Assembly: GCA_020720765.1 (NCBI GenBank)
Contig: DYOB01000015.1
Span: 1-37,388 of the forward strand
DNA length: 37,388 bases
Source: Borreliella garinii
GTDB lineage: Bacteria > Spirochaetota > Spirochaetia > JABEVK01
Direction: 5' to 3'
Part shown: piece by piece, positions 1 to 37,388 of the stretch
Numbering within the stretch: the stretch's first letter is position 1
Layout: each line of letters begins with the position of its first letter
Translations under genes and position numbers: made by a program
The notes under the pieces: generated by a model
Told to the model about the DNA's origin: nothing
Seen by the model: the letters and a program-made list of their open reading frames with translations, nothing else
Databases searched by the model: none

Positions 1-70
1 CGTGGCAAATATTAGGAACAAACCCCCAAAGAGAAAATACTGATTACCTGAAACCCTGTTTCCCGCAGAG
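1..70. repeat. Intergenic direct repeat, copy 1
   Basis: This block beginning CGTGGCAAATATTAGGAACA recurs at 610-679 with scattered substitutions, ending at CGCAGAG in both. Both copies are followed within 130 bases by the GGAGATAT repeat. It may continue left of the window. It has no convincing coding potential. Confidence 0.8.
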
Positions 71-133
71 TCGCTGTGAAGCTCGGGCACGGAGGGCTGG
101 TGGTGGGGCTACAAATGGGGCGGTAAACAGGAT

Positions 134-169
134 GGAGATAAAGGAATATATGGAGATATTTGATCTGTT
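134..169. repeat. GGAGATAT dispersed repeat, copy a
   Basis: Two GGAGATA units start 18 bp apart (134 and 152), followed by a CTGTT motif. Five copies with the same 18-bp spacing occur in the window. This is the most diverged of them. Confidence 0.65.
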
Positions 170-241
170 ACAATACCCATTAATATCTCCTTTATGCCTC
201 TTCTTTGCGATCGATAGGGAATGCTTCGGGACTGTGTAGCG
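168..241. repeat. 74-bp direct repeat, copy 1
   Basis: This block recurs at 758-831. The right 50 bases (191-241 against 781-831) are identical and the left part differs at about one base. With the 1-70/610-679 pair and the GGAGATAT units, it shows that a segment of about 240 bases was copied, with extra sequence between the parts. Confidence 0.85.
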
Positions 242-304
242 TTCAAGACTGCGCTGGTTTATGATCGGGCTGGTTATGGGGAGTAAAGAGGGTGGTAACA
301 GGTT

Positions 305-341
305 GGAGATATTGGATAATATGGAGATATTGGAACCTGTT
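305..341. repeat. GGAGATAT dispersed repeat, copy b
   Basis: GGAGATAT units start at 305 and 323, followed by TGGAACCTGTT. The unit at 723-759 is nearly identical. Upstream flanks (GGTTATGGGG ... GTAACAGGTT) are also shared, so the repeat extends some 30 bases to the left. Confidence 0.8.
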
Positions 342-414
342 GAAGCCAACAGTTCCAGCCCCATTTACAGCCCCTATTTCCAGCCACATAACCAGCCCCT
401 TTTTCAAGCCTCTT

Positions 415-520
415 CCCCGCATTCTCCGCGGCTCCGCGTGTGGAAATCCCAGTTGTCTAATCTGTGTCAATCTGTGAAATCTGTGGTTGCATTTCCTTTG
501 CGTTCTTTGCGGTGAACTTG
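415..520. repeat. AATCTGTG / CTTTGCG low-complexity intergenic repeat
   Basis: AATCTGTG occurs three times at 459, 469 and 478, followed by two CTTTGCG-like units near 496-511. I recall similar 'aatctgtg ... ctttgcgttctttgcgg' strings between genes of unrelated bacteria, where they give spurious cysteine-rich ORFs. The open frames here look spurious for that reason. Confidence 0.55.
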
Positions 521-609
521 GGAAGCGTGAGGGAAAATCTACGACCATCTACTTCACCTGCGGATAAAAATGGGGTGTGTGTTGGCCCCGTGTCGCCCCA
601 TAGGGGTCC

Positions 610-679
610 CGTGGAAAATATTAGGAACAAACACCCAAAGAGAATTTCCGATTACCTGAAACCCCGTTTCTCGCAGAGC
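610..679. repeat. Intergenic direct repeat, copy 2
   Basis: Second copy of the block at 1-70, about 85-90 percent alike by eye. It is preceded by a GC-rich run ending CCCGTGG. A similar GC-rich run ending GCCCGTGG occurs at 3235-3295. Confidence 0.8.
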
Positions 680-722
680 TGCTGAGTGGCTATAAGGGAG
701 CGGTTATGGGGGGTAACAGGTT

Positions 723-759
723 GGAGATATTGGATAATATGGAGATATTAGAACCTGTT
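723..759. repeat. GGAGATAT dispersed repeat, copy c
   Basis: Units start at 723 and 741, followed by AGAACCTGTT. It runs directly into the 74-bp repeat at 758-831. Confidence 0.8.
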
Positions 760-831
760 ACAATACCCAATAATATCTCCTTTATGCCTCTTCTTTGCGA
801 TCGATAGGGAATGCTTCGGGACTGTGTAGCG
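758..831. repeat. 74-bp direct repeat, copy 2
   Basis: Copy of 168-241. Inside, TAATATCTCC at 771-780 pairs with GGAGATATTA at 742-751, so the junction with the GGAGATAT repeat can form a 10-bp stem with a 19-nt loop. Confidence 0.85.
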
Positions 832-1088
832 GCGGTAGCCGCCTGTGTTCAACATTTTTTAGCACGGATGCTGTCGGCTTTGCCACCATCACGCACGAGC
901 GCCTGACGGTGCGTACCGTACTCGTTTCTCGTCGTTTTGGCTCTAGGACCCTCGACCGCAAACGCTCACGTATCCCAGATACGCTCACACTTTCGGTTTT
1001 CGAGGTCCTTCGGCCAAAACGCCGTAAATCTTCGTCCTGGCGATTAGGACCTGACGAACCTTCATGTTTTTCGAGTTTTGGTGATTCG
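831..1088. other. Hairpin-rich non-coding patch before the first insertion element
   Basis: No credible gene is seen. GGCGG-TAG-CCGCC (831-843) is a perfect 5-bp stem. CGTATC-CCA-GATACG (969-983) is a 6-bp stem at the centre of a longer, degraded inverted repeat. Its arms share CGTTTTGGC and AGGACC blocks over roughly 915-1030. The patch directly abuts the left end of the insertion element at 1089. Confidence 0.5.
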
Positions 1089-1647
1089 CTAGGAGCCTGT
1101 TGCGCTTGAGATTTTGATACAGGACCGGGGAGCCGGGATGCTCAGGGCGCCGAAGACTGAGGGCCATAGCTGGGCTCTGGCCCGATGGATGAGGTGTTCT
1201 GGGCGCTCGGAAACCCAAGACCTGTTTGATGATTCCAAACACAGGTTCCACAGTAGTCTTGCGTTTCTTATACAACTCCTTGGCCCTGTCCGTCTCCATT
1301 GCTTCTTTCATTTCTACGACCCACTTCTTGTGGTGTTTTTTCGGCGGTTGGAGCTGGGTGTGGGAGTGTGGACGAAAGTCAAATTTCCTTTGTTGTCTTT
1401 CCGTTTCGGAAGCTACCGAAACAAGAACTTTCATCTCTTGGTTCAAATGCTCGTCTTTTCCTTCTTCTTTTTAATCGGCGTCCTTGGCTTTCTGTAGCAA
1501 TTCAGCGACTTTCTCTGAAAGTTCCTTCTCCAATTCAACAGCCCGATCGTAGCGAATACTTTTGTATCATGTCGCCATGGGCAACAAACTATCACACAGT
1601 TCAACCTCATGTAAATTGCTGCGGTCTCAAGCGCAACAGGCTCCTAG
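1089..1647 (-). mobile_element. 559-bp non-autonomous IS1182-like element, copy 1
   Basis: Perfect 23-bp inverted repeats lie at 1089-1111 and 1625-1647. Each begins with CTAG followed by GAGCCTGTTGCGCTTGAGA. CTAG may be a duplicated 4-bp target or part of the end itself. The interior is a minus-strand fragment of a DDE transposase. The copy at 36432-36990 has exactly the same length and closely similar sequence. A full IS1182-type element would be about three times longer. This copy therefore looks like a deletion derivative that could only move with a transposase made elsewhere. Confidence 0.85.
1112..1446 (-). pseudogene. IS1182-like transposase C-terminal remnant
   Basis: The minus frame reads a KKHHKKW basic stretch and then ELYKKRKTTVEPVFGIIKQVLGFR. 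This resembles the C-terminal catalytic glutamate region (YxxRxxxVEPxFGxxK) of IS1182-family transposases. The central catalytic aspartates are missing. An in-frame TAA upstream, where the sister copy reads a serine codon, cuts this copy further. After GFR the frame no longer resembles the family, so a frameshift is likely. It cannot encode an active transposase. Confidence 0.75.
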
Positions 1648-1707
1648 AGAAATAGAAGCCATTGCCGAAGTCGGCACTGCCCCCACGCTCTCCCTTTTTT
1701 TCCTTGC

Positions 1708-1737
1708 TTGAAAATCCCGTACCCCTGGTTGTATACT
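1708..1737 (+). promoter_or_regulatory. Promoter of the SH3b gene, leaderless-type
   Basis: TTGAAA (1708-1713) and TATACT (1732-1737) are 18 bp apart. Only 8 nt separate the -10 box from the ATG at 1746, so transcription should begin about at the start codon. The AGAAG directly touching the ATG is too close to act as a Shine-Dalgarno site. Confidence 0.5.
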
Positions 1738-1745
1738 CATAGAAG

Positions 1746-3131
1746 ATGAAAAACGTCGCCTATTCTTTTCGTCGCCACCTCTGGCTGACATTCTGTGTGA
1801 CACTCGGATTAGCGTCCGTTCCATCGTGGGCCTTTGAATGGGAACGGGTAACTATGCTGGAAGATCCGAATTGGGATATTTCCGATGGTGTTGTTCTACT
1901 AAGTCAAACAGAGCTTCTCATCATGCGAGATGGGTTTTTTGAAGTGTATGTATTACCTTCAAAGGAAAAGGTGGCGACCATACCTTTTCCTCCTTTTGAT
2001 TTGAAGGCTCTATACACTAGCTATCTATCAAGAGAATATATTCCTTCTGTAGATGACAGAGTGATAGACAGGATAAATCCGAATGGAAATATAGTAGCAA
2101 ATATTATTGCCCCATATTGTGTTATTGATAAGGGAAATAAAATTGTCTCATTCCCTTTAGCAACTAACAATAGAATAAATAGTCTTTTTTCAATATCAAA
2201 ATATGAATCAACTAACTTTTTAAACAATAGTTCAATGCTTAATTATATAGGTACGCATAATGACTACCCATTAGATTCTGATAATCGGCTTACTTTGCAG
2301 TTAGATGATTATTACGGATTCAAAGAATTCGGATCTATTCGAGCTTTTCCTTTACGGCTCTTTCGATTATACAGGACAAGGCAAGGACAGGTCTCAGTAG
2401 CTGGGGATTCTATTGCACTTCCTGTTTATGGTGCAATATTTAAAATGTTAAATCGTCAAAAAAAGATATCATCGACCTCTTCTGAGGTGATAGCCCAATC
2501 AACATGGATAAGAAGTATATTTCTATACGATGATGTAAACACGATTTTATATTATTCACAACAGCAGGGTACAGATAATTATGCTAATGATTTAATGATG
2601 CAAATAAATGGTATCTCAATAAGTCCAGCAAATCAAATAATAAATAACTTAAATTCTGGACCTATGTTACTAAATTATCTCGAAATCGGTCTCCCATCTC
2701 AGCTTGTTAGGGTCCAAGTACCTTTATCAGCAAATTTTGCTAGTATTGATAATACTTTGTATAGAGTTCAAGGCGTTTCACTCCCCATCTTCCGTCAAAT
2801 CTCCAACTCCCCCTTCGACTTCTCCCCCCGCGGCAACCTCTTTGCCTTCCCCGAGAAAGACCCCACCACCGGTTTATTCAAACACTGGTCTGTCTACCGG
2901 ATCATCCTGGACGGTACCATCAACAATAATTCCGTCCGAGTGCGAAGCGCTCCCAACACCACCGGGACCGTTCTTACACAGCTTAATCGTGGAGCCCGAG
3001 TTAAAGTACTGGACCGCACCGACGAAGAAGAGACCATCGGAGGGCAGACCAACTATTGGTATCAAATCCGGCTGGCAGACCGGAGGGAAGGCTGGGTATT
3101 CGGAGCGTTTTTGGATGCGAGTAGGGAGTAG
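1746..3131 (+). CDS. Exported protein with C-terminal bacterial SH3 (SH3b) domain
   Basis: A 461-residue protein. Residues 1-29 form a signal peptide: basic start, hydrophobic WLTFCVTLGLASV, then SWA before FEWE. Residues about 390-458 form an SH3b domain (NSVRVRSAPNTTGTVLTQLNRGARVKVLDR ... YWYQIRLADRREGWVFGAFL). In other proteins this fold binds cell-wall peptides or other ligands outside the membrane. The middle (about 65-340) has no motif I recognise, though short strand-rich segments suggest a beta-propeller-like or WD-like fold. Base composition changes sharply. Codons for about 65-335 are AT-rich, while both ends are GC-richer like the neighbours. The gene stands alone, flanked by repeats. 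Role unknown, probably periplasmic or surface-attached. Confidence 0.8.
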   Translation: MKNVAYSFRRHLWLTFCVTLGLASVPSWAFEWERVTMLEDPNWDISDGVVLLSQTELLIMRDGFFEVYVLPSKEKVATIPFPPFDLKALYTSYLSREYIPSVDDRVIDRINPNGNIVANIIAPYCVIDKGNKIVSFPLATNNRINSLFSISKYESTNFLNNSSMLNYIGTHNDYPLDSDNRLTLQLDDYYGFKEFGSIRAFPLRLFRLYRTRQGQVSVAGDSIALPVYGAIFKMLNRQKKISSTSSEVIAQSTWIRSIFLYDDVNTILYYSQQQGTDNYANDLMMQINGISISPANQIINNLNSGPMLLNYLEIGLPSQLVRVQVPLSANFASIDNTLYRVQGVSLPIFRQISNSPFDFSPRGNLFAFPEKDPTTGLFKHWSVYRIILDGTINNNSVRVRSAPNTTGTVLTQLNRGARVKVLDRTDEEETIGGQTNYWYQIRLADRREGWVFGAFLDASRE

Positions 3132-3174
3132 GATTGCTGGTTTTGGGGTTTGAAACGGGAGCTGTGTCAGTGTT

Positions 3175-3210
3175 GAGATAATAGATTATATGGAGATATT
3201 GGAACCTGTT
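3175..3210. repeat. GGAGATAT dispersed repeat, copy d
   Basis: A GAGATA unit at 3175 and a second at 3193 are 18 bp apart, followed by TGGAACCTGTT. It lies 44 bases after the stop codon of the SH3b gene. Its first 26 bases match the last 26 bases of the window. Confidence 0.8.
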
Positions 3211-3399
3211 AAATCCCCAGAGACCTGCTACCCAGGGAGTGTGCCGGGGCCGTGCCGTCGCGCCAGCGACCCGTGACGCCCGAAGGGCCCGTGGTTAAAC
3301 TGGAGGTGCAGATAAAAACGTAGCAGGAATCATCAAACTTAGGGAAAGGATTAAAGTCGAATAATATGACAAATTCCATGATTTTTCTTGCATTATTTA
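3211..3399. other. Non-coding stretch with GC-rich hairpin sequence
   Basis: After the GGAGATAT repeat comes a GC-rich run with stems such as GTCGC-GCCA-GCGAC near 3257-3270 and GCCCGAAGGGC. It ends in GCCCGTGG, like the run just before 610. The rest is AT-rich and I see no gene in it apart from the possible small ORF that begins at its right end. Confidence 0.5.
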
Positions 3400-3549
3400 A
3401 TGCATACAATCGGTTTGATACTTATGTTGTCGTTGTTCGTATTGATGTATTCGACACTGAAAAAGCAGTTTGTGAGTAAGGACGGAGAATATGTTTATTC
3501 TTTTCTTAAAAGATATTTTTCTGGAAAGTATTATGAAAGCAGAAACTAG
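3400..3549 (+). CDS. Possible small single-helix membrane protein (49 aa)
   Basis: An open frame from ATG 3400 to TAG 3549 encodes a hydrophobic N-terminus (MHTIGLILMLSLFVLMYST) followed by a basic, aromatic tail (LKKQF ... FLKRYFSGKYYESRN). That is one predicted membrane helix and a positively charged tail. ATG 3424 would give 41 residues and TTG 3388 would give 53. I see no Shine-Dalgarno sequence before any of these. TACAAT at 3405-3410 could be a -10 box serving ATG 3424. Its stop codon overlaps the hairpin at 3547. The coherent amphipathic pattern is the only support, and chance is possible. Confidence 0.3.
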   Translation: MHTIGLILMLSLFVLMYSTLKKQFVSKDGEYVYSFLKRYFSGKYYESRN

Positions 3550-3576
3550 CCGGCTCCGAAAGTACAAAGCCGGCTA
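3547..3576 (-). terminator. Hairpin downstream of the glutamate-synthase-like gene
   Basis: TAGCCGGCT (3547-3555) and AGCCGGCTA (3568-3576) form a perfect 9-bp stem with a 12-nt loop, 8 bases past the minus-strand stop codon. The T-run after it is weak (AGTTTCT), so termination may be incomplete. Confidence 0.6.
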
Positions 3577-3583
3577 AAATAAT

Positions 3584-5224
3584 TTAAGACATAAGAACTT
3601 TTCGAGCGGCTTCGTCCTGTGCTTCTGTAAGGTAGGGCAATCCTGTCACTTTAGCTGTTTCATGGTTGGAGGCCATCAGGTCGTTCCGATCCAGGCTGGA
3701 AAGTTTGAACTTTCGCGCACCCGCAAGGAACTGCTGGACACCCGCTGCTATCTTGTCGGCCCAGGTGTACATTGCCACAGCGCCGAAAGGAACGTTTTTC
3801 ATTTCTTCGGCACCGATTTTCTTCTTCACCTCTTCCCAGCCGGCAAAGATTTCCTCTGGGGTTTCTCCCTGTTCCTTGACCGCAGCCGGCAAGCTGTCCC
3901 AGTGCCCGTTGAGTTTTTCCCTGTGGTCCGGTTTGAAGACACCTTCGATATTGGAACCCAGGAAACCCGGGATCATGGGCGCACGCCCCAGACAGACCAG
4001 CTTGGTGAAAGGTGCTCCGAGAGCCATGGCTTTCACTATATGGTCTTCCCGTGCAAAGCCCCCGCCGAAAGCCAGGTCCACGACTTTTTTACCGCGGCCT
4101 TCAAGGATCCTCGCATACTCATAGGCTTTACTATGGAGTTCCAGGCTCGGTACCCCCCAGCTTTCCATCATATTCCATGGACTCATACCCGTTCCTCCGC
4201 CTGCACCGTCGATCGTTAAAAGATCCAGCCCAGCATCGGTAGCATAGGCCATTGCCATGGCAAGGGCTTCCATGCCGTACGCTCCGGTCTTCAGGGAAAT
4301 GCGCTTGTAACCCAAGGCACGCAGTCCTTCAACACTCTTCATAAAACCTTCGCGGACCGCGCTCTCGGAAGCAATATCTGTTGCACCCAGACGGCTATGC
4401 CGTGCGAAGGCTGTGATGGCCTTTGCTTTAAAGGCGGCCTGGACCGTGGGATCAGAAGGATCCGGATCGACGATGTATCCGCGGTCCTTTAAAAATTGGG
4501 CGTAATCCAAGGACGTTACCTGGATTTCTCCACCTATATCTTTTGCACCCTGTCCCCATTTTAATTCAATGATGACCTTGTCGCCGTATTTTTCCGCCAC
4601 GTAGGCTGCGACACCGTTACGGGTATCCTCGACGTTCATCTGGACAATGATGGCACCCCAGCCGTCGTAGTAGCGGAGAAAGGTATCAATGCGCCGGTCG
4701 AGCTCCGGAGCTTTTACGATCCGCCCCTTTTCCAAAACAGCCTGGCGGTCCACACCTACCACATTTTCTCCTATTACTATGGGAATACCCACCAGGGCTG
4801 CACCGGCGGCAAAACTATCCCAGTATTTTGCTGCTATAAAAGTACTCCCTAAAGCTCCGGTCATCAGGGGCACCCGGGCCTTTGTGGTGAGAGTTCTACC
4901 GAAAGAAGTCGTCAGATCCACCCTGGGGAAAATACAGTCGTCGGGCGAATTGCTCATACCCGAAGACAATCCATGAGCTCCGTAAGCGTAGCCCTGAATC
5001 CGAAGGGATTGATAACCCACGCCAACTGCGGTTGTGTTTGCCGAACCAGAAGTCGTCGTTCCGAAATCACGGGGGTACAAGAGTTTTCGTCCCTTTAACG
5101 AAGAGAGCCAGGTTTCGCACTTGCCCTTGCAGTCAGCCTGACAGAGCGTACAAAGTCCCGACTCGGCAGGGTTGCCGCGGTTTACTGTCCCAAGAGCATC
5201 GTTCGATTTGCGCCAATCAATCAT
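3584..5224 (-). CDS. FMN-binding glutamate-synthase-like protein
   Basis: A 546-residue protein matching the FMN/iron-sulfur synthase domain of glutamate synthase large subunits, without the glutaminase domain. Landmarks are IELKWGQGAKDIGG (219-232) and DGAGGGTGMSPW (339-350), the FMN-barrel signatures. FGGGFAREDHIVKAMALGA follows as the phosphate-binding part of the barrel. An N-terminal cluster C25-x2-C28-x3-C32-x3-C36 may bind iron-sulfur or zinc. Stand-alone relatives are usually annotated 'FMN-binding glutamate synthase family', and their substrate is often unknown. Glutamate formation from ammonia or an external aminotransferase-like partner is possible but not shown. The start ATG has AAGGAGAT upstream. 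The gene is monocistronic. Confidence 0.85.
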   Translation of the reverse strand: MIDWRKSNDALGTVNRGNPAESGLCTLCQADCKGKCETWLSSLKGRKLLYPRDFGTTTSGSANTTAVGVGYQSLRIQGYAYGAHGLSSGMSNSPDDCIFPRVDLTTSFGRTLTTKARVPLMTGALGSTFIAAKYWDSFAAGAALVGIPIVIGENVVGVDRQAVLEKGRIVKAPELDRRIDTFLRYYDGWGAIIVQMNVEDTRNGVAAYVAEKYGDKVIIELKWGQGAKDIGGEIQVTSLDYAQFLKDRGYIVDPDPSDPTVQAAFKAKAITAFARHSRLGATDIASESAVREGFMKSVEGLRALGYKRISLKTGAYGMEALAMAMAYATDAGLDLLTIDGAGGGTGMSPWNMMESWGVPSLELHSKAYEYARILEGRGKKVVDLAFGGGFAREDHIVKAMALGAPFTKLVCLGRAPMIPGFLGSNIEGVFKPDHREKLNGHWDSLPAAVKEQGETPEEIFAGWEEVKKKIGAEEMKNVPFGAVAMYTWADKIAAGVQQFLAGARKFKLSSLDRNDLMASNHETAKVTGLPYLTEAQDEAARKVLMS

Positions 5225-5243
5225 TTTTTATCTCCTTACGCAC

Positions 5244-5273
5244 AGCATAAGACCTTACATTCACAACTGTCAA
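5244..5273 (-). promoter_or_regulatory. Promoter of the glutamate-synthase-like gene
   Basis: On the minus strand TTGACA (5268-5273) is followed after 18 bp by TATGCT (5244-5249). The implied start leaves a short leader carrying the AAGGAGAT ribosome site before the ATG at 5224. Confidence 0.55.
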
Positions 5274-5352
5274 AGTTTTTATTTTTATATGAAATTAGGA
5301 TACTATTATGTAACCTTAAGACACTAAAATGTCGCTTAACTACACAAATGAA

Positions 5353-5382
5353 TTACCAATTTAAGTTTTCATCCTCTATACT
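5353..5382 (+). promoter_or_regulatory. Promoter of the two-helix CxxC gene, leaderless-type
   Basis: TTACCA (5353-5358) and TATACT (5377-5382) are 18 bp apart. Exactly 6 nt after the -10 box an in-frame ACG triplet (5389) stands where other genes in the window have ATG. Confidence 0.45.
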
Positions 5383-5451
5383 GAAAGTACGAAAACGTCA
5401 CACAATTTTTCTTTCAAGCGTCTCCGTGTTCAGCTGAACGCTTTAGTTGGA

Positions 5452-5826
5452 TTGGGATTTGTGGCGATCATTGTTTTAATCTGGGCTGACGAGGTATTCG
5501 ATTTACCTCACCTTCTTTTTCATGCCGATGCAACCCCGATGAACTTGATTGAATCCATTCTTGAAACCGTCGTCTTTATTCCTTTGGCCATCGTGTTGCT
5601 CTTTCGGTTGAACCGGCTTTTAAAACAAATTAATATCATGGAAGGCTTTCATAAAGTGTGTGCTTCCTGTCATTTGGTCTGGGACCCGGAAAAGGGCTGG
5701 AGGCAATGGGAGTCGTACATCAAAGAACACTCGGAAGCAGCCTTCAGCCATGGGATTTGCCCGGATTGTGCGAAGAAACTCTACCCGAATATCCACCTGG
5801 ACCCCAATAAATTTAATAACATATAA
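5452..5826 (+). CDS. Small membrane protein with paired CxxC motifs
   Basis: From TTG 5452 the protein has 124 residues. It has two hydrophobic segments (about 1-20 and 35-54) and then a cytoplasmic-type tail with CASCHLVWD ... GWRQWESYIKEHSEAAFSHGICPDCAKKLYP. The C-x2-C ... SHGICPDC pattern is a probable metal-binding module. I recall it at the ends of PAS and two-component sensor proteins, here without the sensor. The open frame continues upstream to 5365 and includes plausible protein (KTSHNFSFKRLRVQLNALVGLG). The true start may therefore be the ACG at 5389, giving 145 residues. Function is unknown, and redox or metal sensing is only a guess. Confidence 0.7.
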   Translation: MGFVAIIVLIWADEVFDLPHLLFHADATPMNLIESILETVVFIPLAIVLLFRLNRLLKQINIMEGFHKVCASCHLVWDPEKGWRQWESYIKEHSEAAFSHGICPDCAKKLYPNIHLDPNKFNNI

Positions 5827-5855
5827 ATCGGGGTTTACTACCAGGCAGAAACAAA

Positions 5856-6242
5856 CTAAATTTTTTGTATAAAATCGGTGGGTGTAACGATAAAAATTTC
5901 TTTGGGAAAATTTTTGATGTTTCCAGTCACTAAATAATCGGCGTTACCGCTTAGAGCGACTTCATAGAAAGCCTTATCATCAGCATCCCTAAAGAGGGTA
6001 TGGATGGGTTTTGCAAGAATATATATTCCATTTTCCCTAATGAAATCTAATAAAGGTTCGTAATTTTTAACTTGGAAATTGAATTTCTTTCTTGCGAGTA
6101 CATTTCTATACTCGTCCATAATTCGATTGTCAAATACTAGTTGAATATCACCATTCAAGACGAGGTTGATTATCGAGGCCGGGAGTCCTTGAGGATTGAT
6201 TAAAGATGAGATTAGGACGTTTGTATCCAGGACTATTATCAA
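5856..6242 (-). CDS. PIN-domain toxin of a toxin-antitoxin pair
   Basis: A 128-residue PIN-domain protein. It has D6 in VLDTNVLIS, E44 in the helix MDEYRNVL, the acidic run FRDADDKAFYEVALSGNADYLVTGN, and a final strand IVTP. These acidic residues coordinate Mg2+ in VapC-like ribonucleases, and this arrangement matches the 'putative toxin, PIN family' group (COG1569). The start is TTG. It overlaps the antitoxin stop in TTGA (6239-6242), so the pair is probably translationally coupled with antitoxin first. The RNA target cannot be told. Confidence 0.85.
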   Translation of the reverse strand: MIIVLDTNVLISSLINPQGLPASIINLVLNGDIQLVFDNRIMDEYRNVLARKKFNFQVKNYEPLLDFIRENGIYILAKPIHTLFRDADDKAFYEVALSGNADYLVTGNIKNFPKEIFIVTPTDFIQKI

Positions 6243-6520
6243 TTCTTTTTTCTGACAGCTTGTATTTCGTTCTCAATTTCGATTTCTGTCATCTGCGAAT
6301 TTTTATTCTTTAAAGAAATTTCTTGCATCTGTTTTACCGCTTGAATGGCTTTGGCTTTGCGTATGGTTTTAAGAGTTTCTTCAAAATCCGTATCGCTGAT
6401 AGGCGTTAATAAAGCAATGGGTTTCCCATTATTGGTGATAATCATTTCATGTTCAATAGGCAATTGTTTCCAAATCTTGGCTGGAGAGGTGCGGAAATCG
6501 CGTACAGTGATGAATTTCAT
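6239..6520 (-). CDS. Phd/YefM-type antitoxin
   Basis: A 93-residue protein from ATG 6520. MKFITVRDFRTSPAKIWKQL ... MIITNNGKPIALLTPI is the Phd/YefM N-terminal DNA-binding fold. A charged, probably flexible C-terminal part follows and should wrap the PIN toxin. An AAGAGG ribosome site lies 5 nt before this ATG, which rules out the 20-codon extension upstream. By analogy it neutralises the toxin and represses the shared promoter. The pair sits 62 bases after the citrate synthase stop on the same strand. Confidence 0.8.
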   Translation of the reverse strand: MKFITVRDFRTSPAKIWKQLPIEHEMIITNNGKPIALLTPISDTDFEETLKTIRKAKAIQAVKQMQEISLKNKNSQMTEIEIENEIQAVRKKN

Positions 6521-6582
6521 ATAAACCTCTTTGTCGCATTCAAGGTACCGCATTGTCACCCATTTGTCAACGAGTGACAAGA

Positions 6583-7881
6583 TTATTCTCTTTCTGACAT
6601 TGGTGCGAACTTCCTATGTGTTTCCCCTGTGTAAAGTTGGCGTGGCCGGAAGAGTCTGGATCTTCCAAGGGTCCTCATCTCCTTAAAGTGGGCTATCCAT
6701 CCAGGCAGCCTCCCCAGTGCAAAAAGCACAGTGAACATATTGGTCGGGATTCCTATGGCACGGTATGCGAGTCCCGTGTAGAAGTCCACGTTGGGGTAAA
6801 GATTTCTCTCTAGAAAATAGTCGTCCTTCATGGCCCTTTCCTCGAGTTCCAGGGCGATATTGAAGAGAGAGTCGTCTTCCAATTTCAGGTGTTTCAAAAG
6901 TGTCATGCAATGGTGCTTGGCGAGTTTTGCGCGTGGGTCGTAGGTTTTATACACGCGGTGTCCGAAACCCATCAAACGGTGGCTGGTATTTTTATCCTTG
7001 GCCTGGTCGATGATTTTCTGAACATTTCCGCCATCCTTCTGAATGGTTTCCAACATTTCCATCACCGCTTGGTTGGCACCGCCGTGGAGGGGGCCCCAGA
7101 GGGCGCAGATTCCGGAGGCGATGCTGGCGTAGAGATTGGCACCTGTGCTTCCTACCGTCCTGACAACTGCCGTCGAGCAGTTCTGTTCGTGGTCGGCGTG
7201 GAGGATCAGAAAGGCGTTGAGGGCTTTTTCTATAACAGGGTCGATAACGTAGGGATTGACGGGGCTCGAAAACATCATGTTCAGGAGGTTCTCGACGTAG
7301 ATAAGATCGTGGCGGGGGTAGACAAAGGGCTCACCGATGCTTTTTTTATACGAAAAAGCTGCGATTGTCCTGAGTTTTGAAAGAAGAACTATGGCAGCGT
7401 AATCTACATTGATATCCTCTTCTTCGAATTCCGGGTAAAAAGACGAGAGTGAAACCCCCATGCTCGAAAGGATGGCCATGGGGTGTGCGTTCTCGGGAAA
7501 AGACTGGAAGAATACATGCATACCCTCATGGATCATGGAGTGGCGGTTCATCATCTTGGAATAGACCGCCATTTCTTTTAGGCTTGGGAGTTTTCCATGG
7601 ATAAGAAGGAAGGCGACCTCAAGGAATTTACAGTTAGAAGCCAAATCTTCTATGGCGTATCCTCTATGTGTAAGGATGCCTTTCTCTCCGTCCACAAAGG
7701 TGATATTGCTGGCCCCGATTCCGGTATTTCCAAGTCCGGGGTCAAGGGTGACAAGCCCGGTAATTTTTCTCAGGTCTTGGATATCCAAACCCCTTTCTCC
7801 CATGGTGCCTTCATAAACAGGAAAATGGTGGGACTTGCCCTCGAAAGTCAGGGTTAAGGGTGACTCGGTAGTCTTGATCAT
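6583..7881 (-). CDS. gltA: Citrate synthase
   Basis: A 432-residue type I (hexameric, GltA-like) citrate synthase that condenses acetyl-CoA and oxaloacetate. The catalytic triad is visible: H266 in LWGPLHGGANQ, H308 in GFGHRVYKTYDPRA and D366 in LYPNVDFYTG. The second conserved histidine region LHADHEQNCST is at 227-237. C-terminal FRPRQLYTG is also typical. An extended N-terminal beta region (to about 50) fits the large bacterial form that can be regulated by NADH. The ATG is preceded by AAGGAG. The gene stands alone and is divergent from the GGDEF gene. No other TCA-cycle gene is nearby, so it may serve glutamate synthesis. Confidence 0.96.
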   Translation of the reverse strand: MIKTTESPLTLTFEGKSHHFPVYEGTMGERGLDIQDLRKITGLVTLDPGLGNTGIGASNITFVDGEKGILTHRGYAIEDLASNCKFLEVAFLLIHGKLPSLKEMAVYSKMMNRHSMIHEGMHVFFQSFPENAHPMAILSSMGVSLSSFYPEFEEEDINVDYAAIVLLSKLRTIAAFSYKKSIGEPFVYPRHDLIYVENLLNMMFSSPVNPYVIDPVIEKALNAFLILHADHEQNCSTAVVRTVGSTGANLYASIASGICALWGPLHGGANQAVMEMLETIQKDGGNVQKIIDQAKDKNTSHRLMGFGHRVYKTYDPRAKLAKHHCMTLLKHLKLEDDSLFNIALELEERAMKDDYFLERNLYPNVDFYTGLAYRAIGIPTNMFTVLFALGRLPGWIAHFKEMRTLGRSRLFRPRQLYTGETHRKFAPMSERE

Positions 7882-8001
7882 GAATATTCTCCTTGGAAGT
7901 CCAAGTCTAAATCATGAAGGAGGGGAAGTCCAGGGACTTTGGATGTCTTCGCGGTGGGAAGTGTTCTAGCTTTTTTTTATCGGGTGCCTTATGGTAAGTA
8001 G

Positions 8002-8916
8002 ATGTTATTCGAAGACCAAACATTTCGAACCATTGTAGAAAACCTCTGCGATGGTGTTTATATCGTGGATTTGAATAGAAAAATTACTTTTTGGAATAAG
8101 GCCGCTGAAAATATATCGGGATACACAGCGGAAGAGGTGGTAGGGAGGTCCTGCTCCGACAATCTTCTCACTCACGTTTCTGAAGACGGTTGTAACCTCT
8201 GCAAAGGGCTTTGTCCCCTGGCTTTTTCGATGAAAGACGGCCTCCGTAGGGAGGCCCTGGTTTTTCTCCACCATAAAGAGGGGTACCGGGTTCCTGTACA
8301 AGTACGGGTAAGCCCTGTTTTTGGCCCTGGTGGTGAAGTTCTCGGCGGGGTGGAGATATTTACACAAGCGAATCAGGCTGTCGCCACCCAGGAACAGGTA
8401 AAAGAGCTTGAGAGGATGGCTTTAATTGACACGCTGACGCAGATACCCAATAGAAATTACCTGGAAAGGGAACTAAGGATGCTGATAGAGGAAAGAAAAA
8501 GGTTTAAGATCGAGTTTGGCGTTCTTTTCGTTGACATTGATAGGTTTAAGGTCTTTAATGATACCTGGGGGCATAATGTGGGGGACGTGGTCCTGAAATC
8601 CGTCGCCAAAACTATCACCCTTGCGGTCAGACCTTTTGATCTTTTCGGGCGGTGGGGAGGGGAGGAATTTCTCGGTATTATCAGGTACGCCGATCCTGCC
8701 ATTCTTAAACTCGTCGGTGAAAGGGTGCGGAACCTTGTGGAGAGTTCGTATTTTGAACACGAAGGAATACCCTTGCGCGTCACCATCTCCCTGGGTGGAT
8801 CTTTGATTCAGGATCAAGATACTCCCGAATCTATAGTCGGGCGCGCAGACTCTTTCCTATATCAGAGTAAAAACGAAGGACGGAACCGCGTTACTGTCGG
8901 AAAATCTACGTCTTGA
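8002..8916 (+). CDS. PAS-GGDEF diguanylate cyclase
   Basis: A 304-residue soluble protein. Residues 1-122 are a PAS sensor domain (GVYIVDLNRKITFWNKAAENISGYTAEEVVGRSC) with a cysteine-rich insert GCNLCKGLCPL (63-73) that could bind metal or sense redox. A short coiled linker leads to a GGDEF domain (139-300) with the active signature RWGGEEF (GGEEF 219-223) and DIDRFKVFNDTWGHNVGD. RPFD (210-213), five residues before GGEEF, is a canonical RxxD inhibitory site, so product inhibition by cyclic di-GMP is expected. No membrane segment is seen. It has no ribosome site. TATGGT lies 6 nt before the ATG. The 3' end overlaps the convergent sugar kinase gene by 11 bp. Confidence 0.93.
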   Translation: MLFEDQTFRTIVENLCDGVYIVDLNRKITFWNKAAENISGYTAEEVVGRSCSDNLLTHVSEDGCNLCKGLCPLAFSMKDGLRREALVFLHHKEGYRVPVQVRVSPVFGPGGEVLGGVEIFTQANQAVATQEQVKELERMALIDTLTQIPNRNYLERELRMLIEERKRFKIEFGVLFVDIDRFKVFNDTWGHNVGDVVLKSVAKTITLAVRPFDLFGRWGGEEFLGIIRYADPAILKLVGERVRNLVESSYFEHEGIPLRVTISLGGSLIQDQDTPESIVGRADSFLYQSKNEGRNRVTVGKSTS

Positions 8917-10288
8917 ATCTCTCGTTATAGTCTAAATAAAGTTCCTCGTAAATCTTGGCATTTTCATGTCTAGGCGTGATTCGGGCACGGATGCGTGTGA
9001 GACCGAGGCTCGCCGTTTTAATATCACTAAACTTCCCCAAAGCGGTCAGTGCACACACGGCACAACCGAGAAGTTCGGCGTCTTCGATCTCGGGAACAAG
9101 GATGACCTTTCCTGACATGTCCGCCTTCATTTGATTCCAGATCACATTGCGTGCCTGGCCACCCGTGACGCGGATTTCCTGGACAGAACATTCGGACATC
9201 GCCATGGTTTGGATAATGCGCTTGATGCCAAACCCTATACTTTCCACGACAGCCCGGCCGAGGTCATCACGGTTGTGCTCGGGGTGAAGGTCGAGAAAGG
9301 CGCCGCTCGCGAACTGGAAGTCGCCCCCGTCTTCAATAGAAGGAATAAACAGCGGGCGGGACCGGGTGAGCGGCAAGTTTTCTATAGACTGGAGGATGTC
9401 ACGGTAGGTTCTGTCCGTCTGTCCCGTGATTTGGCGCATCCATTCGAAAAGCCGCCCTGTGCTGGCGAGGATCCCGCTGACATTGTATAAACCCGGGATG
9501 ATATGGGGGAGGATTCTCAACCGGCTATTCTCAACCGGGGATGGACTGCAGAAATTGACCCCTTCGCTGGTACCTGCACGGTCGCAAGTTCTTCCTGGCT
9601 CCACGGTTGCGGAACCGAGAAGCCCCATCAGAAAATCGCTCCCGCCGCTGATGACAGGAGTCCCGGGAGGGATACCTGTCTGTGCTGCGGCGAGGCTGGT
9701 GACTTCACCGATTACCTGGCCGGTTTGGATAAAAGGAGGCAACCTGTGATGATCCAAACCATAGGAAGCGCTGTCGTCGTTACTCCAGATATACGGGATA
9801 AATTCCTCGTTAGGGGTAACCGTTGCGGCTTTTCCGGTGAGAAAAAAATTGATGTACTCTGGACATGAAAGGAACCACCGTGTCTTTTCATAAAGAAGCG
9901 GATTTTCCTGTCTGAACCATTCGATCTTGGGAAGGAAGAAACTCTTGCTCCCGGGTTTAATCATACCCCGCTGATCTATCCACAGTAGAGCATAATAGAG
10001 AGGCAATCCATCTTCCCCGACTGGCACGAGGGTCGGGCCCTGGCCGCTGACACAGAGTGCACTGATGCGCTCGTAGCCTCCGAGGCTCGCCACGATATCC
10101 CGGAGACTGTCGATCCAAATGCGTGCGTCCCAGGTCTGGTAATCTTGGCTGCCCTTGTCCCGGTAAATCACCCGATGCGAACCCAAAAGGATCCCATCAG
10201 GACTGATAAGTCCCCCTTTCATGGAGGTTGTCCCGATGTCGATGGCGAGGACGAGTTCCTTTGCGGGCGGCCTTGATGTATAGGGCAA
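8906..10288 (-). CDS. FGGY-family carbohydrate kinase (xylulokinase-like)
   Basis: A 460-residue sugar kinase of the FGGY/ASKHA fold. DIGTTSMKG (17-25) is the N-terminal phosphate loop. GGSDFLMG holds the catalytic base D218. AGTSEGV and GGQARNVIWNQMKADMSGK form the ATP-side motifs. Family members phosphorylate xylulose, gluconate, glycerol or similar. Sequence alone does not fix the substrate, but xylulose-like ketoses are the commonest for this length. The start is TTG with a strong AAGGAG 5 nt upstream. It is the last gene of the clpB-HATPase-argH-prs-kinase run, 9 bp after prs. A link to PRPP supply through the pentose phosphate pathway is plausible. Confidence 0.88.
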   Translation of the reverse strand: MPYTSRPPAKELVLAIDIGTTSMKGGLISPDGILLGSHRVIYRDKGSQDYQTWDARIWIDSLRDIVASLGGYERISALCVSGQGPTLVPVGEDGLPLYYALLWIDQRGMIKPGSKSFFLPKIEWFRQENPLLYEKTRWFLSCPEYINFFLTGKAATVTPNEEFIPYIWSNDDSASYGLDHHRLPPFIQTGQVIGEVTSLAAAQTGIPPGTPVISGGSDFLMGLLGSATVEPGRTCDRAGTSEGVNFCSPSPVENSRLRILPHIIPGLYNVSGILASTGRLFEWMRQITGQTDRTYRDILQSIENLPLTRSRPLFIPSIEDGGDFQFASGAFLDLHPEHNRDDLGRAVVESIGFGIKRIIQTMAMSECSVQEIRVTGGQARNVIWNQMKADMSGKVILVPEIEDAELLGCAVCALTALGKFSDIKTASLGLTRIRARITPRHENAKIYEELYLDYNERFKT

Positions 10289-10297
10289 TCTGTCTCC

Positions 10298-11530
10298 TTA
10301 GGTGTTGATCAGTTTCTGGATGATTTCTGAATTATCCAGCAGTGAACTCAAACTGCGGTTATGGTGAAGGCGGCTGATGGCCTTCGCAAAAAAGTTGGAG
10401 ACGCTCGCGGACGAGTACCAGGGGCGGTTTAAAAGTGCCTCTTCGTGGTAGACGGCGTTCGTTCCGATTATTTTATCGAAGAGGCCTTCCTGGAAAGCCT
10501 GGTCGAATTCTGAGATCGCACTGCCGTTAAAAAGGGGCAGACTGACGGCTGCGATAATTTTTTTTGCACCCATGCTTTTCATGAGTTTCATCGCTTTTAT
10601 CAACGTACCGCCCGTGCCAAGCATATCGTCCGCAGTGAAGACAATTTTACCCCGTACGTCCCCGAGGAGTTTCGTGGCTGTGATATTGCTTTCCGAGGCG
10701 GTTGTGCTGACCTTTGAGTAGTCTCGTTCTTTATATAAAAGTGCGAGAGGTCGCTGGATGCTCGAGGCAAAAAATTTATTTCTGTCCACAGCCCCGGTGT
10801 CGGGGCTCACCACGACGATGTCCGGGTCGCGCAGATTGATAAGCTCGTTGAGTTTTAGGAGAATCTGGTAGCTTGCGTGAAGGTTTTCGAGGTTGAGCCT
10901 GTTGAAGGTGTTCTCGATTTCCCGCGAGTGGATATCCAGGGTGATAATCCTGGTGACACCCATGGTTTCGAGGATTTTTCCTATCCTGCTCGCAGTGAGA
11001 CCCTCGCGGCCCTTTTTCTTGTGCTGCCGTGCGTAGGGGTAACTCGGGAGAACGAGGGTCACGCTTTCGGCGCCGGCCTGCAAGGCGGCATCGACCGAGG
11101 TGATCAGGCTGAAAATATGGTCGTTGATGGAGAGTGTGACCTTCTCCGCAATGCCCTGAAGTTTTATCGGGTACTGGTTCGCTATATCCTGGATAATGTA
11201 AAGGTCTACCCCTCTTACAGTGGACAGGATTTCGGTTTTAAATTCACCGTTGGCGAACCGAGTAAAACTTGCGGGGATTTCAAATTGGGGACGGCGGGGG
11301 TGGTCGGGATTTTGAATTTGGGGCATTTCGTTTGAGCGAACGTCTTCTTCAAAGTTGATGCGGCGTATCACTTCCTGTTTGTCTATATCATAAATCTTGG
11401 ATAGGGATTCCAACCGGTATTCGGAACGCCTGCGGTAAATTCCCCGAAGGTGGGAGATGATTTCCTGAGCGAAAGCCTTGCCACCCGGGCAGGCTAGAAT
11501 ACCAAGGCGTGTAGGCCGGTCTGCGGTCAT
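10298..11530 (-). CDS. prs: Ribose-phosphate pyrophosphokinase, long form
   Basis: Makes PRPP from ribose 5-phosphate and ATP. Seen motifs are RFANGEF (91-97), YPYARQHKKKGRE (164-176, the flexible loop), DIHSREI with H201, SPDTGAVDRNKFFA, KERDYSK and the PRPP loop TADDMLGTGGT (299-309). At 410 residues it is about 95 longer than the usual 315. Most of the extra is an insert of about 60 residues (roughly 30-90) between the first strand and RFANGEF, plus a longer C-terminus. Many residues of the allosteric site differ from the classical enzyme. A long form like this fits spirochaetes, as I recall. The ATG start has AAGGGG upstream. The gene lies 15 bp after argH. Confidence 0.93.
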   Translation of the reverse strand: MTADRPTRLGILACPGGKAFAQEIISHLRGIYRRRSEYRLESLSKIYDIDKQEVIRRINFEEDVRSNEMPQIQNPDHPRRPQFEIPASFTRFANGEFKTEILSTVRGVDLYIIQDIANQYPIKLQGIAEKVTLSINDHIFSLITSVDAALQAGAESVTLVLPSYPYARQHKKKGREGLTASRIGKILETMGVTRIITLDIHSREIENTFNRLNLENLHASYQILLKLNELINLRDPDIVVVSPDTGAVDRNKFFASSIQRPLALLYKERDYSKVSTTASESNITATKLLGDVRGKIVFTADDMLGTGGTLIKAMKLMKSMGAKKIIAAVSLPLFNGSAISEFDQAFQEGLFDKIIGTNAVYHEEALLNRPWYSSASVSNFFAKAISRLHHNRSLSSLLDNSEIIQKLINT

Positions 11531-11545
11531 GTTTCGAGTGTCCCC

Positions 11546-12946
11546 TTATGTTCGGATTGTGTCAGAATTTCTAACATAATTCCACCCTCCCGGCAAGGGG
11601 AAACCAGCCAGGGTGGATAATGCGCTGTGGATTTCTGCCATTCGAGAAAAAAGCTTCTTTTCAGCATCTTGTAATCTCAGTTGAGCCAGATCAAGACCGA
11701 GGTTACCTGTTCCGCCCAGGTGTGTTCTGGAGGCAAGTGACGCTTCGGGGCTGCGGGCTTTCAACTCTTCGAGGTGGAGGCCGACCTCCCTATAAGCGTC
11801 CCTGAAGGCCATGCCGGCTTGCACTTTTTCAAAAGCCAGGTCTGTTGCGAAAATCTCCGGGGTAAACCCCGCATTGAGAGCCGGAATATCTACCTCAAGA
11901 CCTTCCATTGTCACCCTGGCTACAGCCAGAGAGGTTAGGCTGAGAGAGAGGCCCCTGAAAAAAGGTTCTTTTGTGTCCTGGAGGTCGCGGTTATAACCCG
12001 ATGGCAGGCTGCGCACGATATTTTTCACGGTTTGGGCGTACCCTGAGAGAACTCCCGACTTGGCTCTCAAAAGTTCCAGGCCGTCGGGGTTTTTCTTCTG
12101 TGGCATAATCGAAGACCCTGAACAGAGTTTCTTAGGCAGGCGAAAGTACCCCAGTTCGGGCAAACTCATAAGGATCAGATCCTGCGCCCACTTGGAAAGG
12201 GTCATTCCTATTTGATCAAGGGCGTCGAGGGCGATGGATTCATAACGGCCCCTGCTGTTATTGACGGCCAGGACGTTATTTTGGGCCCTGCTAAAACCCA
12301 GCAGTTCGCTGGTCAACTGGCGGTCGAGGGGAAGCGGGCCTCCATAACTGGCCGCCGAACCGAGGGAACCCTGGTCGAGCAGTTCCCTGGCCATAACAAC
12401 CAGCGGGGCCAGGTCAAGCAATTCTTCCGCCCAAGCGCCGGACCAAAGCCCGACCGAGCTGGGCATGGCTATCTGCATATGGGTCCGGCCAGGCATCGGC
12501 ACCCCTGCATAAGTCTGTGCAAACGCAAGGAAGACACGCGCAGTTTTATATATCGAGGCCTCGATTTCCATAAGACGTTTCCGGCCGTACACCCTGAGGG
12601 CGGTGATCACCTGGTCGTTACGCGATCTGCCCGTATGGATTTTTTTTCCGGCCTCGCCGCATCGTTCGGTAAGGAAATTTTCCAAGGCCGTGTGGCAGTC
12701 TTCGTCGGATTTAGAGATGGGAAAAGTGCCGAGTTCGGCGAGTTGAAAGGCCTCACCGAGGGATTTCATCAGACAAGCTGTTTCAGCTTCAGATAAAAGC
12801 GAGAGTTTTTTCAGTTGCCTCGCCTGTGCCATGGATGCCAGACAGTCTGAGGCAATCAGCGAAAGGTCGAGTTCGTAGTCGATCCCGACTGTAAAATCTT
12901 CTATGATTTCATCAAGCGTGTAGTCTTTTTGCCAGAGTTTTGCCAC
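11546..12946 (-). CDS. argH: Argininosuccinate lyase
   Basis: Last step of arginine synthesis: argininosuccinate to arginine and fumarate. Fumarase/aspartase-superfamily signatures are present: HTGRSRNDQ, the loop around MPGRTHMQ, and GSSIMPQKKNPDGLELLRAKSG with the catalytic serine in GSS. I place the start at GTG 12946, giving M-A-K-L-W as in the family. TTG 12958 would add four residues, and neither has a clear ribosome site. The N-terminus reads LWQKDYTLDEIIEDF instead of the common LWGGRF, a variant subfamily. Cytosolic homotetramer by analogy. No other arg gene is in the window, so the placement between HATPase and prs is metabolic housekeeping or chance. Confidence 0.95.
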   Translation of the reverse strand: MAKLWQKDYTLDEIIEDFTVGIDYELDLSLIASDCLASMAQARQLKKLSLLSEAETACLMKSLGEAFQLAELGTFPISKSDEDCHTALENFLTERCGEAGKKIHTGRSRNDQVITALRVYGRKRLMEIEASIYKTARVFLAFAQTYAGVPMPGRTHMQIAMPSSVGLWSGAWAEELLDLAPLVVMARELLDQGSLGSAASYGGPLPLDRQLTSELLGFSRAQNNVLAVNNSRGRYESIALDALDQIGMTLSKWAQDLILMSLPELGYFRLPKKLCSGSSIMPQKKNPDGLELLRAKSGVLSGYAQTVKNIVRSLPSGYNRDLQDTKEPFFRGLSLSLTSLAVARVTMEGLEVDIPALNAGFTPEIFATDLAFEKVQAGMAFRDAYREVGLHLEELKARSPEASLASRTHLGGTGNLGLDLAQLRLQDAEKKLFSRMAEIHSALSTLAGFPLPGGWNYVRNSDTIRT

Positions 12947-12969
12947 GCTCCCATGCAACCCGAAAAAGA

Positions 12970-13623
12970 TCAGTCTGTCAAGGGAACTATGATGCGCGCC
13001 ACGGTTTCACCGGGTTTGGGGTAGATATGGAGGAAATCCCCGGAGATTCCCGAGTTCCTCATCAAAAGAATAAGGACGACAAGTCCGAGTCCTGCTCCTT
13101 CGAGATCGTCCATGACTTCGACAAAGGCATCCTCGAGGGATTCGTATTCTTTCGCCTGTGCTATCTTCATGCGGATTCTCTCCCATTCCTCAGGAAGCAT
13201 TTCCGTGTTGTTCTTCACGGCGAAACTTGCCCAAGATTGGTACCTAAGGAACTCGATTTTTATGTAGAGGCTGTTTTCCTTCAACTTATTCAGATAATGA
13301 ATTTGGTGTTTGAGCATGGATTCCTTAAAAGTTTTCATCCCCAGTTCGTAATCTTCCGACTTTTTCGGGTCCAGGTTGTTCTCCTGGAAAAAGATCCGTT
13401 TCGTATTGGCTTTTTTTGCATTTATAGCGAGTTCCCGAATGCAATAGCTGAGGGCGTCGTAGAGGTGGTCAAGTTTATGATCTTTGAGAAACTCGATCAG
13501 AAGCTGGTCGGTGAAGGCCTGGGCGTTAGGCATAAAAGTAAAAGTTTTTACTGTGAGAGGCTTCTGAGTTTCTGAAGCCTCCATCATTTTCTTTTTTACT
13601 TCATCCGTTATTACTCTGGACAT
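12970..13623 (-). CDS. Orphan GHKL/HATPase-fold protein
   Basis: 217 residues from ATG 13623. It looks like a stand-alone histidine-kinase-type ATPase domain. ELAINAKKAN is an N-box (about 64-73), and the GAGLGL loop lies at about 176-181. VKNNTEMLPEEWERI stands where the G1 box (DxGxG) should be, but with N-N-T in place of the acidic residue. There is no dimerisation helix, phosphorylatable histidine or membrane segment. It could be an anti-sigma-like or signalling kinase domain, or a non-catalytic ADP/ATP sensor. It lies 43 bp after clpB and about 20 bp before argH on the same strand, so probably in one transcript with them. Confidence 0.7.
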   Translation of the reverse strand: MSRVITDEVKKKMMEASETQKPLTVKTFTFMPNAQAFTDQLLIEFLKDHKLDHLYDALSYCIRELAINAKKANTKRIFFQENNLDPKKSEDYELGMKTFKESMLKHQIHYLNKLKENSLYIKIEFLRYQSWASFAVKNNTEMLPEEWERIRMKIAQAKEYESLEDAFVEVMDDLEGAGLGLVVLILLMRNSGISGDFLHIYPKPGETVARIIVPLTD

Positions 13624-13666
13624 CACATCTATGTTAAACCCATTTACCTTTATACCGCAAGTGTTT

Positions 13667-16243
13667 TTATGAAACAGACCAAGTCAAACCTTCGGAATTA
13701 GCCGAAAGCGTGATTTTTCCTCCTTCATCCACCTCGGACGAGAGCAGCATTTGTGAAAGTGGGTTTTGAACGAAGTTCTGAATAGTCCGTTTAAGAGGTC
13801 TTGCTCCGTAAAGGGGGTCGTAGCCTTGTTCAGCAAGATAATCTTTTGCCTTGGGCATGACCACAAGCGAGATCTTCTTTTCTTCAAGCCTCTCCTGAAT
13901 TCTGTGGATCTGGAGGTCGACTATGGCGTGGATATGTTCTTTTTCCAACCTGCGGAAAAGGATCGTTTCGTCAAGGCGGTTAAGGAATTCGGGTCTGAAG
14001 TGGGCCTTGAGTAAAACCTGGATTTTCTCCCAAGCCTTAGCTGATTCCTTGATTTCAAGAAGGATATCAGAGCCTAGGTTGCTGGTCATGATGATGATGG
14101 TCTGCCGGAAATCCACAAGCCGGCCTTGTCCATCTGTGAGTCTGCCGTCGTCCATCATTTGAAGAAGGACATTAAAAACATCGGGGTGGGCTTTCTCTAT
14201 TTCATCGAAGAGGATAACGCTGTAAGGGCGCCTTCGAACCGCCTCGGTAAGCTGGCCGCCCTCGTCGTATCCAACGTAGCCCGGAGGCGCTCCGATTAGC
14301 CGCGAAACCGAATGTTTTTCCATATACTCGCTCATGTCGATTCGCTTGAGTGATTTTTCATCGTTGAAGAGATAGTCCGCTAGTGTCTTGGCAAGCTCTG
14401 TTTTACCGACGCCGGTCGGCCCGATAAAGAGGAAGACACCGAGTGGACGGGCGGTATCGTTGAGCCCGGCCTTATTGCGGCGGATGGCGTCGCCGACCGA
14501 TTTAAGAGCCTGTTCCTGGCCGACAACACGCTGCCGCAACACATCCTCGAGTTTGAGGAGTTTGAGTTTTTCACTCGACAGCATCTTGGAAACGGGTATG
14601 CCCGTCCAAACGCTGACGACCTGGGCTATATCTTCTTCCCCGACTTCCTCGCGGAGCAGGGTGGCCGCACCCTGGCTTGTTTTCATCAGTTGACTCTTCT
14701 CTTCAAGACGCTTTCTGAGTTCAGGGAGAATGCCGTGGATGATCTCCGCCACCCCTGTCAGGTTGCCTTGGCGTTCGAGAGCTGTTTGTCGTGTCTTAAC
14801 CTCTTCGATCTCCGATTTTATTTTTCTGATCTCGTCTATGGCTTTTTTTTCGGACTGCCACTGGAGCGTCATCGTGTCGCGCTTGTTCTTGACCTCTTCA
14901 ATTTCCTTCACAAGGCTTGCTAGCCTTTCTTTACTTAGAGCGTCTTCCTCGCGGGCCAGGGCCTGCTTCTCGATATTCAGGTGGAGGAGTTTCCTTTCGG
15001 TCTTATCCAGCTCGGAAGGTTGGCTCTCGATCTCGATTTTCAGCCGGCTTGCAGCCTCGTCGACCAGGTCAATCGCCTTATCCGGGAGAAATCTTGCGGT
15101 AATGTACCGGTTGGAAAGCACAGCCGCGCTGATCAGGGCTTCGTCCTTAATCCTCACCCCGTGGTGAATTTCATAACGTTCCTTTATGCCCCTCAGAATG
15201 GAGATGGTATCCTCAACTGAGGGTTCGTTGGTGTAAACGGGTTGGAACCTGCGTTCGAAGGCCGCATCCTTTTCGATATGTTTCCGGTACTCGTTCAGGG
15301 TCGTCGCACCTATAGTTCGCAGGTCCCCGCGCGCCAGGGCAGGTTTAAGAAGGTTGGACGCGTCCATCGAACCTTCTGCGGCACCCGCTCCCATAATGGT
15401 ATGGAGCTCGTCGATAAACAGGATGATCTCGCCGTCGCTGGAGATGATCTCGTTGATCACCGCCTTGAGACGCTCCTCGAATTCTCCGCGGAACTTGGTG
15501 CCGGCTACCAAGGCCCCCAAATCCAGGGCGAGTACCTTTTTATTTTTCAGACTCTCGGGAACGTCCCCTGTGGAGATGCGCCGGGCAAGTCCCTCGACCA
15601 CGGCTGTCTTGCCCACACCGGGTTCGCCGATCAAAACGGGGTTGTTTTTTGTCTTACGCGAGAGAACTTGCATCACCCTGCGGATTTCTTCGTCGCGCCC
15701 GATCACCGGTTCGAGTTTGTCCTTTCTGGCAAGGGCTGTTAGGTCGCGGCAATATTTATCTAAGACTTTATACCGGGATTCGGCAGACTGGTCCGTGACC
15801 CGCTGGTTTCCACGGACGGACTTGAGGGCCTGGAGCAGGTTGTCCTTTGTGGCTCCTGAGCGACGAAGAAGGTCGCCCACCGCCGTTTCCGACTCGGCCA
15901 TACTCATAAGCAGGTGTTCAACAGCGATAAATTCATCCTTCATCTTCTCGGCGGCGACTTCCGACTTAGCCAAGATTCTCCCCAGACTTTGGTCCAGGCT
16001 TGTTTGGGCTGCGGCTCCCTGGGTTCGTGGGAAGCTTTCGAGTCTGGCGTCGAGATCCCGTTTGAGTTTAGCCGTGTCGCAGCCGGTCTGAGCCAGCAAG
16101 GGAGTTGCCAAGCCGTCTTCCTGCTCCAGGATGCAAAACAGCAGGTGTTCAGGACTCATAAGCGAATGATCCTTCTTCATTGCGAGGTTCTGCGCCGCTT
16201 GAAGGGCTTCTTGGACCTTAAGGGTCATTTTTTCGTAGTTCAT
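13667..16243 (-). CDS. clpB: ClpB disaggregase
   Basis: A Hsp100 AAA+ ATPase of 858 residues from ATG 16243 that rescues aggregated proteins with DnaK. In order there are an N-domain with two Clp repeats, and AAA-1 with Walker A GEPGVGKT and Walker [15 protein letters not shown]. Then come the long middle coiled-coil region, AAA-2 with GPTGVGKT and [14 protein letters not shown], and a ClpB C-terminal domain. The pore loops ([24 protein letters not shown]) are intact. A GTG five codons upstream (16258) is possible. However, a -10 box 6 nt before ATG 16243 makes this ATG the likely, leaderless start. A perfect inverted repeat covers the -35 region, suggesting stress regulation. It heads a five-gene run. 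Confidence 0.95.
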
Positions 16244-16249
16244 GCTGAA

Positions 16250-16278
16250 AATATACACATTTTAGGTAAAAAGATCAA
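16250..16278 (-). promoter_or_regulatory. clpB promoter, leaderless-type
   Basis: On the minus strand TTGATC (16273-16278) and TATATT (16250-16255) are 17 bp apart. The ATG at 16243 follows 6 nt later, so little or no leader is made. There is no Shine-Dalgarno sequence. Confidence 0.55.
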
Positions 16279-16302
16279 ATTGATACAGTGCGTCAATTTG
16301 AT
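16274..16302. promoter_or_regulatory. 10-N9-10 inverted repeat at the clpB promoter
   Basis: ATCAAATTGA (16274-16283) and TCAATTTGAT (16293-16302) are perfect inverted repeats with a 9-nt spacer. They overlap the -35 box. The arm and spacer geometry recalls CIRCE (9-N9-9, bound by HrcA), but the sequence is not CIRCE. TTGATACA also recurs directly at 16280 and 16298. Confidence 0.55.
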
Positions 16303-16303
16303 A

Positions 16304-16330
16304 CAAAAAAACCCCGGTTTCCCGGGGTTT
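16304..16330 (-). terminator. Terminator of the yajC-secD-secF operon
   Basis: AAACCCCGG (16309-16317) and CCGGGGTTT (16322-16330) form a 9-bp stem with a TTTC loop. On the minus strand it is followed by a run of T. It lies 17 bases past the secF stop and separates the sec operon from clpB. Confidence 0.9.
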
Positions 16331-16346
16331 GTAAAAAATGAACTGT

Positions 16347-17279
16347 TTATGCGCGGACAGGAGCGGCGTGCACCTTCTCTTTTTCGATTCCTTTCCTGAC
16401 GGACTTGAAAAAGGGGAGAAGCGGACTAGCGATGGCTATGGAAGAGTAGGTACCGATAACGATACCGAATAGCAGCGCGATGGCGAAGTTTTTCACGTCA
16501 CCCTGGGTCACCACAGCGAGTACGATGATGGTAAGCAATGTTGTAAATGAGGTCATGGTGGTCCTGCTCAGACTCTGTGTGATACTCGTGTCAATGATGG
16601 CCTTCAGGTTGAGATCCTTACGCAGACCTACATTTTCGCGGATTCGGTCGAAAACCACGATGGTATCGTTCAGAGAATAACCGATAAGGGTCAGAAGAGC
16701 CGCGACAAGAGCGGTGCTGAATTCCATCTGTGTGACCCCGATAAAACCTATAGTCAGAGTCACGTCGTGAATAAGACAGATGATGGCGCTGAAAGCGTAA
16801 CCGAGCTTAAAGCGGAACCAGATGTAAATCAGAATCAGCACAAAGACAACCCCGATTAAAAGGATGGTCTGAAAAACAAGGTCGCTGCTGAGGCTGGGGC
16901 CAATGTACTCAACCGAAATGGTCGTCACGCTGGTTTCACCGAATTTGGTCTTTAGAGCCGTTTCCGCAGCAGCCTGCATTTCTTCCAGAAGGTCTTCTTT
17001 TGAGTTCGTGATGGCGGACCGAAGAACGAATTCTTTTGAACCGGCATCGCCCGAGGTCTGTACGGTGAACTTATATTCAGCACCTGCGAGTGCTGACAAA
17101 ACCGTTTCACTCGTAGCATCCCCTTGGATACCTACTAACATATTAATACCAGGCTGAAAGTCTGTTCCAAGTTTGAAACCACCTTGCAGGTAGGTGAGGG
17201 TGTAAAGCGAAGCTATTGCCAGAAGACTTAAAAGGATATATCCAGAACGGAATTTCATAAAAGGCATGGGATTTTTCAT
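16347..17279 (-). CDS. secF: Protein translocase subunit SecF
   Basis: SecF works with SecD to pull exported proteins across the inner membrane using the proton gradient. The 310-residue protein has a first helix (about 15-33), a periplasmic P4-like domain, and a five-helix C-terminal bundle. The bundle includes the conserved FRFKLGYAFSAIICLIHDVTLTIG and LIGYSLNDTIVVFDRIREN. ATG 17279 overlaps the secD stop as ATGA and has GGAGG 8 nt upstream. An alternative start five codons earlier lacks support. It is the last gene of the operon. Confidence 0.96.
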   Translation of the reverse strand: MKNPMPFMKFRSGYILLSLLAIASLYTLTYLQGGFKLGTDFQPGINMLVGIQGDATSETVLSALAGAEYKFTVQTSGDAGSKEFVLRSAITNSKEDLLEEMQAAAETALKTKFGETSVTTISVEYIGPSLSSDLVFQTILLIGVVFVLILIYIWFRFKLGYAFSAIICLIHDVTLTIGFIGVTQMEFSTALVAALLTLIGYSLNDTIVVFDRIRENVGLRKDLNLKAIIDTSITQSLSRTTMTSFTTLLTIIVLAVVTQGDVKNFAIALLFGIVIGTYSSIAIASPLLPFFKSVRKGIEKEKVHAAPVRA

Positions 17280-19006
17280 GCGGGTTTCCTCCAAGCTATG
17301 CTGAGCCCCTTGGGTTTAAAATGGTCGAGTCTAAAGTCGAAGAAGAACCTGTTGACGAAGATGGCGGTAAACATACTTGTGATGATACCGGTACTCAGTG
17401 TAACCCCGAACCCCTGGACCGGACCGTTACCGAGAAGACTCAAGCTGAGCGAGGCTATAAGGGTCGTAATGTTCGAGTCGAAGATGGTCCAGAACGCCCT
17501 ATCGAACCCGGCTTTCACTGCCATGGCGGGGGTCTTACCGGCAAACCACTCTTCCTTGATGCGCTCATAAATAATGACGTTTGCGTCCACTGCCATACCA
17601 GCAGTAAGTACTAGTCCGGCGATAGATGTCATGGTAAGCGTAAGTCCGAATGCGGCGAGAAGCGAAAGGAGCAGAAACATATTGAGTATTAAGGCCAGGT
17701 TCGCATTGAGCCCTGCTGCTTTATAGTACAGAAGCATGAAAACAAGGACCGCTGCGAAACCCCATACCATGGCATTGATACCGTTAGTGACGGTTTCCGC
17801 ACCCAGGCTTGCACCTATTTCCCGTGCACTCTTTATGGTGAGGTCTACGGGAAGGCTTCCGCTGCGCAGGATGGTTTTCAGGGTATTTGCCGCTTCCCTG
17901 TCGAAACCCGTTACGCGTACCTGGCCTCCAGGGATCGCTTCACTGATCCTCGCTCCGGCTTTTGCTTTTCCGTCCATCACCACAGCCATGGTTTTACCAG
18001 TGTTCGCTTGGGTCAATTGAAAGAAAAGGGTGGCGCCGTCGCTATTCAGGGTAAAGTTCACAGTCGGTTCAAGGGTTGTCTGATCCCTGTCCACCATAGC
18101 ATCCACGATGTACCGGCCTTCCATGGAATTGGCAGGGTCTGTTTTTATTACCAGGTTCTGCTTAAAACGGTCAAGTCCGTAACGGTCCTTCTCGTAAAGA
18201 CCAATGAGTTTTGTTCCTTCGGGAAGGTCTAAAGGGTCGTCAACGGTAAAGCCTTCGGATTTAAAACGGTCGCCGTATTTGGTTTGGAGCGCAGTGACAA
18301 CTTCGTCGTTGACTATGTTAAAGGAGAGTGAACCCTGGCTTCTTAGAAGCGCTTCAGCCTGTTGCCTAGCTCCGTCACCGGGAAGGTCGAGAAAGATCCT
18401 GTTTCCGGAAGGCTCTCGCTTGATCTGGGGTTCGGTTACACCAAAACTATCGACGCGGTTTCGAAGTACTTCGAGGGACCTTTGTACGGCTTCTTCTCTA
18501 CCTTCTGGGGTTAAAGTTTTTCCTAGAGACTCTTCGAGTTTGGCCCAGTCCGCTTCGATAACGAGACTCAAACCTCCGCTAAGGTCCAAACCAAGGTTAA
18601 TTATACCTGTTACGTCCTTAACGGCTAAGATATCCTCACGGAGTTTATTCTCGATGGCGGTAGCAAACTCCCCATCCCCGCGGAAACCACGGGAAACAGT
18701 GGTAATATTCCATTTTTCAGGAAGGGATTGACCGAGGAGCTTATAGTTTTCTTGTGCTACGGGGATAAGAAATTCCAACTCTTTGGGAAGTGCGGCCTGC
18801 GGGTCCGCAAGCACGGACGTTCTCAACGTGGCTATCCATTCTCGGGCCTGGGTACGGGTCTGGTCGCGGATATAATCACGGGATGCGCTTGAGAGTTCCC
18901 TCGTGGTCTGGGGTAGAAAAAAGTACCAGTTGAGGGTAGGCCAAATCATCCACCCGCCTGCCGCAAAAACGACAAGGATGAGGAGAAAACGGAACCTCTT
19001 ACTCAT
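17276..19006 (-). CDS. secD: Protein translocase subunit SecD
   Basis: SecD is the large partner of SecF. At 576 residues it has an N-terminal helix (FRFLLILVVFAAGGWMIWP) and the GINLGLDLSGGLSLVIE motif. A large periplasmic P1 domain follows, and then five C-terminal helices with LTAGMAVDANVIIYERIKEE. ATG 19006 overlaps the end of yajC by 8 bp. A start 29 codons upstream, still open in frame, would place non-homologous sequence before the helix and is rejected. Overlaps on both sides indicate coupled translation. Confidence 0.96.
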   Translation of the reverse strand: MSKRFRFLLILVVFAAGGWMIWPTLNWYFFLPQTTRELSSASRDYIRDQTRTQAREWIATLRTSVLADPQAALPKELEFLIPVAQENYKLLGQSLPEKWNITTVSRGFRGDGEFATAIENKLREDILAVKDVTGIINLGLDLSGGLSLVIEADWAKLEESLGKTLTPEGREEAVQRSLEVLRNRVDSFGVTEPQIKREPSGNRIFLDLPGDGARQQAEALLRSQGSLSFNIVNDEVVTALQTKYGDRFKSEGFTVDDPLDLPEGTKLIGLYEKDRYGLDRFKQNLVIKTDPANSMEGRYIVDAMVDRDQTTLEPTVNFTLNSDGATLFFQLTQANTGKTMAVVMDGKAKAGARISEAIPGGQVRVTGFDREAANTLKTILRSGSLPVDLTIKSAREIGASLGAETVTNGINAMVWGFAAVLVFMLLYYKAAGLNANLALILNMFLLLSLLAAFGLTLTMTSIAGLVLTAGMAVDANVIIYERIKEEWFAGKTPAMAVKAGFDRAFWTIFDSNITTLIASLSLSLLGNGPVQGFGVTLSTGIITSMFTAIFVNRFFFDFRLDHFKPKGLSIAWRKPA

Positions 19007-19349
19007 CGGACTTTCCGCCGACGCGTGTGACCGTCGCAATAGCGCTTTTTGAAAACTTGAGTTTAACGTTCTCGTCAGCACGGATAATGACAAACGTATC
19101 GCCGATGCTGTCTACTGAACCATGGAGCCCGCCGATGGTCACGACAGTGTCTCCTTTTGTCATCTCGCGGATCATCCTCTCCATTTCCTTTTGTTTCTTG
19201 TTCTGGGGTCGAATAAGAAGAAAATAAAAGATGATAATGATAAGAACGATAGGAGCGAATGACATCACCATGGACATCGGGTCAGAACTCGAAGCGCCTT
19301 GTTCCGTTGCGCCTAACAGTGGGAAAATTTGGGAAAAGAGTTGATTCAT
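18999..19349 (-). CDS. yajC: Preprotein translocase accessory protein YajC
   Basis: 116 residues. It has one membrane helix (about 30-47, SFAPIVLIIIIFYFLLIRPQNKKQKEM), then a small soluble domain with KGDTVVTIGGLHGSVDSIGDTFVIIRADENVKLKFSKSAIATV, the family pattern. YajC associates with SecDF-SecYEG. The start has AAGGATG upstream. An unusual run of eight G (19393-19400) lies about 44 bases before the start codon. Confidence 0.95.
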   Translation of the reverse strand: MNQLFSQIFPLLGATEQGASSSDPMSMVMSFAPIVLIIIIFYFLLIRPQNKKQKEMERMIREMTKGDTVVTIGGLHGSVDSIGDTFVIIRADENVKLKFSKSAIATVTRVGGKSDE

Positions 19350-19414
19350 AATTCATCCTTATATATGGAATTTGGTTTGCAAGGCTAACACAGGGGGGGG
19401 AGTCTCGTCAAGTA

Positions 19415-19708
19415 TCAGAGATAGAGGGTTCGTTTGACGCCCTGGGGAACCGAATAGACCCCGAATGCCCTTTGAAGGACCTCGACACTCGCATATTGTT
19501 TAGGGCTGCGGGCGTTGTAGTTGAGGAGGACTTTTTCCATAGCCCCGGCGTCTTGATCCCAAACAGCACGGGAAAACGCCGCTTTGAAAAGTCCTGCATC
19601 CAATAATTGAGCAAGGGAAGCGCTTTTCCACTTGGAATACATATTTTTATCAATGATGGCAGTCTGGCCTTGGTAGCCGATGACGAAGGGGAATTCAGAT
19701 TTAGTCAT
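19415..19708 (-). CDS. Conserved-looking small protein of unknown function
   Basis: 97 residues: MTKSEFPFVIGYQGQTAIIDKNMYSKWKSASLAQLLDAGLFKAAF and onwards. It is soluble, mixed alpha/beta in look, with no motif I recognise. It lies 65 bases before yajC on the same strand and may be in its transcript. TACCAT lies 6 nt before the ATG and no ribosome site is seen, like several other first genes here. A later start at MYSKWK is possible. The regular codon usage and position support a real gene. Function unknown. Confidence 0.6.
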   Translation of the reverse strand: MTKSEFPFVIGYQGQTAIIDKNMYSKWKSASLAQLLDAGLFKAAFSRAVWDQDAGAMEKVLLNYNARSPKQYASVEVLQRAFGVYSVPQGVKRTLYL

Positions 19709-19761
19709 AGGCTAATGGTACTCAAAAACCCACAGGAATTCCAGACACACTTCAAGGTAAG

Positions 19762-20919
19762 TTATGAAGGAGAGAAAGCATGTGATCCTCCCGCAAACTC
19801 CAACCAGTTCTCTTGAGAAACAACCGAAAAAGTGTGGTCTGGATAGGCAGTAGAAAACGCCTTGGGGATTTTGGGAGTTTTCCTTCCCCATTTAAATTCA
19901 TAAGTGTCGAGTCGCCCCTCTGTGCTTTCGATGTAGTCGATTTCCGGACCATTCACCAAACGCCAGAACCAGCTTGAAGCGGTGCGCTCAGCATAACTGT
20001 TTTCTTTTGTCCTCTCCATAATGAGAAAATTTTCCCAAAGAGGACCTTGGTCATTACGTTGATTGAGGGTTCGAAAGTCGTCAATCAAGGCGTTGCGCAC
20101 CCCATTGTCCAAAAAGTAGATTTTTGATTTCGTGCTGATTTCATTTCTGAGATTTCGGTTGAAGGAGCCAAGACGCATAAGCACAAAAGACTTCTCCAGC
20201 AAATCCACATAATGGATTACTGTGTCGGTACTGAGTCCGCAGACGCTTCCCAGCTCTGAAAAAGAGACCTCATTTCCTACTTGATACGCTAAAGCTCTAA
20301 GAAGGTCGCGGAGTTTTCTTGGATTCCGGATACCGCTTAAATCCAATATATCTTTATAAAGGTACGAAGATGTTAGTTCCTTTATGTATTGGATTTTCTC
20401 TTCTCGACCGGGTAAAGACCAAAGTGCGGGGTAGGAACCAAAAATCAGCCTCTCTTCCAGGTGCTGGTTTTGTTCCCGGGGTGACCAATGGTTTGACAGC
20501 TCGCTCGTGGAGATTGGATAAAGTGTCCTGGCAATAACCCGTCCAGTGAGAGCCTCACGTGTTTTATCACCAATCTCCAAACTTGAAGAGCCGGTAATCA
20601 ACATGGGAAAATCCGGACGGTCATCGTGAATTCTTTTCAGTGTGAGACCTATTTCAGGTATGCGTTGCGCCTCATCAAGGAAAAATCCTTCGTAGGAACC
20701 AATAAGACTGTCCAACATGGTTTTGGTCGGTTTACTCAGTTCTTCGACCGTTTCTGGATCGTCACCATTGAGTTCTAACCACCTTTTTTTTGTTGTTGTA
20801 ACAATTTTTTTTGCCAGTGTTGTTTTTCCACTCTGTCGCGGTCCAAAGAGAATAAGGACAAAACGAGGATTTAACACCCTGTGTATCGAGCTGGATACAA
20901 TCGATCTTGTGATATCCAT
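19762..20919 (-). CDS. AAA ATPase with DUF4143 C-terminal domain
   Basis: 385 residues. Walker A GPRQSGKT (26-33), Walker B FFLDEAQ (79-85) and a sensor LITGSSS are followed by a winged-helix-like middle part. The C-terminal DUF4143 region has ... EIDYIE ... YEFKWG, a PD-(D/E)xK nuclease-like arrangement. Such ATPases are widespread in mobile or host-variable gene sets, and their role is unknown. Links to conflict or toxin-antitoxin functions have been suggested only by context. It stands alone and is divergent from the lipoprotein gene. A promoter with a 6-nt gap precedes the ATG and there is no ribosome site. Confidence 0.88.
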   Translation of the reverse strand: MDITRSIVSSSIHRVLNPRFVLILFGPRQSGKTTLAKKIVTTTKKRWLELNGDDPETVEELSKPTKTMLDSLIGSYEGFFLDEAQRIPEIGLTLKRIHDDRPDFPMLITGSSSLEIGDKTREALTGRVIARTLYPISTSELSNHWSPREQNQHLEERLIFGSYPALWSLPGREEKIQYIKELTSSYLYKDILDLSGIRNPRKLRDLLRALAYQVGNEVSFSELGSVCGLSTDTVIHYVDLLEKSFVLMRLGSFNRNLRNEISTKSKIYFLDNGVRNALIDDFRTLNQRNDQGPLWENFLIMERTKENSYAERTASSWFWRLVNGPEIDYIESTEGRLDTYEFKWGRKTPKIPKAFSTAYPDHTFSVVSQENWLEFAGGSHAFSPS

Positions 20920-20925
20920 AGATGA

Positions 20926-20954
20926 AGTCTACCAGAAGTAAACATGAAAATCAA
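20926..20954 (-). promoter_or_regulatory. Promoter of the DUF4143 ATPase gene, leaderless-type
   Basis: On the minus strand TTGATT (20949-20954) and TAGACT (20926-20931) are 17 bp apart. Six nt follow before the ATG at 20919. The -10 box matches the consensus at four of six bases. Confidence 0.45.
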
Positions 20955-21004
20955 GAAAAACGAAGGAAATACATGTATAGATCTAAGATATTAAATAAAA
21001 TAAA

Positions 21005-21023
21005 TTATAAACATCGTTTATAA
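21005..21023. promoter_or_regulatory. Palindrome between divergent genes, operator-like
   Basis: TTATAAAC-ATC-GTTTATAA is a perfect 8-bp inverted repeat with a 3-nt spacer. It lies between the divergent ATPase and lipoprotein genes. It may be a repressor site or a small AT-rich cruciform. No T-run follows. Confidence 0.4.
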
Positions 21024-21150
21024 ATGATGTAAAATCTAATATTCATCGATTATATGATTGAGACTAGCATTACTGTCTTGAAAACCAAGAAACTGAACCA
21101 TGGGCGAACAAAGAAATTGCTTTTTTTTCCCTTATGATGTAAATTCATCT

Positions 21151-22194
21151 ATGGTTTTTCCAAACAGAAAAGTATTTTTATTCTCACTTTTGTCCTTAGC
21201 CTTGCTTCAAGGTTGCGCTACATCCCTAAATGGGGTGGATATCATCGAGCACAGACTTCTGATTCCTTACGCTGAACTTGGTATTGTACCTGGTGAGATC
21301 TATAAGCTCGAACTTTCTTTTCTCCCTTCGGGCAACAGAGATTGGATCGAAACCTTGAACCTGGAAGAGATTGAGGTTTCCAGCCCCGACGGACGGATCA
21401 TAGTTTCTGAGAGGATTTCTATCCTGCCCCAACCCTTTAACTTCCAGCTGCTGGATAACCCGTCTTATAGTCTGAACATTCTCCTAAAATCCAACCCCTA
21501 CGTGATGCCGACTCAAATCCTACCTGTAAAGTGGGCCTCCGGCAATCTCTTTATTTATACCGGTATAAACGGTTCTTCTTCGCAGATATCCTCGGGTACG
21601 GACGGTGAAAACGGTCCCGGGGTCGCTTTTGAAGCCGCCTTTTACGATGTTTCCGGAACAAAACTTGAAGGAACAGGGAATTATCTCCTTATTGCTTCTT
21701 CGCTTGGGCAAATAATGCTTGTCCATGAAGGGCAATTTCCCGCCGTTCTTGGTTCCTTAGGAGGGAATGGCGGGTCCGGCGGGGAGGGAATACCCCGGAC
21801 CATCTCTTACAGTCAGGCGCGCGGTGGAGGAATCCTAGGGTACTCGGGGGGAGACGGCGGCAATGGCGGCAATGGCGGAAAGGTTGTTTTAAGGCTTCCA
21901 GAGGGTTCGTCCTTCGAAAAGGACGCGTTTATCATTAAAACCAACGGCGGTGAACCGGGGCTAGGCGGGGAGGGTGGCTTAGTTGAAGTCCGCCTCCAAG
22001 GAAACAGCGCACTTTCGGATGTTCCCCCGGGTAATCCTTCTTACGACCATCTTAGGGGAAGAAAGGGGCGGGATGGCCGATTCGGGCTGCCTGGAACTGT
22101 GGGTACAGAAATACTTCCTCTTGACGAGCTTTTTCTTCAAATTTCCGACCTGGGTTTTGAACGCCAAAGACTAAGGGTGAATAAAACTCCCTGA
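21151..22194 (+). CDS. Glycine-rich lipoprotein
   Basis: 347 residues from ATG 21151. Its start (MVFPNRKVFLFSLLSLALLQGC) is a lipoprotein signal with C22 as the acylation site. The lipobox LQGC is relaxed, as known for spirochaetes. An in-frame ATG at 21100 would place 17 extra residues before the signal. The N-terminal half looks like beta-sandwich repeats. Residues about 205-275 are glycine/asparagine-rich (GGNGGSGGEG, GGDGGNGGNGG, GGEPGLGGEGG), collagen- or elastin-like and encoded by near-tandem GGCGGCAAT units. It is likely surface or periplasm anchored. Pyruvate kinase follows 61 bases downstream. Confidence 0.75.
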   Translation: MVFPNRKVFLFSLLSLALLQGCATSLNGVDIIEHRLLIPYAELGIVPGEIYKLELSFLPSGNRDWIETLNLEEIEVSSPDGRIIVSERISILPQPFNFQLLDNPSYSLNILLKSNPYVMPTQILPVKWASGNLFIYTGINGSSSQISSGTDGENGPGVAFEAAFYDVSGTKLEGTGNYLLIASSLGQIMLVHEGQFPAVLGSLGGNGGSGGEGIPRTISYSQARGGGILGYSGGDGGNGGNGGKVVLRLPEGSSFEKDAFIIKTNGGEPGLGGEGGLVEVRLQGNSALSDVPPGNPSYDHLRGRKGRDGRFGLPGTVGTEILPLDELFLQISDLGFERQRLRVNKTP

Positions 22195-22255
22195 TTTCCA
22201 GTTTTTCGGCTTGTACAAACCTTTCTACATCGTTATGATTCGGCGTGGAGGATAT

Positions 22256-23680
22256 ATGGTTTCTAAATTAACGAAAATTGTAGCAACAGTTTCAGATCTG
22301 ATGTGTGAGGTGGATCATATTCGCGCCCTCCACCAGGCAGGGGTCGATGTTGTCCGTTTGAATACTGCTCACCAAAAACAGGAAGATACGCTTCGTGTCG
22401 TCCAGTCGGTACGCGCCGTCTCGGACAAGCTCTCGCTCCTTTTAGATACAAAAGGACCCGAAGTCCGGACTGCGGGACTTGAAAACCCCTTCGACGTCGT
22501 CGCAGGAGAAAAAATCCGCATCGTTGCCACGGGGACCGAACCCAAAACTTTCCAGGTCAACTACGACGGTTTTATCCGCGAAGTCGGTGTGGGAGCCAAG
22601 ATCCTTATCGATGACGGAGATATCGGCATGACGGTCACCGGGAAAAAAGACGGTGAATACCTGGAATGCGAGATAGAAAACTCGGGAAAAATTAAAAACC
22701 GGAAAAGCGTGAACGTTCCGTCGGTTCATTTGAACTTACCCAGCATTACACAGAAAGACAGGGATTACCTCAAGTTTGCCGCGGAGAACGACCTCGACTT
22801 CGTCGCCCACAGTTTTGTGCGGTCCAAGCAGGACGTCCTTGATGTCCAGGCCATCCTTGACGAGTACGGTTCCAAGGCAAAAATTATTGCGAAAATCGAA
22901 AACCGCGAAGGCGTGGATAATATAGACGAGATTCTGGAAGTCGCTTACGGCATCATGGTCGCACGCGGCGACCTCGGTATTGAAGTACCCGCTGAAGAAG
23001 TGCCCGTCATCCAGAAGCGGCTGATCCGTAAGTGCATCGAGGCCGCAAAACCCGTTATCACAGCAACTCAGATGCTCCATACCATGATTGAAAACCCCCG
23101 ACCTACCAGGGCAGAGGTGAGCGACGTTGCAAATGCGATTTTTGACGGCACGGACGCAGTTATGCTCAGCGGAGAAACCGCTTACGGGAAGTACCCCCTT
23201 GAGGCAGTGGGTGTTATGGCCCAGATAGCCCGGACTATGGAACAGGTGAAGGAAAAATTTAGAAACCACCCCATTTATTCCGGGACGTCCCCCATTCGTG
23301 ACTACCTCTGCAAGGCGGCCATCAGTGCGGTGGAGAACCTCCCCATTAAGGCCTTGGTTGTGGACAGTCTCACCGGACGTTCGGCCCGCATTATTGCTAC
23401 ATACCGGGCGGACGTTCCAGTTTTTGTAAAGGCCCACGACCCCCGCGTGATGCGCCAGCTATCCCTGAGTTACGGTATTTTTGCAGACTATCTTGCGCTT
23501 CCACCTACAACAAGTCAGCTGGTAACCCAGGCTCTGGAAGATCTTGTTTCAGACAAGGATTTGGTTGCAAGTGATCTCGTCGTCGTACTCGCAGGAACAC
23601 CCGGCGATTCTGCAGGGTCCAACTTTATCGAAATCAATACTGTTGAGAATATTCTCCGCGGACACCGCGGAAGCAAATAG
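22256..23680 (+). CDS. pyk: Pyruvate kinase
   Basis: Converts PEP and ADP to pyruvate and ATP. 474 residues from ATG 22256, which has GGAGG upstream. The earlier in-frame start at 22211 lacks support. The core motifs are LLDTKGPEVRTAG, IIAKIENREGVDNIDEI, GIMVARGDLGIEVP, ATQMLHTMIENPRPTRAEVSDVANAIFDGTDAVMLSGETAYGKYP, and a C-terminal allosteric domain. Oddities are at the N-terminus. TKIVATVSDLMCEVDHI replaces the usual TKIVCTIGP, and RLNTAH stands for the usual RLNFSH, so the family serine is alanine. A terminator follows. Confidence 0.95.
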   Translation: MVSKLTKIVATVSDLMCEVDHIRALHQAGVDVVRLNTAHQKQEDTLRVVQSVRAVSDKLSLLLDTKGPEVRTAGLENPFDVVAGEKIRIVATGTEPKTFQVNYDGFIREVGVGAKILIDDGDIGMTVTGKKDGEYLECEIENSGKIKNRKSVNVPSVHLNLPSITQKDRDYLKFAAENDLDFVAHSFVRSKQDVLDVQAILDEYGSKAKIIAKIENREGVDNIDEILEVAYGIMVARGDLGIEVPAEEVPVIQKRLIRKCIEAAKPVITATQMLHTMIENPRPTRAEVSDVANAIFDGTDAVMLSGETAYGKYPLEAVGVMAQIARTMEQVKEKFRNHPIYSGTSPIRDYLCKAAISAVENLPIKALVVDSLTGRSARIIATYRADVPVFVKAHDPRVMRQLSLSYGIFADYLALPPTTSQLVTQALEDLVSDKDLVASDLVVVLAGTPGDSAGSNFIEINTVENILRGHRGSK

Positions 23681-23701
23681 TCCCAGGTGACACCGAACCA
23701 G

Positions 23702-23724
23702 CCTCCCGCAAGGGAGGTTTTTTT
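23702..23724 (+). terminator. Terminator of pyk
   Basis: CCTCCC (23702-23707) and GGGAGG (23712-23717) pair around GCAA, followed by seven T. A standard intrinsic terminator 22 bases past the stop codon. Confidence 0.9.
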
Positions 23725-23910
23725 ATTATCTCACACCGGACTCTGTTCTCGCCCCCCTAGACCCTCGAGAATTTGTTTCATTAAAGTTTCGAGGTGTATC
23801 GAGGAATGGGACCTATGGTGTAAGGAATCGGTTAATTCGTTAGAATCCACTTCTTTTTGCCACGGTGCCACGGTGCACGTCGGTAGTCACCCTATAAGTA
23901 GATAAAAAAC

Positions 23911-25977
23911 CTACTCGCAGATACCTTCAGCGGTACCACCGGCAGCATTACGGATAGTTTCCTCTAGGTCGTTGATAACGCGTTTATTTTCCGAGGCGAT
24001 TTCGACGAGTTTTTTACTCGAGGCCTCGATGGCCTGGGTTTCCATGACTTGAGTTTCTGTGACACTGCGGATTTCATCGAAACCCTTGATCAACCTTTCC
24101 ATATCCGCCTGTAGGGTACTATTAACTGCGGCTGCCTTGTCTGCCACCTCACGGATGTCCGAACTGGAATTCACAAGTGCCGTGATGTTCTGGAGGATCA
24201 TTTGGGTTCCGGCGTTCTGTTCGTTCATGGCGCTAGCTATCTCGCTGACCATCTGGACCGTTTTCTCGATGTCCTGACTGATAGTTTTTAAGCTTTCACC
24301 CGCCTCTTCTGAAACCCTAGCACTGTTTTCAACGAGGATCAACATATCCTGGATTTTAGAAGTAATCTTCTTTGTAAGATTGCCACTGCTTGTGGCGAGA
24401 TTTCGCACTTCCTCGGAAACCACAGCGAAACCGCGGCCTGCTTCACCGGCGTGGGCCGCCTCGATGGCAGCGTTCATGGCAAGCAGGTTGGTCTGGGAGC
24501 TGATCTTGGCTATACCCCCCACGAGCTTTCGAATCTCCGAACTCGCCTTTTCAATATCTTTTATGGAGTTGATGCCCGTTGTTACCGACTTGAAACCAGT
24601 CGAGGCGGTTTTACTCAGATTTGTTGAGAGCTGTTTTGCATTCTGAGTTGTGTTGTATACCGAACCAATGCTCGCGGCCATTTCTTGAACAGCGCTCGAA
24701 GTATCATTGACCGCCATCACCTGGTCCTGGATGGCGGAAATAATCCTTCCAAGCTGCTCACTTGTCTGTTGATAACTCAAGTTGGTCGTGTTAAGAATTT
24801 CACTCTGTTCACGGGTCGTTGAGTTGATTTTCTCGGCACCAAAAATGAAATTTTCAGCTGATGTCCGAGATTCGGAGATAACAGCGTCCAGTTTATTTGA
24901 AAACCTCATCACACCAAGGCCTGCACCTTCAAGACGTTTGAATATCCGTGATTGGCTGATGATGAGGGCGTTCACCCGGTCTGAAACTTGACCAATTTCA
25001 TCAGGGTTATTGATATCCAGAAGTTGGGTGCTTTTTGCTTCCGCAAGGAGTTGAAGGCTCTTCACAAGATCTTTCATCTGTGCATCCCGGTGACGGCCGA
25101 AAAGATACATCAGGGTTGCTGAAAGTCCAATGAAAAGAAGAAATAGAATCGAAGTCGTTAAGATTAATAGAGGATAATTTGGAGTAAAGTCGACTATTGT
25201 AAAGCCTTCCGGGTAGATAAGAGTTAAGTCGAGAATAGCCGCGATTGAATTAAAGAATTGTTTTCCTGCTTCTATAGATGACTTAGCACCTGTGATAGCT
25301 TCTTGAAGAGAAGATGTATAGAGAATCTGATAACGGATAAAAATAAACAGGTTGAAAACCATAGCGTAGAGAACAAAACTTGTCTGCGCAAGGGTGAAAA
25401 CAACGCTATTAAAAAGATAACTGCCTTGCCTGGGAAGGACTCCAAAATCGGAAAGACTGTGAATTCTCAAAAGCGAGCGGGGTTTTTCTAAAATGGCGTT
25501 GGAAAGCGGGATTAGGATAATAAGGGCGATCCCCGCTACGAGCATGCTCGGGACCATAGCCAGTGCTACTTCACCCAGTCGTGGGGTTCCAAAGGCGGGA
25601 ATTACGCGGATCGAAAAACCTATAAGGTAACCTGTACCGACGAAAATCAACATCCGTCTCGAAAAAGATTCAAGGTTCTTCAAGGCTGAAACCCGCTCTT
25701 CTGTAACTATAGCTTGTCTATTTTCGAGCTTGGCGACGACGCGCGCAAGGGGCGTCAGACTGTAACCTAGAATAGAGGAAATCAGAATAACCGAAGGGAG
25801 TGCTGTGGCAGTGACGAGAAAAAATATCTGGGCCGTCAGTTCCATGGGGTTAAGCCCGGGAATCAGAATGCTTGAAAAGAAAATTTGGACAAGGTTATAC
25901 GAGACGAGACTGAGGTATACGACCAGACCAACGTAAAACCCTATTTTGAGGCGGAAGCGAAAGCCACTGTGATTCAT
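23911..25977 (-). CDS. Methyl-accepting chemotaxis protein
   Basis: 688 residues. The N-terminal half has about six hydrophobic helices (roughly 10-35, 50-72, 109-127, 138-160, 190-214 and 269-293). One extracytoplasmic loop lies near 215-268, instead of the classical two-helix layout. A HAMP-like linker (about 295-345) leads to a long coiled cytoplasmic domain. Its tip, [34 protein letters not shown] (about 495-528), contacts CheA and CheW. It signals ligand or membrane state to the flagellar motor, and its ligand is unknown. It stands alone. Its ATG is preceded by TATGAT and a 6-nt gap, without a clear ribosome site. Confidence 0.94.
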
Positions 25978-25983
25978 GGTATC

Positions 25984-26012
25984 ATCATAAGGAAAATATT
26001 CCGAATTGTATA
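25984..26012 (-). promoter_or_regulatory. Promoter of the chemoreceptor gene, leaderless-type
   Basis: On the minus strand TATACA (26007-26012) and TATGAT (25984-25989) are 17 bp apart. The ATG at 25977 follows 6 nt after the -10 box. The -35 match is moderate. Confidence 0.4.
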
Positions 26013-26227
26013 GGGATTTTTTTTAAAAATCTTGACACAGAGAAGTGGGTTAAAAAGACTCTATGCGTAATTATGACACAGCCACGGTAAAGAGCTAGGT
26101 AAAAAATTCTCATCAGTCTGTCAATTAATAAAATAAAGTACTATATGATATTTAATTATTTCTGAATTAATATATGGCATGGATTTTGCATATATAGTAT
26201 GAAATAATCGCGTTAAGGAGGTGAAAA

Positions 26228-26662
26228 ATGCGGTTAATTGAACAAACTCCCCGTTCCCGGAGCATATGGGACGATATGAACGCACTTAGCCGTGAAATTT
26301 GGGGCGGACTTGAGTACGCACGTGAAGTTTCACCGCGTACCGATGTCATCGAGACAGCGGAAACCTACGTTATGCATGTTGAGCTCCCCGGTTTTACGGA
26401 TAAGGATATCGATCTGAAAGTGAAGGAGGGTATCCTTACTTTGAGTTCGGTCGAACAGGTGGTGAACGCCAAGGAGACCCGTACCGAAGAGAAATATCTC
26501 TTGAGGGAAAGGGTCGAGTACAAGTTCCAGAGGAGCTACAGGATTCCTAAGGATGTCCAGGAGGACGCCATCGGAGCCCACTTCGCCCTGGGCATTCTCA
26601 CGATCACCCTTCCGCGCCGCCCCGAGGTTCAGCCTCGAACGATTTCGATCAAGGCTGAGTAA
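26228..26662 (+). CDS. Small heat-shock protein, Hsp20/alpha-crystallin family
   Basis: 144 residues. An alpha-crystallin domain (about 35-130) has ETYVMHVELPGFTDKDIDLKVKEGILTLSS, FQRSYRIPKDVQEDAIGAHFALGILTITLPR and a short C-terminal extension. It holds unfolding proteins for refolding by DnaK and ClpB as an ATP-free oligomeric chaperone. The ribosome site is one of the strongest in the window (TAAGGAGGTGA just before the ATG). The 250-bp gap upstream is AT-rich with a weak inverted repeat TTAATT-N7-AATTAA (26152-26170). I see no CIRCE sequence. A strong terminator follows. Confidence 0.95.
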   Translation: MRLIEQTPRSRSIWDDMNALSREIWGGLEYAREVSPRTDVIETAETYVMHVELPGFTDKDIDLKVKEGILTLSSVEQVVNAKETRTEEKYLLRERVEYKFQRSYRIPKDVQEDAIGAHFALGILTITLPRRPEVQPRTISIKAE

Positions 26663-26666
26663 GTTC

Positions 26667-26693
26667 AAGCCGGTCTTAAGACCGGCTTTTTTT
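26667..26693 (+). terminator. Terminator of the Hsp20 gene
   Basis: AAGCCGGTC (26667-26675) and GACCGGCTT (26680-26688) form a 9-bp stem with a TTAA loop. A run of T follows. It lies between convergent genes and may partly stop transcription of the antiporter as well. Confidence 0.9.
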
Positions 26694-27655
26694 TATGGCA
26701 GGGACTTGGTCCAGCCTAGGACATCTGTAAAGTTGGCCCAGACAAAGAACCCGTAAAAAGCAAGGATTCCAACGGCTTCGATTCTATTGAGTTTCATTCC
26801 TGTAGTGAGCAAACCCTGGATCACCACACTGGCCAGGATAAGGAAGGGCAAGGCAAAATTCGTCACGCTCGCATTCACCGATAGCGGGCTGATTAAGGCA
26901 GAGACCCCGAGAACCACAAGCATAGTAAAAATGTTCGAGGCGTAGACCTCGCCTATGCTGATTTCTCCCTTGCCTTTTATCGTGGCATTCAACGAGATAG
27001 AAAGCTCGGGTAAACTCGTGCCCAGAGCGAAAAGGACCACGCCCATGGCAAGCGGCGGGATGCCTGCAGCAGTACCCATAAACTGGCCGCCGCTGACGGC
27101 CCAGTTGGCCCCGACGATAATAGCCGCTAAACCGCCTGCCATAATAACGAAAGATAACGCTAAAGGAATCGACTTCCCTTCGGGTTCGTGGTGGTGGGGT
27201 GTTCTGTCTTTCAAGGCCCCGCTGATAACGGACCAAATATAGGGAATGTAGAGGATTATCAAAAGAGCTCCGTCGGTTCTCCCCAGGGTCCCATCCATCC
27301 CCAAAACCAAGGCTACAGCTGAAGAAAGGATCATCCAGCTCGATTCCCTGTCTTTGATTTGCAAGGTGGTCTGTATGGGACGAATAAGTGCACAGATGGC
27401 TGTGACAAAGGTTAGGGTGACGAAGTTGGAACCGACTATGTTTCCTATGCTGATGTCGCTCTGGCCGCGCGAAGCGGCGACACCTGAAACCATCAGTTCG
27501 GGTATGCTGCTGAGGACGCTTACCCCGAGTATAGTGACTACGAGTTCATTCACCCTGAACTTCCGGGAAATGGGGCCGAGCTGCCTGGTGACGAATTCGC
27601 TACCCAACCAAAGCATGGCAAGGCCTCCGAAAAACTGTAAAACCGCTATGAGCAT
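26693..27655 (-). CDS. Calcium/sodium antiporter family (CaCA) membrane protein
   Basis: 320 residues with about ten helices and the two duplicated alpha repeats of the CaCA superfamily. The first is SVLSSIPELMVSGVAASRGQSDISIGNIVGSN. The second is ALGTSLPELSISLNATIKGKGEISIGEVYASN. The repeats form the ion site for Ca2+/Na+ or K+ exchange. The second ends GEVYASN instead of the usual GNxxGSN, so one ion-site asparagine appears replaced by glutamate. A ribosome site AAGGAG precedes the ATG. It begins 15 bp after the second permease gene, so it is probably on the nucleoside-transport transcript. Confidence 0.9.
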   Translation of the reverse strand: MLIAVLQFFGGLAMLWLGSEFVTRQLGPISRKFRVNELVVTILGVSVLSSIPELMVSGVAASRGQSDISIGNIVGSNFVTLTFVTAICALIRPIQTTLQIKDRESSWMILSSAVALVLGMDGTLGRTDGALLIILYIPYIWSVISGALKDRTPHHHEPEGKSIPLALSFVIMAGGLAAIIVGANWAVSGGQFMGTAAGIPPLAMGVVLFALGTSLPELSISLNATIKGKGEISIGEVYASNIFTMLVVLGVSALISPLSVNASVTNFALPFLILASVVIQGLLTTGMKLNRIEAVGILAFYGFFVWANFTDVLGWTKSLP

Positions 27656-27670
27656 GGTATCTCCTTTTAC

Positions 27671-28642
27671 TTATGCATCTTTCACAAAAGGTAGCCCAAC
27701 AGATTTGGGTGCCCGTGATTTTCCTACAAACCCCACGAGAATAAAGAGCGTCAAGACGTACGGCAAGAGGGCCAGTAAAGAACTCGGTACAGGAAACCTT
27801 GAACCGAGAAAAACTTCAAGCCCCTTTGCGAAGCCGAAGAACAGGCAGGCTCCCAGCGCTCCGTGTGGTGTCCACTTCCCGAAGATCATCGCAGCTAGGG
27901 CTATAAAGCCATGGCCGCTAACGAGACTGGGACTGAACCTGGCCACGAGGGCTATGCTCATGGCGGCACCCCCCCATCCGGCAAGAACGCCCGAGCTTAC
28001 AACACCGAACCTTTTTATTCTTGCGACATTGATCCCCAGGGAATCGGCAGCATGGGGGTGTTCCCCGACGCTCCTTAAACGCAATCCGAAACGGGTCCTG
28101 TACATAAGAAACCACAGAACAGCTGTCAGAAGCAGAGCCAGATAGACAGAAGCATCCTGCTTGAGCACAAGGTCGAAAAAAGTATTCTGGGGAAAGACGC
28201 CGTCGAATACCTTGGGGATTTTCACTGGCACGGTAAGCGTTTGGGTTGCACCCGTGAAAAAGATGCGGCTGAAAAAGAGCGCAAGACCCGGCCCGAGAAA
28301 GTTGATGGCAATGCCGGAGACCACGTGATTGGCACCGAAATTCACCGTAGCCAAAGCATGAAGACCCGCGAGGAGTCCTCCCGCCAGTCCTCCGGCCAGG
28401 AATCCAAGCCAGGGGGCGAGAGGCAGGAGGTTGGGAGGAAGCCAATAAGTTCCGGCAAAGTAGGCTACAGCGGCGGCTGCGAAAGCGCCGAAGGTCATCA
28501 TGCCTTCCAGACCGATGTTTACAACACCGGTATTTTCTGTGAGGACACCGCCCTGGGCCGTAAAAATAAGAGGGGTAGCGTAGAGCAGGGTGACACCAAT
28601 CAAAAAGCCAGCGTCGCTGAGGATATTCATAAGCACGTCCAC
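27671..28642 (-). CDS. ABC transporter permease (nucleoside-type), second
   Basis: 323 residues with about eight to ten helices, in the BPD_transp_2 (LivH/YufQ-like) family. It resembles the second permease of BMP-dependent guanosine/purine nucleoside importers. GGVLTENTGVVNIGLEGMMTFGAFAAAAVAYFAG is characteristic. GTG 28642 shares one base with the upstream stop codon (TAGTG) and has AAGGAGG upstream. It pairs with the permease encoded just before to form the channel. Confidence 0.9.
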   Translation of the reverse strand: MDVLMNILSDAGFLIGVTLLYATPLIFTAQGGVLTENTGVVNIGLEGMMTFGAFAAAAVAYFAGTYWLPPNLLPLAPWLGFLAGGLAGGLLAGLHALATVNFGANHVVSGIAINFLGPGLALFFSRIFFTGATQTLTVPVKIPKVFDGVFPQNTFFDLVLKQDASVYLALLLTAVLWFLMYRTRFGLRLRSVGEHPHAADSLGINVARIKRFGVVSSGVLAGWGGAAMSIALVARFSPSLVSGHGFIALAAMIFGKWTPHGALGACLFFGFAKGLEVFLGSRFPVPSSLLALLPYVLTLFILVGFVGKSRAPKSVGLPFVKDA

Positions 28643-29745
28643 TAGGGTTCCTCCTTTTTTCGCCGGCGTTTCAAAAGTTTGCTTAAATGCGGCCAGAGAC
28701 CGGGGAGGGCGAGGAAGAAGACGATAGTACCCATCACGATCTGGATGATTTCCAGAGGGGCTCCCATGGCGGGTTGGATCTTCGGTCCGCCGTGCTTAAG
28801 GGCTCCGTAAAAAATTCCGGCACCCAGGACTCCCCAGGGTTGGCTCTGGCCAATCAATGCCACTGCAATTCCATCGAAGCCGTTGCCCTCCATTGCGGCG
28901 AGCTTAGCAACCTCGCGTGAGACCCCCTGGACTTGGAGGGAGCCCGAAAGCCCGGCTAAGGCACCGGCTATGGCCATGCTGAGAACGATGCTTTTTTTTA
29001 CATTAATTCCTGCAAACTCCGCTGCGTTCTTATTGTAACCCACTGCTTTGAGATCAAAACCTAATGAGGTCTTGTTCAGGATAATCCAGATCACGATGAC
29101 AGCAAGAACAGCGAAGAGGATACCGGCGTTAAACGAGGTTCGGAAAATATCGTCCATAAAAGGTTGGGTCTGTCGAAAGGCCAGGCCCTCCGCCGTGGTT
29201 TTCCACGCTCCTAGGATATCGATCCGTGCAGAGTCCAGAATTTTTTGTGTTGCTTCGCTTTCCGGGCGGTTGAAACCGGTGATCATGACCAAAGTATTAT
29301 TCAGATACAGGGCTATCCAGTTCAGCATTATGGTGGAAATCACCTCGTGGACCCCCCACCGCGACTTGAACCAGCCGGCCAGGGCGCCCCAGCCCGCTCC
29401 TGCAAAAGCGGCAAGTATCATAACGACCGGTATGTGGATGGGGGCGGGCAGCGGCAATAACACACCGACAGCCGCAGCGGTAAGCGCCCCTATGATGTAC
29501 TGACCTTCGGCGCCTATATTGAAAAGTCCTGTTTTGAAAGCAAAAGCCACGCTCAAACCAGTAAGGATCAGCGGAGTGGCTCTGATAATGGAAAAGCTCC
29601 AGTCGCTGGGCCGGATAAAGATTCCCGTGAACATGACGGCGTAGGCTTCGAGGGGGTTGTACCCCGCGAAGGCTAGAACAAGCATACCCATGAGAAGTCC
29701 GGCGACAACCGAAGCCAGGGTCATCAGCAGCATTTTATTCTTCAT
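28642..29745 (-). CDS. ABC transporter permease (nucleoside-type), first
   Basis: 367 residues from ATG 29745. The first helix is MLLMTLASVVAGLLMGMLVLAFAG. AFKTGLFNIGAEGQYIIGALTAAAVGVLLPLP and SLQVQGVSREVAKLAAMEGNGFDGIAVALIGQSQPWGVL are the typical YufP-like permease stretches. A longer open frame runs 63 codons upstream through the ATPase gene in another frame and is not supported. The ATG overlaps the ATPase end by 11 bp and follows an AGGTG ribosome site, which indicates coupled translation. Confidence 0.9.
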   Translation of the reverse strand: MKNKMLLMTLASVVAGLLMGMLVLAFAGYNPLEAYAVMFTGIFIRPSDWSFSIIRATPLILTGLSVAFAFKTGLFNIGAEGQYIIGALTAAAVGVLLPLPAPIHIPVVMILAAFAGAGWGALAGWFKSRWGVHEVISTIMLNWIALYLNNTLVMITGFNRPESEATQKILDSARIDILGAWKTTAEGLAFRQTQPFMDDIFRTSFNAGILFAVLAVIVIWIILNKTSLGFDLKAVGYNKNAAEFAGINVKKSIVLSMAIAGALAGLSGSLQVQGVSREVAKLAAMEGNGFDGIAVALIGQSQPWGVLGAGIFYGALKHGGPKIQPAMGAPLEIIQIVMGTIVFFLALPGLWPHLSKLLKRRRKKEEP

Positions 29746-31261
29746 TATAAGCACCTGCCATTGCGCGTCCGATGATATTTTCGTCGGAATGTGCGCGGTC
29801 GAAGATTCCCTGGGAACGTCCTTTATAAAGCACCAGAATCCGGTCGCTAAGGTTGAGTATCTCATCGAGTTCGAGGGAAACCAAAAGCACGGCTTTTCCG
29901 TGGTCCCTCTGTTCCAGAAGGGCTTTATGGACAAATTCTATGGCACCGACATCCAGTCCTCGGGTCGGTTGTGCGGCAAGGAGGATGGACGGGTCCGAAC
30001 TCACGGCTCTGGCAATCACCACTTTCTGCTGGTTCCCCCCGCTGAGCGAGCCGGCAAGGGCTGTTGAATCCGTGGGTCGTATATCGAAGCGTTCCACAAG
30101 GGCCTTTCCATGTTCGTGGATGGGGCCCCTTTTGAGAAAACCTCCGCGGGAAAAAGGCGGCATCTCGGAACTTTCAAGGACCAGGTTTTCATCCACGCTG
30201 TATTCCAAAACCAGGCCGCATTTCTGTCGGTCTTCTGGGATGGATGAAAGCCCCATTGTATGTAAGGATTTGGGCTGAAAAATTTTCACCGGGACTCTAT
30301 TGATTTCGACCTCTCCGGAATCTGGCTCCAGCACCCCGCTGAGAATATTGACAAGTTCGGACTGGCCATTTCCATCGACCCCGGCTATTCCGAAAATCTC
30401 GCCTTTTTGGACCTGGAAACTCAAGGATTTTAATGCAGGAAGTCCTCGGTAATCTTTAACACTAAGGTCTTTAACTGTTAAGGCAGGCTCTTTTGGGTTG
30501 TAGGGAAGGCGATCCAAAAAGAAGTTGACTTCGCGGCCCACCATATGGCGTGCAAGGGTATTTTCATCCGTGTCTTTTACCAAAAGGGTTTCAATTTTCT
30601 TACCCCTTCGGATGACTGTACAACGGTCCGCCATGGAAAGAATTTCCTTGAGTTTGTGCGTGATAAGGATGACGCTTTTTCCTTCGGAGCAGAGGTTGCG
30701 GGTTATAACCCCGAGTTCAATGATTTCCTTAGGGGTGAGGACGGCCGTGGGTTCGTCGAGGATAAGAACCTCGGCTCCTCTGTAAAGAGCTTTGAGAATT
30801 TCCACCTTTTGCTGGGCGCTGACGCTGATATCCTCGATTTTATCGTCGGGGTTGACCTGGAGTCCGTATTTCAGTGAAAGGTCTTTCACCGCAGCCTTAG
30901 CCTTTTTTCTGTTAAGCATACCCAGGGGATAGACGGGTTCCCGGCCCAGAATCAGGTTTTCTGCCACGGTGAAGGGTTCCACGAGCATAAAATGCTGGTG
31001 TACCATCCCGATGCCGAGTTGGATGGCGTCGTTCGGGTTTGTTATGGACACTTGTTTGCCCATTCTGAAAATGGTTCCTTCGTCGGGTGTCAGGATACCG
31101 TAGAGGCAATTCATCAGAGTGGATTTTCCGGCGCCGTTTTCACCCAAAAGGGCGTGAAGCTCTCCTTGGCGGATGTCCAGGTCTATACGGTCATTGGCAA
31201 TAAAGTTGCCGAAGCTCTTGGTGAGCCCCTTGATCTCTAAGGCGGGAGTCGAATCATCCAT
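29735..31261 (-). CDS. ABC transporter double-cassette ATPase (nucleoside-type)
   Basis: 508 residues with two fused ATPase cassettes. Cassette 1 has Walker A GENGAGKS (40-47), a degenerate signature SVSAQQK (146-152) and Walker B ILDEPTA (167-173). Cassette 2 has a degenerate P-loop GVDGNGQSE (294-302), an intact LSGGNQQK (406-413) and a Walker B changed to LLAAQPTRGLD (427-437). The asymmetric pairing is typical of YufO/RbsA-like proteins. It powers nucleoside or sugar uptake with the BMP lipoprotein. TATACT (31269-31274) lies 7 nt before its ATG. An internal, leaderless-type start after the BMP terminator is possible. Confidence 0.95.
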   Translation of the reverse strand: MDDSTPALEIKGLTKSFGNFIANDRIDLDIRQGELHALLGENGAGKSTLMNCLYGILTPDEGTIFRMGKQVSITNPNDAIQLGIGMVHQHFMLVEPFTVAENLILGREPVYPLGMLNRKKAKAAVKDLSLKYGLQVNPDDKIEDISVSAQQKVEILKALYRGAEVLILDEPTAVLTPKEIIELGVITRNLCSEGKSVILITHKLKEILSMADRCTVIRRGKKIETLLVKDTDENTLARHMVGREVNFFLDRLPYNPKEPALTVKDLSVKDYRGLPALKSLSFQVQKGEIFGIAGVDGNGQSELVNILSGVLEPDSGEVEINRVPVKIFQPKSLHTMGLSSIPEDRQKCGLVLEYSVDENLVLESSEMPPFSRGGFLKRGPIHEHGKALVERFDIRPTDSTALAGSLSGGNQQKVVIARAVSSDPSILLAAQPTRGLDVGAIEFVHKALLEQRDHGKAVLLVSLELDEILNLSDRILVLYKGRSQGIFDRAHSDENIIGRAMAGAYNEE

Positions 31262-31304
31262 AGGAGTCAGTATAAAGCAAAAATTGATTTTTGTGTGGGG
31301 ATGA

Positions 31305-31342
31305 AAGAAAAAAAACCAGCCAGGTTGAATCCCGGCTGGTTC
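31305..31342 (-). terminator. Terminator after the BMP lipoprotein gene
   Basis: AACCAGCC (31314-31321) and GGCTGGTT (31334-31341) form an 8-bp stem. On the minus strand it is followed by a run of T interrupted by one C. It lies 10 bases past the BMP stop and before the ATPase gene. Partial termination would keep the binding protein more abundant than the membrane parts. Confidence 0.85.
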
Positions 31343-31351
31343 ACAGTAAAA

Positions 31352-32350
31352 TTACTGGATATAGGCTGCGAAAGTTTCCTGGTTGTAAGGAACAACAATC
31401 TCGCCGGCGATGATCTTGGCTTTTAGAGCGTCGACCTCGGCAAGGATTTCGGCAGGGACGTGGGTGCTGGAAGAGGGAGCAATGTCCACTCCGCCTTCAG
31501 CCAAGCCGTAGACGCGGGTGGTTCCGCCGTTCCAGGTACCCTCGCTGAGTTCCTTGGCAATGGCGAAGATCGCATTGTCCACGCGTTTCATGGCGCTTGT
31601 TAGCACGTTGTTGGGGGCGAGGTGGTTCTGGTCGCGGTCTACACCGATGGCCCATTTTCCCTGTTCCTTAGCCGCTTCGATAACACCGTCACCAACACCG
31701 CCCGCGGCGTGGTAAACTATGTCGGCGCCCTGGCGGTACATTTCCTGGGTGATGACCTTGCCCTTGGCGGCGTCGGTAAAACTTTCGGCGTACTGGCGGA
31801 GGACTTTTACTTCGGGGTTGGCGGCGTAGACACCGGCGTGGTAGCCGAAGTCAAAACCGTCAATGATGTTGCCCTGGATACCGCCCACAAAGCCGACGGT
31901 GCCTGTTGCGGTCATTTTTCCAGCGATGTAACCGACGAGGAAGCTGGCTTCCTGGGCCTTGAACAGGACACCAATAAGGTTGGCGGGGGTTGTTTCGTAG
32001 GCGTAGTCGATGATGGCGAACTTGAAGTTGGGGTTATTCTGGGCTGCTGCGAGGATAGCATCACCCATTTTGAAACCAATTCCCCAAATCAGGTTGTTGT
32101 TAGCGTCCATAAGGTTCTGAAGGTTGGGCACGTAGTCGGCGTCCTGGGTTGATTCCTTATAGCTTGCCTTGATACTCAGTTCCAATTGGGCGCGCTGAAG
32201 TCCTTCCCAAGCACTCTGGTTAAAACTCTGGTCGTTCACACCACCGACGTCGGTGGCCATCCCGATCCTGATTTCATCAGTGGCCTGCTGGTTAGCTCCG
32301 CAACCTGCAAGAGCGAGGGCCAAAGCTCCTAAAATAGCGATTTTTTTCAT
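31352..32350 (-). CDS. BMP-family nucleoside-binding lipoprotein
   Basis: 332 residues from ATG 32350, which has AGGAG upstream. The in-frame start 31 codons earlier lacks support. The signal MKKIAILGALALALAGC has a good lipobox with C17 as acylation site. The mature part is a BMP/Med (PnrA-like) substrate-binding fold, with DVGGVNDQSFNQSAWEGLQRA, NNLIWGIGFKMGDAI, GGVGDGVIEAAKEQGKWAIGVDRDQNHLAPNNVLTSAMKR and AIAKELSEGTWNGGTTRVYGL. Relatives bind purine nucleosides (TP0319 PnrA in Treponema pallidum), and one relative group in Borrelia is a known antigen. It heads the uptake operon. Confidence 0.95.
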   Translation of the reverse strand: MKKIAILGALALALAGCGANQQATDEIRIGMATDVGGVNDQSFNQSAWEGLQRAQLELSIKASYKESTQDADYVPNLQNLMDANNNLIWGIGFKMGDAILAAAQNNPNFKFAIIDYAYETTPANLIGVLFKAQEASFLVGYIAGKMTATGTVGFVGGIQGNIIDGFDFGYHAGVYAANPEVKVLRQYAESFTDAAKGKVITQEMYRQGADIVYHAAGGVGDGVIEAAKEQGKWAIGVDRDQNHLAPNNVLTSAMKRVDNAIFAIAKELSEGTWNGGTTRVYGLAEGGVDIAPSSSTHVPAEILAEVDALKAKIIAGEIVVPYNQETFAAYIQ

Positions 32351-32381
32351 ACAATCTCCTTTGCCATAACGGCATGAGACT

Positions 32382-32409
32382 ATTGTGCCAATTATAAGAG
32401 TTCTGTCAA
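32382..32409 (-). promoter_or_regulatory. Promoter of the BMP operon
   Basis: On the minus strand TTGACA (32404-32409) is followed after 16 bp by CACAAT (32382-32387). A short leader of about 30 bases then carries the AGGAG site. A closer TATAAT lies only about 7 bp after the -35 box and cannot pair with it. Confidence 0.45.
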
Positions 32410-32447
32410 CTCTCCTGAAACCCCTGGTTTTCGGTCTATTCATCGTT

Positions 32448-32453
32448 TACAAT
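32448..32453 (+). promoter_or_regulatory. glgC -10 box, leaderless-type
   Basis: TACAAT (five of six consensus bases) ends 6 nt before the glgC ATG at 32460. I find no good -35 hexamer 16-18 bp upstream and no ribosome site. Confidence 0.4.
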
Positions 32454-32459
32454 GAATTC

Positions 32460-33731
32460 ATGAAATCGGTAATCTGTCTTATTCTAGGCGGCGGAAGGGG
32501 TACGCGGCTCTTCCCATTAACCAAGGACCGCAGTAAGAGCGCCGTACCTTTAGCCGGGAAATACAGGATGATCGATATTCCTGTCAGCAATAGTTTAAAT
32601 TCCGGCCTTAACCGCATCCTTATACTGACCCAGTTCAATTCAGCCTCCCTGAACCAGCATATCAATAGAACCTACAGGTTTGATAATTTCCACGAAGGCT
32701 TCGTAGATATCCTCGCTGCTGAACAGACACAGGACAATATGGGCTGGCATCAGGGAACGGCTGATGCGGTGCGTTGGAACATGAAACATATCACACGTTT
32801 TCATGACGCCTCCCACGTTTTAGTGATCAACGGGGACCAGGTTTACGCCATGGATTTCAGCGAAATCCTTGCGACCCATATCGAACATAACGCCGAGATC
32901 AGCATTGCCACCATTCCCGTGGCCAGACAGGAAACCCGCAGGTTCGGGATACTTAAAACAAAAGGTCCTTGGATCCAGGACTTTGTTGAAAAGCCTCAAA
33001 AAGAGGAGCAGTTGGAGCCGTTGCGTTCGCTTGAGGAAATTCAGAGAAAGTTTCCTTCCATAGGAACTTCAAGGGAATATCTGGCGAATATGGGAATCTA
33101 CCTCTTCGACCTCAAGGTTTTGAAAGCAGAGCTCGACTTAGGTGGAGCAGACTTCGGAAAAGATATCATTCCCAGGGCTATTTCAAACCGCAGGGTTGCA
33201 GCACATTTATACAATGGTTATTGGGAGGATGTCGGGACCATAAAGAGCTTCCATCAAGCCAATATGGACTTCGTCGAAGATAAGCCCCTGTTCGATTTCT
33301 ACGCCAACAGGATGTATACCAATTCACGCCACCTCCCGCCGGCTAAAATTTTCGGTTCCAATTTGGATAAGGTCCTTCTCTCTGAAGGTGCGGTTATTGA
33401 AAGGGCGACACTCGAGAAGGTCGTTGTGGGAATACGTAGCCTCGTCGGGCAAGGTACAATAATCGAGAACACAATGCTGATGGGTGCGGACTATTTTGAA
33501 ACACCGCGTGAACAGGATGATGATATCCGCAATGGGACACTTCCTGTCGGCATCGGGAAGGAATGTATCATCCGGAATGCTATTATCGATAAAAACGCCC
33601 GGGTGGGAGACGGTGTGCGGCTTCTTAATTCTGAAGGCGTTCTTCACGCGGACGGAGACTTTTTTCATATCCGGGAAGGGATTATCGTGATTCCTAAAAA
33701 TGCAGTCGTTCCCTCGGGAACCGTTTTGTGA
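32460..33731 (+). CDS. glgC: Glucose-1-phosphate adenylyltransferase
   Basis: Makes ADP-glucose from glucose 1-phosphate and ATP, the first committed step of glycogen synthesis. 423 residues from ATG 32460. The N-terminal nucleotidyltransferase domain has LGGGRGTRLFPLTKDRSKSAVPLAGKYRMIDIPVSN, GWHQGTADAVR, NGDQVYAMDF, VEKPQKEEQ, YWEDVGTIKSF. The C-terminal part is a left-handed beta-helix. It lies 109 bases from the divergent BMP gene. Its stop overlaps the next gene as GTGA. No other glycogen gene is seen nearby. Confidence 0.95.
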   Translation: MKSVICLILGGGRGTRLFPLTKDRSKSAVPLAGKYRMIDIPVSNSLNSGLNRILILTQFNSASLNQHINRTYRFDNFHEGFVDILAAEQTQDNMGWHQGTADAVRWNMKHITRFHDASHVLVINGDQVYAMDFSEILATHIEHNAEISIATIPVARQETRRFGILKTKGPWIQDFVEKPQKEEQLEPLRSLEEIQRKFPSIGTSREYLANMGIYLFDLKVLKAELDLGGADFGKDIIPRAISNRRVAAHLYNGYWEDVGTIKSFHQANMDFVEDKPLFDFYANRMYTNSRHLPPAKIFGSNLDKVLLSEGAVIERATLEKVVVGIRSLVGQGTIIENTMLMGADYFETPREQDDDIRNGTLPVGIGKECIIRNAIIDKNARVGDGVRLLNSEGVLHADGDFFHIREGIIVIPKNAVVPSGTVL

Positions 33732-34363
33732 GAGTTACGGTCAAGTCACAGATAAGTGTAGGAGATGAGGGCTTTCTCCTCTCCTTTGCCCGGCCGTGGG
33801 ATTTTAAACCCGGTCAGCTCACTGCCATTACACTCAGCACCGGGATAGCACCGAGGAGTTATAGCATCTGTTCAAGTCCGGCTTCACCCCTCTGCGAAAT
33901 CCTTTATACGGTTGTGGAATCCGGCGTCCTCACTCCCCAACTTTCCCTTCTCCGCCACGGCGACAGCATGGATGTCTCCGAACCTTTTGGGAGTTTCTGC
34001 GACCATGCAGGGAATTCCGTCTGGATAGCCAACGGTACGGGAGTGGCACCATTTCTTTCTACACTCAGGCAGAACATCAAGGATTCAAAAACCCTGATCC
34101 AAGGAAGCCGAACCTGGTCGGGACTCTTTTATCCCGAAGAATTGGCCGGCTACAGCGGGTTGGAATGGGTGCCGTGTTTAAGCGGCGGCACACACCCTGG
34201 CGCATTCAGCGGACGCCTCACAGCCTACATAAAAGAACAGAACTGGGATCCGGAGAGGAAATATTTTCTCTGCGGCAGCGCAGGTATGGTCAGCGAAGTG
34301 AGGGATATTTTAATCGGCAAGGGCGTGCCTCTGGAGAAGATTGTAGGGGAGATATATTTTTAG
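33728..34363 (+). CDS. Flavin-dependent NAD(P)H oxidoreductase, ferredoxin-NADP reductase-like
   Basis: 211 residues. It has an N-terminal FAD-binding barrel with RSYSICSSP and a C-terminal NAD(P) fold with NGTGVAPFLS, FLCGSAGMVSEVRDIL and a C-terminal EIYF, where an aromatic residue stacks on FAD. It may move electrons between NADPH and ferredoxin or flavodoxin. It lacks the cysteine cluster of PyrK-like subunits and is somewhat shorter than usual. GTG 33728 overlaps the glgC stop by 4 bp, so it is coupled to glgC. Its last 11 codons reappear at 35987-36019 beyond the abiE module. Confidence 0.85.
   Translation: MRVTVKSQISVGDEGFLLSFARPWDFKPGQLTAITLSTGIAPRSYSICSSPASPLCEILYTVVESGVLTPQLSLLRHGDSMDVSEPFGSFCDHAGNSVWIANGTGVAPFLSTLRQNIKDSKTLIQGSRTWSGLFYPEELAGYSGLEWVPCLSGGTHPGAFSGRLTAYIKEQNWDPERKYFLCGSAGMVSEVRDILIGKGVPLEKIVGEIYF
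34331..34363 (+). repeat. 3'-end repeat of the flavin reductase gene, left copy
   Basis: These last 11 codons (LEKIVGEIYF and stop) match 35987-36019 at 27 of 33 bases. Four of the six differences are synonymous third positions (AAG/AAA, ATT/ATC, GGG/GGT, ATA/ATT) and two are in the stop codon (TAG/TGA). Confidence 0.8.
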
Positions 34364-34418
34364 CTGAAGCAGAGGGAGTATCACACAAATATCGAGTAAT
34401 TTTGCTGATATTCACCAC

Positions 34419-34443
34419 GTATGTCTTGAAATATAAGACATAC
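34419..34443. promoter_or_regulatory. Inverted-repeat operator of the abiE operon
   Basis: GTATGTCTT (34419-34427) and AAGACATAC (34435-34443) are perfect 9-bp inverted repeats with a 7-nt spacer. They cover the -35 box and part of the spacer. AbiEi antitoxins are known to bind inverted repeats in their own promoter, so this is a good candidate site. Confidence 0.6.
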
Positions 34444-34454
34444 AACATTATATT
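34426..34454 (+). promoter_or_regulatory. Promoter of the abiE operon, leaderless-type
   Basis: TTGAAA (34426-34431) and TATATT (34449-34454) are 17 bp apart. The ATG at 34461 follows after 6 nt, so the transcript should start at the ATG. Confidence 0.65.
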
Positions 34455-34460
34455 ATCAGT

Positions 34461-35102
34461 ATGAACACGGATTTTTGGAGAAAGCTGCCACTAGAAGAGT
34501 TCGACTACGGCCTCTTGATGTCCGCCCTCTCACAATGGAAAAATCCACGGCAAAAAGTTACATCCTTGCTCCGACAGGGGCACATACTCCGGGTCAAAAA
34601 GGGTTTGTACGTTTGGGGCCCAGATTGGAGAAGACGGCCGATCCACCCGGAAATCCTGGCCAATCTCATTTACGGCCCTTCCATTGTTTCCGGGGAATGG
34701 GCCCTGTCGTTTCATGGGTTGATACCGGAAGGAGTGAGGACGGTCACCAGTACCACTCCAAAGCCGCCCCGGGAATTCCAGACACCGCTGGGGCTCTTCC
34801 GTTACGAACGGGTGCCGTGGCGTTACCACTCCCTGGGAATGATGCGGATCGAGGCCGATGGAACGGGATTTTTAATGGCTAATCCAGAACGCGCACTCTG
34901 TGACAAGCTCCTTGGCGTATCCGGTCTCTACCGCCCGTCCAAGGATGAGCTTTGGAATTTCTTGTTGGAAAACCTCCGAATGGAAGAAGAAGCCATCAGA
35001 AATTTCGACCTGAAGTTGGTTTTGGCCTTGGCCGAGAGTGCCCGCTCCCCCCGGCTGTTCAAACTTGCGGACCTGCTGGATCAACAAGGAGGTGAAAAGT
35101 GA
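34461..35102 (+). CDS. abiEi: AbiEi-type antitoxin and transcriptional regulator
   Basis: 213 residues. A winged-helix N-terminus (FDYGLLMSALSQWKNPRQKVTSLLRQGHILRVKKGLYVWGP) is followed by the AbiEi body. The body includes IVSGEWALSFHGLIPEGVRTVTSTT and ANPERALCDKLLGVSGL. AbiEi antitoxins neutralise the AbiEii nucleotidyltransferase toxin. As part of abortive-infection systems they also repress their own promoter. The stop overlaps the toxin start as GTGA. A leaderless-type promoter and operator precede it. The module is inserted next to the flavin reductase gene. Confidence 0.85.
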   Translation: MNTDFWRKLPLEEFDYGLLMSALSQWKNPRQKVTSLLRQGHILRVKKGLYVWGPDWRRRPIHPEILANLIYGPSIVSGEWALSFHGLIPEGVRTVTSTTPKPPREFQTPLGLFRYERVPWRYHSLGMMRIEADGTGFLMANPERALCDKLLGVSGLYRPSKDELWNFLLENLRMEEEAIRNFDLKLVLALAESARSPRLFKLADLLDQQGGEK

Positions 35103-35971
35103 ATTCTGCCGTTCAGGCGATGCTTCAAAAATATCCGCTTCAAACAAGCGCCCAGTATTCCCATGCTTTGAGAGAAATCCTGCAAGAATTGGTTCTTTGC
35201 GGATTGTGGCGGGCCAAGTTTTTTGAGCGGGCGCTGTTCTATGGCGGTACCGCGCTGAGAATTCTGCATGGTCTCAACCGGTTTAGCGAGGATATGGATT
35301 TTAGTTTGTTGGCACCCGACCAGTTTTTTCAGTTAGAACCGTTTGGAAAGGCCATCGAAATGGAATTAAGAAGCTGGGGTTTTACTGTCGAGCTCCAACT
35401 CAAGCAAAAAGTAAAAACAACAGCCATCCAGAGTGCCTTCCTAAAGGCCGATACAACCCAGGCGTTTTTGGCGATTGAAACGCCTCCCGAACTCATCGGG
35501 CCGGACAAAACAATCCGTCAATTGAAAATTAAAATCGAAATTGATACCAATCCCCCTTCTGGTTTTACCGACGAAGCCAAATTAATTCTCCAACCCATTC
35601 CTTTTTCTGTCCGTACCATGTCCCTGCCGAGCCTCTTTGCGGGAAAGATGCACGCCGTTCTCTGCAGGCAATGGGGAAGCCGTGTCAAAGGCCGCGACTG
35701 GTACGACCTGGTTTGGTACGTCTCGCGCTCGGTGCCTGTGAACCTGGTCCACTTGGAGCAAAGGATGCGCCAAAGCGGACACTGGGAATTCGAAGAAAGC
35801 TTAACCGACGCTACTTTCCGTTCGCTACTAGAAAAAAGAATTGAATCCCTGGACGTTGAAAGCGCCAGAGAAGACACCAAAAACTTTGTTTCCGAACCAG
35901 GCACGCTCGCCTCGTGGAACCGCGCCTTCTTTTTAGAAATAGCCAGCCTGGTTGCCTGCCTTAAGAGTTGA
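35099..35971 (+). CDS. abiEii: AbiEii-type nucleotidyltransferase toxin
   Basis: 290 residues. The nucleotidyltransferase core is FYGGTALRILHGLNRFSEDMDFSLL, with G49-G50 in the turn and D65-x-D67 as metal-binding acids. Later, KMHAVLCRQWGSRVKGRDWYDLVWYV is the conserved AbiEii/JHP933 helix motif. Toxins of this group use nucleotides and modify cellular RNA such as tRNA, causing dormancy. The start is GTG with AAGGAGGTG upstream and overlaps abiEi by 4 bp. It is followed 15 bases later by the duplicated end of the flavin reductase gene. Confidence 0.88.
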   Translation: MNSAVQAMLQKYPLQTSAQYSHALREILQELVLCGLWRAKFFERALFYGGTALRILHGLNRFSEDMDFSLLAPDQFFQLEPFGKAIEMELRSWGFTVELQLKQKVKTTAIQSAFLKADTTQAFLAIETPPELIGPDKTIRQLKIKIEIDTNPPSGFTDEAKLILQPIPFSVRTMSLPSLFAGKMHAVLCRQWGSRVKGRDWYDLVWYVSRSVPVNLVHLEQRMRQSGHWEFEESLTDATFRSLLEKRIESLDVESAREDTKNFVSEPGTLASWNRAFFLEIASLVACLKS

Positions 35972-35986
35972 AGCTCCTTTGAGCGG

Positions 35987-36019
35987 CTGGAGAAAATCGT
36001 AGGTGAGATTTATTTTTGA
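35987..36019 (+). repeat. 3'-end repeat of the flavin reductase gene, right copy
   Basis: Orphan final 11 codons (LEKIVGEIYF, stop TGA), the partner of 34331-34363. The upstream bases (SSFER in frame) are not those of the left copy. Its last 10 bases overlap the RidA stop region, so it looks like the original junction of the reductase gene with its convergent neighbour. Confidence 0.8.
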
Positions 36020-36387
36020 AGTCTCGCCGTGACTTCCACCTCGAGTTTCATTTTATCATCCAGCAGTGAGGTAATAAGGACAGTTGCTGCGGGGCGGGTC
36101 TGCCCGAGATGCTTGATAAAAACCGGCCAGCAGGGTTCGAAGTCTTCGCGGCGTGTGTAGTAATAATGGATACGGACCACGTTCTCCCAGCTTGTTCCCG
36201 CTTGCGCAAGGGCCTTGCCGATGTTTTGAAAGCACTGGTCGGCCTGTTCCACCACATTGTCCGAAATGCTGTTGGTCTCGTAGTTGTATCCTGTGGTGCC
36301 CGAAACAAAGACATAATCCCCGTCGACCACCGCCCTTGAATAGCCGATATTCGCCTCAAACTGCGAACCGCTCGAAATATAACGCAT
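36010..36387 (-). CDS. RidA-family protein (Rid/YjgF)
   Basis: 125 residues of the RidA fold, trimeric in relatives. VVDGDYVFVSGTTGYN (beta), DNVVEQADQCFQNIGKALAQAGTSWENVVRIHYYYT, GQTRPAATVLITSLLDDKMKLEVEVTARL. The arginine in TRPAATV is at the position of the catalytic arginine of deaminases that hydrolyse reactive 2-aminoacrylate. The final EVE matches the conserved acidic residue. The closest subgroup is not certain, since some RidA paralogs lack activity. ATG has AAGGAG upstream. Its 3' end overlaps the orphan reductase end. Confidence 0.9.
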   Translation of the reverse strand: MRYISSGSQFEANIGYSRAVVDGDYVFVSGTTGYNYETNSISDNVVEQADQCFQNIGKALAQAGTSWENVVRIHYYYTRREDFEPCWPVFIKHLGQTRPAATVLITSLLDDKMKLEVEVTARLQK

Positions 36388-36431
36388 GAAAGCTCCTTAA
36401 AGCTGTTTGTACAATAAAACTGTGAGTTTTT

Positions 36432-36990
36432 CTAGGAGCCTGTTGCGCTTGAGATTTTGACACAGGACCGGGGAGCTGGGATGCTCAGGGTGCCGAAGAC
36501 TGAGGGCCATAGCTGGGCTCTGGCCCGATGGATGAGGTGTTCTGGGCGCCCGGAAACCCAGGACTCCTTTTATGATTCCAAAGACCGGTTCGACGGTACT
36601 CTTTCGCTTCTTGTAGAGTTCCTTTTGCCACTCTTGTTCCATCGCTTCTTGCATATCCGCGACCCACTTCTTGTGGTGTTTTTTCGGCGGTTTGAGCTGG
36701 GTGTGGGAGTGTGGACGAAAGTCAAATTTCCTTTGATGTCTGATAGACTCGGACGCCACCGAAACAAGGACTTCCATTTCTTGGTTCAAATGCTCGTCTT
36801 TTCCTTCTTCTTTTGAATCGGCGTCCTTGGCTTTCTGCAGCAATTCAGCGACTTTCTCTGAAAGTTCCTTCTCCAATTCCACCGCCCGATCGTAGCGAAT
36901 ACTTTTGTATCATGTCGCCATGGGTAACAAAGTATCACACAGTTCAACCTCAAGTAAATTCCTGCGGTCTCAAGCGCGACAGGCTCCTAG
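36432..36990 (-). mobile_element. 559-bp non-autonomous IS1182-like element, copy 2
   Basis: Same length and structure as 1089-1647. The 23-bp ends at 36432-36454 and 36968-36990 match with one mismatch, and CTAG lies at both outer edges. It sits 44 bases upstream of the RidA start and 73 bases upstream of the DUF3820 gene. A promoter in the element could affect either gene. Confidence 0.85.
36455..36882 (-). pseudogene. IS1182-like transposase remnant, copy 2
   Basis: The open frame is intact over a larger part than in copy 1. ELEKELSEKVAELLQKAKDADSKEEGK is a region before the catalytic core of IS1182 proteins. It is joined to KKHHKKWVADMQEAM ... ELYKKRKSTVEPVFGIIKGVLGFR, the C-terminal E region. 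The missing middle with both aspartates points to an internal deletion. Non-functional alone. Confidence 0.75.
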
Positions 36991-37063
36991 GAGATTAGCC
37001 AAGTCCTTGACCCGATGCATAAAGATATTTCATCATGTTTCTAATGAAAAGGACACCACCTCC

Positions 37064-37300
37064 ATGATGGAAGAGCAGCAAGCTGAGCTTCTCAAGCTGG
37101 CCAACACGAAAATGCCTTTTGGTAAATACGCCGGCTGTTATCTGGTGGACCTGCCGGAGACCTACGTCCTCTGGTTCCATAACAAAGGATTCCCACCGGG
37201 GGAGCTGGGGCGGCAAATGGGCTTGCTTCTAGAAATTAAAGTGAATGGGCTGGAGGCTTTGATAAGGCCATTGATCGGGCAAAAGCTTCCCTCAGTCTGA
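37064..37300 (+). CDS. DUF3820 family protein
   Basis: 78 residues from ATG 37064. The PMPFGKYAGCYLVDLPETYVLWFHNKGFPPGELGRQMGLLLEIKVNGLEALIRPL-like pattern is that of DUF3820 (also called putative quorum-sensing-regulated virulence factor), with unknown function. The frame also stays open into the neighbouring insertion element, but that upstream part is element sequence. An AAAGGA lies about 11 nt before the ATG. A second ATG follows at once. Confidence 0.75.
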   Translation: MMEEQQAELLKLANTKMPFGKYAGCYLVDLPETYVLWFHNKGFPPGELGRQMGLLLEIKVNGLEALIRPLIGQKLPSV

Positions 37301-37362
37301 CAACCAACCCTTTTGTTTCAATCGGTGCAAAGTGGGGCTTGCTTTCGGGCTGAAACAAGGTG

Positions 37363-37388
37363 GAGATAATAGATTATATGGAGATATT
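37363..37388. repeat. GGAGATAT dispersed repeat, copy e (cut by window end)
   Basis: These last 26 bases are identical to 3175-3200, with units 18 bp apart. The copy probably continues beyond the window. It lies about 60 bases after the DUF3820 gene, again just downstream of a gene. Confidence 0.75.

Follow-up and report, generated by a model that had tools for sequence, protein, structure and literature searches.

The window, meaning the whole 37,388-nucleotide stretch analysed here, carries clpB on its reverse strand with secF upstream of it. A terminator behind secF separates clpB from secD-yajC transcription, and a long inverted repeat sits between this terminator and clpB. The features of the region are as follows, G001 being the other genome of the window's genus and G002 a further genome of the comparison.

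13667..16243, minus strand: clpB, encoding the ClpB chaperone (NCBIfam TIGR03346, above cut-off; ATG at 16243), putative regulated gene
16250..16255, minus strand: predicted clpB -10, TATATT, 6 nt before the ATG
16273..16278, minus strand: predicted clpB -35, TTGATC, position identical in G001 and G002
16271..16287, minus strand: putative clpB operator unit 2, TGTATCAATTTGATCTT, 3 mismatches, covering the -35, 18 bp from unit 1
16274..16302, no strand: 10-N9-10 inverted repeat, apparently a composite of two operator units
16289..16305, minus strand: putative clpB operator unit 1, TGTATCAAATTGACGCA, 1 mismatch to TGTRTCAWWWTGAYACA
16309..16330, minus strand: secF intrinsic terminator

The repeat reads ATCAAATTGA-TACAGTGCG-TCAATTTGAT (16274-16302), with perfect 10-bp arms and a 9-nt spacer, and it overlaps the -35 of the predicted promoter (TTGATC at 16278-16273, N17, TATATT at 16255-16250), just as the first-pass annotation had reported. 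Taken as a bare inverted repeat it is weak evidence and does not convince. The window has two repeats with this 10-N9-10 layout and perfect arms against 0.025 expected from shuffling, the second one, at 1963 within an unrelated gene, evidently being due to chance; with any spacer of 3-20 there are three such repeats against 0.7 expected. A pattern scan allowing up to 3 mismatches gave the clpB repeat as the sole match in both the window and the whole 3.4-Mb genome. This uniqueness, together with the chance copy at 1963, would suit a chance inverted repeat, an RNA hairpin or part of a terminator, with no regulatory role. However, the unit described below is common to other heat-shock genes of the same and related genomes, and such an origin is very improbable. 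An RNA element or terminator was rejected, as no Rfam family matches the repeat and secF has a terminator hairpin of its own, distinct from it.

On the clpB strand the region reads TGTATCAAATTGACGCA-C-TGTATCAATTTGATCTT, that is, two copies of a 17-bp palindrome with the consensus TGTRTCA-WWW-TGAYACA, their centres being 18 bp apart. To judge from the sequence, the real signal at clpB would be this repeated 17-bp unit, with the long repeat arising from the two-fold symmetry of the unit pair. The first-pass annotation had likened the 10-N9-10 layout to CIRCE, the HrcA site, but as a recognition unit that layout has to give way to the two palindromes 18 bp apart, pairs elsewhere being more often 40 bp apart, and the resemblance to CIRCE geometry is coincidental, two 17-bp sites happening to lie side by side. 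The centre of unit 1 lies 19 bp upstream of the start of the -35. In G001, whose ClpB is 76% identical to that of the window, the clpB promoter aligns gap-free and retains diverged versions of both units, positioned alike with respect to the -35, -10 and ATG. No 17-bp unit was found upstream of clpB in G002. The -10 ends 6 nt before the ATG in the window's genome, G001 and G002, so clpB mRNA would be leaderless or nearly so; in genome G003 the clpB leader is longer and includes a GAGG-type sequence.

The window contains a second location for the unit, namely the intergenic region between hsp20 and a divergent gene for a methyl-accepting chemotaxis protein (MCP).

23911..25977, minus strand: MCP gene (Pfam PF00015), divergent from hsp20
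26046..26062, plus strand: second, weaker putative hsp20 operator unit, TGGGTTAAAAAGACTCT, 18 bp from the first
26064..26080, plus strand: putative hsp20 operator unit, TGCGTAATTATGACACA, 2 mismatches
26228..26662, plus strand: hsp20 (Pfam PF00011), putative regulated gene

The repeat had earlier been described as lacking before hsp20, which holds for the long sequence but not for the 17-bp unit, present there with its weaker copy. As the MCP gene shares this operator region, it is possibly a member of the same regulon. In G001 a site is kept upstream of a homologous MCP gene (L147, C17:14152-14168) with no hsp20 called adjacent to it.

Like clpB and hsp20, the groES and grpE-dnaK upstream regions carry the 17-bp unit, so that one motif is common to the major heat-shock genes of one genome. 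The window's genome (G000) has it upstream of clpB, hsp20, groES and grpE-dnaK, and G001 upstream of clpB, groES and grpE. The first-pass annotation had looked to further genomic copies of the long repeat; this occurs only at clpB, and it is its 17-bp unit that is found again before the other three. In mismatch-tolerant pattern scans of seven whole genomes of the window's family (f1), with the reversed pattern as control, TGTRTCAWWWTGAYACA gave 28 matches at up to 2 mismatches against 4 for the control, and 167 against 71 at 3 mismatches. Three of the five matches at up to 2 mismatches in the window's genome are upstream of clpB, hsp20 and groES, while the sites upstream of its grpE have 3-4 mismatches; the grpE upstream region of G001, split onto contig C46, has several sites. 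Taking 300 bp upstream of clpB, groES, grpE and hsp20 in f1 (22 regions), 31 sites at up to 3 mismatches were identified in 19 of the 22, against a dinucleotide-shuffled mean of 0.13. The earlier proposal of a stress regulator with a new site is therefore upheld as far as a non-CIRCE heat-shock regulatory site is concerned, with a unit shared by groES, grpE-dnaK, hsp20 and clpB far above chance. No site was seen in four clpC upstream regions read by eye. The groES upstream region of the window's genome (L115) also has a perfect 15-bp inverted repeat, AATAACACATTAGAA-AGA-TTCTAATGTGTTATT, at -141 to -109 from the ATG, which lies between the two groES operator units and overlaps the distal one; it was not seen in G001.

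Palindromic operators before groES, dnaK and further chaperone genes recall the heat-shock regulon logic of CIRCE and HrcA, and a variant HrcA operator of the same layout but diverged sequence would also explain why a chaperone promoter carries a two-fold symmetric element with a 9-nt spacer. However, a search of 60 Spirochaetia genomes for HrcA (PF01628) gave no match, with 7 of the 14 genomes of the control positive, and the protein thus appears to be missing from the whole Spirochaetia sample and not from f1 alone. The hrcA gene usually precedes grpE-dnaK; here grpE-dnaK-dnaJ clusters were found without it. CIRCE itself, TTAGCACTC-N9-GAGTGCTAA, was absent at up to 3 mismatches from the seven f1 genomes, which bears out the earlier remark that the clpB sequence differs from it, and at up to 5 mismatches from the 22 heat-shock upstream regions. 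The units here, TGTRTCA-N3-TGAYACA, occur singly and in arrays with 40- or 18-bp spacing, for the most part lying upstream of the promoter, and elsewhere than at clpB they do so without a 9-N9-9 layout. A variant CIRCE is extremely improbable, being refuted for the sampled genomes unless the protein is beyond the reach of Pfam.

Other operators of chaperone and clp genes were compared by their sites in the same 22 upstream regions. The HAIR operator of HspR, a MerR-family protein (CTTGAGT-N7-ACTCAAG), had no match at up to 3 mismatches, and the tandem RGTCAAA heptads of CtsR gave one poor match with 2 mismatches. RheA sites were not found. A ClgR site was rejected, the only candidate being a bare CGC-N5-GCG match in G002 clpB. 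By its sites the system would work like other heat-shock operators while being distinct from HrcA/CIRCE, and it looks unlike HAIR, CtsR and RheA.

Outside f1, a matrix built from the f1 sites was run on 28 groES upstream regions of other Spirochaetia families and identified 9 sites scoring at least 14 against 0.07 expected. These belong to six genomes of five families, and five of the genomes have two sites 40 or 41 bp apart; in many families the same scan found no site upstream of groES. In five families besides f1 the unit is found before hsp20, before groES (which there has a sigma-70 gene diverging from it), or before both. A pattern scan of eight genomes of other families gave sites before hsp20 in G017, G042, G052, G036 and G011, before a gene for a DnaJ-domain protein divergent from hsp20 in G036, and in the groES/sigma-70 intergenic region of G042, G052 and G029. 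Its total was 58 matches against 30 for the reversed pattern, and with this smaller excess single matches away from heat-shock genes are not individually trustworthy. With a matrix made of the other-family sites only, the best-ranked of 37,372 positions are the hsp20 unit of the window and then its clpB unit, with the 18-bp partners of these two in third and fourth place, a test that is not fully independent because those sites were found with the f1 consensus. Among 106 clpB upstream regions outside f1 there was no site. In two families a copy of the 17-bp unit coincides with the murG start or immediately precedes it (L267, G017:C72:8841; L268, G042:C4:44121; L294/L301 in G029 and G049), possibly an unexpected target or a coincidence.

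The gene divergent from groES in several Spirochaetia families encodes a sigma-70-family protein of approximately 290-320 aa with regions 1.2-4.

L311:9913-11332 in the window's genome: sigma gene divergent from groES, sharing its operator region (similarly placed genes: L308, L307, L309, L312 and L313)

The content of the regulon resembles that controlled by RpoH (sigma-32), and here too a sigma gene is at hand. An RpoH-type sigma was rejected for this gene, which scores 167.9 bits with TIGR02392 (RpoH), well below the cut-off of 323.1, and is RpoD/RpoS-like. Unlike in RpoH control, the common element is a palindrome outside the -35 and -10, hence no sigma promoter, and it is left unexplained by the sigma factor itself. 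Apart from the sigma gene, no DNA-binding regulator recurs in the groES and grpE-dnaK-dnaJ neighbourhoods. No autoregulated factor was found among the matches with 2-3 mismatches in the window's genome and G001, and a cross-BLAST of these matches left groES and the sigma gene divergent from it as the only genes common to both.

The spacing between unit pairs peaks at 40 bp (11 pairs from different genes and families; z 10.6 by autocorrelation), with a second peak at 18 bp (5 pairs). The best explanation overall, to which we assign a probability of roughly 85%, is that the clpB repeat is an adjacent pair of 17-bp sites for a dimeric, cooperatively binding transcription factor. This factor would control an f1 heat-shock regulon made up of clpB, hsp20, grpE-dnaK, and groES with the sigma-70 gene divergent from it. 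In several other Spirochaetia families, pairs of the element with 40- or 18-bp spacing mark groES/sigma and hsp20.

Distances from the site centre to the predicted -35 also recur. For grpE the value is 101-103 bp in most f1 genomes, for groES it is 98-101 bp in G002, G003, G004 and G006, and for hsp20 approximately 102 bp in G017, G042 and G052 of other families. For clpB (window's genome and G001) and the DnaJ-domain gene they are 18-19 bp, and in several cases about 60-65 bp. Distances of approximately 18, 60 and 102 bp suggest a step of roughly four turns of the helix, in favour of an activator contacting RNA polymerase, although this phasing is softer evidence than the 40-bp spacing because the -35 and -10 were predicted by consensus score and chosen post hoc. 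Such an activator would dock at helically phased positions, at these three distances upstream of the -35, on otherwise normal sigma-70-type promoters. Provided that the element is a transcription factor site, activation is somewhat the likelier sign of control.

A less likely alternative is that the same operators bind a repressor released by heat, following the logic of HrcA or HspR, with cooperative arrays or loops blocking RNA polymerase. The first-pass annotation had thought of a repressor, and unit 2 of clpB does cover the -35. In G029 both sites are downstream of the predicted groES promoter, and groES promoters are near consensus (TTGACC-N17-TATATT), so that they would have to be kept in check rather than boosted. 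However, most sites are 18-140 bp upstream of the -35, at similar distances that recur across genes and families, and simple occlusion does not account for these.

The heat response of the proposed regulon is suggested by published data for Treponema denticola, in which heat induced groES 2.2-fold, grpE 3.4-fold, dnaK 5.6-fold, clpB 3.7-fold, hsp20 9.5-fold, the sigma-70 gene TDE0937 2.8-fold and the MCP gene dmcB 2.9-fold (PMC2965109). That heat-induced gene set, with grpE-dnaK-dnaJ in its core stress response, overlaps the regulon found here, and its authors suggest that TDE0937 may regulate the stress response; searched by terms, the main text yielded neither an analysis of promoters or operators nor any reference to HrcA (PMC2965109). 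G029 looks close to T. denticola by sequence, its groES upstream region containing AGTGCCAAAAAGGCACAAA, which equals bases 1-19 of a 20-base primer designed to T. denticola TDE0935, a gene co-transcribed with groES (PMC2965109). TDE0937, numbered three loci from groES, would match the groES-sigma neighbourhood described above. Since the clpB site is seen in f1 only, induction of T. denticola clpB would come about by other means or through an unrecognised site.

The means by which spirochaetes activate their heat-shock genes seem not to be settled: HrcA is absent from the sample, and the papers found on T. denticola heat induction name no regulator. A search of open-access literature yielded nothing on the 17-bp motif. 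As a tentative proposal, with odds slightly short of even, Spirochaetia lacking HrcA may use a lineage-specific activator on helically phased arrays of the palindrome, controlling the chaperones together with a dedicated stress sigma divergent from groES. If true, such arrays would make up a bacterial equivalent of heat-shock-factor arrays. With the site, its target genes, its spacing and its promoter positions defined, the question becomes accessible to experiment in free-living spirochaetes, by mutating promoters and by DNA-affinity capture.

Similar transposase-like ORF fragments occur close to each end of the contig, at 985-1446 and 36397-36882 on the minus strand, which are perhaps the cause of the assembly breaks there.
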